Source: Rhodobacter sp. (GTDB lineage: Bacteria; Pseudomonadota; Alphaproteobacteria; Rhodobacterales; Rhodobacteraceae). From it: a stretch of 48,615 nt of DNA. Numbering within the stretch: the stretch's first letter is position 1; each line of letters begins with the position of its first letter. Shown in pieces: positions 1 through 48,615 of the stretch. Both the position numbers and the translations under genes were made by a program. The stretch lies in assembly GCA_022340385.1 (NCBI GenBank), contig JAJDOB010000012.1, positions 1 through 48,615 of the forward strand. The letters run 5' to 3'. The notes below the pieces were generated by a model. The model was not told where the DNA came from, searched no databases, and was given only the letters and a program-made list of their open reading frames with translations.

Positions 1-1751
1 ACCAGCATGCGCGGGCGGCGACCTTCGGCCTCGGCAAAGTCCTCGACCGATTTCTGGATCGCGGCAAAGCCCTCGTCCCCCTCGTAGGCGGCGCCATAGA
101 CACCCGCCAAAGTCTTTACCTCGGCGCGGTGGCGCCCGAATGCTTTTTCCATCGCCATCGAAATCTCTCCTACGGTTGCGCGGGCACGCGCGGCCTCGAT
201 TGCAAGTGCCAGCAGATTGCCGGTGCCACTGGCGGCCCCCTGTTCCAGCGCCCCAAGCGCGTTGTCGCAAACGGCGGTATCGCGGCGGCTGCGGATCTGT
301 TCCAGCCGGGCGATCTGGGCGTCGCGCACCGCCACATTGTCGACATCGCGAATGTCCAGATGATCCTGTTTTTCCAGCCGGAACTTGTTGACGCCGACAA
401 TCACCTCGTCGCCGCGGTCGACTGCGGCCTGCCGGCGCGCCGCCGACTCTTCGATGCGCAGCTTGGGCATGCCGGATGCAACCGCCTTGGTCATGCCGCC
501 CATTTCGTCGATCTCGTCGATAATCTTCTGCGCCTCATCAATCAGGTCGGCGGTCAGCTTTTCGACGTAATAGGAACCGGCCAGCGGATCGACCACCTTG
601 GTGATCCCGGTCTCGTTCTGCAGGATCAGCTGCGTGTTGCGCGCAATCCGCGACGAAAATTCCGTCGGCAAGGCAATGGCTTCGTCGAACGAATTGGTGT
701 GCAGGCTTTGGGTTCCGCCCAGAACCGCGCTCATCGCCTCGTAGGCGGTGCGCACGATGTTGTTGTAGGGATCCTGTTCCTGCAGGGACACGCCGCTGGT
801 CTGGCAATGGGTGCGCAGCATCAGGCTGCCGGGTTTCCTGGGCCCGAAATCCGACATGATCCGGTGCCACAGGAAGCGCGCGGCACGTAGTTTGGCGGCC
901 TCCATGAAGAAATTCATGCCGATCGCAAAAAAGAACGACAGGCGCCCGGCGAAGGCATCGACATCCATGCCCCGGGCCACCGCGGCCTTCACGTATTCCT
1001 TGCCGTCCGCCAGCGTGAACGCCAGTTCCTGCACAAGGTTTGCGCCGGCCTCCTGCATGTGGTAGCCCGAAATGCTGATCGAGTTGAATTTCGGCATCTC
1101 GTTGCAGGTATATTCGATGATATCCGACACGATCCGCATGCTGGGTTCGGGCGGATAGATATAGGTGTTGCGCACCATGAATTCCTTCAGAATGTCGTTC
1201 TGAATGGTGCCCGACAGGGCGGCGCGGTCGACGCCCTGTTCCTCGCCGGCGACGATGAAGGACGCCAGAACCGGGATCACCGCACCGTTCATCGTCATGG
1301 AAACACTGATTTCGCCCAGCGGGATGCCGTCGAACAGCACCTTCATGTCCTCGACGCTGTCGATGGCCACCCCGGCCTTGCCGACATCGCCGACAACACG
1401 CTCGTGATCGCTGTCATACCCGCGATGCGTCGCCAGGTCGAAGGCGACAGACACGCCCTGCTGGCCGCCGGCCAGGGCCTTGCGATAGAACGCGTTGCTT
1501 TCTTCGGCGGTCGAGAACCCGGCATATTGCCGGATCGTCCAGGGCCGCCCGGTGTACATCGTCGACCGGGGCCCCCGGGTGAACGGCGCCTCGCCGGGCA
1601 TCGAGCCCATATGACCCAGCCGCTGCGCGTCTTCGGCGGTGTAAACCGGGGCCACGGCGATGCCTTCGGGTGTTTGCCATGTCAGATCGTCGGGCGACCG
1701 GCCACGCAATTCCTTTTCGGCGCGGGCGGCCCAGGCTGCCTTGTCACTCAT
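1..1751 (-). CDS. mcmA: Methylmalonyl-CoA mutase, 3' end cut by window edge
   Basis: The enzyme interconverts methylmalonyl-CoA and succinyl-CoA using adenosylcobalamin and is the last step of propionyl-CoA assimilation in the cytoplasm. The reverse strand is open from the ATG at 1751 to position 1 (583 codons). It starts [17 protein letters not shown] and contains the family landmarks [33 protein letters not shown] and [19 protein letters not shown] of the substrate-binding barrel. The family is usually about 700 residues with a C-terminal B12-binding domain (DxHxxG); that domain lies outside the window, so it cannot be checked. pccA and pccB lie upstream on the same strand, which fits one propionate pathway. 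Divergent from the DUF4174 gene, with 122 bases between the starts. Confidence 0.96.
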
Positions 1752-1873
1752 CGTCTTTATCCTTCTGTCGGTCGTGACCGGCGCGGCGCCGGTGTGTTTT
1801 CCCAAAGCAGGCCTCTGATAGGCCTTCGTATTTTGCGCCAGACACCCTATATGCGGAGTATGCAGGAGGACGG

Positions 1874-2401
1874 ATGAAACAGGTTCTGGTCATTGTTTTC
1901 GCGATGTTTCTGGCTTTGCCGGTTCTGGCACAAACGGCTGCACCGGCAGCCGAGGCGCCTGCCCTCCAGCCCGCCGCGACTGACGAGGCGCCGGTCGGCG
2001 AGACGCCGGAAGCTACGCCGCTGCTGGTGCCGCTGCTGGCCAGCGAAGTATCGCTGGCGGATTTGCTGTGGCTGAAAAGGCCTGTCGTCGTCTTTGCCGA
2101 CACGCCCGCCGACCCGCGGTTCCAGCAGCAGGTCGAACTGTTGCTGGCGCGGCCCGAAGAACTGATCGCGCGCGACGTTGTGATCATCATCGACGCCGAT
2201 CCCGCCGCCCGGTCAGAAATTCGCATGACACTGCGCCCACGCGGTTTCATGCTGACACTGATCGACAAGGATGGCCGCGTGAACCTGCGCAAGCCTGCCC
2301 CCTGGGACGTGCGCGAGATTACCCGCGCCATCGACAAATGGCCCACGCGCAAACAGGAAATACTGGAACACAAGGCCCACGCCGCCGACGAAGCCGAATA
2401 G
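1874..2401 (+). CDS. Secreted DUF4174-like protein
   Basis: 175 residues. Residues 1-19 form a signal peptide ([19 protein letters not shown]), followed by an Ala/Pro/Glu-rich linker to about residue 50. The folded domain starts at [20 protein letters not shown]. The pattern '[17 protein letters not shown] ... [26 protein letters not shown]' resembles the DUF4174 family, a thioredoxin-like fold without the CxxC pair; the assignment is from memory of the family. A strong ribosome site, AGGAGGA, lies seven bases before the ATG, so the start is secure. It stands alone, divergent from the mutase and convergent with the membrane protein at 2415. Function unknown; a periplasmic location is inferred from the signal peptide. 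Confidence 0.8.
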
Positions 2402-2414
2402 GTAACGCGGGCGC

Positions 2415-3998
2415 TCATTGCGCGAATCCTTCCGCGAAATCGAACAGCGCACCTTTCGGCAGGCCCGCCTTCCAGTCCGCCAGCGCCGTCAGATACGGCG
2501 CCGGATCAACCGGGCCTGTCAGGTAGACATCGACAAAGTTGCTGCCAAGGTAATCGACCGGCCCGGTGGTTTTCAGCTGCCCCAGCAGCACCCATTCGTC
2601 GCCGATGGCATCATCGAACCAGAATCCGTACAGCATCGCGAAATTCACGCCCTGCGCCTTGACCAGTTCATCCGCCCAGCCGGGATGCGGATCGGTCAGG
2701 CGCAGGGCGCGCGCCTCGTGGTTGGCCAGCCCCCATAGGTCAAGCACGTAATTCGGGTTGCGCCAGGCGACCCAGCCCAGATCATTGACCGCGACAGGCT
2801 CCTTCAGGTGCTCCTGCACAAGGCGTGCCATCTGGGCCTGCTGCAACCGCACGGCGCGGCCGGCGGGTGGATATTGCTCCATCACACCGGGCACATAGCT
2901 GTATCCGGCAAACAGGATTGGCGCCAGCACCAGCAGCGGCAAACCACGCAGTTTCGTGCCCGCCGCAACCGCCAGCAGTCCCGCGGCCATGGTCACCAGA
3001 ATGTAATTCTCGTAACGGTCCATCCAGTCGAACCGGCCGAACAGGAAATGCGCCACCCCTGCCCCGCCAACCGCGAACAGCAAGGGCCAGCGCGTGCTGG
3101 TCCAGACCGGTTTCACGAACAGCAGGACCGCACCGACGGCGATGAAGGCCGCCAGAACCTGCTGCGCGCGGGTTTCCAGGATGATCTGCATCCGCGCGCC
3201 GATCATCCCGGTCAGGCTGCCGTCAGCCTCGGGATTGGTCAGCTTGGCGGTGACGGAACTGGGCAGCGGGTCAAGCCCCAGCGTGGTCAGGAAATAGCAA
3301 AAGCCCGCGACCGGCGCGACCGCCAGCACCAGCAGCAAGGCACCACCCAGGACGCGCCCTCTGAACAGCACCACAAGCGCCGCCAGAATCGCCAGCGCCA
3401 GCCCCTCTAGACGCAGGAGCGGCGCCAGCAGGATGCCGAGGATCAGCAGTTTGCCGATCCTGCCCGCGTCCGGCCCCGCATCCAGAAATGTCAGCAGCCC
3501 CGACACGATCGCAAGGCTGGCGGCGACATGCAGGATGTGTTCCATCCCGGTGAAAGCCAACCCCATCATGTTCAGCGCCACCGGCCCGATCAGCGCCAAT
3601 GCCGCGCCGAAAACGCTTGCCCCGAACCCGGCCTGCACCAATATCCGCCCCCAAAGAAACGCCGCCACGATCAGGCCAAAACAGTTCCAGAACAACGGCA
3701 TATACCGTTGCATCGGGTCGCCGGCAAAAGGCAGCAACAGCACCGAGTAAAGCGGAGAGGATGACGCGGCCGCGTATTCGCCCGGGTTCACGCCATAGCC
3801 GCCAGCGCGCATCTGTTCGGCCATCGCCATGTGGATATAGGGGTCGTCCAACGGGTATTCGAAAACCGCACCCGCGGCGATATAGGACGCATCGAGCAGC
3901 GCCAGATAGGTCATCAGCGCCGCCATGACCGCCAGAAATGACAGCAGCACAGTTGCGTTGGTGTCGCGTCCCGAATCGATGCCGACTGTGGGGTTCAT
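2415..3998 (-). CDS. Polytopic membrane protein, probable GT-C-fold glycosyltransferase
   Basis: 527 residues with roughly ten or more hydrophobic helices. After the first helix there is an extracytoplasmic acidic pair, D51-D52, in the motif LDDPYIHMAMAEQM. This resembles the first-loop motif of GT-C-fold glycosyltransferases (GT39/ArnT-like and related uncharacterised proteins), which use lipid-linked sugars. The C-terminal quarter is a soluble domain containing 'NDLGWVAWRNPNYVLDLWGLANHEARAL', also common in this group. Its ATG overlaps the pccA stop by four bases (ATGA), so translation is probably coupled to pccA although the functions look unrelated. Substrate and acceptor cannot be told from sequence. 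Confidence 0.72.
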   Translation of the reverse strand: MNPTVGIDSGRDTNATVLLSFLAVMAALMTYLALLDASYIAAGAVFEYPLDDPYIHMAMAEQMRAGGYGVNPGEYAAASSSPLYSVLLLPFAGDPMQRYMPLFWNCFGLIVAAFLWGRILVQAGFGASVFGAALALIGPVALNMMGLAFTGMEHILHVAASLAIVSGLLTFLDAGPDAGRIGKLLILGILLAPLLRLEGLALAILAALVVLFRGRVLGGALLLVLAVAPVAGFCYFLTTLGLDPLPSSVTAKLTNPEADGSLTGMIGARMQIILETRAQQVLAAFIAVGAVLLFVKPVWTSTRWPLLFAVGGAGVAHFLFGRFDWMDRYENYILVTMAAGLLAVAAGTKLRGLPLLVLAPILFAGYSYVPGVMEQYPPAGRAVRLQQAQMARLVQEHLKEPVAVNDLGWVAWRNPNYVLDLWGLANHEARALRLTDPHPGWADELVKAQGVNFAMLYGFWFDDAIGDEWVLLGQLKTTGPVDYLGSNFVDVYLTGPVDPAPYLTALADWKAGLPKGALFDFAEGFAQ

Positions 3999-5995
3999 TC
4001 GAACTCCAGGATCACGTCATCAACCGCAAGATTGTCACCGGCCGCGGCATTGACCTTGCTGACGGTCGATTTCTTTTCGGCGCGCAGGATGTTCTCCATT
4101 TTCATCGCCTCGACCGTGCACAGCGCCTGTCCCTCCTGTACCTCGTCGCCGACTTCGACGTCGATTTTCACGATCAGTCCCGGCATCGGGCAAAGCAGAA
4201 GTTTCGAGGTGTCTGGCGCCTGTTTTTCCGGCATCAGCCGGGCCAGTTCGGCCTGACGGGGAGAGCGCACATGCACTTTCATATCCGCGCCTCTGGTGCG
4301 GATTCGGAATCCGTTGGGGATTTTTCCGGTTTTCAGCACCAGCGGCGCATCATCGACATCCAGCACCGCCAAAGGCTGTCCCGGGGTCCAGTCGCTGGTC
4401 ACGCGCATCGCGCCGCCCTCGTCGAAATGCACCGAAGCGCCCAACTTGTCGGCGTCAATCCTTACCTTGAAATCAATGCCTTGCAGGCTGACAACCCAAT
4501 CGTCGCCAACCGTGCGTTCGTGGTTGTCCATCCGCCCGGAAACCCGCGTGCGGCGTATTTCGGCGACCCGGTTCATCGCCGCAGCTGCCGCGGCAACCCG
4601 CGCCAGCGCGCCGCGTTCAAGCGTGACCGGTTCGAACCCGTCGGGATATTCCTCGGCGATAAAGGCGGTGGTGATGTCGCCTGCGACGAATTTCGGATGA
4701 TCCATCACCGCCGAAAGGAACGGGAGGTTGTGACCGATGCCTTCGACCTCGAATGAATCCAGCGCCACGCGCATCTCTTCGATGGCTGCTTCCCGGGTCG
4801 GGGCCCAGGTACACAGCTTGGCGATCATCGGGTCATAGAACATTGAAATCTCGCCACCTTCGTAGACGCCAGTGTCATTCCGGACGACATGGGCGGCGGT
4901 GGCAACCTCGGCAGGCGGGCGATAGCGGGTCAAACGGCCGATCGAGGGCAGAAACCCCCTGTAGGGGTCTTCGGCATAAAGCCGGGATTCCATCGCCCAG
5001 CCATTCAGTTTCACATCTTCCTGCGTGATTGCCAGCGGTTCGCCATTGGCGATTCGGATCATCTGTTCGACCAGATCGACACCGGTTATCAGTTCCGTCA
5101 CCGGATGTTCGACCTGCAGTCGCGTGTTCATTTCCAGGAAATAGAAATTCTTGTTGCCATCGACAATGAATTCGACGGTGCCGGCGCTGGTATAGCCCAC
5201 GGCCTGGGCCAGCGCGACGGCCTGCTCCCCCATGGCCTTGCGGGTCTTTGCGTCCAGGAATGGGCTGGGCGCCTCTTCGATGACCTTCTGGTTGCGCCGC
5301 TGGATGCTGCATTCCCGCTCGCCCAGATAAATGCCGTTGCCATGCGCGTCGCACAGCACCTGAATTTCGATATGGCGCGGTTGGGTGACGAATTTCTCGA
5401 TGAAGATCCGGTCATCGCCAAAGCTGCTGGCGGCCTCGTTCTTCGAGCTTTGAAACCCCTCGCGCGCCTCGGCGTCATTCCAGGCGATGCGCATGCCCTT
5501 GCCGCCGCCCCCGGCGCTGGCCTTGATCATCACCGGATAGCCGACCTCGTTGGAAATCTTCACCGCATCATCCGCATCCGCGATCAGGCCCATGTAGCCC
5601 GGCACAGTGGAAACCCCGGCCTCCTGGGCGATCTTCTTGCTGGTGATCTTGTCGCCCATCGCCTCTATCGCGCCTTTGGGCGGGCCGACAAAGGCCACGC
5701 CGGCCGCTTCCAAAGCCTCGGCGAACTTGCTGTTTTCGCTCAGGAAACCGTAACCGGGATGCACGGCCTCGGCGCCGGATTCCCGGATCGCGGCCATCAC
5801 CTTGTCGATGACGATATAGGACTGGTTGGCGGGGGGCGGGCCGATATGTATCGCCTCGTCCGCCATCTGCACATGCAGCGCCAGCGCGTCGGCATCCGAA
5901 TAGATCGCAACTGTCGCAATCCCCATCTTGCGCGCGGTCTTGATCACGCGGCAGGCAATTTCACCCCGGTTGGCGATCAGTATTTTCTTGAACAT
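3995..5995 (-). CDS. pccA: Propionyl-CoA carboxylase alpha subunit (biotin carboxylase and biotin carrier)
   Basis: 666 residues, typical of PccA. It carries out ATP-dependent carboxylation of biotin and carries the carboxybiotin to the beta subunit, so that propionyl-CoA becomes (S)-methylmalonyl-CoA. The N-terminus MFKKILIANRGEIACRVI is the biotin carboxylase signature. The ATP-grasp glycine loop KASAGGGGKGMRI is at about 158-170 and EMNTRLQVEHPVTE at 288-301. The biotin carrier motif VEAMKMEN is near the C-terminus, with biotinyl Lys632 at the usual 34 residues from the end. An AAGGA ribosome site precedes the ATG. The beta-subunit gene is about 3.4 kb upstream on the same strand, and the putative glycosyltransferase overlaps its stop. 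Confidence 0.97.
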   Translation of the reverse strand: MFKKILIANRGEIACRVIKTARKMGIATVAIYSDADALALHVQMADEAIHIGPPPANQSYIVIDKVMAAIRESGAEAVHPGYGFLSENSKFAEALEAAGVAFVGPPKGAIEAMGDKITSKKIAQEAGVSTVPGYMGLIADADDAVKISNEVGYPVMIKASAGGGGKGMRIAWNDAEAREGFQSSKNEAASSFGDDRIFIEKFVTQPRHIEIQVLCDAHGNGIYLGERECSIQRRNQKVIEEAPSPFLDAKTRKAMGEQAVALAQAVGYTSAGTVEFIVDGNKNFYFLEMNTRLQVEHPVTELITGVDLVEQMIRIANGEPLAITQEDVKLNGWAMESRLYAEDPYRGFLPSIGRLTRYRPPAEVATAAHVVRNDTGVYEGGEISMFYDPMIAKLCTWAPTREAAIEEMRVALDSFEVEGIGHNLPFLSAVMDHPKFVAGDITTAFIAEEYPDGFEPVTLERGALARVAAAAAAMNRVAEIRRTRVSGRMDNHERTVGDDWVVSLQGIDFKVRIDADKLGASVHFDEGGAMRVTSDWTPGQPLAVLDVDDAPLVLKTGKIPNGFRIRTRGADMKVHVRSPRQAELARLMPEKQAPDTSKLLLCPMPGLIVKIDVEVGDEVQEGQALCTVEAMKMENILRAEKKSTVSKVNAAAGDNLAVDDVILEFE

Positions 5996-6044
5996 GTAGC
6001 GATCCTTCTGGTTCGAGGCCCGCGCAGCGCGCGTGGGGGCATAG

Positions 6045-6080
6045 CAAAAACGCCGCCGCAGGAGGATCCCGCAGCGGCGT
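6045..6080 (-). terminator. Intrinsic terminator downstream of the 67-residue lipoprotein gene
   Basis: On the minus strand, ACGCCGCTGC and GCGGCGGCGT form a stem of about ten pairs (positions 6050-6059 with 6071-6080), closed by a short GATC-containing loop and followed by TTTTTG. It sits between the lipoprotein stop (6125) and the pccA start (5995). This suggests pccA has its own promoter rather than reading in from upstream. Confidence 0.75.
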
Positions 6081-6124
6081 ATTCGGATGTATCCGGTTGC
6101 CCGGAGAAATTGGTCAGACTGGTG

Positions 6125-6328
6125 TCAGCAGCGATCGGGGTACTGGTTACAATAGGCGACATTGCCCGCCGCCCCGACCAGCGCGCCGATGGCAACGTTG
6201 CCATCCAGAATCGCGGCCGTGCCCGCCCCGGCGCCGGCACCGATAAGCGATTGCTCTGCAAAAGTGTCACCGCAGCCTGCCAGCAATAGCGCGACAAGCC
6301 CGGTTGCTGCGATAAGTCGGATCCGCAT
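6125..6328 (-). CDS. Small glycine-zipper lipoprotein
   Basis: 67 residues. The signal peptide ends in the lipobox LLAGC, with the lipidated Cys at residue 19, so an outer- or inner-membrane anchored lipoprotein is expected. The mature part has small-residue runs (GAGAGAG, GALVGAAGN) like a glycine zipper and ends in two cysteines (YCNQYPDRC). Such short lipoproteins are common beside pcc genes in this bacterial group, but no function is established. It is followed by a clear terminator and is probably monocistronic. Confidence 0.8.
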   Translation of the reverse strand: MRIRLIAATGLVALLLAGCGDTFAEQSLIGAGAGAGTAAILDGNVAIGALVGAAGNVAYCNQYPDRC

Positions 6329-6677
6329 GCCCTGTTTCCTCTTGTTTTTCTGCCTCTGGGCGCACCAAGCGCGCGCGGCGCGCGAAAATCAAGATAAAAC
6401 GGGAAAAAGCCCGTTGTTTCGGCAAGTTGCTGCCGAACCTTCACGCGGGCTCCGGGGCACCGCAAAAGGGGTGGTCTGACCCACGAGGGGCCAGACCAGA
6501 GAGAAGGGGAAGGGTAACGGTTCAGACGCATGCCACCAGAAAAAAATATCGGCGCATCCGTCCTGCCCTCGACATTGGCGGTAATAAGGAGACGGCGAAA
6601 CCCCCTGATTGCACGCTCTGTCCGATGCGCATATTCCCGCCGATTTCGGGCGGCGCCTTGCGGGAAAACGCCGATCC
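6329..6677. other. Gene-poor interval between the lipoprotein and the 115-residue gene
   Basis: About 350 bases. No open frame here has convincing codon use or a recognisable product; the frames that exist on both strands look like noise. It holds a possible minus-strand terminator at 6385-6415 and a ten-pair hairpin around 6471-6495 (GGTCTG ... CAGACC) without a T-run. The part next to 6328 should carry the lipoprotein promoter, but I see no clear -35/-10 pair. Confidence 0.6.
6385..6415 (-). terminator. Possible minus-strand terminator
   Basis: On the minus strand ACGGG and CCCGT form a short stem (6410-6414 with 6399-6403) around a CTTTTT loop, followed by the T-rich TTTATCTTGATTTT. It lies downstream of the 115-residue gene (stop at 6678), but some 260 bases away. 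The stem is short, so the call is tentative. Confidence 0.4.
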
Positions 6678-7025
6678 TCATTCCCCGAACACCTCTGGAA
6701 AGCTGGCGCGCGCCAGTTTGAGGTTGATCTGAAGCATCGCGTCGTAGCTTTCGGGATCGAACGGGTCTTCGGCGGCAATCACCTCGCGTCCGAACAGCCA
6801 ACTCAGGCGGCCCGCGTCCAGATTGCCGCGCACGAACGGCTGATCGCCGAAATTGTTCCACAAGGCGGCGACGAACCCGGCATCGGCGCGTTTGTCGGCC
6901 GGCCTGCGGTCACCGTGGCGTTCGCGGCGGATGATCGGCGTGACACCGCGCGGGTTGGCGCGACGAATTACGAACTGGAAATCGGTACCGGGAAGGCGAC
7001 CGGGAAAGCCGCGATGCTTGATCAT
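6678..7025 (-). CDS. Conserved-looking hypothetical protein
   Basis: 115 residues from the ATG at 7025, chosen over an ATG 30 bases upstream because a GGGGGA ribosome site lies seven bases before it. No signal peptide or membrane helix. The N-terminal half is basic (MIKHRGFPGRLPGTDFQF, RRERHGDRRPADKRADA). The C-terminal half reads like a folded domain (FVAALWNNFGDQPFVRGNLDAGRL, DPESYDAMLQINLKLA). Codon use is GC-rich at third positions like its neighbours. I do not recognise a family. It lies 66 bases downstream of the 45-residue lipoprotein on the same strand. Confidence 0.65.
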   Translation of the reverse strand: MIKHRGFPGRLPGTDFQFVIRRANPRGVTPIIRRERHGDRRPADKRADAGFVAALWNNFGDQPFVRGNLDAGRLSWLFGREVIAAEDPFDPESYDAMLQINLKLARASFPEVFGE

Positions 7026-7091
7026 GCGCGCATCCCCCGAAGGACGCCGCAGCATTTGGGGGCGGACACAACGGCCCGCCCCGCAAAGTCT

Positions 7092-7229
7092 TTACTTGTA
7101 CTTGCCGGTATATACGGGCTCGACCGAAATCGGCTCGGGATCGACGAATACTGGCTCTTCTTGCTGTGCACAAGCGGCGACGAACGCCACCAGGCCCAAC
7201 GAAAGGAGGAGTTTTGTCTTAGTGGACAT
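7092..7229 (-). CDS. 45-residue lipoprotein
   Basis: A short frame that is easily missed: MSTKTKLLLSLGLVAFVAAC followed by AQQEEPVFVDPEPISVEPVYTGKYK. It has a lysine-rich n-region, a hydrophobic core and the lipobox VAAC (Cys20), so a diacylated lipoprotein with a 25-residue acidic, proline-rich mature part is predicted. An AGGAGA ribosome site lies six bases before the ATG. I recall very similar short lipoproteins ending VEPVYTGKYK as widespread in Rhodobacteraceae. No function is known to me. It may be cotranscribed with the gene at 6678. Confidence 0.82.
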   Translation of the reverse strand: MSTKTKLLLSLGLVAFVAACAQQEEPVFVDPEPISVEPVYTGKYK

Positions 7230-7431
7230 CGGAGTCTCCTGTCAAAAAAACGAAGGCCACGCGCCATTTGATTCGCGCCCGGTCTTCGAATCGGGGTTTC
7301 GGTCACTGTCCGGTAACCTTGGTGCAAATTATCGCATCTTACAGAAAAAAGATATCGGATTTGCTGCACTTGCGCGGTTTGTGGCCAGTTTGCATCAAAT
7401 GAAGTAGTGGCGACAAGATATTGTGATACCA

Positions 7432-7818
7432 TCAAAAACCCTCCCAAATGCAGGCCCCGCTCTCGACGCTGTAGGCTTCGAAATATTGCGTCGCATCCGG
7501 CGCGGGCGTACCGAATTCCACAATTCGGTCAGCGAGCGAGATAACGACCTGATCGGGACGCTCTGTCGCGCCGGCCAGGTCGGGCAGCACGAATGTCGTG
7601 CACAGCGCGTCGATATCCGCCAGGGCCGTATCAATCGGGACAAGACCACTGTCACGGGCAATCGCGGGGGCGACAAAGCGATAGCGCCAGGTATTTCCGG
7701 CGGTCCCCTCGACGTCCCTGACCAGTTCCAGGAATGTCACCGACTGTCCGGACGGCACAGGAACGGTGTCTGCGCCCGCCGCTGTTGCGGCCAGTATCAC
7801 CGCCATCATCCACCTCAT
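7432..7818 (-). CDS. Small exported protein, DUF6497-like
   Basis: 128 residues with a short signal peptide (MRWMMAVILAATAAGA). The mature protein has two cysteines (ALCTTF and SGACIW) that could pair, and a motif-rich middle 'TFLELVRDVEG...WRYRFVAPAIAR'. It resembles the rhodobacterial family I remember as DUF6497; treat the name as tentative. Its ATG overlaps the stop of the methyltransferase gene by four bases (ATGA), so the two are cotranslated. Function unknown. Confidence 0.7.
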   Translation of the reverse strand: MRWMMAVILAATAAGADTVPVPSGQSVTFLELVRDVEGTAGNTWRYRFVAPAIARDSGLVPIDTALADIDALCTTFVLPDLAGATERPDQVVISLADRIVEFGTPAPDATQYFEAYSVESGACIWEGF

Positions 7819-8561
7819 CTTGCACGCCCCTTTCGCACCAGGACCCGCCTGCGTCCGCCGCCTTTCGACAGCACCTCGACCTTGCCCAGGCTCATCAGCG
7901 TGCGCCGGTTCTCCTGAAAGGCCTGACCGCGCAGATCGAGGATGATCGAACCACCGGGAACCACGCCGAAACGGAAGAACGGCATGTACATGTCGACCGG
8001 AAAGTGAAAGCCGCAGGACAGGAAACTGACCGCCAGATCGACCTTTTCGGTCTCGCCCGGGTCTTCGATCTCGGGGTTCCAGGTTGAAACGCTTTCGGTC
8101 GGCACCCCGTTTGCGGTCAGAAATTTATGAGCAATTTCAAGGCTGGTATAGGCTGCAGCCTCTTCATCGAAACCGAAATGCCGGCGTTCGTTTTCCTCGA
8201 CATCCACCAGCAGCAGGCGACTGGCGTAGCGGCGATAGGCGTAAAGATCAAAGAACGCATAGCCGCATCCGATATCGGCGATGCTTTTGGGCCTGATCGC
8301 GTCAAGCACCGGCATCAGGGCCTCGAATTCCTCGCGGATCACGTTGGCCGCGCGTTCGGCCAGCACCCTGCCCTTGTCTTGCACAACCGAATCCAGCCGC
8401 GCCGGATCGCCCGCCTCCCAGTTGCGGATCACGGCCGCGGGCTGTCGCACATCGCTCAGCACTTCCGAACGTTGCAGCACGATATTGACCAGATCGTCAT
8501 GGCTGAGCATCGAGAAATCGAGTTCTGCCGCGTCGGGATCCGGAATGCGGGCGGCCTGCAT
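7815..8561 (-). CDS. Class I SAM-dependent methyltransferase-like protein
   Basis: 248 residues. The SAM-binding motif I is IADIGCGYAFFDLYA (about 94-108), followed by an acidic strand end LLLVDVEENE and a later 'VDLAVSFLSCGFHFPV' corresponding to motif IV. 'VVPGGSIILDLRG' matches the post-motif strand of Rossmann-type methyltransferases. The N-terminal 90 residues are helical and not recognisable. The substrate is unknown; FkbM- or sugar-modifying roles are possible. It forms a coupled pair with the exported protein at 7432. Confidence 0.75.
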   Translation of the reverse strand: MQAARIPDPDAAELDFSMLSHDDLVNIVLQRSEVLSDVRQPAAVIRNWEAGDPARLDSVVQDKGRVLAERAANVIREEFEALMPVLDAIRPKSIADIGCGYAFFDLYAYRRYASRLLLVDVEENERRHFGFDEEAAAYTSLEIAHKFLTANGVPTESVSTWNPEIEDPGETEKVDLAVSFLSCGFHFPVDMYMPFFRFGVVPGGSIILDLRGQAFQENRRTLMSLGKVEVLSKGGGRRRVLVRKGRAR

Positions 8562-8564
8562 GGT

Positions 8565-8975
8565 TCAGATGTCTCCCTCGGGGCGGCGGGCGACACAGTC
8601 GATCTCGACCAGCGCGCCAACGGCCAGCGCCGTCACGCCGACCGTGGTGCGGGCCGGCAGACGGTCAGCGGCGAAGTGGCGGACATAGGTGGCGTTGAAC
8701 GCGGCATAGTCCCGCTCGAATTCCGTCAGGTAGGCGCGGCATTGTACGATATCTGCCAGCCCAAGGCCCAATTCGCCCAGAATCAGCGCCAGATTCCCCA
8801 TCACCCGTTCGGTTTGTGCAACCACGCCGGCCGGCAACGGCGCATCCGGGGCGTCCGGATCGGTTGGCATTTGCCCGGTCAGGATCACCCAGCCGTCGGA
8901 TTCCACCGCATGGCTGAACGGCGCGACAGGGCGCGGCCCCCTGGCGAAGAGATGATATTGTGGGGCGGGGCTCAT
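8565..8975 (-). CDS. RidA / YjgF family protein
   Basis: 136 residues from the ATG at 8975; the upstream TTG gives an unlikely six-residue extension. RidA-type proteins hydrolyse reactive enamine/imine intermediates made by PLP enzymes. The RidA fold pattern is visible: 'PVAPFSHAVESDGWVILTGQMP' near the N-terminus, 'QTERVMGNLALILGELGLGLADIVQCRAYL' in the middle and 'LPARTTVGVTALAVGALVEIDCVA' at the end. The arginine and the closing E/D of the active-site region are present (PARTTV, LVEID). It lies between the methyltransferase and a small membrane protein on the same strand. Subfamily and substrate not assigned. Confidence 0.88.
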   Translation of the reverse strand: MSPAPQYHLFARGPRPVAPFSHAVESDGWVILTGQMPTDPDAPDAPLPAGVVAQTERVMGNLALILGELGLGLADIVQCRAYLTEFERDYAAFNATYVRHFAADRLPARTTVGVTALAVGALVEIDCVARRPEGDI

Positions 8976-8979
8976 ATGC

Positions 8980-9363
8980 TCACCAGACCACAAGCAGCAT
9001 GAGCGCGACGATCAGGACGTAACCGGCCAGCAAGCATCCAAGCCCGATGTTAACACGCACCCCGACCTCCTTGTAATACTTGGCAAAAATCGGGCCGACC
9101 TCGTCTCTGGCCTCGATCATGAGCGCGTCGCGAATGTAGTTGGCCGTAATATTCGTGCCGCTGAAGAAACAGACAGCGGCGGCCAGCAGCAAAAGCGCCG
9201 ACGATGACGCCGCAAGTTTCTCGGATGTTTCCGTGCCGGCCAAGGTCTCGATATCCGACATCATGACCAGGATCGGCCCGATGCAGGCAGCAAGCGAAAG
9301 GCGCAGCTTTTTCTCCTCGTTTTCCAGAGCTTTTGCTGTCGCCTCTCCGATGTTGTCGCCCAT
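8980..9363 (-). CDS. Small three-helix membrane protein
   Basis: 127 residues. A charged N-terminus (MGDNIGEATAKALENEEKKLR) precedes a first hydrophobic stretch (LSLAACIGPILVMM), then a stronger one (SSSALLLLAAAVCFFSG) and a C-terminal helix (GLGCLLAGYVLIVALMLLVV). A charged, mixed-helical section (NYIRDALMIEARDEVGPIFAKYYKEVG) separates the last two. No family recognised. It is followed after four bases by the RidA start, so the two probably share a transcript. Confidence 0.6.
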   Translation of the reverse strand: MGDNIGEATAKALENEEKKLRLSLAACIGPILVMMSDIETLAGTETSEKLAASSSALLLLAAAVCFFSGTNITANYIRDALMIEARDEVGPIFAKYYKEVGVRVNIGLGCLLAGYVLIVALMLLVVW

Positions 9364-9397
9364 TTCCGCAGTCTCCAGATCCAGCTGTCACGCTTGC

Positions 9398-10930
9398 TCA
9401 CAACGGAATATTATCGTGCTTTTTCCATGGGTTCGCCAGCTTCTTGCCCCTAAGGGACGCAAACGCCCGGCAGACCCGTTTGCGGGTGTTGCGCGGCATG
9501 ATCACCTCGTCGATGAACCCCTTTTCGGCGGCCACGAACGGGTTGGCAAAGCGGGCCTCGTAATCCGCGGTGCGCGCGGCGATCTTGTCCTTGTCGCCCA
9601 GTTCCGAGCGATACAGGATTTCCGTCGCGCCCTTGGCGCCCATCACCGCGATCTCCGCCGTTGGCCAGGCATAGTTGAAATCGCCGCGCAGGTGTTTGGA
9701 CGCCATCACGTCATAGGCGCCACCATAGGCCTTGCGGGTGATCACGGTCACCTTGGGCACCGTCGCCTCGCCGTAGGCGAACAGCAGTTTCGCGCCGTGC
9801 TTGATGACACCGCCGAATTCCTGAGACGTCCCCGGCAGGAAACCCGGCACATCGACGAATGTCAGGATTGGAATTTCGAAGGCGTCGCAAAATCGCACGA
9901 AGCGCGCGGCCTTGCGCGACGAGTCGATGTCCAGACACCCCGCCAGCACCATCGGCTGGTTGGCGACAACGCCCACCGTCCGGCCTTCGAGCCGGGCAAA
10001 TCCGGTCAGGATATTCTTGGCGAATTCTTCCTGAATCTCGAAGAAATCGCCCTCGTCGACGACCTTGCGGATCAGTTCGTGCATGTCATAGGGCGTGTTG
10101 GCGTTGGTCGGGATCAGGGTATCCAGACTGTCCTCGTTCCGCGCCGGGTCGTCGAAGAACGGGCGCACCGGGGCCTTGTCCCGGTTGTTCAGCGGCAGGA
10201 AATCGACCAGGCGGCGAATTTCGGTCAGCGCATCGACATCGTTCTCGAAGGCACCGTCGGCCACGGATGACTTGCGGGTGTGGGTGGTTGCGCCGCCGAG
10301 TTCCTCGGCCGTAACCACCTCATTCGTCACGGTTTTCACCACATCCGGGCCGGTGACGAACATGTAGGACGTGTCTTTGACCATGAAGATGAAATCGGTC
10401 ATCGCCGGGGAATAGACCGCACCGCCCGCGCAGGGGCCCATGATGACACTGATCTGCGGCACCACGCCCGAGGCCATGATATTGCGCTGAAACACTTCGG
10501 CGTAGCCCGCCAGCGATGCGACACCTTCCTGAATACGGGCACCGCCGGAATCGTTGATGCCGATCACAGGCGCGCCGTTCTGCATCGCCATGTCCATGAT
10601 CTTGCATATCTTTTCGGCGTGGGTTTCCGACAGGGATCCGCCAAACACGGTGAAATCCTGGCTGAACACATAGACCATGCGGCCATTGATCGTGCCCCAG
10701 CCGGTCACGACGCCATCGCCGGACGGGCGTTCCTGATCCATGTTGAAATCGGTACAGCGATGCGCGACGAACATGTCGAATTCCTCGAAACTGTCCTCGT
10801 CCATCAACAACTCGATTCGTTCGCGTGCGGTCAGCTTGCCCTTTGCGTGCTGGCTGTCGATCCGTCGTTGGCCGCCGCCAAGGCGCGCGGTCTCGCGGCG
10901 CGATTCCAGTTCCTGCAGGATATCTTTCAT
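9398..10930 (-). CDS. pccB: Propionyl-CoA carboxylase beta subunit (carboxyltransferase)
   Basis: 510 residues, the usual PccB length. It transfers the carboxyl group from carboxybiotin on PccA to propionyl-CoA. The N-terminus [20 protein letters not shown] and the motif [19 protein letters not shown] are typical. The first oxyanion-hole loop is [16 protein letters not shown] and the second is [17 protein letters not shown]. The product depends on pccA (3995-5995) to form the alpha/beta complex. It is divergent from the proline racemase-superfamily gene, and TTTGCAAA-type sites lie in the shared 134-base region, which suggests control by the regulator at 13433. Confidence 0.97.
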
Positions 10931-11015
10931 GGCCGGCGTCCCTTCGTCTTGTCATTGTCCGTGTTTGCGCCAAACTACGCGCGCGGGCGGGTTGAGGAAA
11001 GTGGAATTCCGTAAA

Positions 11016-11049
11016 TTTGCAAACCCTTGGCAAGCAAGCGACTGCAAAC
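11016..11049. promoter_or_regulatory. Candidate PccR/ScfR operator between pccB and the racemase gene
   Basis: A perfect palindrome TTTGCAAA (11016-11023) is followed on the same strand by two partial copies, TTGGCAAG (11027-11034) and ACTGCAAA (11041-11048). Each partial copy matches six of eight bases. From memory, ScfR regulators such as PccR of Rhodobacter sphaeroides bind paired TTTGCAAA elements upstream of pccB. A separate dyad TTTG-CGC-CAAA occurs at 10964-10974, closer to pccB. Binding is inferred. Confidence 0.6.
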
Positions 11050-11064
11050 TGAATAGTTGGAAAC

Positions 11065-12090
11065 ATGCACAGCGATATCGTGATTCAGATGGTCTCTGCC
11101 CATGCCGAGGGCGAGGTGGGCAATGTGGTGACCGGCGGGGTCGCACCGCCACCCGGGCAAACCTTGTGGGACATGCGCGACTGGCTGGCCTCGGACGGTG
11201 CCTTGCGGGACCTGCTGCTGCATGAACCGCGCGGCGGCGTGTTCAAGCACATCAACCTGCTGGTGCCGCCGAAAGACCCGCGCGCCAAAGCCGGTTTTCT
11301 GATCATGGAACCGGTCCACACACCGCCGATGTCGGGCAGCAACGCGATTTGCGTCGCGACGGTCTGCCTTGAAACCGGGCTGGTTCCGATAACCGGACCG
11401 GTGACCGAATTCTGTCTGGAGGCCGCCGCCGGGCTGGTGCCGGTGCGCGCGTTCTGCGCGGGCGGAAAGGCGCAAGCCATTGAAATCACGAATGTTCCCA
11501 GCTTTGCCGACCGTCTGGATGCCAGGCTGGAAGTCGACGGTCTGGGCACATTGACGGTCGACACCGCCTTTGGCGGCGACAGCTATTGCATCGTGCGCGC
11601 CGAGGAACTGGGGCTGGCGCTGACCCCCGACGAGGGCGCGGATCTGGCGCGACTGGGCACCAGGATCACCCGCGCCGCGAATGAGCAGATCGGGTTCAGC
11701 CACCCGACGCAGCCCTGGAATTTCGTTTCGTTCTGCCAGTTCGCGGCACCTGTCGACCACGGCGGCCCGGTGCCCGAAGGCAAAAGCGCCGTCGTCATCG
11801 ACCCCGGCAAGATCGACCGCTCGCCCTGCGGCACCGGCTGTTCGGCAAGGCTGGCGGTGATGCATGCCAAGGGGCAGCTTGGCATCGGCGACCGCTATGT
11901 CGGGCGTTCGATCATCGGCGGGCGGTTCGATTGCGCCATCGCCGAGGTGACGGCAATCGGCGACCGGCCGGCGATCATCCCGACCATCCGCGGCCGCGCC
12001 TGGATCACCGGCACGCATCAGATTCTGCGCGATCCGACAGACCCCTGGCCGCGCGGTTACAAGGTGGGCGACACCTGGCCTGTCAACTGA
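11065..12090 (+). CDS. Proline racemase superfamily enzyme (hydroxyproline epimerase or trans-3-hydroxyproline dehydratase type)
   Basis: 341 residues. The superfamily's two catalytic positions are visible: first TPPMSGSNAICVAT, where Ser90 replaces the usual Cys, and second DRSPCGTGCSA with Cys255. Ser/Cys members are known in this superfamily and include enzymes acting on 4-hydroxyproline or 3-hydroxyproline, whereas true proline racemases have Cys/Cys. The signature 'GGDSYCIV' and the C-terminal 'GRAWITGTHQILRDPTDPWP' are also typical. No hydroxyproline catabolic genes (dehydrogenase, deaminase) are beside it. It is divergent from pccB and followed by an MFS exporter. The exact substrate is open; an in-frame ATG eight codons downstream is a possible alternative start. 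Confidence 0.85.
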   Translation: MHSDIVIQMVSAHAEGEVGNVVTGGVAPPPGQTLWDMRDWLASDGALRDLLLHEPRGGVFKHINLLVPPKDPRAKAGFLIMEPVHTPPMSGSNAICVATVCLETGLVPITGPVTEFCLEAAAGLVPVRAFCAGGKAQAIEITNVPSFADRLDARLEVDGLGTLTVDTAFGGDSYCIVRAEELGLALTPDEGADLARLGTRITRAANEQIGFSHPTQPWNFVSFCQFAAPVDHGGPVPEGKSAVVIDPGKIDRSPCGTGCSARLAVMHAKGQLGIGDRYVGRSIIGGRFDCAIAEVTAIGDRPAIIPTIRGRAWITGTHQILRDPTDPWPRGYKVGDTWPVN

Positions 12091-12148
12091 CGCAATCTGT
12101 GCATTGGCGCACATGGACAAGCCCGAAACGTCGGAATAAAGAAAAACC

Positions 12149-13366
12149 ATGTCAGTTGCGCCCAAGGTTCGGTTTCTGGACCGAACCACTCCGCCTCACC
12201 TCTTTACACTTGTGCTCATGGCCGGCGTCTCGGCAATGAACATGAGCATTTTTCTGCCGTCGCTGCCCGCGATGACAGTGGAATTCGACACCACCTATGC
12301 CGTGATGCAACTGTCGGTGTCGATGTATCTTGCCTTTACCGCGCTGGTGCAGATCTTCGCCGGGCCGCTGGCCGACAGGTTCGGGCGCAGGCCGGTCATG
12401 CTTTGGGCGCTGCTCATATTCGTTCTGGCCACGATCGGCTGCCTGTTATCGACGACGATCGAGTTGTTCCTGTTCTTTCGCATGGTTCAAAGCACGGTCG
12501 CGGTGGCGATGGTGCTGAGCCGGGCGATCGTCCGCGATATCGTGCCGGAAAAGGAAAGCGCCGCGATGATCGGCTATGTGACCATGGGCATGTCGCTGGT
12601 GCCGATGATGGCCCCTGCCGTCGGCGGCTTTCTGCAGGGCGCATTCGGATGGCAGGCAACTTTCATCTTCCTGATCGCTTTCGGACTGGCGCTGGGCGCA
12701 TTGTGCTGGGCGGATCAGGGTGAAACCAACCGGGATGGCGGGATGAGCTTTGCCGCACAGGTCTCTGAATACCCAGAACTTTTTACGTCCCGTCGGTTCT
12801 GGGGATACGCGATGGCGGCGACGTTTTCCACCGGGGCCTTCTTTGCCTTCCTGGGCGGCGCGCCCTACGTGGCGACCCATGTCTTTGAACTGGATCCAAC
12901 GCGAACCGGATTCCTGTTCGGGGTGCCCCCGGTCGGCTATTTCTTTGGCAACTATCTTTCGGGCCGGTATTCGGTGCGCCTTGGCGTTAACCGGATGATC
13001 CTTGCCGGCACGCTGATCCTGGTATTCGGGATGACCGGGTCGCTGATTGTCAGCTATGCGGGCTATGGCAGCGCGATCATGTTCTTTGGCTTCTGCACCT
13101 TCGTCGGCCTTGGCAACGGTATGGTACTGCCCAACGCGACGGCGGGGCTTTTGGCCGTGCGCCCGCATCTGGCAGGCACCGCCTCTGGCGTTGGTGGCGC
13201 GGTGATGATCGGCGGCGGCGCCGCGCTGTCGCAACTGGCGGGCGTGGCGCTGACGGCAGGCGAAGGCAGCTATCCGCTGCAATGGATCATGTTGGGCAGC
13301 GTCCTGATGTCGCTGATCTGCATTCTCTATGTCATGCGGCGCGAAGTCACCATTGCGGACACCTGA
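12149..13366 (+). CDS. Bcr/CflA-type MFS drug-resistance transporter
   Basis: 405 residues with about twelve hydrophobic segments. The MFS loop 2-3 motif is GPLADRFGRRPVML. The DHA1 (12-TM) motif 'SRAIVRDIV' and the TM5 pattern 'MAPAVGGFLQGAFGWQATF' match the Bcr/CflA subgroup, which exports drugs or small metabolites by proton antiport. It starts 58 bases after the racemase-superfamily gene and may be cotranscribed with it. A substrate cannot be predicted. pccR follows after 66 bases. Confidence 0.88.
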   Translation: MSVAPKVRFLDRTTPPHLFTLVLMAGVSAMNMSIFLPSLPAMTVEFDTTYAVMQLSVSMYLAFTALVQIFAGPLADRFGRRPVMLWALLIFVLATIGCLLSTTIELFLFFRMVQSTVAVAMVLSRAIVRDIVPEKESAAMIGYVTMGMSLVPMMAPAVGGFLQGAFGWQATFIFLIAFGLALGALCWADQGETNRDGGMSFAAQVSEYPELFTSRRFWGYAMAATFSTGAFFAFLGGAPYVATHVFELDPTRTGFLFGVPPVGYFFGNYLSGRYSVRLGVNRMILAGTLILVFGMTGSLIVSYAGYGSAIMFFGFCTFVGLGNGMVLPNATAGLLAVRPHLAGTASGVGGAVMIGGGAALSQLAGVALTAGEGSYPLQWIMLGSVLMSLICILYVMRREVTIADT

Positions 13367-13374
13367 AACGCCGC

Positions 13375-13412
13375 TTTGCAAAATCGCCCCGCCCCATTAG
13401 GATAATTGCAAA
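13375..13412. promoter_or_regulatory. Candidate autoregulatory sites upstream of pccR
   Basis: TTTGCAAA at 13375-13382 and ATTGCAAA at 13405-13412, about 58 and 28 bases before the pccR ATG at 13433. A third weak copy, CCGCAAAT, abuts the start codon. The same core occurs upstream of pccB. Autoregulation is inferred from the shared motif. Confidence 0.5.
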
Positions 13413-13432
13413 CAAGGGCGGGCAACCCGCAA

Positions 13433-14833
13433 ATGGCTGTTCAGAAACTCTATGCCGGCGTCAAGCTGCGCGAAATCCGGACCGGGCTTGGCCTGACCCA
13501 GAAGAGCTTTGCCGAAAAACTTGGTGTCTCGCTGCCATATCTGAACCAGATGGAAAACAACCATCGCCCGGTGTCGGCCGGCGTTGTTCTGGCGCTGGCG
13601 CAGGAATTCGGCCTTGACGTGACAGAGCTGAGGGCCGGCGACGCCGAACGCATGGTCATCGACATGCGCGAGGCGCTGGCCGATCCGGTCTTTGCCGAAA
13701 CCGCTCCGCCGCTGGGCGATCTGCGGCTGGCCGCGTCGAACGCCCCGGCGCTTGCCCGCGCGTTTCTAGGCCTGCACCGCGCCTATCGCCAGACCCATGA
13801 ACGGCTTGCGTCTCTGGACGAGGCGTTGGGCCGGGAAGACAGCGCCGTGCGCCCGAGCCCCTGGGAAGAGGTGCGCGATTTCTTTCACTATTGCGACAAT
13901 TACATCGATCCGGTGGATCGCGCGGCAGAGCGGTTCGCGCAAGTCGGCAGCCGGGGTGAATCCGGCAAAGACATGGCTGTATCCTACATGTCTGAATCTG
14001 GAATAAGTGTTGTATTCAAAGAGGATACTATACTTCGTTCATTCGACACATCAACATCGACACTGTCCCTGTCATCGCGGGCTTCTGCTGCCAGCCAGCG
14101 CTTTCAACTGTTGCATCATATTGCACTGACCGCACAAAATGACCTGCTGGAGGCAACGCTTGACCTGGCCCGGTTTCACAGCGACGAGGCGCGCGCCATT
14201 GCCAAGATCGGACTGGCAAATTATTTTGCCGGGGCCGCCCTGCTGCCCTATCGCGCATTCCTTCAGGCCGCGCGGGACGTGCGACATGACCTGGAACGCC
14301 TTGCAGACATGTTCGGCGCGTCGATCGAACAGATCGCGCATCGCCTGTCGACCCTGCAACGTCCCGGCGCCAAAGGGGTGCCGTTCTTTTTCGTGCGCGT
14401 CGATCAGGCCGGCACGATCACCAAGCGCCATTCGGCGACGCGGCTGCAATTCGCGCGCTTCGGCGGCGCCTGCCCGTTGTGGAATGTTCACCAGGCATTC
14501 GAAACGCCGGGACGGTTCCTGCGGCAGCTTGCCGAAACCCCCGACGGGGTGCGTTACCTGTGCCTGGCGCGCGACGTGTCCAAACCCGGCGGCAGTTTCA
14601 GGGCCCCGGTGCGCCGCTATGCCATCGGACTGGGCTGTGAGGTGGCCCATGCCGATCAGTTGGCCTATGCGGACGATCTTGATGTTTCCAACCGCGCCGC
14701 GTTCGAACCGATCGGCATTTCCTGCCGGATCTGCGAACGGCGCGATTGCCACCAACGTTCCGTCCCACCGCTGGAACGGCATCTGACCGTCGATCACAAC
14801 CGGCGCGGCGTGCTGCCCTATTCCATTGACTAG
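13433..14833 (+). CDS. pccR: Short-chain fatty acyl-CoA regulator (ScfR/PccR type)
   Basis: 466 residues from the ATG at 13433; a TTG 27 bases upstream is a less likely start. An N-terminal XRE helix-turn-helix (KLREIRTGLGLTQKSFAEKLGVS, about 11-33) is followed by a helical linker and an IrrE-like central domain (FHSDEARAIAKIGLANYFAGA). The C-terminal DUF2083 region contains a cysteine cluster (GISCRICERRDCHQRSVPP). This is the architecture of RamB/PrpR/ScfR regulators. In R. sphaeroides, PccR senses propionyl-CoA and controls pccB; the role here is inferred from the domain set and the nearby pccB, racemase and own-promoter sites. The zinc-peptidase HExxH of IrrE is not preserved. Confidence 0.9.
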   Translation: MAVQKLYAGVKLREIRTGLGLTQKSFAEKLGVSLPYLNQMENNHRPVSAGVVLALAQEFGLDVTELRAGDAERMVIDMREALADPVFAETAPPLGDLRLAASNAPALARAFLGLHRAYRQTHERLASLDEALGREDSAVRPSPWEEVRDFFHYCDNYIDPVDRAAERFAQVGSRGESGKDMAVSYMSESGISVVFKEDTILRSFDTSTSTLSLSSRASAASQRFQLLHHIALTAQNDLLEATLDLARFHSDEARAIAKIGLANYFAGAALLPYRAFLQAARDVRHDLERLADMFGASIEQIAHRLSTLQRPGAKGVPFFFVRVDQAGTITKRHSATRLQFARFGGACPLWNVHQAFETPGRFLRQLAETPDGVRYLCLARDVSKPGGSFRAPVRRYAIGLGCEVAHADQLAYADDLDVSNRAAFEPIGISCRICERRDCHQRSVPPLERHLTVDHNRRGVLPYSID

Positions 14834-14900
14834 CCACGGCACCCCCCTGTGCGAACGCCGAAAATCTGGCTATTCTCATTTCTGAAACAGGAGAGATACC

Positions 14901-15974
14901 ATGACCGGAACCATCAGAACCACCACGGGCCGCGGCCTGTTCGGCAGCATTCTTGACACCATCGGCGACACGCCTGCCGTGCGCATCAACAACATCGCCC
15001 CCGATCATGTAAACCTTTACGTGAAGGCCGAATTCTTCAACCCCGGCGCATCGGTCAAGGATCGGCTGGCGGTGAACATCATCGAGGCCGCAGAGCGCGA
15101 CGGCACGCTGAAACCCGGACAAACCGTGATCGAGGCGACCAGCGGCAATACCGGCATCGGGCTGGCGGTCGTGTGCGCGCAAAAGGGCTATCCGCTGGTG
15201 ATCACCATGGTCGAGACGTTCTCGGTCGAGCGGCGCAAACTGATGCGGATGCTGGGTGCCAAGGTTGTGCTGACCCCGAAAGAGGAACGCGGCGTCGGCA
15301 TGGTCAACAAGGCGGTGGAACTGGCCGAGGCGAATGGCTGGTTTCTGGCGCGCCAGTTCGAAACCGCCGCCAATGCCGACATCCATGAATCAACGACCGC
15401 GCGCGAAATCGTCAATGATTTCAAGGATCAGGGTCTTGACTATTTCGTCACCGGCTATGGCACCGGCGGCACGGTCACCGGCGTCGGCCGGGTGTTGCGG
15501 CGCGAAATGCCGGACACGAAGATCATCCTGTCAGAGCCCGCGAACGCGCAGATTGTCGGGTCCGGCACCGCGCAGCAGCGCAACGCGGATGGTTCGCCCG
15601 CGGTCACCCATCCCGCATGGGAGCCGCATCCGATCCAGGGCTGGACGCCCGATTTCATTCCCGCCGTGCTGCAGGAAGGGCTGGACAACAAATATTATGA
15701 CGAGCTGCGGCCCGTGGCCGGCCCCGACGGCATCAAATGGGCACAGAAGCTGGCGCAGCAAGAGGGCATCCTGACCGGCGTGTCGGGCGGCTCGACATTT
15801 GCCGTCGCCATGCAGATCGCCGAACAGGCCGCGCCCGGATCGACGATCCTGTGCATGTTGCCCGACACCGGCGAGCGTTACCTGTCAACGCCGCTGTTCG
15901 ACTCCATCGACGCCGAGATGAACGAAGAGGAACGCGCCCTGTCCGCATCGACCCCGGGCGCACAGATGTCATAG
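14901..15974 (+). CDS. cysK: Cysteine synthase (O-acetylserine sulfhydrylase)
   Basis: 357 residues. A PLP enzyme that makes cysteine from O-acetylserine and sulfide. The PLP lysine is Lys53 in NPGASVKDR. The substrate loop ATSGNTGIGLA, the phosphate-binding loop GTGGTVTGVGR and the late GVSGGST motif are all intact. About 20-30 residues longer at the C-terminus than E. coli CysK (MNEEERALSASTPGAQMS). An AGGAGA ribosome site precedes the ATG. It is transcribed after pccR, but with 67 bases between them it probably has its own promoter. Confidence 0.93.
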   Translation: MTGTIRTTTGRGLFGSILDTIGDTPAVRINNIAPDHVNLYVKAEFFNPGASVKDRLAVNIIEAAERDGTLKPGQTVIEATSGNTGIGLAVVCAQKGYPLVITMVETFSVERRKLMRMLGAKVVLTPKEERGVGMVNKAVELAEANGWFLARQFETAANADIHESTTAREIVNDFKDQGLDYFVTGYGTGGTVTGVGRVLRREMPDTKIILSEPANAQIVGSGTAQQRNADGSPAVTHPAWEPHPIQGWTPDFIPAVLQEGLDNKYYDELRPVAGPDGIKWAQKLAQQEGILTGVSGGSTFAVAMQIAEQAAPGSTILCMLPDTGERYLSTPLFDSIDAEMNEEERALSASTPGAQMS

Positions 15975-16029
15975 GCTGCGAATACCGAAAACCGGCTTCG
16001 GGGCGCGGACAGGCGCAAAAACCGGAATC

Positions 16030-16068
16030 GGCAGGGCATCAAAGCCGCTTTCGGGCGGCTGCCCTGCC
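16030..16068. terminator. Strong hairpin between convergent cysK and ydcH-family gene
   Basis: GGCAGGGCA (16030-16038) pairs with TGCCCTGCC (16060-16068), with an inner stem AGCCGC/GCGGCT around a CTTTCGG loop. There is no long T-run on either strand, but the position between two converging stop codons suggests a bidirectional transcription stop. Confidence 0.55.
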
Positions 16069-16074
16069 CCGGCA

Positions 16075-16314
16075 TCAGGCCGCGGACAGAATGCGCCAGA
16101 TCTCGTCTTTCAGGACGACCCGTTGCTTGCGCATCTCGACCTCGGCCAGTTCCTCCACCGGTTCGACATTGGTTTCCGCCCGGTGAATGGTGCGGTTGAT
16201 GGCGTGGTAGTCGTCGAACAGCCGGGCAAAATGGGCATCCGCCTGTTTCAGCGCGTGCATCTGCTCGATACGGTCGGGGAATTCCTCTGCCAGTTCATGT
16301 GGCGTGTGGGTCAT
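16075..16314 (-). CDS. YdcH family (DUF465) protein
   Basis: 79 residues from the ATG at 16314; a longer frame exists, but the family start MTHTPHELAEEFP matches this ATG. The protein is almost wholly helical, with heptad-like charge patterning (IEQMHALKQADAHFARLFDDYHAINRTIHRAE), typical of DUF465 two-helix coiled-coil proteins. Function is not established. A perfect-looking FNR-type dyad lies 62-76 bases upstream of the start, so it may be oxygen-controlled. Convergent with cysK. Confidence 0.88.
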   Translation of the reverse strand: MTHTPHELAEEFPDRIEQMHALKQADAHFARLFDDYHAINRTIHRAETNVEPVEELAEVEMRKQRVVLKDEIWRILSAA

Positions 16315-16375
16315 TTCGGGTTCTTTCAGAATGGTTAGCGTTGCGCGCAGCCTATGCCGGGCCGGCACGGGCCAC

Positions 16376-16391
16376 CTTGACCGAAATCAAG
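16376..16391. promoter_or_regulatory. FNR/Dnr-type binding site
   Basis: CTTGACCGAAATCAAG: half-sites TTGAC and ATCAA separated by four bases, with a matching C/G flank. It deviates from the FNR consensus TTGAT-N4-ATCAA at one base. It lies upstream of the YdcH-family gene start (16314). Its distance would suit a class II or class I activator site depending on the unknown transcription start. Confidence 0.55.
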
Positions 16392-16534
16392 TTGGCGCAA
16401 CGCCAAGGCAATTCGCGCCAAACCCGAATCATCCAACGCTGCCTGAAACCAAGGATTTCAACGCGTTAGATGATACCTTTTGTGTCAGGTCAAACGCGAA
16501 ACGCTATCGGTGAAACACCTGCACGGAATGTGGC

Positions 16535-18184
16535 TTAACGCTGAACTACTTTCCAGTCCGGGTGAATCCAGGGTCTGTCATTGGCCGCAGACAGGGGTGC
16601 GCGCCCCAGAATATGGTCTGACGCCTTCTCTCCGACCATGATCGAGGGGCCGTTCAGATTGCCATTGGTGATCTGCGGAAAGATCGAACTGTCGGCCACC
16701 CGCAAACCGTCGACCCCGATCACCCGGCATTCGGCATCGACCACCGCCATCGGATCGCCGCGCCGGCCCATCCGCGCCGTGCCGCAGGGATGATAGGCGC
16801 TTTCGGCATGCTCGCGAACCGCCTGATCCAGTTCGTCGTCGCTTTGCAGATCCGCGCCGGGTTGCAGTTCCGCGCCGGCAAATTCTGCAAAGGCCTCTTG
16901 CGCGAAAATCTCTCGGGTCAGGCGGATGCAGGCGCGAAACTCCTGCCAGTCGTCGGGGTGGCTCATATATTTGAACCGGATCAGCGGCGCGTCCGCCGGG
17001 TCGGCAGAGCGCAGGCTGACCGCGCCCCGCGATTTTGACCGCATCGGCCCGACATGGGCCTGGAACCCGTGCCCCTCGGGGGCGACCGTCCCGTCATAGC
17101 GCACCGCAATCGGCAGGAAATGAAACTGGATATCGGGATAATCCACACCCGCGCGCGACCGGATGAAGCCGCAGCTTTCGAACTGGTTCGATGCGCCCAG
17201 CCCGCCGCCGGTGAAAAGCCACTGCGCGCCGACCATGGCTTTTCCAAGAATATTCCAGTAATTATAAAGACTTACAGGCTTTTTTGCCTTCATCTGAACG
17301 TACAGCTCCAGATGGTCCTGCAGGTTCGCGCCAACGCCGGGCCGGTCGGCAATCACCGTGATCCCCTGCGCGGCCAGATCGGCCGCAGGCCCGATTCCCG
17401 ACAACATCAGCAATTTCGGAGAGTTGATCGACGAGGCCGCAAGGATGACCTCGCGGCGCGCACGGATCACCTCGGTGACTCCGCCCCGGCGCACCGAGAC
17501 CCCGACCGCGCGCCCCTCTTCGATCACCACGCGTTCGGCCAGCGCGCGCACAAGGCTGCAATTGGCGCGCTTCAGCGCCGGTCTCAGATAGGCGTTGGCA
17601 GCCGACCAGCGCCGCCCGCGCCAGATCGTGGCGTCCATCGGGCCAAAACCTTCCTGCTGTTCGCCATTGTAATCGGCGGTTGCCGGGTATCCGGCCTGCT
17701 GCCCGGCCCTGACGAAGGCCTGCGTCAGCGGGTTGGTCCGCGGTCCCCGGCTGATATGCAGCGGCCCGTCATGGCCGCGCCAGCCATTGTCTCCGGGTCC
17801 GTGCCAATGTTCCATCCGCCGAAAATACGGCAGCACGTCGCCATAGCCCCAGCCGGTGGCGCCCATCTCGGCCCAGGTGTCGAAATCGCGCGCATGGCCG
17901 CGCACATAGACCATGCCGTTGATGCTGGACGACCCGCCGATCACCTTGCCGCGCGGGCAGGCCAGCCGGCGATTGCCCAGATGCGGCTCTGGTTCGGACC
18001 TATAGCCCCAGTCGTAGCGCGCCATGTTCATCGGATAGCTCAGCGCGCCGGGCATCTGGATGAACGGTCCCGCGTCGCTGCCGCCATGTTCGACGACCAG
18101 CACGGAAACCCCCGCCTCTGCCAGCCGGCACGCCATCGCGCAGCCCGCCGACCCCGCGCCGACGATAACGAAATCCGCCTCCAT
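16535..18184 (-). CDS. betA: Choline dehydrogenase (GMC oxidoreductase)
   Basis: 549 residues, close to the 556 of E. coli BetA. The FAD-binding GAGSAG motif is at 9-14, the GMC signature '[21 protein letters not shown]' around 77-97, and the catalytic pair is His465 (HPCGTARMG) and Asn509 (NGNLN), matching the His/Asn pair of choline oxidase. '[15 protein letters not shown]' is a BetA-like stretch. It oxidises choline to betaine aldehyde for osmoprotection or for use as carbon and nitrogen. The stop of the GST-like gene abuts its ATG, and betI is upstream in the same direction. Betaine aldehyde dehydrogenase (betB) is not in the window. Confidence 0.88.
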
Positions 18185-18832
18185 TCAGGCGCCATCCGCG
18201 ATCAGGGGCGTGAAATCCACCATGACGTGCCGGATATAGGCGGGCCGCCCGGAAAGACGCCGGTAATACGCTTCGATATTGGGGCGCGGGCGGCGGGGAA
18301 CGTCGATGGTGAACCAGCGGAACAGGACATGGCCGATAACGATATCGGCCGCAGTCAGGTCGCTGCCAGTGACGAATTCCCGTCCCGAAAGCTGATCTTC
18401 CAGGATGTCGAGGTGCTGTTCGAACGCGGCAATCGCGCGGGCCAGCGCGGCCTCGTCGCGGTCGCTGGCGGCAGTGCGCACCCGTGGCCAGAAAATCGGC
18501 ACGGTGAAGGCCTGGCTCAGTTCGTTCTTGCCCCATTCGGCCCACATGTCGACGCGCGCGCGCGCGCCCGGATCGGCGGGCCAGAACGCGCCGCCATCGC
18601 CATAGCGCGCCGCCAGGTAGCGCAGGATCGCACAGCTTTCCCAGACCACCAGATCGCCGTCGCGCAGCACCGGCACCCGCCCGCGCGGGTTCATCGCCCG
18701 GAACTCTGGTGTGTCGGTTCCGCCAAAGATGTGACCATAGTCAAGCCGCTCATGCGCAAGCCCGATCTCGCCCACCGCCCACATCACCAGTTGCACGTTG
18801 GACGAGGTCGCCCGTCCGTAAATTGTCAGCAT
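18185..18832 (-). CDS. Glutathione S-transferase family protein
   Basis: 215 residues. The thioredoxin-like N-terminal domain contains MLTIYGRATSSNVQLVMWAVGEIG, the glutathione-binding cis-proline motif RGRVPVLRDGDLVVWESCAIL and then an all-helical domain ('DLTAADIVIGHVLFRWFTID' is the N-capping motif). A serine rather than tyrosine probably activates the thiol (Ser10 or Ser11). It sits between betI and betA with its stop directly before the betA ATG, an unusual place. A role in choline metabolism is not established; it could detoxify betaine aldehyde adducts, but that is speculation. Confidence 0.88.
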   Translation of the reverse strand: MLTIYGRATSSNVQLVMWAVGEIGLAHERLDYGHIFGGTDTPEFRAMNPRGRVPVLRDGDLVVWESCAILRYLAARYGDGGAFWPADPGARARVDMWAEWGKNELSQAFTVPIFWPRVRTAASDRDEAALARAIAAFEQHLDILEDQLSGREFVTGSDLTAADIVIGHVLFRWFTIDVPRRPRPNIEAYYRRLSGRPAYIRHVMVDFTPLIADGA

Positions 18833-18909
18833 GTCCTGTCTCCGATCCTGCGATTCAGGGCCAGTGTCGCCGCAAGCGCGTCAGCGCGCAGTGCCGCCGG
18901 CGCAAAACC

Positions 18910-19497
18910 TCAACCCGCATCGCGCCCTCCGATCAACAGATCCGCGACCCGCAGAACCCGGTCGCGCGCCGCACCGGGCTGTTCCGGCCCGCGCCCCAGG
19001 GCGGCGCGGATGTAATGCCCGTCTATCAGCGCCGCCAGCGTATCCGCCGCCTCCGGCGCCCCGGCCGGCATCAGCGGGCGCAGCGCATGGACCAGGTTGG
19101 ACCGCAACCGCCGCTGATAGACATCCAGCAGCCGCTGCGCCTCGGGCGACTGATGCGCCTGCACGTAGAAATTCAGCCACGCGCTGACCACCGGGCGGCG
19201 AAACTGGCCGTCGTCGAAACTGGCCTGCACGATCGCCTCAAGCCGCGCCCGCGCGGTCTGCGCCTGCGCCAGGGCATCGCGTACGGCAGCGCCGTACAGC
19301 GTCAGGATATGCCGCATCGCGGCCAGGAATATCTGGTCCTTCGCGCCGAAATAGTGATGCGCCAGCGCCGGCGACATGCCCGCGCGCGCCGCAATCTGGC
19401 CGACCGTGACATCCAGCGAACCGGCCTGCCCGATGCAGTCAATCGTCGCTTCCACCAGCGCCGCACGACGCAGCGGTTCCATCCCAAGTTTCGGCAT
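18910..19497 (-). CDS. betI: BetI-type TetR repressor of choline oxidation
   Basis: 195 residues, as in known BetI. The N-terminus MPKLGMEPLRRAALVEATI is the BetI signature, and the helix-turn-helix is 'VGQIAARAGMSPALAHHYFG' (about 31-50). Known BetI proteins repress bet genes and release DNA when choline is present. It heads the operon betI, GST-like gene, betA. A symmetric TTGAT-N6-ATCAA site lies just upstream of its start and is the likely operator. Identification rests on sequence and the betA neighbour. Confidence 0.87.
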   Translation of the reverse strand: MPKLGMEPLRRAALVEATIDCIGQAGSLDVTVGQIAARAGMSPALAHHYFGAKDQIFLAAMRHILTLYGAAVRDALAQAQTARARLEAIVQASFDDGQFRRPVVSAWLNFYVQAHQSPEAQRLLDVYQRRLRSNLVHALRPLMPAGAPEAADTLAALIDGHYIRAALGRGPEQPGAARDRVLRVADLLIGGRDAG

Positions 19498-19542
19498 GAT
19501 CCAGCCCTCAGCCCCACCAGCGCAGAAGCTGGCGGTTTTTTA

Positions 19543-19558
19543 TTGATCAGTCAATCAA
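19543..19558. promoter_or_regulatory. Candidate BetI operator
   Basis: TTGATCAGTCAATCAA: perfect inverted half-sites TTGAT and ATCAA six bases apart, 46-61 bases upstream of the betI ATG. Position and symmetry fit a TetR-family autoregulatory operator. Confidence 0.55.
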
Positions 19559-19582
19559 GAAAAACCAACCCGACCCTGAGCA

Positions 19583-19620
19583 GGAACCGGCAACCGGTTT
19601 TCGGATTGCGCTCTAGCGCA
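19583..19620. repeat. Dispersed palindromic repeat, copy A
   Basis: Contains TTTTCGGATTGCGCT followed by CTAG, and imperfect self-complementary halves (GAACCGG/CCGGTT). A related sequence in the opposite orientation occurs at 44941-44976. It overlaps the stop codon of the DUF1036 gene. It belongs to the kind of short intergenic palindromic repeat common in alphaproteobacteria. Confidence 0.5.
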
Positions 19621-20755
19621 GCTTTCGAAACTGCATCGCCGCCCCGCCCGCCACCGGGTCAAGTTGCAAAGAGCGGCCATCGGCCTTCACCACCCGATAG
19701 CATTTGGGTTGGCGGTCGCGCAGCGAAGTCTGGAACAGCACCGGCCCTTCGCCGCGCAGACCGTCGCACCGCCGGGCCAGCCGCAGGAACCGGGTCAGGC
19801 GAAAGACGCCGTCATAGCGCACATACATTTCCGAACCGCGAATGGTGATCTCGGACTTGGGGTCCTGCACCGACACCCAGTCGCCCTGAAGCGTCCGGCG
19901 CAGGTGCATCATCGCATCGTCGTCGCGCCGCGGCCTGACTTCGCGCAGCACCACCGCGGCATGCAGGCGGCTGCGGTCGGCCTCGTCCCCGACAATCGTT
20001 ACCGGCGCGTTCAGGTCCATGTCTTCCAGCGTGTACATCAGTTCGGTGTCGGTCGGCCCCTTGTAATAGGCGCGCAGCTTGACCCCGTCGGCGTGAAACC
20101 CGCAATAGGCGCGCCCGTCTTCCAGCTCGCAGCCCTGGAACAGCGCGTCGACCTCGAAGGGTTTGCCGTGGCGGCCGGCGGGCTGGTTGGTGGTCAGCGC
20201 CGCCTCGTCGATCGCGATCACCGGCACCTCGGGCGATTCCGTCATGGTCTGCATCGCCACGTCGGCGCCATCCTCTTCGCCGCCGCCCGGCCCCTTGGCG
20301 CCCAGACCGCCCCCCGGCGGTGTGGTTTCGACAAGCGTCAGGGTAAAAGCGGTCGCGGTCTCGCCGGTGTCGATCTCGCGGAATTCGGTCCTGACATAGC
20401 CGCGTGCATCACAATCGGTATCGCCGATGATGGTGAATTCGGCCTTCTGCGTACAGAATCCATAGTCCTGCCCGCGAAATCCGCCACCCGCGCTGTCGGC
20501 ATAGTAATAGTAATAGCGCTTGGTCAGATCACCGCCGACAAGGACCGAGCATTTGCCCGGCTCGATGTTCCACCAGCCTTCCGAGGTCCAGTCGGTGTCG
20601 CCCTTGTAGCCGATGGCGACGCTTTGCATCTGTTCCGTGTTGTTGCAGATCTCCAGCCCGGCATCCGCCGATCCGGCCAGCACAAGACCCAGAAGCCCCG
20701 CAATTACCCATGCCCGCAACGTTGCAACCCTTTCAATCGCGCCCGGCAGGATCAT
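19613..20755 (-). CDS. Secreted single-DUF1036 protein with extra C-terminal domain
   Basis: 380 residues. A signal peptide ends at about residue 32 (AGSADA). Residues 33-145 are one DUF1036 domain: GLEICNNTEQMQSVAIGYKG, DWTSEGWWNIEPGKC, RYYYYYADSAGGGF, YGFCTQKAEFTIIGD, CDARGYVRTEFREIDTG. The four conserved cysteines suggest two disulfides in the periplasm. A glycine/acidic linker follows. Residues about 180-380 form a second region with its own cysteines (QGCELEDGRAYCGFH, ARRCDGL, PKCYRV) and 'LQGDWVSVQDPKSEITIRGSEMYVRYDG', which looks like a lipocalin- or META-like beta sheet; that is a guess. It follows the four-domain DUF1036 gene by 72 bases, so it is likely the second gene of an operon. 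An in-frame TTG downstream is a possible alternative start. Function unknown. Confidence 0.85.
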   Translation of the reverse strand: MILPGAIERVATLRAWVIAGLLGLVLAGSADAGLEICNNTEQMQSVAIGYKGDTDWTSEGWWNIEPGKCSVLVGGDLTKRYYYYYADSAGGGFRGQDYGFCTQKAEFTIIGDTDCDARGYVRTEFREIDTGETATAFTLTLVETTPPGGGLGAKGPGGGEEDGADVAMQTMTESPEVPVIAIDEAALTTNQPAGRHGKPFEVDALFQGCELEDGRAYCGFHADGVKLRAYYKGPTDTELMYTLEDMDLNAPVTIVGDEADRSRLHAAVVLREVRPRRDDDAMMHLRRTLQGDWVSVQDPKSEITIRGSEMYVRYDGVFRLTRFLRLARRCDGLRGEGPVLFQTSLRDRQPKCYRVVKADGRSLQLDPVAGGAAMQFRKLR

Positions 20756-20827
20756 CGCAGTCCCAGCCGGGAGGGTACAGCGATGGCCAGCCGCCGGCGG
20801 GCCATCGGTCCTTGTGTCCGGCCCCGG

Positions 20828-22762
20828 TCAGCCGCCGCGCGAACCGCCCCGGCGCGGCGGTTTCACCCGTGTCGGCGCCGGCTCGGGTTCCGGTTCGGGT
20901 TCAGGTTCCATCGAGGGTTCCGGCTCTGGCTCTGGTTCGGGTTCCATCGCGGGTTCCGGCTCCGGTTCAGACTCCATGATGGCCGCCGGTTCGTCCATGG
21001 CCTCGTTCATCCCGTCATCGTCGCCGCGCCGGTCAAAGTCGAAGCCACCGCTTTTGGAGGTCGTGTCGGTTTCCACACCGGTGACGCCGCTGGGTTCAGG
21101 CTCGGGCTCGGGTGCGGCTGCGTTTTCCGCCACGATGTGGAAGGTAAACATGCCCTCTTCACCGCCGGTGTCGATCTCGCGGAAATCCTCGCGGTCATAG
21201 CCCCGGCTTTCGCAATCGCTGTCGCCGACAATCGTGTATTCGGTCGGCGTCGTGCAGAAGAAATAGCTTTGCCCGGTGAACGGTCCGCCATCGACTTCGC
21301 TGCGGTAATAGACATAGCGGCGGTTCTTGCCATCCAGCGCCGGGGTAACGCAGGCCCCCGGATCGGCGACCCACCAGCCTTCGGATGTCCAGCCTTCGGC
21401 CCCTTCATAGCCGATCGAGATGCTGTGCGACTGGCTTGTATCGTTGCAGATTTCCAGACCCGCACCGACATCGGCGATATTGTCGATGGCAGTCACCGCG
21501 GTCTCGTTCACCGCGCGCTCGTCCGCCGGGTTTGCAGTCTCCGCCCCGGCGTTGCCCGGCGGAATCAGCGTCAGCGTGTAGGTGGTGATGCCCTGTCCGA
21601 CATTGATTTCACGGAAGGTTTCCTGGTCGTAGCCCCGCGCCTCGCAATCGGTGTCACCGACGATGGTGTAGGCCTCGGGCGTGGTGCAGAACGTGTAGTT
21701 CTCGCCATCGAAACTGCCGCCATCGACCTCGGCGCGGTAATAGTAATACTGCTTTTGCAGCGCGCCGGACAGGATGGTCGAGCAATCCTGCGGATCAATG
21801 TTCCACCAGCCTTCCGAGGTCCAGCCTTCGGCGCCTTCGTATCCCACCGACACGCTTTGTATGTCCGTCGTGTCGTTGCAGATTTTCAACCCCTCGCCCG
21901 GCGGCGGCGTCAGCGACGCGGCCGGCGCAGCGGTGGTCGGCGCGGTGGTGGCGGTCGGTGCCGTCGGCTTGCCTTGCGTGGTCCCCGCCGTGGCGACCAG
22001 CGTATAGGTGAACGTCTCGGCATCCGGACCGGTATCGATCTCGCGGAAATCCTCGTTGTCGTAACCGCGCGCTTCGCAATTCTTGTCGCCGACGATGGTA
22101 TAGGCCTCGGGCGTGGTGCAGAAGGAAAATCCGTTACCGGTGAAATCACCGCCGTCCACCTCGGCGCGGAAATAGTAATACCGCGTCTTCAGCTTGCCCG
22201 GCAGCGGCGTGACGCATTTGCCCGGGTCGGCATTCCACCAGCCTTCTGACACGAAGCCGTCTTTCGAATCTTCATAACCAACGGAAATGCTTTGCGTATT
22301 TTCCGTTTCGTTGCAGAATTTCAGGCCCAGATCGGCGCTGGATTGCGCTTGATCGGCGAAAGCCTGGGTCAGCCGATAAGTGTAATCCTTGGCCGTCTCG
22401 CCGGTGTCGATCTCGATGAAATCCTCGCGCTCGTAACCGCGATCTTCGCAGTTTTCATCGCCGACGATGGTATATTCCCGGGGCGTCGTGCAAAAATAGA
22501 AATTGCCGCCGGTGAAATTCCCGCCAGCGACTTCGGCACGCATATAGTAATAGCGCTTCTGAAGATCGCCTCCGACAACGGTGACGCATTCGCCGGGGTC
22601 GGTAACCCACCAGCCTTCCGATGTCCATTCGACCTCGCCCTTATAGCCGACCGAAATGCTTTGCACATCCTTGGAATCGTTGCATATTTTTAGGCCAGCC
22701 TGGGCGGAACCGGCGAAACAGACTGCGCTGGCCGCCAAAAAGAAACGCATAAAATATACCAT
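20828..22762 (-). CDS. Secreted protein with four tandem DUF1036 domains and a Pro-Glu repeat tail
   Basis: 644 residues from the ATG at 22762, which has a perfect GGAGGT site five bases upstream. The signal peptide is residues 1-22 (ending AGSAQA). Four DUF1036 repeats of about 110 residues follow: 23-135, 146-260, 291-400 and 435-544. Each begins GL(K/E)(I/F)CN, contains SEGWW, a Cys after the DPG-like turn, YYYxRAEVxGG or similar, FCTTPxxYTIVGD and CExRGYD. Four cysteines per repeat suggest two disulfides each. Linkers are Ala/Thr/Pro-rich (261-290) or acidic (401-434). The tail (545-644) has runs of EPEPEPEP and ends in a basic segment, RVKPPRRGGSRGG. DUF1036 proteins are usually single-domain and small; this array is unusual. 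No catalytic motif is evident; a structural, binding or surface role is inferred. The single-domain paralogue lies downstream. Confidence 0.9.
   Translation of the reverse strand: MVYFMRFFLAASAVCFAGSAQAGLKICNDSKDVQSISVGYKGEVEWTSEGWWVTDPGECVTVVGGDLQKRYYYMRAEVAGGNFTGGNFYFCTTPREYTIVGDENCEDRGYEREDFIEIDTGETAKDYTYRLTQAFADQAQSSADLGLKFCNETENTQSISVGYEDSKDGFVSEGWWNADPGKCVTPLPGKLKTRYYYFRAEVDGGDFTGNGFSFCTTPEAYTIVGDKNCEARGYDNEDFREIDTGPDAETFTYTLVATAGTTQGKPTAPTATTAPTTAAPAASLTPPPGEGLKICNDTTDIQSVSVGYEGAEGWTSEGWWNIDPQDCSTILSGALQKQYYYYRAEVDGGSFDGENYTFCTTPEAYTIVGDTDCEARGYDQETFREINVGQGITTYTLTLIPPGNAGAETANPADERAVNETAVTAIDNIADVGAGLEICNDTSQSHSISIGYEGAEGWTSEGWWVADPGACVTPALDGKNRRYVYYRSEVDGGPFTGQSYFFCTTPTEYTIVGDSDCESRGYDREDFREIDTGGEEGMFTFHIVAENAAAPEPEPEPSGVTGVETDTTSKSGGFDFDRRGDDDGMNEAMDEPAAIMESEPEPEPAMEPEPEPEPEPSMEPEPEPEPEPAPTRVKPPRRGGSRGG
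20881..20970. repeat. Hexanucleotide coding repeat (Pro-Glu tail)
   Basis: Imperfect six-base units (GGTTCC / GGCTCT / GGTTCG on the plus strand) encode the EPEPEP stretches of the four-domain DUF1036 protein. Blocks are separated by Met-containing breaks. Such in-frame hexamers can change number by slippage without a frameshift. Confidence 0.75.
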
Positions 22763-22875
22763 GATAACCTCCACTTCTCGGAAATAGTCTATGCGGGCAA
22801 AACGGATTCGGTAAAGGGGGCTGGCAACATTGGGGCCGCAATGCAGACCGTTTCGCGCAATACGCGACCGGCGCG

Positions 22876-23787
22876 TTACAGTTTCGCCTGCATCACCGCC
22901 GGCGTCAGCATGCGCCGCTTCAGCACCGCCTCGCGCCAGGTGATGAAGCTGACCGACGCCAGGATCAGCGTGCCGCCAAAGACGACCCAGTGGTCCACCG
23001 GTTCAGAGAATACGAACGCCCCCAGCATGACCGCCCACACCAATTGCAGGAACGTGACCGGCTGCGTCACCGAAATCGGCGCCGCCCGCAGCGCCAGCGT
23101 CATGGTGAAATGCCCCGCCGTCGCGAATGCCGCAACCAGCAACATCCAGGCCACTTCGGTGCCGCTGGGCGTAACCCAGACCGCCGCCGCAAACGGCGCA
23201 AGCCCCAGCGTCACGGTGATCGACAACCACCCCACGACAACCGCCGGGGCCACCCGGTCAGCCATGGTTTTCGCGATCAGGTAGGATCCGGCGAACAGGA
23301 ACCCGTTCGCCAGCATCGCCAGATGTCCGCTCGACACCTCGCGCACGCCCGGGCGCAGGATCACCAGCGCCCCCAACAGTGCCACCAGCACCGCCAGCAT
23401 TCGCCGCAGTGCCATGGTTTCCCCCAGAAACACGACCGCGCCGACGGTCACGAAAACCGGGGTCAGATAGCCCATCGACGTGACCTCGGCCAAGGGGATC
23501 TGGGTCATTGCGTAAAACCACAGCATGACGCCTATCGAATGCAGCAGGCCACGCAGCCCGAACAGCCTTATCGAACTTGCATCCAGCCCCGCGCGCCACA
23601 TCGGCCGCAACATCGGCAGCAGGAAAACCAGCCCCAGCGAATAGCGCAGAAACGCCGATTCCGGTGCCGGGATGTTGGATCCGACGTGTTTCACCGTCGC
23701 CGTTACCGCCACGAACAGCGCGCCCGTCAGCAGCATCCACAGGATGCCGACTACCGGACGCGCCGAACTGGTTTGAACTTCTGACAT
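22876..23787 (-). CDS. EamA/DMT family permease
   Basis: 303 residues, ten predicted membrane helices in two EamA halves. The first half has 'ILWMLLTGALFVAVTATVKHVG' and 'FLRYSLGLVFLLPML'. The end of the first repeat is 'PLAEVTSMGYLTPVFVTVGAVVFLGE', and the second repeat ends 'PVTFLQLVWAVMLGAFVFSEPVDHW'. These transporters move amino acids, nucleotide precursors or other metabolites; the substrate is unknown. It is on the same strand as the gene at 23849, 61 bases apart. Confidence 0.9.
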   Translation of the reverse strand: MSEVQTSSARPVVGILWMLLTGALFVAVTATVKHVGSNIPAPESAFLRYSLGLVFLLPMLRPMWRAGLDASSIRLFGLRGLLHSIGVMLWFYAMTQIPLAEVTSMGYLTPVFVTVGAVVFLGETMALRRMLAVLVALLGALVILRPGVREVSSGHLAMLANGFLFAGSYLIAKTMADRVAPAVVVGWLSITVTLGLAPFAAAVWVTPSGTEVAWMLLVAAFATAGHFTMTLALRAAPISVTQPVTFLQLVWAVMLGAFVFSEPVDHWVVFGGTLILASVSFITWREAVLKRRMLTPAVMQAKL

Positions 23788-23848
23788 TTCGGGTCGAGAT
23801 AGACGTCAGCCGCCGCCCAAGTGCAACCCATCAGCCGCGCATTTCCGG

Positions 23849-24136
23849 TCAGTTTTTCCAGTTGGCCACGATGTCAAAGCCTTCCGGCTGTGGCATGGCT
23901 TCCATGAAATCCGCGAAATTGGCCCAGATCTTGGTAACCGCTTCCGCGTTCTGTTCCGACTGTTCGCGGCTTTGGTTTACCGACACGACATAGCCCAAAC
24001 CATCCTCGTTCGCGGCATTGATGAATTGCAACGTACCGGGAAGCCCGAGGATCTGGCTTTTCAGACCTTCCAGAACCTTGACCGCGTCGTCGCGGGTGCC
24101 GGGCTTCATCTTGTACTTGGTTATTCGTGCAAACAT
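23849..24136 (-). CDS. Small dimeric alpha/beta-barrel (ABM-like) protein
   Basis: 95 residues. 'MFARITKYKMKPGTRDDAVKVLEGLKSQILGLPGTLQFINAANEDGLGYVVSVNQS' has the strand-helix-strand pattern of the ferredoxin-like dimeric alpha/beta barrel family (antibiotic biosynthesis monooxygenase-like). No catalytic residue can be assigned; many members have unknown function. Located upstream of the EamA gene on the same strand. Confidence 0.7.
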   Translation of the reverse strand: MFARITKYKMKPGTRDDAVKVLEGLKSQILGLPGTLQFINAANEDGLGYVVSVNQSREQSEQNAEAVTKIWANFADFMEAMPQPEGFDIVANWKN

Positions 24137-24273
24137 ATTTCAGTCCCCTCTTCGAATTTCATTTCACTATTTTTCACAAGCAGCCCCGAAAACACTGCGG
24201 GGATTCGTATTGCTACCACAGGCCCGGGCGCCGGAAGAAATTTATTTGCCGGGGACAAGGACACGCGGCCAGT

Positions 24274-24897
24274 CTATCCGCCGAAGATCAGTTCGGCGGC
24301 AATGGCCCACATGGTGACGCCGACGATGCCTTCCAGCGCCCGCCACGCGGACGGTTTCGCGAACAGCGGGCGCAACAGCCGCGCGCCATAGCCAAGCCCG
24401 AAGAAAAAGGCGAAGGACGCGACCACCGCGCCAATCCCGAACACCAGCCGGTGGTCGGCATATTGCGTCGACACCGACCCCAGCAGCAGCACCGTATCCA
24501 GATACACATGCGGATTAAGCCAGGTCAGCGCCAGGCAGGTCGCCAGCGCCCGGCCCAGCGATCCCGTGCCCGCCTTTGCCGGTTCCAGCCCTGTCGACGC
24601 GCCCGGGGCAGCCGCCAGTCGCAGGGCGGCGCGAAACGACAGCGCGCCATAGATCAGCAGGAACGCCGCGCCGCCCCAGCGCATCAACGGCGCGATCCCC
24701 GGCAGCGCCTCGCTGACGGCGGCGAATCCGGCAACGCCGACCGTGATCAGCACCGCATCCGACAGCGCACAGGCCAGGCAGATCGCCAGCACATGCGCGC
24801 CAAGCAAACCCTGACGCAACACAAACGCATTCTGCGCCCCGATCGCCAGGATCAGCGACAGTCCCAGCGCGAACCCGCCAAATGCGGCACTCAACAT
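24274..24897 (-). CDS. LysE/ArgO family amino-acid exporter
   Basis: 207 residues from the ATG at 24897. An upstream in-frame start would add a hydrophilic 19-residue leader, unlike the family. The N-terminus GGFALGLSLILAIGAQNAFVLRQGL is the LysE signature (GAQNAFVLRQG). Six hydrophobic segments; 'CLALTWLNPHVYLDTVLLLGS' carries the conserved NPHVYLD motif. Members export basic amino acids such as arginine or lysine. No LysG/ArgP-type LysR regulator is adjacent. Divergent from the MFS gene at 25211. Confidence 0.92.
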   Translation of the reverse strand: MLSAAFGGFALGLSLILAIGAQNAFVLRQGLLGAHVLAICLACALSDAVLITVGVAGFAAVSEALPGIAPLMRWGGAAFLLIYGALSFRAALRLAAAPGASTGLEPAKAGTGSLGRALATCLALTWLNPHVYLDTVLLLGSVSTQYADHRLVFGIGAVVASFAFFFGLGYGARLLRPLFAKPSAWRALEGIVGVTMWAIAAELIFGG

Positions 24898-24993
24898 ACA
24901 CCGGGGCCCTTTTTCGTCCGGCTTTCCCGACCGGACCCTATCGTGCGGCCGCACGGAATCCCAGCCGGGGCTAGGCCCGGCCCCCCGCCCTGG

Positions 24994-25212
24994 TCAGCTT
25001 CCGGGTGCGGAGTTTTCGGGCAGGTGATCGTTCAGGCCGGTTGCAAACCGGATGCGATACGGATTGCCGATCCCGGCGGCGCCAAATTCGAACGCGAGGC
25101 GGCCCTGATCGGGTATGGGCTGCGTGTCAGCCCCGAACAGATCCGGCGGATCGCGGTCGACAAGCCCAGCCAAACCTGCGATCAGCGCGTAACACTCCAG
25201 CCTCAGGACCAT
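24994..25212 (-). CDS. Possible small protein, uncertain
   Basis: 72 codons starting at an ATG that overlaps the MFS start codon on the other strand (25210-25212 against 25211-25213). Third codon positions are mostly G or C and the translation looks protein-like (DQGRLAFEFGAAGIGNPYRIRFA), but there is no clear ribosome site and no family. It could be a remnant of a larger gene. If it is not real, the interval 24898-25210 (about 310 bases) holds only the divergent promoters of the LysE and MFS genes. Confidence 0.3.
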   Translation of the reverse strand: MVLRLECYALIAGLAGLVDRDPPDLFGADTQPIPDQGRLAFEFGAAGIGNPYRIRFATGLNDHLPENSAPGS

Positions 25213-26401
25213 GCCCTTGCGCGACTCCCGCTATCTTGTTGTCTTTGGCGCCTGCCTGACCCAGTTCACCGTGATCGGAGTGCTGTTTTCCTACGGCCTG
25301 TTCTTCAAGTCCTTCGAGACCGAATTCGGCTGGTCGCGCACGCTGCTGTCCACCGCCTCGTCGCTGGCATTCTTCATGATGGGCACGCTGGCGATGGTTG
25401 GCGGGCGGCTGAACGACCGGTTCGGTCCGCGCCGGGTGCTGGGCATCACCGGCGTGCTGTACGGGCTGGGGTTTGCGCTGATCTCGCAGGTGACCGCGCC
25501 CTGGCAGCTGTTCGCCATTTTCGCGACCTTCCTGGGCCTCGGCCTGGGCACCCACGACGTGGTGACGCTGGGCACGATCGCGCGATGGTTCGAACGTCGG
25601 CGCGGCATGATGAGCGGGGTCATCAAGGTCGGCACGGCGGCGGGGCAGATCGCGATGCCGCCGATCGCGGCATTGCTGATCGTCTGGCTGGGCTGGCAGA
25701 ACGCGCTGGTGGTGATCGGGCTGACCGCGTCGGTGCTGTTGCTGGTCGCGGCGCTGGCGATGCGCTCGCCACCCGAACCCGCGCCCGGCCAATCCAGCCT
25801 GGGGCTGGGCGACAGCTTTGCCACCGTGCGCCGGACCCCTGTGTTCTGGCGGCTTTGCGCCATTCAGTTCCTGTTCTTCCCCTCGATGATGAGCGTCCCG
25901 CTGCACCTGCCTGTTCACGGCCAGGATCTGGGCATGACCGGGGCGACGGCGGCGACGCTGCTGTCGATCATGGGTTTTTCCAGCATCGCCGGACGGCTGA
26001 GCGTCGGTGCGCTGGTCGACCGGATCGGCGGCAGGAACGCCTTTGTCATCTGCTTTGCATTCCTGATCGCCGCGCTGGCCAGCCTTGCCGTGATCACCAG
26101 CCATTGGCTGCTGTTCAGCGTGGTTGCGATCTATGGTTTCGGCCACGGCGGGCTGTTCACCGTGGTTTCGCCCACCGTGGCCGCCTATTTCGGAATGCGC
26201 GCGCATGGTGCCATCTTCGGCGCGATCCTGTTCTTCGGCACGCTTGGCGGCACCATCGGCCCGATCCTCGTCGGGATGGCATTCGACAATCTGGGCACCT
26301 ATCAGCCGGCCTTCATCGGGCTGGCGATTGCCGCAACGCTTGGGCTGGGGCTGGTGTTGTCGCTGCCCGCCCCGCGCCCGGTCGCACAACCCGCCGGATA
26401 G
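25211..26401 (+). CDS. MFS transporter, monocarboxylate/oxalate-formate-like
   Basis: 396 residues, about twelve membrane helices. 'FSYGLFFKSFETEFGWSRTLLSTASSL' at the end of helix 1 is typical of the OFA/monocarboxylate-type MFS group, and the loop 2-3 motif is GGRLNDRFGPRRVLG. 'IARWFERRRGMMSGVIKVGTAAGQ' (helix 4-5) is also characteristic of this group. The probable substrate is an organic acid anion, but this is inferred from the subgroup. It lies back to back with the LysE-type exporter. Confidence 0.88.
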   Translation: MPLRDSRYLVVFGACLTQFTVIGVLFSYGLFFKSFETEFGWSRTLLSTASSLAFFMMGTLAMVGGRLNDRFGPRRVLGITGVLYGLGFALISQVTAPWQLFAIFATFLGLGLGTHDVVTLGTIARWFERRRGMMSGVIKVGTAAGQIAMPPIAALLIVWLGWQNALVVIGLTASVLLLVAALAMRSPPEPAPGQSSLGLGDSFATVRRTPVFWRLCAIQFLFFPSMMSVPLHLPVHGQDLGMTGATAATLLSIMGFSSIAGRLSVGALVDRIGGRNAFVICFAFLIAALASLAVITSHWLLFSVVAIYGFGHGGLFTVVSPTVAAYFGMRAHGAIFGAILFFGTLGGTIGPILVGMAFDNLGTYQPAFIGLAIAATLGLGLVLSLPAPRPVAQPAG

Positions 26402-26430
26402 GGCGTTTCGACTGCGCGTTGGATTCTGGA

Positions 26431-27315
26431 TCAGGCGTTGTTGTTGCCGCCGAACATCCGTTTGATCCAGCCGAACAGCCAGAAGACCGGAACGATCAGC
26501 AGGAACGCGCCCTTCTTCAGGAAGGCCAGAATCACGACCAGCAATCCGGTGGCCGCCGCCTTGCCGTATTTGACACCGACCAGCGTGGCCAGCACGCCGA
26601 CGGCACCGGCGGCCGCGATCTTGTCACCTGACGTGAACGCCGTATACCGTTCGTCTGATCTGGGCGTGTAGATTGCCAGATTGTCGAGCACGATCCGTTC
26701 GATGGCAGCCGGCGACAGGCCGACTTCCATCGGCACCATGACAAATGTGACATAGCCGCGCCGGTCGAACACCGACGCTTTGACATTGGTCGAGACGTCG
26801 CCGCCAAAAGAGATATCGGTGGCGTAATACATCACCTTTTTGTCTTTGTTCAGTGTCGGATAAACGCTCCATTTCACGAAACGGACATCCATATTCAGGC
26901 GCTCGCCCTGGTCTTTCAGCGCGGCCTTCAGCGATTCCTCGATAACCTCGACTTCGGCATCCAGACTTTCGGGATTCCAGTCGTCGAACTTTACGTAGCC
27001 ATCAGAGTTCGGCGGCTCGACAATCAGCGTGTCGGTTTCCCGCGTCGATCCAACAATGAAAGCCTCGATGGTGCTGCAATCGGTCCAGCCCCAGTCTTCC
27101 TTGACGATCCGGCAATAATCCTCGCGCTTGAAATAGTAGCTATCCTGGAATTGCGGAGAAATTTCGCCTCTGGACAGACTCAACGGTTCGGTAAAAACCA
27201 GCGGGTTAAAGTCTCCTCCCTGCGCGTGAACAATTGCCGGGACGCCGGCATAGGGCAGCAGCGCAACCAGCAGGAAAACGAAATTCTCAAAAACAAGTCT
27301 TCTCAGTTTGTCCAT
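26431..27315 (-). CDS. DUF2167-like membrane-anchored protein
   Basis: 294 residues from the ATG at 27315; upstream in-frame GTG and TTG codons are alternative starts. A first hydrophobic segment (FENFVFLLVALLPYAGVPAIVHA) may be a signal peptide. The large soluble region has two cysteines (EDYCRIV, DWGWTDCSTIE). The C-terminus has two helices, around 'SGDKIAAAGAVGVLATLVGVKYG' and 'GAFLLIVPVFWLFGWIKRMFGG'. The GDKIAA...KRMFGG end resembles DUF2167 proteins, but overall similarity must be tested. Function unknown. The gene is preceded by 110 AT-richer bases and then a strong bidirectional terminator. Confidence 0.72.
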   Translation of the reverse strand: MDKLRRLVFENFVFLLVALLPYAGVPAIVHAQGGDFNPLVFTEPLSLSRGEISPQFQDSYYFKREDYCRIVKEDWGWTDCSTIEAFIVGSTRETDTLIVEPPNSDGYVKFDDWNPESLDAEVEVIEESLKAALKDQGERLNMDVRFVKWSVYPTLNKDKKVMYYATDISFGGDVSTNVKASVFDRRGYVTFVMVPMEVGLSPAAIERIVLDNLAIYTPRSDERYTAFTSGDKIAAAGAVGVLATLVGVKYGKAAATGLLVVILAFLKKGAFLLIVPVFWLFGWIKRMFGGNNNA

Positions 27316-27425
27316 CACGTCCAACCTTGACTTAACACCTCACGATAGCCGGGCTTTTACGGCCGGGACAAAAAAATCAGAGGATTTTGTTAATTTTGTG
27401 TCGGCAGGGTAAACAATCAGCCAGC

Positions 27426-27469
27426 ACCAAAGAAAGCGGCGCCCGATTGCGGGCGCCGTTTCTTTGGTG
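27426..27469. terminator. Bidirectional intrinsic terminator after yebC
   Basis: Long near-perfect hairpin: CACCAAAGAAA and CGGCGCCC pair with GGGCGCCG and TTTCTTTGGTG around a GATTGC loop. About nineteen base pairs, with T-rich arms on both strands. It ends yebC (stop at 27487) and also insulates the DUF2167-like gene. Confidence 0.85.
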
Positions 27470-27486
27470 TCACAGACTTGCCGGAA

Positions 27487-28236
27487 CTACTCGGCGCCCA
27501 GTGCTTCCATCACTTCGTCGGACACTTCGAAATTCGCGGTCACCCGCTGGATGTCGTCGTCGTCTTCCAGCACGTCGATCAGGCGCATCAGTTTCTGCGC
27601 CCCGTCCAGATCAAGCTCGGTCGTGGTGGTCGGCTTCCAGATCAGCTTGGTCGACTCGCTTTCGCCCAGTTCCGCTTCCAGCACCGAGGCGACCTCATTC
27701 AGATCGGTGTCGGCGCAATAGATGACATGCCCCTCGTCAGAGCTTTCGACATCTTCCGCCCCGGCCTCGATCGCGGCCATCATCACCGTGTCGTCATCGC
27801 CGACATCGGCGGGATAGGTGATTTCGCCCTTGCGTTCGAACATGAACGACACCGACCCGGTTTCGCCCAGATTGCCGCCGTGCTTGCCGAAGGTCGAGCG
27901 CACCGTGCTTGCGGTGCGGTTCAGGTTGTCGGTCATCGCCTCGACAATCACCGCCACGCCGCCCGGGCCATAGCCCTCGTAGCGGATTTCCTCGTATTCG
28001 TCGCCATCGCCGGCCTGGCTTTTCTTGATCGCGCGGTCGATCACGTCCTTGGGCACCGATTGCGACTTGGCCTCCTTGACCGCCAGCCGCAGGCGCGGGT
28101 TCTTCTCGGGGTCCGGATCGCCCATCTTGGCGGCCACGGTTATCTCTTTGGAAAGCTTAGAGAAAAGCTTTGACCGTATGGCGTCCTGACGCCCCTTACG
28201 GTGCTGGATATTGGCCCATTTGGAATGGCCGGCCAT
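27487..28236 (-). CDS. yebC: YebC/PmpR family regulator or translation factor
   Basis: 249 residues; the start [25 protein letters not shown] is diagnostic. The middle domain has '[32 protein letters not shown]' and '[17 protein letters not shown]'. Members bind DNA as regulators (PmpR), and recent work links YebC to easing ribosome stalling at proline runs; which applies here is unknown. Divergent from the SLC13-type permease with 199 bases between the starts. In many bacteria it neighbours the ruv genes; those are not seen here. Confidence 0.96.
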
Positions 28237-28435
28237 GGGAATGTCCTGTCGTTTGGATCTGGTTGCCAGTGCTATAGGTCAGGTCCGGGGGCGGTTTCAA
28301 GATCGCCGCTGCTGCCACTGCGCAACCGCCGCCGCATCCGCGCTGCCAAATCGGCCGGATTGCACCGAACCGCCGCGCACGGCACATGCGAAATACCCGG
28401 TTTCCACGGCCCGCCTGCACCACTAATGTTGCGCC

Positions 28436-30208
28436 ATGACCAGTGACCAGATCATCCTTTTCGCCCTGTTCGCCGGTGTGTTCGGCATGTTGCTGTGGGG
28501 CCGGTTCCGTTATGACCTCGTGGCGTTTTCCGCGCTGATGCTGGGCGTCGTGCTGGGCGTCGTGCCCACGAAAGAGGCGTTTTCCGGCTTTGGCCACCCG
28601 GCGACGCTGGTGGTGGCGCTGGTGCTGGTGGTGTCTGCCGGGCTGGTGCGCTCGGGGGCGGTGTTCCTGATCACCCGCACGCTGGTCGACAGCACCCGCA
28701 GCCTTGGGACGCATATCGCGATCATGGGCGGCATCGGCGGCATCCTGTCCGCCTTCATGAACAATGTCGCGGCTCTTGCGCTGCTGATGCCCGTCGACAT
28801 TCAGACCGCGCGCAAGGCGGGCCGCGCGCCGGGGCTCAGCCTGATGCCGCTGTCCTTTGCCACGATCCTTGGCGGCATGGTCACGCTGATCGGCACGCCC
28901 CCCAACATCATCATCGCGGCCATCCGCGAGGATTCGCTGGGCGCGCCCTTCAAGATGTTCGATTTCGCCCCTGTGGGCGCCATCGCGGCCATCGCCGGAC
29001 TGGCTTTTGTGGCGCTGATCGGCTGGCGCCTGATCCCGCAGCCGGACGCGGACAGCGCGACAGAGACCGAAGGCGCGGAATTCGTGGCCGAACTGACCGT
29101 GCCCGAGGGGTCCAGGCATGTCGGCAAACGGCTGGAGGATCTTTATGAACTGGCCGAGAAGAACGATGTCGCGATCCTCGGGCTGGCGCGCGACGGCAAG
29201 CGGCTGTTCGGCACCCAGCGGCGCGGCGAAATCCGCGCCAATGATGCGCTGGTGATCGAGGCGGACCCCCATGCGCTGGATGAATTCCGCGCCGCGCTTT
29301 CGCTCGCCTTCGCCGAACCGGGACGCGAGGCGCATCTCAAGGCCGAAGGCAGCGGGCTGAGCAAGATCGAGGTCGTGGTGCCGGAAGGCGCGCGCATCAA
29401 CGGCAAGACCTCGTCTTCGGTCGGGCTGGCCTGGCGGCGCAGCGCGGTCCTTCTGGGGATCTCGCGCAAGGGTGCGCGCATTCGTCGCCAGGTGCGCAAG
29501 ACCGTGGTCAACCCCGGCGATATCCTGTTGCTGCTGGTGCCGCAGGGCAAAGAGACGGACGTGACCGAATGGCTGGGCTGCCTGCCGCTGGCGACACGCG
29601 GTCTGACCGTGACGCAGGACCAGAAAGTCTGGTGGGGCATCGGCATGTTCGCCGCCGCCGTCGCCGCCGCGTCGCTGGGGCTGGTCTATCTTCCGGTGGC
29701 ACTGGGACTGGTCGTGATCGGATTCATTCTGACGAAAATCCTGCCGATCAGCGAGATCTACGACCATATCGAATGGCCCGTCGTGGTGCTGCTGGGTTCG
29801 ATGATCCCGCTGGGGGCCGCACTGGAGACCTCGGGCGGGACAGAGCTGATTTCCGGCACGCTGGTCGGGCTGACCGGGGGCATGCCGCCCTGGGCGATCC
29901 TGACGGTGCTGATGGTGGTGACGATGACGCTGTCGGACGTGCTGAACAACACCGCCACCACCATCGTCGCGGCACCGGTCGGCATCCAGATGGCGCAATC
30001 GCTGGGCGTGTCGCCCGATCCGTTCCTGATGGCGGTCGCGGTGGCGGCGTCCTGCGCGTTCCTGACCCCGATCGGGCACAAGAACAACACGCTGATCCTT
30101 GGGCCGGGCGGCTATCGTTTTGGCGATTACTGGCGCACCGGCCTGCCGCTGGAAATCATCATCGTCGCAGTCTCGATCCCGGCGATTCTGGTGTTCTGGC
30201 CGCTTTAG
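28436..30208 (+). CDS. SLC13/DASS-type permease with two TrkA-C domains (first copy)
   Basis: 590 residues. About eleven membrane helices are interrupted by a cytoplasmic middle (about 220-385) with two TrkA-C/RCK-C domains: 'AELTVPEGSRHVGKRLEDL...RANDALVIEADP' and 'VVVPEGARINGKTSSSVGL...VNPGDILLLLVP'. Helical-hairpin motifs are SAFMNNVAALALLMPV and LIGTPPNIIIAA in the first half and LSDVLNNTATTIVAAPVG and TPIGHKNNTLILGPGGY in the second. The canonical SNT is replaced by MNN/LNN, so it may not carry the usual dicarboxylates; sulfate, anions or sulfonates are possible. A homologue of similar design lies at 31055. Confidence 0.87.
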   Translation: MTSDQIILFALFAGVFGMLLWGRFRYDLVAFSALMLGVVLGVVPTKEAFSGFGHPATLVVALVLVVSAGLVRSGAVFLITRTLVDSTRSLGTHIAIMGGIGGILSAFMNNVAALALLMPVDIQTARKAGRAPGLSLMPLSFATILGGMVTLIGTPPNIIIAAIREDSLGAPFKMFDFAPVGAIAAIAGLAFVALIGWRLIPQPDADSATETEGAEFVAELTVPEGSRHVGKRLEDLYELAEKNDVAILGLARDGKRLFGTQRRGEIRANDALVIEADPHALDEFRAALSLAFAEPGREAHLKAEGSGLSKIEVVVPEGARINGKTSSSVGLAWRRSAVLLGISRKGARIRRQVRKTVVNPGDILLLLVPQGKETDVTEWLGCLPLATRGLTVTQDQKVWWGIGMFAAAVAAASLGLVYLPVALGLVVIGFILTKILPISEIYDHIEWPVVVLLGSMIPLGAALETSGGTELISGTLVGLTGGMPPWAILTVLMVVTMTLSDVLNNTATTIVAAPVGIQMAQSLGVSPDPFLMAVAVAASCAFLTPIGHKNNTLILGPGGYRFGDYWRTGLPLEIIIVAVSIPAILVFWPL

Positions 30209-30351
30209 GTGGCATCGGCATCACCGTGCCTGTCCGGAAATTCCAAACCTGCGGCGGATTTCGCGAATGATGCGGCCCGCAGGGCCCGTGCGGAACCAGC
30301 CGGTCAGGCGTCTTGACAGGCCGACCCATCGCCGGAAAACCCCCCGATGTT

Positions 30352-31044
30352 CTAGGACTCGTCGCCATCCGCCCGCGACAGTTCAAGGTTGCTGTGCCGG
30401 CCCAGCCCGTAACGCAATGACAGCGCGATGACACCAAGGCTCAGAACCAGCCAGACCGCGCCCCACAGCATGGTTCCGCCGCCAAGATACTCTGCCAGCA
30501 TACGCGCATCCGACGGCAGATCGGATCGCGCCAGCGTGTCGCTGAATATGTCGGCGGGCACATAGATCATGCTGGTCAGCCCGATCAGGCGCAGCGCAAG
30601 GTCACTGGCCTGATGCGGCAGATACCGCGCAATCGCCAGCATCATCACGCCGGCAACGCCGGTGAAGGCCAACGCGAAAAGATCGCGCATGTAGATCCCC
30701 GCGACCGCCAGCAAGGCCAGCCCAAGACCCGCGATGATCGCCCTGTCGAACCGCGTGCGCAGTGCCGCCAGAAACAGCACCACCCCCAGCACCAGCGACC
30801 CGATATATCCCGCCGTCAGGATGGCAAAGCGATTGCCGCCACGGGTCCAGGTGACGCCGCCCTCATCGGCATTGACAGAGATGCTGACGACTTCGCCGCC
30901 GCTGAGCCATGCCGCCAGCGCATGCGACAGCTCGTGGAAGAAGACGACCAGCACCTTCAGCGGCACGATCACCGGCGTCGGCCACAGCGCGACAACCAGC
31001 GCGATCAGCCCCAGAAGCTGCCAATGCCCGCGCAGCCAGGTCAC
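30352..31044 (-). CDS. M50-type membrane metallopeptidase
   Basis: 230 residues with about six helices. The zinc motif is H37-E38-LS-H41 in VVFFHELSHALAAWLSGGEV, inside a membrane helix, as in M50 (site-2 protease-like) and the M50B-like subgroup. The third metal ligand (an NxxPxxxLDG-like motif) is not obvious, so activity is uncertain; this fits the short M50B-like group. It is ten bases after the SLC13 gene on the same strand, so it is cotranscribed with it and the rest of the mgtE operon. Substrate unknown. Confidence 0.8.
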   Translation of the reverse strand: MTWLRGHWQLLGLIALVVALWPTPVIVPLKVLVVFFHELSHALAAWLSGGEVVSISVNADEGGVTWTRGGNRFAILTAGYIGSLVLGVVLFLAALRTRFDRAIIAGLGLALLAVAGIYMRDLFALAFTGVAGVMMLAIARYLPHQASDLALRLIGLTSMIYVPADIFSDTLARSDLPSDARMLAEYLGGGTMLWGAVWLVLSLGVIALSLRYGLGRHSNLELSRADGDES

Positions 31045-31054
31045 AGCAGCCAGG

Positions 31055-32833
31055 TCACAGCGGCCAGATGAACGGGATGATCGCGCTGGCCAGCAACCCG
31101 ATGCTGAGGTTCAGCGGAATCCCGACGCGCAGGAAATCGGTGAACTTGTAGCCGCCCGGACCGTAGACCAGCATGTTGGTCTGATACCCGATCGGCGTGG
31201 CAAAGGACGCCGAGGCCGCAACCATCACCGCCACAACCAGCGGGCGCGCATCAATGCCCAACGCGGTCGCCAGCCCGATGGCAATCGGCGTGACCACCAC
31301 CGCCACCGCGTTGTTCGACACCATTTCGGTCAGCACGCTGGTCAGCAGGTAGATCGCCCAGACGATCAGGAACGGCGGCAGCTTGCCCAGATAGGGTGCG
31401 ACCGCCTCGACGATCAGACGGACCGCGCCGGATTCCTCTAGCGCCGCACCGATCGCCAGCATCGAAAAGATCAGCGCCAGCAATCGCCCGTCGACAAAGG
31501 AAAATGCCTCTTCGGCGTCGATGCAGCGGGTGATCAGCACCAGCGCAACCGCCACCACCGCCAGCAGGAAGATCGGCGCCACGCCCAGCGCCGCCAGCAC
31601 CACGATCCCCAGCAGCGCGACCAGCGCCATCGGCGCATGACCGCGCCGGAACGCCCGTGCCGAAGGGCGCGAGACATCGACCAGCCGCATGTCCTGCGCC
31701 AGCCGCTGGATGTCCTCGATCGCGCCTTCCAGCAGCAGCGTGTCGCCGACCCGCACCACCAGCTCGTCCAGTTGCATGCCGATGTTCTGGTTGCGCCGGT
31801 GCACCGCCAGCGGATAGACGCCATAGCGCCGCCGCAGCCGCATTTCGCCCAGCGACCGCCCGACCATCCGGCAACCCGGCGTGATCAGCACCTCGACGGT
31901 CTCGGTCTCCACCGCGGACACCTGATCGACCCGGCGCAGGGATTTGTCGCGTTGCAGGCCCAGCAATTCGGTCATCTTGGTGCGCAGCACCACCCGGTCG
32001 CCGACTTCCAGCGTCACGCCCTTCAGGTTGCGTCGCAGCGAGGCATCGCCGCGGATCACGTCGACCAGCCGCACGCCCTCGCGCTTGAACAGTTGCACGC
32101 CGGTCACGTCGCGCCCGATCAGGTTGCTGTCATGCGGAATCACCGCTTCGGTGAAGAATTTCATGTTCTTGCGGTCGCTCAGAAGCGACGCCATGCTGTC
32201 GCGGTCCGGCAGCAGGCGCGGCGCGACAAAGCGCATGTAGAGCATGCCCCACAGCACCAGGATCAGCCCCAGCGGCGTGACCTCGAATATCGAGAACGCC
32301 GCCAGCCCCTGGGCCCGCGCCACACCGTCGACCAACAGGTTGGTCGAGGTGCCGATCAGCGTCAGCGTGCCACCAAGGATGGCGGCATAGCTTAGCGGAA
32401 TCAACAACTTGGAAGCAGACACGTCCAGTTTCCGGGCCAGTTGCACGAACACCGGGATCATCACCACCACAACCGGCGTGTTCGACACCACCGCCGAGGC
32501 CAGGACCACGAACGCCATCAACGCCGCCACCGCCAGCGCCGGGCGCGTCGCGGCATGGCTTTCGGCAAAACTGGTGAACCTGTCCAGCGCCCCGGTGCGC
32601 ACCAGCGCGCCCATCACGATGAACATCGCCGCAATCGTCCAGGGCGCCGGATTCGACAGAACGCTCAGCGCCGCCTCGTACGGCAGCAGCCCCAGCACCA
32701 GCATCGTGGCCGCGCCGGCGATCGCCACCACCTCTGTCGGGTAGCGTTCGCGCAGGAACAGCACGAACATCACCGCGACCACGGCCAGGGTCAGCGCAGC
32801 TTCGCCGGTTTCAGAGAGTGTGAACAAATTCAT
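31055..32833 (-). CDS. SLC13/DASS-type permease with two TrkA-C domains (second copy)
   Basis: 592 residues, same layout as the copy at 28436: membrane half, about 160-residue cytoplasmic insert with two TrkA-C domains ('NLIGRDVTGVQLFKREGVRLV...LEVGDRVVLRTKM' and 'VEVLITPGCRMVGRSLGEMRL...VRVGDTLLLEG'), second membrane half. Motifs SAVVSNTPVVVVMIPV, LIGTSTNLLVDG, MVSNNAVAVVVTPI and TPIGYQTNMLVYGPGGY are present; here the first SNT is intact. It lies 13 bases after the EamA gene and 10 before the M50 peptidase gene, so it is in an operon. Confidence 0.9.
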   Translation of the reverse strand: MNLFTLSETGEAALTLAVVAVMFVLFLRERYPTEVVAIAGAATMLVLGLLPYEAALSVLSNPAPWTIAAMFIVMGALVRTGALDRFTSFAESHAATRPALAVAALMAFVVLASAVVSNTPVVVVMIPVFVQLARKLDVSASKLLIPLSYAAILGGTLTLIGTSTNLLVDGVARAQGLAAFSIFEVTPLGLILVLWGMLYMRFVAPRLLPDRDSMASLLSDRKNMKFFTEAVIPHDSNLIGRDVTGVQLFKREGVRLVDVIRGDASLRRNLKGVTLEVGDRVVLRTKMTELLGLQRDKSLRRVDQVSAVETETVEVLITPGCRMVGRSLGEMRLRRRYGVYPLAVHRRNQNIGMQLDELVVRVGDTLLLEGAIEDIQRLAQDMRLVDVSRPSARAFRRGHAPMALVALLGIVVLAALGVAPIFLLAVVAVALVLITRCIDAEEAFSFVDGRLLALIFSMLAIGAALEESGAVRLIVEAVAPYLGKLPPFLIVWAIYLLTSVLTEMVSNNAVAVVVTPIAIGLATALGIDARPLVVAVMVAASASFATPIGYQTNMLVYGPGGYKFTDFLRVGIPLNLSIGLLASAIIPFIWPL

Positions 32834-32846
32834 GCGTGACCCGCGG

Positions 32847-33788
32847 TTAAGGTGTCCGTCGTCTATCCTGACGGGCTTCGTGCCCGGCTACAACTGCGAG
32901 TCCGGCCTGCGCGCTGCGCGGCTGCACCAGGAACAGGCCGGTGAACATCAGTGCCAGCGCCGCCCAGACCCAGCCGGAATACTGTTCTGCCAGCAACCAG
33001 ATCGACCACAGGATACCGAAACCCGTCACCAGATAGCTGACCTGTGCGGCAAATACCGCGCCCGCGCGCATCACCAGCCAGACATAGACGGAATAGACCG
33101 CGGCATGGATCACCGAACTGGTCACGATCGCCGCGTCCGGCGCGCCATAGGGCGGCCACGGGTTGATCCACTGGCCGCTCAGCACTGCCAGCGGCAGGAC
33201 GATCAGCACCGCCATCACCGAGGCCCCGCACAGCAACTGGATCGGGTTCAGCCCGGCCATGCCGTATTTCGCCACCACATTGGCTTCGAAGCCGTAAAAC
33301 GCCGGGGCGACCAGCGCCAGTGGGACGAACATGATCATCGCGCGCTCGGGCAGGCTGGCCTCTGGCCCGATCAGCAGGACAACCCCGGCAAGGCCGCAGA
33401 CCAGCCCGCCCAGCCGGATCCAGCTGAACCGGTCATTGGCCATCAGCAGCGCAATGGGAAAGGCGAACATCGGCACCGATGACATCAGGATCGCGATCAC
33501 ACCGGCGGGCAGGTAAACCGCAGCCTGGTAAGAGACCGCGTTCGGCAGCACCGTGCCGACCAGCGCCACGAACAGGTACATCCTGACCTGCGCGCGGCCG
33601 AACACCAGCCGTTGCCCGCGCAGCGCAAGGATCGACCCCAGCAGCAGGCTGGAAATCACCACTTGCCAGAAGATCAGCCCGAACTGGCGATAGCCCTCGC
33701 TGACCGCGATCTTGGCCAGCGGCATCGTCGCCCCCCAGCCCATGCCCATCACCACCAGCAGCGCAATCAGGAACACACGCTCGCCCAT
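32847..33788 (-). CDS. EamA/DMT family permease
   Basis: 313 residues from the ATG at 33788 (MGERVFLIALLVVMGMGWGATMPLAKIAVSEG); the longer open frame upstream is not coding. Two EamA repeats, ten predicted helices; 'YLPAGVIAILMSSVPMFAFPIALLMANDRF' closes the first repeat and 'AVFAAQVSYLVTGFGILWSIWLLAEQYSGWVW' the second. The substrate is unknown. Probably transcribed with the YmdB-like gene upstream (55 bases) and the SLC13-type permease downstream. Confidence 0.9.
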   Translation of the reverse strand: MGERVFLIALLVVMGMGWGATMPLAKIAVSEGYRQFGLIFWQVVISSLLLGSILALRGQRLVFGRAQVRMYLFVALVGTVLPNAVSYQAAVYLPAGVIAILMSSVPMFAFPIALLMANDRFSWIRLGGLVCGLAGVVLLIGPEASLPERAMIMFVPLALVAPAFYGFEANVVAKYGMAGLNPIQLLCGASVMAVLIVLPLAVLSGQWINPWPPYGAPDAAIVTSSVIHAAVYSVYVWLVMRAGAVFAAQVSYLVTGFGILWSIWLLAEQYSGWVWAALALMFTGLFLVQPRSAQAGLAVVAGHEARQDRRRTP

Positions 33789-33843
33789 TATCGTCGGCCC
33801 GCCATCGTCCCCGGTTCGCGCATCCCGTCGGCCCGCACCCGGT

Positions 33844-34656
33844 TCAAGGCGATGCCGCCTGCAATCGCCCGCCCTCGCGCACCATCGCCACCGATATCGC
33901 CTTGCCGGTGCGGTCGTCGGTTTCCACGAACAGCCCCGACAGCGTTGCGGCACCCACCGCCGGGGTGAACCGCCCGCCCGACATGCCGGTGACAAAGCGG
34001 CGCATCGGCTCTGCCTTGTCCATGCCGATGACCGAATCGTAGTCGCCGCACATGCCCGCATCGCTGAGATAGCCGGTGCCGCCGGGCAAGATCATCGCAT
34101 CCGCCGTCGGCACATGGGTATGGGTGCCGACCACGATGCTGGCCCGGCCGTCGCACCAATGGCCCATCGCCATCTTTTCGCTGGTCGCCTCGCAATGCAT
34201 ATCGACCAGAACCGCCGCCGCCTGCCCGCCCAGCGGATGCGCCTTCAGCACCGGTTCGATGGTAGAGAACGGATCGTCATAGGGCCGTTTCATGAACACC
34301 TGCCCCAGCACCTGCGCCACCAGTATCTTGCGCCCGCGCGTTGCCTCGAACAGGCGCGCGCCCTGCCCCGGCGCGCCCTTGGCAAAGTTCAGCGGCCGCA
34401 ATATCCGCGGCTCCTGCGCGATGAAGCCCTGCATGTCGCGCTGATCAAAGGCATGATCGCCCAGCGTCAGGCAATCCGCGCCCGCGTCCAGCAATGCGGT
34501 GGCATGCGCCGGCGACAGCCCGGCGCCGTTGGTCGCATTCTCGCCATTCACCACGACGAAATCCAGGCGCCACGCCTCGCGCAGCCCCTTCAGGCGGTCC
34601 CGGATCGCATCGCGCCCGGAACGCCCCATTACATCGCCCAGAAACAATATTCTCAT
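33844..34656 (-). CDS. YmdB-like metallophosphoesterase (TIGR00282 family)
   Basis: 270 residues. MRILFLGDVMGRSGRDAI holds the first metal-binding Asp8; 'VVVNGENATNGAGLSP' and 'GADCLTLGDHAFDQRD' supply the second-metal Glu, Asn and Asp/His ligands, and 'IVVGTHTHVPTADAMIL' the last histidines. YmdB of Bacillus is a 2',3'-cyclic nucleotide phosphodiesterase that affects RNA turnover; the same chemistry is likely here but the role is not shown. The usual partner RNase Y is absent in this group. It lies between the cyclo-ligase and an EamA permease. Confidence 0.93.
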   Translation of the reverse strand: MRILFLGDVMGRSGRDAIRDRLKGLREAWRLDFVVVNGENATNGAGLSPAHATALLDAGADCLTLGDHAFDQRDMQGFIAQEPRILRPLNFAKGAPGQGARLFEATRGRKILVAQVLGQVFMKRPYDDPFSTIEPVLKAHPLGGQAAAVLVDMHCEATSEKMAMGHWCDGRASIVVGTHTHVPTADAMILPGGTGYLSDAGMCGDYDSVIGMDKAEPMRRFVTGMSGGRFTPAVGAATLSGLFVETDDRTGKAISVAMVREGGRLQAASP

Positions 34657-34740
34657 GGATCATGCCCTAGGACGCCGCATGGGAAGGAACAAGATTTTTC
34701 GAACCTGGTCGGCGATATCCCTGCCCCGAATCCGGCGGTC

Positions 34741-35295
34741 TCAGTCAAAATGCGTGACCCCGGCCTCGGTCACGATCATGTCCAGCCGCTGATCCGTCGG
34801 TTCGATCGGCACCTCGGCCACTTCCTGCGCGCCAAAGGCATAGCCGATCGCAACCGTCGCCCGCGAGGCGCGCAGCCGCTCCAGCGTGCGGTCATAGAAG
34901 CCGCCGCCATAGCCCAGCCGGAAGCCGCGCGCATCGAATGCCAGCAGCGGCACGATCAGCACCTCGGGCGTCAGCACCTCGGCCTCTGCCGGAACCCGCG
35001 CCCCGAACGGACCAAGGACCATGGCGCAGCCCGGAGTCCACCGGTGAAAGTCCAGCGGCCGCGCCTTGCCCACGATCACCGGAACGCAGACCGGGCCATC
35101 CCATCCGGCCATCACCGGCACCGGGTCGATTTCTGTCCGGATCGGCATAAAACCGGACAGCACCCGCCCCGCATAAGGCGCAAGGGCCTCGCGCAGGGCG
35201 CCCTGCGCGGCGGCGTCCAGCCCGGTACGGAACGCGGCCTTGCGCGCGGCAAAGGCGGCCTGGCGCGCGGCGTCCTTGTCGTTGAGCGTGCTCAT
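34741..35295 (-). CDS. fau: 5-formyltetrahydrofolate cyclo-ligase
   Basis: 184 residues. It converts 5-formyl-THF to 5,10-methenyl-THF with ATP, returning a dead-end folate to use. 'LSGFMPIRTEIDP' includes the substrate-binding region, and the ATP-binding signature GFRLGYGGGFYDRTLERL is intact, with 'IGYAFGAQEVAEVPIEPTDQRLDMIVTE' at the end. It overlaps the mgtE stop by four bases (ATGA), so translation is coupled. Confidence 0.93.
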   Translation of the reverse strand: MSTLNDKDAARQAAFAARKAAFRTGLDAAAQGALREALAPYAGRVLSGFMPIRTEIDPVPVMAGWDGPVCVPVIVGKARPLDFHRWTPGCAMVLGPFGARVPAEAEVLTPEVLIVPLLAFDARGFRLGYGGGFYDRTLERLRASRATVAIGYAFGAQEVAEVPIEPTDQRLDMIVTEAGVTHFD

Positions 35296-36665
35296 AACAG
35301 CACCGCCGCCGCGAGGCCCAGAAACGCGAAGAACCCGACCACGTCGGTCACGGTCGTCACGAACGCGCCAGAGGCCAGCGCCGGGTCGATCTTCATGTGG
35401 TCCAGCGCCACCGGAATCACCGTGCCCGCCAGCCCGGCGACCACCATGTTGATCACCATCGCCGCGGCAATGATCCCCCCCAGAACCGGCGACCCGAACC
35501 AGATGACCCCGACCACACCCATCACCACCGCGAAGATCGTGCCATTGACCAGCCCGACCAGCACCTCGCGCCGAATCACCCGCCAGACGTTGGACCCGGT
35601 CAGATCCTTGGTGGCAATCGCGCGCACCGCCACCGTCAGGCTTTGCGTGCCCGCATTGCCGCCCATCGAGGCGACAATCGGCATCAGCACCGCCAGCGCC
35701 ACGATCGTCGCGATCGCATCCTCGAACATGGAAATCACCAGCGACGCCAGCACCGCCGTCACCAGATTGACCGCCAGCCAGGGGAACCGGCGCTTGGTGG
35801 TGGCGATCACCCGGTCGGCCAGCGAGCTTTCGTCGCTGACCCCGGCCAGACGCAGGATGTCCTCTTCGTGCTCTTCGTCCAGAACCACCATCGCGTCGTC
35901 GATGGTGATCACCCCGACAAGCCGCCCGTCGCTGTCGACGACCGGCGCCGAGATCAGGTGATACTGGTTGAACGCATAGGCAACCTCGCCCTCGTCCTCG
36001 GTCGCCTCGATGGTGCGGAAACTGTCCTCTGTGATGTCGCGCAGTCGGGTTTCGCGCCGGTGGCCCAGAATCTTGCCCAGCGTCACGTAACCCGTTGGCT
36101 TGAAAGCCGGATCGACCAGGATCATGTGATAGAACTCATCCGGCAGATCGTCGTGCCGGCGCATGTAGTCGATCGCCTCGCCCACGGTCCAGTGATCCGG
36201 CCCCACCACCAGTTCGCGCTGCATCAGGCGGCCTGCGGAAAACTCCGGAAAGGCCATCGCCTGTTCCACCGCAACCCGGTCGCTTTCCTCCAAAGCGCCC
36301 AGAATCGTCTGTTGCTGGCCGACCTCCAGATCCTCGATGATGTCGACGACATCGTCGCTTTCCAACTCGCGCACCGCCTCGCTCAGCACGGACGGGCTCA
36401 GCGCCTCGATCACCTCTTCGCGGATGCTTTCGTCGATTTCCGACAGTATCTCGCCGTCGAACTGGTTGCCGTAAAGTTGCAGGATGGTGCGGCGTTCATC
36501 CGAATCGACCTGTTCCAGAAGGTCGGCGATGTCGGCGGCGTGCAGCGGCTCCATCAGCTCGGTCAGTCGCCCGGCATCGCCGGCCTCTGCCGCCTCCAGA
36601 ATCGCGCGCACCGTGCCCTGGTCAAGCTCGTAGCGGTCTTCGTCGATCAGGCTGTCGTCCGCCAT
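35292..36665 (-). CDS. mgtE: MgtE-family magnesium transporter
   Basis: 457 residues from the ATG at 36665, which has an AAAGGGGG ribosome site; an ATG six codons upstream includes this site and is less likely. N-terminal acidic superhelical domain (LLEQVDSDERRTILQLYGNQFDGEIL), tandem CBS domains (about 140-260, 'LMQRELVVGPDHWTVGEAIDYMR' and 'VVDSDGRLVGVITIDDAM'), then five membrane helices with the pore segment 'ALMPIVASMGGNAGTQSLTVAVRAIA'. The CBS and N domains sense Mg in known MgtE. It heads a minus-strand operon running to the M50 peptidase. Confidence 0.95.
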   Translation of the reverse strand: MADDSLIDEDRYELDQGTVRAILEAAEAGDAGRLTELMEPLHAADIADLLEQVDSDERRTILQLYGNQFDGEILSEIDESIREEVIEALSPSVLSEAVRELESDDVVDIIEDLEVGQQQTILGALEESDRVAVEQAMAFPEFSAGRLMQRELVVGPDHWTVGEAIDYMRRHDDLPDEFYHMILVDPAFKPTGYVTLGKILGHRRETRLRDITEDSFRTIEATEDEGEVAYAFNQYHLISAPVVDSDGRLVGVITIDDAMVVLDEEHEEDILRLAGVSDESSLADRVIATTKRRFPWLAVNLVTAVLASLVISMFEDAIATIVALAVLMPIVASMGGNAGTQSLTVAVRAIATKDLTGSNVWRVIRREVLVGLVNGTIFAVVMGVVGVIWFGSPVLGGIIAAAMVINMVVAGLAGTVIPVALDHMKIDPALASGAFVTTVTDVVGFFAFLGLAAAVLL

Positions 36666-36785
36666 GGCCGCCCCCTTTGGCATCTTCAGTGGATTCGTGA
36701 AGCACTTTCATCAGAAACCGCGCCACGGCGCAATTTACCGCTGCCGCGTCCCGCGCTACGTTGCGCTGCCACACCCGGAGACGCA

Positions 36786-38075
36786 ATGACCCGCAAGACC
36801 CTGATCCTCGGCCAGACGCTTGGCTTTCACGACGATCCGTTCCACGCCGCCATTGACGACGCGGCGCGTTACGACGCGCATGGCGGCGTTCTGGTCGAGA
36901 ACGGCACGATCACGGCCATCGGCTCTGCCGATACGCTGCGCCGCGACCACCCCGACGCGGCGATCACCGATATGGGCCGCGCGCTGATCACCGCCGGTTT
37001 CGTCGATGCCCATGTGCATTACCCGCAGACCGCGATGATCGCCAGCTGGGGCAAGCGCCTGATCGACTGGCTGAACAGTTACACCTTCCCCGAGGAATCG
37101 CGCTTTGGCGATGCCGCCTATGCCGCCGGGATCGCCGCGCGGTATTTCGACCTGACACTGGCCAACGGCACCACCACGGCCTGCAGCTACAGCACGATCC
37201 ATCCCGCCTCGGTCGATGCCTTCTTTGCCGAGGCACAGCGGCGCGGCCTGCGGGCGCTGGCCGGCAAGACCTGCATGGATCGCAACGCGCCCGACACCCT
37301 GCGCGACACCGCGCAAAGCGCCTATGACGACAGCAAGGCGCTGCTGAACCGCTGGCACGGGCGCGACCGCCTGTCCTATGTCATCACGCCCCGGTTTTCG
37401 CCCACGTCGACCCCCGGCCAACTGGGTGCGCTGGGCGCGCTCTGGGCCGAGTATCCCGATTGCCTGATGCAGACGCATCTGTCCGAACAGACCGATGAAA
37501 TCGCCTGGGTGAACCAGCTTTACCCCGACGCGCGCGATTATCTCGACACCTACGAATCGCATGGGCTGCTGGGTCCGAACGGGCTGTATGGCCATGCCAT
37601 CCACCTGACGCCGCGCGAAAAGGACCGGCTGCGCGAGGTCGACGCCAGCCTGATCCACTGCCCGACCTCGAACACCTTCATCGGCTCGGGCCTGTTCGAC
37701 ATGGCCGGGCTGACGGCACGGGGCCAGCGTATCGGGCTGGCCACCGACACCGGCGGCGGCAGTTCGTTCTCGATGCTGCGCACGATGGCCGCCGCCTATG
37801 AGATCGGCCAGCTCAACGGCAGCGCGCTGCACCCGGCCCAGCTTTACTGGCTGGCCACCGCCGGGTCGGCACGCGCATTGCGGCTGGATGACAGAATCGG
37901 CAACCTGAAAGTCGGCGCCGAGGCCGACCTGATTGCGCTTGACCTCGCCTCGACCCCCGCCATCGCCCAGCGCAGCGCGCGGGCGAATGACATATGGGAA
38001 TCGCTGTTCCCCACCATCATGATGGGCGACGACCGCGCCATTGCGCAGGTCTGGATCAAGGGCAAACCGCTTTAG
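36786..38075 (+). CDS. guaD: Guanine deaminase
   Basis: 429 residues from the ATG at 36786. It deaminates guanine to xanthine and ammonia in purine catabolism. Metal ligands are His76 and His78 (FVDAHVHYPQ), 'CLMQTHLSEQTDEIAWV' carries the third His and catalytic Glu, 'LYGHAIHLT' a further His and 'GLATDTGGGSSFSML' the metal Asp. The long frame upstream of this ATG is noise over mgtE. Its stop overlaps the convergent CAP-domain gene by four bases. 8-oxoguanine deaminase lies one gene further on. Confidence 0.94.
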   Translation: MTRKTLILGQTLGFHDDPFHAAIDDAARYDAHGGVLVENGTITAIGSADTLRRDHPDAAITDMGRALITAGFVDAHVHYPQTAMIASWGKRLIDWLNSYTFPEESRFGDAAYAAGIAARYFDLTLANGTTTACSYSTIHPASVDAFFAEAQRRGLRALAGKTCMDRNAPDTLRDTAQSAYDDSKALLNRWHGRDRLSYVITPRFSPTSTPGQLGALGALWAEYPDCLMQTHLSEQTDEIAWVNQLYPDARDYLDTYESHGLLGPNGLYGHAIHLTPREKDRLREVDASLIHCPTSNTFIGSGLFDMAGLTARGQRIGLATDTGGGSSFSMLRTMAAAYEIGQLNGSALHPAQLYWLATAGSARALRLDDRIGNLKVGAEADLIALDLASTPAIAQRSARANDIWESLFPTIMMGDDRAIAQVWIKGKPL

Positions 38076-38542
38076 CAGCCGCCGGTCGCCCTGTGCGGCC
38101 GCGCCAGCACCAGGCCCCAGACGCCGTTGTATTCCGAGACGCCAAACTCGGTGGCGCGCTTGTCCCGCAACAGCTCTGCCCCGATATCATTGTTGACCCA
38201 GTCGTTGAACACCTCTTTCAGGCTCCGGGAGGCGACACCCGCCGTGCGGCTGCTGCCATCCACCGCGCGCAGCTGCGCCGCGAAACACGGCCTGTAGCCG
38301 GTCCGCCGCACCCGTTCCAGAACGTTGGATCCGTCCGACCCGATCGCTCCAAGCGGGCCATTGTTGTACATATCCTTGGCATGCACCCGCGCCGCCTTCG
38401 CCAGCCTGCTTGACGGGGTCAACGGCTCGCGGCCCATTTTCATCCGCACATGATTGATCAGACCGTTCAGGTCCGCATTCATGTCCGCCGCCGCCGGAAA
38501 CGCCAGGCAGACCAGCAGCGCCACGCCCATCAAAAATCTCAT
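38072..38542 (-). CDS. Secreted CAP-domain (SCP/PR-1) protein
   Basis: 156 residues. The signal peptide is MRFLMGVALLVCLAFPAAA. The CAP domain shows 'LINHVRMKMGREPLTPSSRLAKAARVHAKDMYNN', with the conserved His (VHAKDM) of the first CAP motif, then 'LKEVFNDWVNNDIGAELLRDKRATEFGVSEYNGVWGLVL'. Two mature cysteines, one in YRPCFAAQ and a C-terminal one. Bacterial CAP proteins are secreted and mostly of unknown function. Convergent with guaD; an imperfect inverted repeat lies upstream of its start. Confidence 0.87.
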   Translation of the reverse strand: MRFLMGVALLVCLAFPAAADMNADLNGLINHVRMKMGREPLTPSSRLAKAARVHAKDMYNNGPLGAIGSDGSNVLERVRRTGYRPCFAAQLRAVDGSSRTAGVASRSLKEVFNDWVNNDIGAELLRDKRATEFGVSEYNGVWGLVLARPHRATGGC

Positions 38543-38577
38543 TGTGGAAACCCCTTACCCAATGTCCCGCCACATTA

Positions 38578-38678
38578 ATGCCTTTCGACTTTATTTTGAA
38601 ACACCGTATATCGTTTTTCGCGTTCGACCGCAGGGAGAGGCAGCGAACAGACGATTCAAGATCAAGTCGAAATGCCAT
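38578..38678. repeat. Imperfect inverted repeat upstream of the CAP-domain gene
   Basis: Left arm 38578-38602 and right arm 38653-38678. The reverse complement of the left arm matches the right arm at 21 of 26 aligned columns with one gap, including a perfect AAGTCGAAA core. The arms are separated by about 50 bases. It lies 36 bases upstream of the CAP gene start within the 216-base gap before the 8-oxoguanine deaminase stop. No gene is seen in the gap. Confidence 0.6.
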
Positions 38679-38758
38679 AGACGACCGGGACAGCGGCACA
38701 AGCTCTCACGCCGGCCGGCTTTCCGCCCGGCGCAATTGCAATCGCCCAAGCGGCGTTT

Positions 38759-40099
38759 TCAGCCGCCGTCGACCAGATTGCGCGCCAGCCGGTTCTGCCG
38801 GGCCACGGTCGCGTCCAGATCAATCGTCGTCATGCGTCCATCGCGCACAACCTGCCGCCCCTCGACGAACAGATCGCGCACTTTCGTCGGACCCGCCAGC
38901 AACAGCGCCGCCGGATCCCAGGACCCCGCGCTGTCAATGCCGGAGACATCCCAGATCGCCAGATCACCCCGGTAACCTATTGAAACCTGGCCACAATCAT
39001 CACGCCCCAGCACCTCTGCCCCGCCACGCGTGGCGATTTCCAGCGCCTCGCGCGCGCTCATCGCGTCGGCCCCGTTGACCACCCTTTGCAACAGCATCGC
39101 CTGGCGCGCCTCAGCCACCAGATTGCCGCTGTCATTGCTGGCAGAACCATCGACGCCCAGGGCGACCCTGACACCGGCATCCCGCATCGCGCGCACCGGC
39201 GCGATCCCCGACCCAAGGCGGCAGTTGGAACACGGGCAATGCGCCACCCCGGTTCTGGATTTCGCAAAGAGATCAATCTCTTGCCCGTCCAGCTTGACGC
39301 AATGCGCGTGCCAGACATCATCCCCCGTCCAGCCCAGATCCTCGGCGTATTGGCCCGGGCGGCAGCCGAAATTCGCCAGCGAATAGGCGATATCCTCGTC
39401 GTTTTCCGCCAGATGGGTGTGCAGCATCACGCCCTTGTCGCGCGCCAGAATCGCGGCGTCGCGCATCAGGTCGCGACTGACCGAGAACGGCGAACACGGG
39501 GCCAGACCGACACGCAGCATCGACCCCGGCGCGGGATCGTGGAACGTCTCGATCACCCGCTGGGAATCCTTCAGGATGTCGGCCTCGCGCTCGACCAGGT
39601 GATCCGGCGGCAGCCCGCCGTCCGACACCCCGATCGACATGGCGCCGCGCGTCGGGTGGAACCGCAGCCCGATTTCGGCCGCCGCCTCGATCGTGTCATC
39701 CAGCCGGGCGCCGTTCGGGAACAGATAAAGATGATCCGATGTCAGGCTGCATCCCGACAATGCCAGTTCCGCCAGCCCGATGCTGGCCGAGACCCGCATC
39801 TCTTCGGGGCCGAACCGCGACCAGATCGGATAAAGCGTTGATAACCAGCCGAAAAGCAACGCATCCTGGCCGCCGGGAACGGCCCGTGTCAGCGTCTGGA
39901 ACAGGTGGTGATGCGTGTTCACCAGCCCCGGCGTCACCACACAGCCGGTGGCCGAAACCACCTCGCCGCCGGTCGTCAGCCCGGTGCCGATCGCGCTGAT
40001 CACACCATCGCAAAGCAGGATGTCCGCCCCGGCCAGTTCGCGCCGCTGATCGTCCATCGTGACAATCACATCGGCATTTTTGATAAGGATTTCCGTCAT
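38759..40099 (-). CDS. 8-oxoguanine deaminase-like amidohydrolase
   Basis: 446 residues from the ATG at 40099. Amidohydrolase with the triple-His motif NTHHHLFQTLTRAVPGG (His63-65), 'VMLHTHLAENDEDIAYS' (third metal His and Glu), 'WHAHCVKLDGQEIDLF' and 'VALGVDGSASNDSGNL' (metal Asp). The HHH and SASND motifs and the length match bacterial 8-oxoguanine deaminases (for example Pseudomonas PA0142), which turn 8-oxoguanine into uric acid. Related ATZ/TRZ-type hydrolases (atrazine chlorohydrolase group) share the fold, so the substrate should be confirmed. The nearby guanine deaminase supports a purine role. Confidence 0.85.
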   Translation of the reverse strand: MTEILIKNADVIVTMDDQRRELAGADILLCDGVISAIGTGLTTGGEVVSATGCVVTPGLVNTHHHLFQTLTRAVPGGQDALLFGWLSTLYPIWSRFGPEEMRVSASIGLAELALSGCSLTSDHLYLFPNGARLDDTIEAAAEIGLRFHPTRGAMSIGVSDGGLPPDHLVEREADILKDSQRVIETFHDPAPGSMLRVGLAPCSPFSVSRDLMRDAAILARDKGVMLHTHLAENDEDIAYSLANFGCRPGQYAEDLGWTGDDVWHAHCVKLDGQEIDLFAKSRTGVAHCPCSNCRLGSGIAPVRAMRDAGVRVALGVDGSASNDSGNLVAEARQAMLLQRVVNGADAMSAREALEIATRGGAEVLGRDDCGQVSIGYRGDLAIWDVSGIDSAGSWDPAALLLAGPTKVRDLFVEGRQVVRDGRMTTIDLDATVARQNRLARNLVDGG

Positions 40100-40216
40100 T
40101 TGGGCCTCGTCGCATTTGATCTGGCCCGCTTCAGTTTCAAATGCGCAGGGCCACCGACGGAAAACGGGCAAAAGACCCGGCAGCCGTGACCAGTCTATCG
40201 CGGCGGGCCTGCGGCC

Positions 40217-41017
40217 TCAAGCGTTCAGAATCGCCATCGCGGCGGCGTGAATTTCGGCATTCGCGGCCGCCAGAACCTGGCCGCCGTCGTGCACCCTGCC
40301 GCCCTGCCAGTCGGTCACGACACCGCCCGCGGCCTCGATCACCGCAATCGGCGCCTGAATGTCATAGGATTGCAGCCCGGCCTCGACCACCAGGTCGATC
40401 TGTCCCGCCGCGACAAGCGCATAGGCATAGCAATCCATGCCGTACCGGGTCAGCTTGCAGCGTTCGGAAAGCCGGCGGAATGCGGCGCCCTCGGCCGTGG
40501 TCCCGACCTCGGGGAAAGTGGTGAACAGCGTCGCCTCGCCCAGATCCCGCGGGGTGCGGGTGCGAAGACCAATCTTGCCCTGCGGTCCGTCAACCGATGC
40601 CTCACCCAAGCCACCGATAAACCGTTCTCCGATATAGGGCTGGTCAATCACACCCAGCACCGGGCCGTTCGCGTCACCCACCGCGATCAGCACCCCCCAC
40701 GTCGGCGTGCCCGAGATAAACCCGCGCGTGCCGTCAACCGGATCAAGCACCCACACAAGCCCGGTCGTACCCCGTTTCACCCCATACTCTTCGCCAAGGA
40801 TGGCGTCGTCCGGCCGCAACCTGGCCAGAACCTCGCGCATCGCCGCTTCGGCGTTTCGATCAGCCGCCGTCACCGGATCAAAAGCCCCGGCGGCTTTGTT
40901 GTCGGTCTGTAAATCGACCACTCGGAACAATGGCAGGATCGCGCAACGTGCTGCGTCTGCCAGCTTGTGCGCCGTCCCAATCAGCACGGCACGCAATTCT
41001 TCGTCTATATCAGCCAT
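40217..41017 (-). CDS. hisN: Inositol monophosphatase family, probable histidinol-phosphatase
   Basis: 266 residues. Metal-binding motifs of the IMPase family are intact: 'DPVTAADRNAEAAMR', 'AILGEEYGVKRG', 'WVLDPVDGTRGFISGTPTWG' and 'DIQAPIAVIEAAGG'. Alphaproteobacteria use this family (HisN) for the histidinol-phosphate phosphatase step of histidine synthesis, and the GTRGFISG variant is the one I associate with HisN. An inositol or nucleotide phosphatase role is possible. Located between the 8-oxoguanine deaminase and an XRE regulator, not in a his operon. Confidence 0.85.
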   Translation of the reverse strand: MADIDEELRAVLIGTAHKLADAARCAILPLFRVVDLQTDNKAAGAFDPVTAADRNAEAAMREVLARLRPDDAILGEEYGVKRGTTGLVWVLDPVDGTRGFISGTPTWGVLIAVGDANGPVLGVIDQPYIGERFIGGLGEASVDGPQGKIGLRTRTPRDLGEATLFTTFPEVGTTAEGAAFRRLSERCKLTRYGMDCYAYALVAAGQIDLVVEAGLQSYDIQAPIAVIEAAGGVVTDWQGGRVHDGGQVLAAANAEIHAAAMAILNA

Positions 41018-41108
41018 TCACCCCATCCGCGTCGGTCATACAGTCGGCGCGGTACTGCGTTGGCCCCCGACGGTCAAGTCACCGCCGCCCCCTTCCGGCG
41101 CCCTGCAC

Positions 41109-41489
41109 TCAGGCCGCCGCATCCTCGCTGATCGCGCGCGCAAGGTCGAAAAGCCGACGACGCTGAACCTCGGGAATCTGATAATACGAACGCACCAGTT
41201 CCAGCGCTTCCTTGTCGGCAAGAATATCGCCGGGGATGCCGTCACGTTGGGTTTCGGTTTCACCCACCGCGTCACTGATACCTTCAAAGAAGAAACTGAT
41301 CGGAACATTCAGTGCCTCGGCGATGTCCCAAAGCCGCGATGCGCTGACCCGGTTCATGCCCGTTTCGTATTTCTGGATCTGCTGAAACTTGATACCAACC
41401 TCACCAGCCAATTGCTGTTGCGTCATGCCGACCATCCACCTGCGATGGCGAACCCGTTTGCCGACATGCACATCCACCGGATGCTTCAT
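41109..41489 (-). CDS. XRE-family helix-turn-helix regulator
   Basis: 126 residues. MKHPVDVHVGKRVRHRRWMVGMTQQQLAGEVGIKFQQIQKYETGMNRVSASRL is a Cro/CI-type HTH (about 9-65) of a group very well conserved in alphaproteobacteria. A C-terminal helical tail follows ('DKEALELVRSYYQIPEVQRRRLFDLARAI'). No ligand-binding domain. Targets unknown; the long upstream region holds repeated TCACGTCAC elements that may be its operators or those of another regulator. Confidence 0.9.
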   Translation of the reverse strand: MKHPVDVHVGKRVRHRRWMVGMTQQQLAGEVGIKFQQIQKYETGMNRVSASRLWDIAEALNVPISFFFEGISDAVGETETQRDGIPGDILADKEALELVRSYYQIPEVQRRRLFDLARAISEDAAA

Positions 41490-41801
41490 TTTGTTTTAAC
41501 TCCTTACAACTCTGGACGGTACAACCACAAATCATGACGCTCACGTCACGCTCAACCTGTCTTTTTAGGTAGGCTCCTGTAATGCACTGTTTTTAAACAA
41601 TATGGTCCGAACATTAGGCCAAAAAACATGGCTTCACGTCACATATATGACCTGCAACACCAGGTTGTGCCGCCCAAATCGCACTTGCGTCACGTTAACC
41701 ATTGCTGACCTTACCTAACGTCATGTTTTCGCGCCTCAGGCGAGTCGAATCGATGCCGGTTTTCGGGTTGCGGTGCGCGGCGCCACTTTCTAAACCGCGC
41801 A
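41490..41801. promoter_or_regulatory. Intergenic region with repeated TCACGTCAC elements and a CtrA-like half-site
   Basis: 312 bases between the divergent XRE and quinone oxidoreductase genes; no gene seen. TCACGTCAC occurs at 41541-41549 and 41634-41642, with variants CGTCACGTT (41688) and TAACGTCATG (41716). TTAACCAT, a CtrA half-site form, is at 41695-41702. The region is more AT-rich than its neighbours. A possible third member of the dispersed repeat (GCCGGTTTTCGGGTTGC) is at 41757-41773. Confidence 0.55.
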
Positions 41802-42773
41802 ATGATGCGTGCATTCGAGATATCCGACTATGGCTGCCAGCCGGCCCTGGTGTCCCGTCCGGTTCCGGATCCGGGCCCGGGAGAGCTGCGGGTGCGCATC
41901 GCCGCCTGCGGTCTGAATTTTGCCGATCTGCTGATGATCCGGGGCCGCTATCAGGAACGCCCCGCCCCGCCGGTGACGCTGGGCATGGAACTGGCCGGCG
42001 TGGTCGAGGCGCTGGGCGCCGGCGTCACGGCCCCCGCCATCGGCACCCGTGTCGCGGTCTATTCCGGGCATGGCGGACTGGCAGAGGCCGGGTGTTTTGC
42101 CGCGACCCGCTGCGTGCCGATACCGGATGCAATGCCGTTTGCCGACGCCGCCGGGTTTCTGATTGCCCACGGCACCAGCCATCTGGCCCTGCACCGGCGC
42201 GCGGCCCTGCAACCGGGCGAAACGCTGCTGGTGCTGGGGGCTGCGGGCGGTGTCGGGCTGACGGCGGTGGAAATCGGTAAGCTGATGGGGGCCCGGGTCA
42301 TCGCCAGCGCGCGCGGGCCCGAAAAGCTGAAAGTCGCGCAATCCGCCGGGGCGGATCATCTGATCGACAGCGAAACGGATGATCTGCGCGATGCCGTCAA
42401 GGCGCTGGGCGGGGCCGATGTTGTCTATGACCCGGTCGGCGGCGACCAGTTTCGCGCCGCCCTGCGCGCCACCAACCCCGAAGGCCGCATTCTGGCCATC
42501 GGCTTTGCCAGCGGCGACATTCCGCAGATCCCGGCCAATCACCTGCTGGTCAAGAACATCTCGGTGATCGGGCTGAACTGGGGCGGCTATCTGCGGTTCA
42601 ACCCGGCAGCGATGGCCGAAACCTTTGCCGCCCTGTTCGGCTGGTACGCCGCGGGACGGCTGCGCCCGCATATCAGCCATGTCCTGCCGCTCGATCAGGC
42701 TGCCGACGGGCTGGCGCTGCTGGAATCGCGTCAGTCGACCGGCAAGGTGATCATCCGAATTTCAGAACCTTAG
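41802..42773 (+). CDS. Zinc-free MDR family NADPH:quinone oxidoreductase
   Basis: 323 residues (an ATG one codon later is equally possible). Medium-chain dehydrogenase/reductase fold: 'NFADLLMIRGRYQERPAPPVTLGMELAGVVEALG' is the quinone reductase signature and LVLGAAGGVGLTAVEIGKLMGARV the NADPH-binding GxGxxG variant (AAGGVG). The zinc-ligand cysteines of alcohol dehydrogenases are absent, as expected. Its last 23 bases overlap the convergent LysR gene. The physiological quinone or enone substrate is unknown. Confidence 0.9.
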   Translation: MMRAFEISDYGCQPALVSRPVPDPGPGELRVRIAACGLNFADLLMIRGRYQERPAPPVTLGMELAGVVEALGAGVTAPAIGTRVAVYSGHGGLAEAGCFAATRCVPIPDAMPFADAAGFLIAHGTSHLALHRRAALQPGETLLVLGAAGGVGLTAVEIGKLMGARVIASARGPEKLKVAQSAGADHLIDSETDDLRDAVKALGGADVVYDPVGGDQFRAALRATNPEGRILAIGFASGDIPQIPANHLLVKNISVIGLNWGGYLRFNPAAMAETFAALFGWYAAGRLRPHISHVLPLDQAADGLALLESRQSTGKVIIRISEP

Positions 42774-43632
42774 GCGTCGACAGCACGCCATAGCCCTGGC
42801 GGATCATGTCGATCAACTGGCGCTTGGCCGGTGCGCTGCGATCCTCGACCGCGTACAGGTTTATCTGCTGTTCGGCCAGATCCGGCAGCGCGCCGCAATG
42901 CTGGATCTGTTCCAGTTGCTGGGGCTCGGTGCCCTCCAGCATGGCACCGACCGCCAGATCGGCGCTGATCGTCGCCTCGATCGCGCGGTCCGACCCCGAT
43001 TCGATCGCCATCTCCCAGGGGATGCCCGCCTGGTCCAGCGCCCGCAGCGACCCCGTGCGGAACCGGCAATGCTGACAGAACGCGACCCGCAGCGGCCGCT
43101 GCCGCCAGGCCTTGCCGCCGGGCGCGCCGTTCCAGCGCAGCGGGATCGTGACCAGCGTTTCGCCCCCCGGTTCGACCGCGTCCTCGGTGGTCAGGATCAT
43201 GTCGCATTCGCCGCTGGCAAACAGCGCCTTCAACTCGTTGGTATAGGAAGAGATCAACTGCACCTTGACCCGTGGAAATTCACAGTTGAACCGGTTCAGC
43301 ACCTCGGGGATCGCCGGATAGACGATGTCATTCGGCACCCCCAGCAGGATCGTGCCCTCGAATTCCTGATGCGTCAGGCGCGCCAGGGCCTCGTCGTTCA
43401 AATCCAGCATCCGGCGGGCATAGCCCAGCAACTGCTCTCCGGCCGCGGTCAGCGCGATGGTGCGCGCCGAACGGTCCATCAGTTGCAGATTCATCGACTC
43501 TTCCAGGCGTTTCAGCTGCATCGAAACCGCCGATTGCGTCAGGTTCAGAAAGCCCGCCGCCCGCGTCACCCCGCCCGCCTGGGCGACGGTCACGAAGGAT
43601 CGAAGGGCGGTCATGTCAAGATTTCGTGGCAT
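42751..43632 (-). CDS. LysR-family transcriptional regulator
   Basis: 293 residues. N-terminal HTH 'MTALRSFVTVAQAGGVTRAAGFLNLTQSAVSMQLKRLEE' (about 7-45). The effector domain begins 'GTILLGVPNDIVYPAIPEVLNRFNCEFPRV'. A cysteine pair (AFCQHCRFR) in the effector domain is unusual and might be redox- or metal-sensitive; that is inference. Divergent from the DUF1127 gene, convergent with the quinone reductase. Dyads between it and DUF1127 are candidate operators. Confidence 0.93.
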   Translation of the reverse strand: MPRNLDMTALRSFVTVAQAGGVTRAAGFLNLTQSAVSMQLKRLEESMNLQLMDRSARTIALTAAGEQLLGYARRMLDLNDEALARLTHQEFEGTILLGVPNDIVYPAIPEVLNRFNCEFPRVKVQLISSYTNELKALFASGECDMILTTEDAVEPGGETLVTIPLRWNGAPGGKAWRQRPLRVAFCQHCRFRTGSLRALDQAGIPWEMAIESGSDRAIEATISADLAVGAMLEGTEPQQLEQIQHCGALPDLAEQQINLYAVEDRSAPAKRQLIDMIRQGYGVLSTPKVLKFG

Positions 43633-43664
43633 ATCACAATCCCTGATGGTTCATACCAAAAACA

Positions 43665-43714
43665 TTCATTTGAAGAATGAAACATGTTTTGGCATACACA
43701 TCAAGAAATTTGAT
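43665..43714. promoter_or_regulatory. Clustered dyads between lysR and the DUF1127 gene
   Basis: Three perfect inverted repeats: TTCATT-N5-AATGAA (43665-43681), AAACATGTTT (43680-43689) and ATCAA-N5-TTGAT (43700-43714). The first starts 33 bases upstream of the lysR start. LysR-type proteins commonly bind T-N11-A dyads in such divergent regions, so these are candidates. Confidence 0.5.
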
Positions 43715-43756
43715 CAGACGCCTGTCATAGATCACCTCAGGAAAAGGATCACGACC

Positions 43757-43975
43757 ATGACCTATCAGTGCAACACCTACAGCGCCCCCGCACACCGCAT
43801 TGCCGGCACTGGCTTTTTCGCACGCATCAAGCTGGCCCACGCGGCCTGGCGGCAGCGTATCAACCTGTCGCGGCTGGACGACGCGGCGCTGAAAGACATC
43901 GGCGTGACCCGGTTCGAGGCGCAGCAAGAGATCAGCCGCCCGGTCTGGGACGTGCCCAGCCACTGGCTGCGTTGA
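43757..43975 (+). CDS. DUF1127 family small basic protein
   Basis: 72 residues from the ATG at 43757, preceded by an AAAGGA ribosome site. The DUF1127 core is 'AAWRQRINLSRLDDAALKDIGVTRFEAQQEISRPVW': an arginine-rich helix followed by LDDxxLxDIGxxR. In other alphaproteobacteria these short proteins affect RNA binding and stress or phosphate responses. Divergent from lysR, and the shared intergenic dyads suggest control by it. Confidence 0.88.
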   Translation: MTYQCNTYSAPAHRIAGTGFFARIKLAHAAWRQRINLSRLDDAALKDIGVTRFEAQQEISRPVWDVPSHWLR

Positions 43976-44002
43976 AACAAAACGTTTTCACGCCCGATCA
44001 AC

Positions 44003-44033
44003 CTTGAAATCAGGGCCGTTCCAGCCGATATAA
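44003..44033 (+). promoter_or_regulatory. Heat-shock-type promoter candidate for the Bax inhibitor gene
   Basis: CTTGAAA (44003-44009), a 15-base spacer, then CCGATATAA (44025-44033), resembling a sigma-32 promoter (CTTGAA and CCxxATxT). It can also be read as a sigma-70 pair TTGAAA-17-GATATA. An inverted repeat GGGCCGT/ACGGCCC (44013-44019, 44047-44053) spans it. Confidence 0.4.
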
Positions 44034-44083
44034 ATGGGCGAGGACGGCCCTTTCGCCGTCTAGGGTTTTTTTGGAGGCATGAA

Positions 44084-44860
44084 ATGGCTGAATATCAAAC
44101 GGCGCGTGGAACGGTTGGTGTCCGCTCAGCCGAAGTAGACGCGGGACTTCGCGCCCACATGAACAAGGTTTACGGCACCATGTCGGTGGGCCTGTTCATC
44201 ACCGCAGCGGCCAGCTGGGCCATTGCCGGGCTGGCGGTTACGACCGATCCGACCGGTGCGACCGTGGCAATCCGCGAAGGCCAGTACCTGACAGGTCTGG
44301 GCGAAGCGCTGTACGGTTCGCCGCTGAAATGGCTGGTGATGTTCGCGCCGCTGATCATGGTCTTCGCCTTTGGCGCCGCCATCAACCGCTTGTCGGCAGC
44401 AGGCGCGCAGACGTTCTTTTACGCCTTCGCAACCGTGATGGGCATTTCGATCAGTTCGATCTTCCTGGTCTTCACCGGGCTCTCGATCGTGCAGACTTTC
44501 CTGGTCACGGCGATCTCTTTTGCGGGCCTTTCGCTTTGGGGCTACACCACCAAGAAGGATATCAGCGCCTGGGGCAGCTTCCTGATCATGGGTGTGATCG
44601 GTCTGATCGTGGCGTCGATCGTCAACATCTTCCTGGGTTCGCCCGCGATCCATTTCGCGATCTCGGTGCTGGGCGTGCTGATCTTTGCCGGGCTGACCGC
44701 CTATGACACGCAGAAGATCAAGACCGACTATATCCAGCATGCCCACTCGATGGATTCCGAATGGCTGGGCAAATCGGCGATCATGGGCGCGCTGAACCTC
44801 TACCTCGACTTCATCAACCTGTTCATGTTCCTGCTGCAATTCCTGGGCAACCGCGAATAG
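44084..44860 (+). CDS. Bax inhibitor-1 / YccA family membrane protein
   Basis: 258 residues, seven predicted helices after a 25-residue hydrophilic N-terminus ending 'DAGLRAHMNKVYGTMSVGLFITAAASW'. The family C-terminus AGLTAYDTQKIKTDYIQ holds the conserved acidic residue of the BI-1 calcium/proton-sensing pair, and 'GALNLYLDFINLFMFLLQFLG' closes the protein. YccA of E. coli binds and restrains the protease FtsH; here the role is inferred. A strong TTGGAGGC site precedes the ATG, and a good terminator follows. Confidence 0.93.
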   Translation: MAEYQTARGTVGVRSAEVDAGLRAHMNKVYGTMSVGLFITAAASWAIAGLAVTTDPTGATVAIREGQYLTGLGEALYGSPLKWLVMFAPLIMVFAFGAAINRLSAAGAQTFFYAFATVMGISISSIFLVFTGLSIVQTFLVTAISFAGLSLWGYTTKKDISAWGSFLIMGVIGLIVASIVNIFLGSPAIHFAISVLGVLIFAGLTAYDTQKIKTDYIQHAHSMDSEWLGKSAIMGALNLYLDFINLFMFLLQFLGNRE

Positions 44861-44887
44861 GCGGGGCGGACAGTCTCAAACGGGCAA

Positions 44888-44920
44888 GGGCCGGTCGCAA
44901 TGACCGGCCCTTTCTTGTTT
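44888..44920 (+). terminator. Intrinsic terminator of the Bax inhibitor gene
   Basis: GGGCCGGTC (44888-44896) pairs with GACCGGCCC (44902-44910) around a GCAAT loop, followed by TTTCTTGTTT. A clear rho-independent terminator on the plus strand, 27 bases after the stop codon. Confidence 0.92.
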
Positions 44921-44940
44921 GCCCCCCTGCGGGCCGCCTA

Positions 44941-45043
44941 AAGCGCAATCCGAAAAGTGGGAACCGGTTTTCGGAATGAATTGCGTGCAAGAACAGAAGG
45001 CCAGAGCGGCCCCACCGATTCACATTGAATGAACGCAGCTCTA
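44941..45043. repeat. Dispersed palindromic repeat, copy C
   Basis: AGCGCAATCCGAAAA and ACCGGTTTTCGGA form partly self-complementary halves (44942-44976). The reverse complement shares TTTTCGGATTGCGCT with copy A at 19583-19620. Further along, TTCACATTGAATGAACGC and CTCTAG resemble another common alphaproteobacterial intergenic element and abut the stop codon of the gene at 45041. No gene lies here. Confidence 0.5.
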
Positions 45044-45754
45044 GCCGAACTTCAGGAAGAACTTGGAATAGGGCCCTTTCAGACCGCCGACAGCGACCTT
45101 CAATGCCGCGGCATCCCCCGAGCGGGCCGCCGCCACAAAATGCGCGACAGAGGCCTGAAACGCCGCCGCCAGCCCGGCATACTCTGCCATTCCCTCTGCC
45201 CCGGCAGGTGGCGCCTGCAACACATCCCCGGCCAGATAGGACAGCACCGCCGCATGTTCCAGCATCCGCCGGGCAAGACCTGCATCCATCACCGACATAT
45301 CCATTTCCAGAACATGCTCCATCTCGGCGTGATAGGCGTTCATCCGGTCTGAAAACGTCTCGACCCCGTTGCGGGCATGCAGCGCGCCAAATGCCTCGCG
45401 GATCGCCTCCAGCGTCACATGGGCGCGGCCCAGTTCCCCGGCACCCGCCTCGGCCTTGGCCTTGTCCAGATGGCCCTGTACCTCTGCGATCATGGCCGAC
45501 CACTGCGCGTCATCCTCATATTGCGGTGGCGGGGTCTGGCCATAGTCCGCCGTCAGTGCGGACCAGGCCCCGTCAAACGCCCCCAGTGCTTTGGCCGATT
45601 TCGCCCCATCGCCGGAATTCGTGGCAAACAGCGCCATGCGATAGCTGGCATACATGCCGGCAAATTCGCCCTCGAATTCGGCAACCGGGCCCGCAAAGGC
45701 CGCCGAGCACTGCAACGAAACAACAAGCGGGATCACCGCGAACCGAAAAGACAT
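45041..45754 (-). CDS. Periplasmic helical protein, heme-less
   Basis: 237 residues. Signal peptide ends at about residue 21 (QCSAAFA). The rest is predicted all-helical with Ala/Glu/His-rich repeats and several possible metal-ligand residues (NAYHAEMEHVLEMDMSVMD, RMLEHAAVLSYLAGDVLQ). The ending 'GLKGPYSKFFLKFG' resembles cytochrome c556/imelysin-like four-helix proteins, but there is no CxxCH, so no covalent heme. Function unknown. It lies in the same region as the two-cytochrome operon but on a separate transcript. Confidence 0.75.
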   Translation of the reverse strand: MSFRFAVIPLVVSLQCSAAFAGPVAEFEGEFAGMYASYRMALFATNSGDGAKSAKALGAFDGAWSALTADYGQTPPPQYEDDAQWSAMIAEVQGHLDKAKAEAGAGELGRAHVTLEAIREAFGALHARNGVETFSDRMNAYHAEMEHVLEMDMSVMDAGLARRMLEHAAVLSYLAGDVLQAPPAGAEGMAEYAGLAAAFQASVAHFVAAARSGDAAALKVAVGGLKGPYSKFFLKFG

Positions 45755-45937
45755 ATCCTACCTCATTCTGGGTTTCATGCCTCACAGTCATAGGCAGACC
45801 CGAAAGGTCCACCATGACCTGAATCAATACATATGAAATTTAGAATACGTTTTTCCGGGTCCGGGAACACCGGGTCTTGCCGATGGCGCCGGGCCGGATG
45901 AAGATCGTCGAAATACCGGGCCAAGGTGGCGCCACCA

Positions 45938-45967
45938 AAGAAAAAGGCCGCCCCTTACGGTGCGGCC
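45938..45967 (-). terminator. Intrinsic terminator after rpmG
   Basis: On the minus strand GGCCGC and GCGGCC form the stem (inner loop ACCGTAAGGG), followed by TTTTTCTTT. It lies 27 bases after the L33 stop. Confidence 0.88.
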
Positions 45968-45994
45968 CATCGAAACGCTTGGCGTGATCAGGTC

Positions 45995-46162
45995 TTACTT
46001 GATCTTGCCTTCCTTGTATTCGACATGCTTGCGCACCACGGGGTCATATTTCTTGACCACCATCTTTTCGGTCATGGTGCGCGCGTTCTTCTTGGTCACG
46101 TAGAAGTGGCCGGTGTCTGCGGTTGAATTCAACCGGATCTTGATCGTGGTTGGCTTCGCCAT
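45995..46162 (-). CDS. rpmG: 50S ribosomal protein L33
   Basis: 55 residues: [20 protein letters not shown], then [20 protein letters not shown], then [15 protein letters not shown]. This is the zinc-free (C-minus) form: none of the CxxC pairs of zinc-type L33 are present. A GGAG ribosome site lies about nine bases upstream. It has its own terminator, so is monocistronic. Confidence 0.97.
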
Positions 46163-46294
46163 TTTTTCATGCTCCGTCTTCGGGCGACGAGAGGCCGACC
46201 CGCGAAATCCTTGAACTGGCCTTTTACCCGGCCCATCATCCTAGTCAACCAGATTCAGCCTTGGCCCCCGCGAATACCGGGGGCCAGGAATGCC

Positions 46295-46744
46295 TTACTG
46301 GTTCGCGGTGCGTTCCCGCTGCACCGCCTGCACCCGGTCAGGCCAGGTCGACTTGATGAAACCCAGAACGTTCCAGATATCCTGATCGTCCAGTTGATCC
46401 GCGAACGCCGGCATCGCGCTTTTGAAGCCGGTGATGTTGTTCATCTCGACATAGGCCTGGCCGCCGAATTTGGTATATACGAACAGAAAGCCGTCGCCGT
46501 GGTGCCAGGTGTGCCCGTTGGCGTCATGCGGCGGCGCGGGGCGGGTGCCGTCGGGCAAGGCACCCTGCCAGTCGGGCTGGCCTTCCAGATTGGCCCCGTG
46601 ACAGGCGGCGCAGGTCTCGGCGTAGATCTGCTGACCCGCATCCACGTCGACCGTTTCGGGCTGCACCATCACATCGCGGGCCTGCGCGATTGTGCCCGTC
46701 AGCAGCGCGATGGCCAACGCGGCGCGCAACGGCGCGCGCCTCAT
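46295..46744 (-). CDS. Class I c-type cytochrome
   Basis: 149 residues with a signal peptide (to about QA at 22). The heme site is CAACH (45-49) in YAETCAACHGANLEGQPDW. The likely axial Met is in 'GFKSAMPAFADQLDDQDIWNVLGFIKSTWP'. Its ATG overlaps the stop of the cytochrome c'-like gene by four bases (ATGA), so the two are translated together and probably act together in the periplasm. Physiological partner unknown. Confidence 0.92.
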   Translation of the reverse strand: MRRAPLRAALAIALLTGTIAQARDVMVQPETVDVDAGQQIYAETCAACHGANLEGQPDWQGALPDGTRPAPPHDANGHTWHHGDGFLFVYTKFGGQAYVEMNNITGFKSAMPAFADQLDDQDIWNVLGFIKSTWPDRVQAVQRERTANQ

Positions 46745-47247
46745 TTCGCCACCCGGAAACGGGCGTGGCAGCTTTTACAGGTATCGGCGATGGCGGCAAA
46801 GACGGTGTTCACCTTGCGCGCACCGATCTGTTCCACCGTCGCGCCCCTGCCGATGGAACGGCGCACCGTGGCAAACCCGTTGTCGGCTGCCAGCCCCAGA
46901 CCGGTCGCCAGTTTTTCCAGCCGCGCGGCAGAGGCAGAGAAATCCTGCCAGTTCGCCCAGATTTCGGGCGATGCCTCTGACGGGCCGGAAATCGAATCCT
47001 TCGGGAACAGCCTGGTCAGTGACTGGCCAGAGTGCATTTGCAGCGTCATGGCGTGGCTGCGGATGGTTTGCGGATCATAGGCGGTCTTGCGCGCCGAAAT
47101 CCCTGCCAGCGCCTTGGTCGCCGTCGCAATCGCTTCCATCGCGTCCATGCGTTGCTTGACGACGCCGGCCGCACCGGAATGCGCCAGAACCGCCGTTGCA
47201 ATCCCGCCCGAGACAGCAATGCCGCCCAGAATTGATATCAGTCTCAT
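46741..47247 (-). CDS. Cytochrome c'/c556-type protein
   Basis: 168 residues. N-terminal signal/anchor (MRLISILGGIAVSGGIATAVLA). The single heme motif CKSCH (157-161) is near the C-terminus, as in four-helix-bundle cytochromes c' and c556, with the N-terminal 'VVKQRMDAMEAIATATKAL' helix that carries the family Met/Leu ligand position (QRM). 'IWANWQDFSASAARLEKLA' matches the third helix. Cytochromes c' bind NO; the exact type is unresolved. Translationally coupled to the class I cytochrome. Confidence 0.93.
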   Translation of the reverse strand: MRLISILGGIAVSGGIATAVLAHSGAAGVVKQRMDAMEAIATATKALAGISARKTAYDPQTIRSHAMTLQMHSGQSLTRLFPKDSISGPSEASPEIWANWQDFSASAARLEKLATGLGLAADNGFATVRRSIGRGATVEQIGARKVNTVFAAIADTCKSCHARFRVAK

Positions 47248-47297
47248 GTTGTTATCCTATTTCTGACGTCAGGTCCGCGTGATGCGGTATGCAGCAT

Positions 47298-47660
47298 TCA
47301 GATAGCGGCGCGCGGCGGCGGCGGGTCCAGCCCCGGGATGCGAGCGTGAATGGCCAGCACTTCCCGGATGGCCGGGGCGCCTGGCGCGCTGCGCTCCGGA
47401 TGCACCGGAAAACGGGCCGGGCCGACTGCCATCCCGCAAGTCTCCGGCGAATGGCAGCAGGCCGGTGCATCGCCGTCTTGTGTCGCCGTTTCCGTCGCCG
47501 CAAGGATCTGCGCCGGTATCCCTGGATCATCATGCGCCGCGTGTGCCGTGGCCCCTGTCGCCCAGACCAGCGCGACCAGAACCAGTGTCAGGGCACAGAA
47601 CAGGCCTTTCGTCGCCGCCCGTGCTGGCAGCCAGCCGTCAGATGTGGTCCGGGCAGTCAT
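47298..47660 (-). CDS. Small exported protein with a Cys/His motif
   Basis: 120 residues. One hydrophobic segment (ATKGLFCALTLVLVALVWATGATAHA, about 16-41) could be a signal peptide or anchor. The mature part has DAPACCHSPETCGM, a cluster of three Cys and one His that could bind metal, and then a Pro/Ala-rich end. I do not recognise a family; it vaguely resembles DUF2946-like small metal-related proteins. It lies 50 bases upstream of the cytochrome c' gene on the same strand, so a shared transcript is plausible. Confidence 0.6.
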   Translation of the reverse strand: MTARTTSDGWLPARAATKGLFCALTLVLVALVWATGATAHAAHDDPGIPAQILAATETATQDGDAPACCHSPETCGMAVGPARFPVHPERSAPGAPAIREVLAIHARIPGLDPPPPRAAI

Positions 47661-47725
47661 CGGCGCAACCTGCAGGCCCGTGCCGGATTGGTCAAGGCGG
47701 GCGTGCGGCGGCGGCGATCACGATT

Positions 47726-48107
47726 GCGCGGATGGCCTGTAAGCCGGATTCTGTCCCGGGTTGCCCCTTGGACGGCCATTCATCTGCGGGTCGCGTTGCC
47801 ACGACCCTTTAGCTGCCAACCCGGACTTCTGGGGCAAAGCGTCCCCGGGGCCGTGGCCCCGCGAAGTCCCTATTTGGCATTGCTCCCGGTGGGGCTTGCC
47901 GTGCCGGTCCGGTTGCCCGTCCCGCGGTGGGCTCTTACCCCACCGTTTCACCCTGACCCCGGCCGGAACCGGGGCGGTCTGTTTTCTGTGGCGCTTTCCC
48001 TCGGGTTGCCCCGGCCGGGCGTTACCCGGCACCGTTGCCTTGTGGAGTCCGGACTTTCCTCTGCCCGCAGGTCACCCCACAGGCAGCAGCCGTCCAGCCA
48101 TCCGCGC
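47726..48107 (-). ncRNA. rnpB: RNase P RNA
   Basis: About 382 nucleotides on the minus strand. The ends pair as P1 (GCGCGGATGGC at the 5' end, GCCATCCGCGC at the 3' end). The conserved blocks are present: GAGGAAAGTCCGGACTC near the 5' end, a GGTAAGAGCCCACCG region, and ACAGAATCCGGCTTACAGG near the 3' end. This is the bacterial type A form that processes tRNA 5' ends together with RnpA. The exact ends are predicted from P1. Confidence 0.96.
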
Positions 48108-48117
48108 AGCGTTCCAG

Positions 48118-48615
48118 TTATGCGCTGGCGCTGGCCCGGTCAACCGGGAAGCGGCGCGCCAGGTTTCCGGCCAGGCGCAGATCATGCCCGTCCAGCGGCC
48201 CGCAGGCGCCGGGGCGGAACCGCAGCCGGAAGGCGCGCAGCACCGCGTCGGCGTCCTGGCACGGGTCATAACCGATCGCCGCCGCCAGATCGCCAAACCC
48301 GGCCCCGTCCGGCGCGCCCGATAGATCGCGCGTCAGATCGTCCTCTGGCCAGACCGACAGCCCGCGCAACGCCAGCCTGCGCCAGTCGAACCGCGCACCG
48401 GGATCGAATTTGCGCGCCGGCGCCATGTCGGAATGCGCGATCACCCGTTCGCGCGGGATCGCCCAGCGCGCCAGAACCCCTGTCAGCAGGTCTTCCAGCG
48501 CCGCCATCTGCGGTTCGGGAAACGGCTGGGCGCCGGTATTGTCCAGCTCGATCCCGATCGAGCGCGAGCTGATGTCGTCCACCTCGCCCCAGCGCCCCGC
48601 CCCGGCGTGCCAGGC
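48118..48615 (-). CDS. AmpD-like N-acetylmuramoyl-L-alanine amidase, 5' end cut by window edge
   Basis: The visible 165 residues run in frame to the right edge, starting AWHAGAGRWGEVDDISSRSIG; AWHAG carries a zinc His of the amidase_2/AmpD fold. 'SIGIELDNTGAQPFPEPQMAALEDLL' and 'RVIAHSDMAPARKFDPGARFDWRRLA' contain the other zinc His and the catalytic region (HSDMAPxRKxDPG), typical of the family. It cleaves the amide between muramic acid and the peptide in cell-wall recycling or remodelling. The C-terminal extension of about 70 residues is a peptidoglycan-binding-like region. rnpB follows closely. Confidence 0.93.
   Translation of the reverse strand, partial: AWHAGAGRWGEVDDISSRSIGIELDNTGAQPFPEPQMAALEDLLTGVLARWAIPRERVIAHSDMAPARKFDPGARFDWRRLALRGLSVWPEDDLTRDLSGAPDGAGFGDLAAAIGYDPCQDADAVLRAFRLRFRPGACGPLDGHDLRLAGNLARRFPVDRASASA

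Follow-up and report, generated by a model that had tools for sequence, protein, structure and literature searches.

What does an exported protein built from four tandem copies of DUF1036 (PF06282) do, given that this domain is widespread in Alphaproteobacteria and has no known function? The question is raised by a gene in the window, i.e. the whole stretch of 48,615 nucleotides analysed here, which is taken from a contig of Rhodobacter sp. Its features are listed in Table 1.

Table 1. Features of the array locus, in the direction of transcription
Feature	Position	Strand	Basis
EamA-type transporter gene, upstream; synteny kept in relatives whether or not they have the array	22876..23787	-	Pfam; synteny
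Ribosome-binding site GGAGG, 5 nt upstream of ATG 22762	22768..22772	-	sequence
Array gene; exported product of 644 aa with four DUF1036 copies, acidic linker and basic tail	20828..22762	-	ORF, sequence, Pfam
Signal peptide MVYFMRFFLAASAVCFAGSAQA	22697..22762	-	sequence reading; AQA|G cleavage inferred
DUF1036 copy 1	22364..22702	-	profile match
DUF1036 copy 2	21992..22327	-	profile match
DUF1036 copy 3	21563..21895	-	profile match
DUF1036 copy 4, terminal type	21128..21463	-	profile match, tree
Acidic Pro/Glu-rich disordered linker, net charge about -23	20861..21127	-	AF2 pLDDT mostly <60, composition
Conserved basic C-terminus PPRRGGSRGG	20831..20860	-	comparison with relatives, pattern scan of own genome
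Partner gene; exported product of 380 aa with DUF1036, OB-like and beta-barrel domains	19613..20755	-	ORF, Pfam, AF2
Partner's DUF1036	20327..20662	-	Pfam
Partner's OB-fold-like domain	19919..20206	-	AF2 model; Foldseek top matches contain OB folds, best E 1.4e-3
Partner's C-terminal all-beta, small barrel-like domain, basic here (+9)	19616..19918	-	AF2 model; charge
betI, choline-responsive repressor, downstream neighbour	18910..19497	-	NCBIfam TIGR03384 above cut-off; synteny
Glutathione S-transferase-like gene, between betI and betA	18185..18832	-	Pfam
betA, choline dehydrogenase	16535..18184	-	NCBIfam TIGR01810 above cut-off

The array gene and its DUF1036 copies

The array gene runs from an ATG at 22762 to a stop at 20828 on the minus strand, and its product begins, as read from the sequence, with a 22-residue Sec-type signal ending in AQA. 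The signals of its relatives are similar and likewise end in AQA. Comparison with the nearest relative (locus L045) gave a dN of 0.27 and a near-saturated dS of 1.48, and the resulting dN/dS of about 0.17-0.18 indicates a selected coding gene under purifying selection rather than a chance reading frame. An antisense open frame of 861 residues (19664-22249, plus strand) crosses the array and its partner gene, and similar antisense frames are found in all 12 array loci; codon composition (GC of 0.78/0.52/0.63 at the three positions) probably gives rise to them.

Pfam analysis returned four DUF1036 matches in the array protein (whole-protein E 1.2e-117), in agreement with the original prediction of four tandem domains in one exported protein. 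Against a gathering cut-off of 23, the PF06282 profile scored 387 bits for the array, 91-122 bits for each copy alone, and 118.9 bits for the partner. The copies, of about 110 residues each, are 56-62% identical to one another and 49-53% identical to the fifth DUF1036, that of the partner; no further DUF1036 was found in the source genome. All four carry SEGWW, FCTTP..YTIVGD and four cysteines as predicted, while the motif given as YYYxRAEV is in fact a YYY/YVYY..AEV/SEV stretch which in copy 4 reads YVYYRSEV. An alignment of 77 DUF1036 domains, every window copy included, shows CN, SxGWW, three further cysteines, IxG and G residues to be invariant, the four cysteines thus being common to all 77. 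The copies are irregularly spaced, with linkers of 12, 32 and 33 residues, and each has a net charge of -10 to -14. Weak Pfam matches (cNMP_binding, Trypan_PARP, Castor1_N and SAV0927-like) were all under their cut-offs, as was an NCBIfam match to SslE.

In a tree of 76 domains, constructed from 112 columns and containing many unresolved forks, a single clade (100/99) unites the last repeats of the Rhodobacterales stalk-type arrays, and there is a tendency for first and middle repeats to cluster by position as well. These position-wise clades point to an old array with differentiated positions, so that the modules are not interchangeable filler; they rule out a recent expansion. The predicted origin by internal duplication is therefore upheld, the duplication being old and position-specific. 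The Roseospira arrays represent a separate expansion. We consider it rather unlikely that copy number is near-neutral, the array being a by-product of duplication in which one module would suffice. Arrays do range from two to four copies, and locus L046 has undergone a very recent extra duplication of its last repeat, but the position-specific clades, the purifying selection and the conservation of the whole cassette argue otherwise. A phage or mobile origin was rejected: no relatives were found in viral contigs or phage records, and the plasmid matches are ordinary DUF1036 proteins, none of which covers 80% of the array.

Distribution of DUF1036 arrays

Among 397 genera of the family to which the window belongs, each represented by one genome, 70 contain DUF1036, seven have close tandem arrays and only four have four copies (G000, G064, G152 and G966; G127 has three, and G142 and G912 have two). 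A scan of genome contigs added Candidatus Rhodobacter lobularis, Pseudoruegeria, Psychromarinibacter, Maritimibacter and several metagenome-assembled genomes with three or four copies, together with Roseospira/Rhodospira arrays of two or three copies. Neither the survey nor the scan revealed an array of more than four. Beyond the family and the class surveyed, a control genome from the Cyanobacteria also matched DUF1036. In G912, two near-identical two-copy genes lie on different contigs (L140:3678-5342 and L141:4386-5240), and one of the two carries an additional C-terminal domain as a fusion.

The expectation that four-copy arrays are uncommon is borne out by these counts; the accompanying idea that DUF1036 proteins are mostly single-domain is only partly true, since 28 of 49 other carriers in a class-wide sample have two copies in one frame. 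In all 12 of the two-copy loci which were read, the copies are about 190 residues apart, and in seven of eight such proteins scanned a PG_binding_1 domain lies between them, above the Pfam cut-off. Two-copy DUF1036 proteins are thus common, and tandem arrays with three or four closely spaced copies are rare but recurrent. No description of DUF1036 arrays was found in the open-licence literature, and the four-copy array, a genuine, old and rare form of a known domain family, is apparently undescribed.

The partner gene, the tail and the neighbourhood

The strongest functional clue, overlooked by the original prediction, is a partner gene which begins 72 nt downstream of the array. It immediately follows the array in 11 of 12 Rhodobacterales-type array loci; locus L057 has a tailed array with no adjoining partner possessing OB and barrel domains. 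In Roseospira/Rhodospira (L055, L056 and L059), a single protein joins two or three DUF1036 copies to the C-terminal domain or domains of the partner, which constitutes a Rosetta-stone link. The AF2 model of the partner (46 sequences, pLDDT 87.6) comprises the DUF1036, a disordered linker, the OB-like domain and a small all-beta C-terminal domain; no Pfam family covers either of the last two. Several Maritimibacter genomes (L085, L075, L080 and L086) contain two adjoining solo-type partner genes (DUF1036 + OB + barrel) and no array.

The net charge of the barrel ranges from -2 to +9 in 11 array carriers versus -5 to -14 in 34 full-length solo homologs. The separation is complete, although the Mann-Whitney p of 8e-7 overstates independence, as the 11 array-linked partners make up one side of a single branch of the partner tree (80/96, not starred). 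The switch consequently represents one evolutionary event, not eleven, and many independent events are ruled out. In the fused proteins the barrel carries -4 to -10. The acidity of the array copies and of the linker, set beside a basic barrel, suggests electrostatic pairing of the two proteins.

Beyond copy 4 the array protein continues for 99 residues, ending in PRRGGSRGG, much as the predicted tail of about 100 residues with EP repeats and a basic end. Without its last nine residues this tail is 31% D/E and 22% P, with 17 EP steps. The corresponding region in 11 stalk-type arrays spans 67-140 residues, with 19-42% D/E and 1 to 17 EP steps. The idea of a stiff EP stalk accordingly fits this strain and its close kin, but the EP repeats are not conserved and the linkers of other relatives are D/T/E-rich disorder; a linker motif of FDF type is also present in most stalk-type arrays. 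Despite linker divergence, 10 of the 11 retain RRGGSRG(G) or a near match (RRGGTRGG, RRGSTRGS), the exception being L048 with RAGGSRLR. The codons of the kept tail show synonymous changes. Such conservation supports the view that the basic end is functionally important. A role for RRGGSRGG as a general sorting signal was rejected, since a pattern scan of the source genome found one clear gene end, that of the array (the other four matches were judged from the bases, not traced to genes).

Array-less relatives (e.g. L064, L066, L067 and L073) keep the order EamA - partner - betI - betA, or the same with choVW between, which makes the array gene the only addition at an old locus, inserted between EamA and the partner. 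The betI, betA, choW or choV genes adjoin the cassette in seven of 12 array loci, with the same linkage around the solo partner in nine array-less loci; choXWV, betI and betA were identified through NCBIfam equivalogs. The glutathione S-transferase-like gene also adjoins the cassette in L045 and precedes betA in L047. In Maritimibacter loci (L053:9065-12534 and L052:8995-10029), an unassigned protein (MPLFDFQTT...FTADGVKFTVSF) is present as one to three tandem paralogs between the cassette and choVW.

This linkage raises the thought that the array is part of choline/betaine osmoprotection, its aromatic-rich modules binding choline-type head groups or sensing envelope stress and the genes being expressed with betI-betA, which we consider unlikely. 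The conserved SEGWW and YYYY aromatics could form a putative cage, but the gene order is old and may be merely inherited, and array-specific linkage is ruled out by the solo-partner loci. Furthermore, the examined stretches of L048, L049, L051 and L054 contain no choline gene, and that of L045 only the glutathione S-transferase.

Possible function and comparison with known systems

The fold offers a second lead. No solved DUF1036 structure was found by sequence search, and the AF2 model of the array is weak (pLDDT 67.5, pTM 0.32), with ordered modules and disordered linkers between copies 2 and 3 and copies 3 and 4. In the model of the partner's DUF1036 there are nine strands, strand 1 comprising residues 2-7, and N7, which is invariant in the 77 domains, sits at its end. 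The VPS13 adaptor-binding (VAB) modules are nine-stranded sandwiches with an Asn conserved at the same place in every module (PMC8978259). In Foldseek the best PDB match of the weak array model was the VAB domain 7u8t (E 5e-8, prob 1.00), with TM-scores of only 0.15-0.17, and unrelated viral proteins reached similar E-values; neither a PDB sequence profile search nor a Pfam scan matched VAB sequences. Since the TM-scores are low, the array model weak and the viral E-values similar, we treat this likeness as a lead and not as membership. That the modules act as VAB domains do, as a string of nine-stranded sandwiches binding short peptide motifs of partner proteins (Pro-X-Pro peptides in the case of VAB), we regard as improbable for the same reasons. 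The PxP-rich tail as a conserved VAB-type ligand is ruled out, the EP/PxP steps being lost in relatives.

Least convincing is the surface-display array originally predicted, or an adhesin: the signal peptide, the repeated beta-sandwich modules and the long acidic tether would suit it, but we found no anchor domain among Pfam and NCBIfam matches above cut-off and no secretion-system signature, the repeats are position-specific and their number varies little (two to four copies), making it very unlikely.

The reading which we tentatively prefer is that the array is an exported, flexible and probably periplasmic, multivalent binding protein acting with its partner at the cell envelope. It would consist of four disulfide-bonded beta-sandwich DUF1036 modules on linkers, followed by the acidic disordered tether and the fixed basic tag RRGGSRGG. 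Through avidity, the modules may bind an envelope ligand that occurs in repeats, whether linked to peptidoglycan or some other component of the envelope. We infer an envelope ligand because other DUF1036 proteins sit in a peptidoglycan-binding context; Pfam detected no peptidoglycan-binding domain in the array or partner protein. The acidic tether and RRGGSRGG tag could then hold the partner via its last domain, the one turned basic in exactly this lineage. The lack of the tag in the fused Roseospira/Rhodospira proteins is consistent with such a docking role, as fused proteins would need none; on the other side, these proteins arose by a separate expansion, in which the tail may never have been present.

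A more elaborate version, which we offer as a long shot, is a two-part periplasmic machine in which VAB-like modules gather repeated envelope ligands (choline-type head groups perhaps, in view of the betI/betA/choXWV linkage) and RRGGSRGG docks with the charge-switched partner domain, an exported bacterial counterpart of a multi-module adaptor-binding scaffold.

One paper (PMC10687234) lists a DUF1036 member of Liberibacter asiaticus as a yeast-two-hybrid interaction hub, and as reportedly essential in L. crescens. The cassette described here provides three handles on DUF1036: the predicted fold, the dedicated partner gene with its matching shift in charge, and the short tail, which is conserved and can be deleted; the tail and the charge-matched partner are the most testable features of the array.

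Among known systems, VPS13 VAB (7u8t) is multi-module like the DUF1036 array; modules of both kinds have an invariant Asn, located at strand 1, and the nine-stranded beta-sandwich of VAB may be shared, nine strands being predicted for the partner's DUF1036. The array differs in being cysteine-containing and exported and, with a low TM-score and no sequence similarity detected, would share a resemblance of fold only. All five window domains are DUF1036 members far above the cut-off, and what sets the array apart from the family in general is that four copies follow closely in tandem and are succeeded by an acidic tether and the RRGGSRGG tail. The fused Roseospira/Rhodospira arrays, in which the partner's last domain joins two to three tandem copies, are one protein where the window has two, lack the tail and expanded separately in the tree. 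Finally, the DUF1036 - PG_binding_1 - DUF1036 proteins of other Alphaproteobacteria are, like the array, exported and have more than one DUF1036 per protein, but their two widely spaced copies flank PG_binding_1, which is absent from the window pair, and they have neither tether nor tail. A function for the array would probably also explain these two-copy peptidoglycan-binding relatives.
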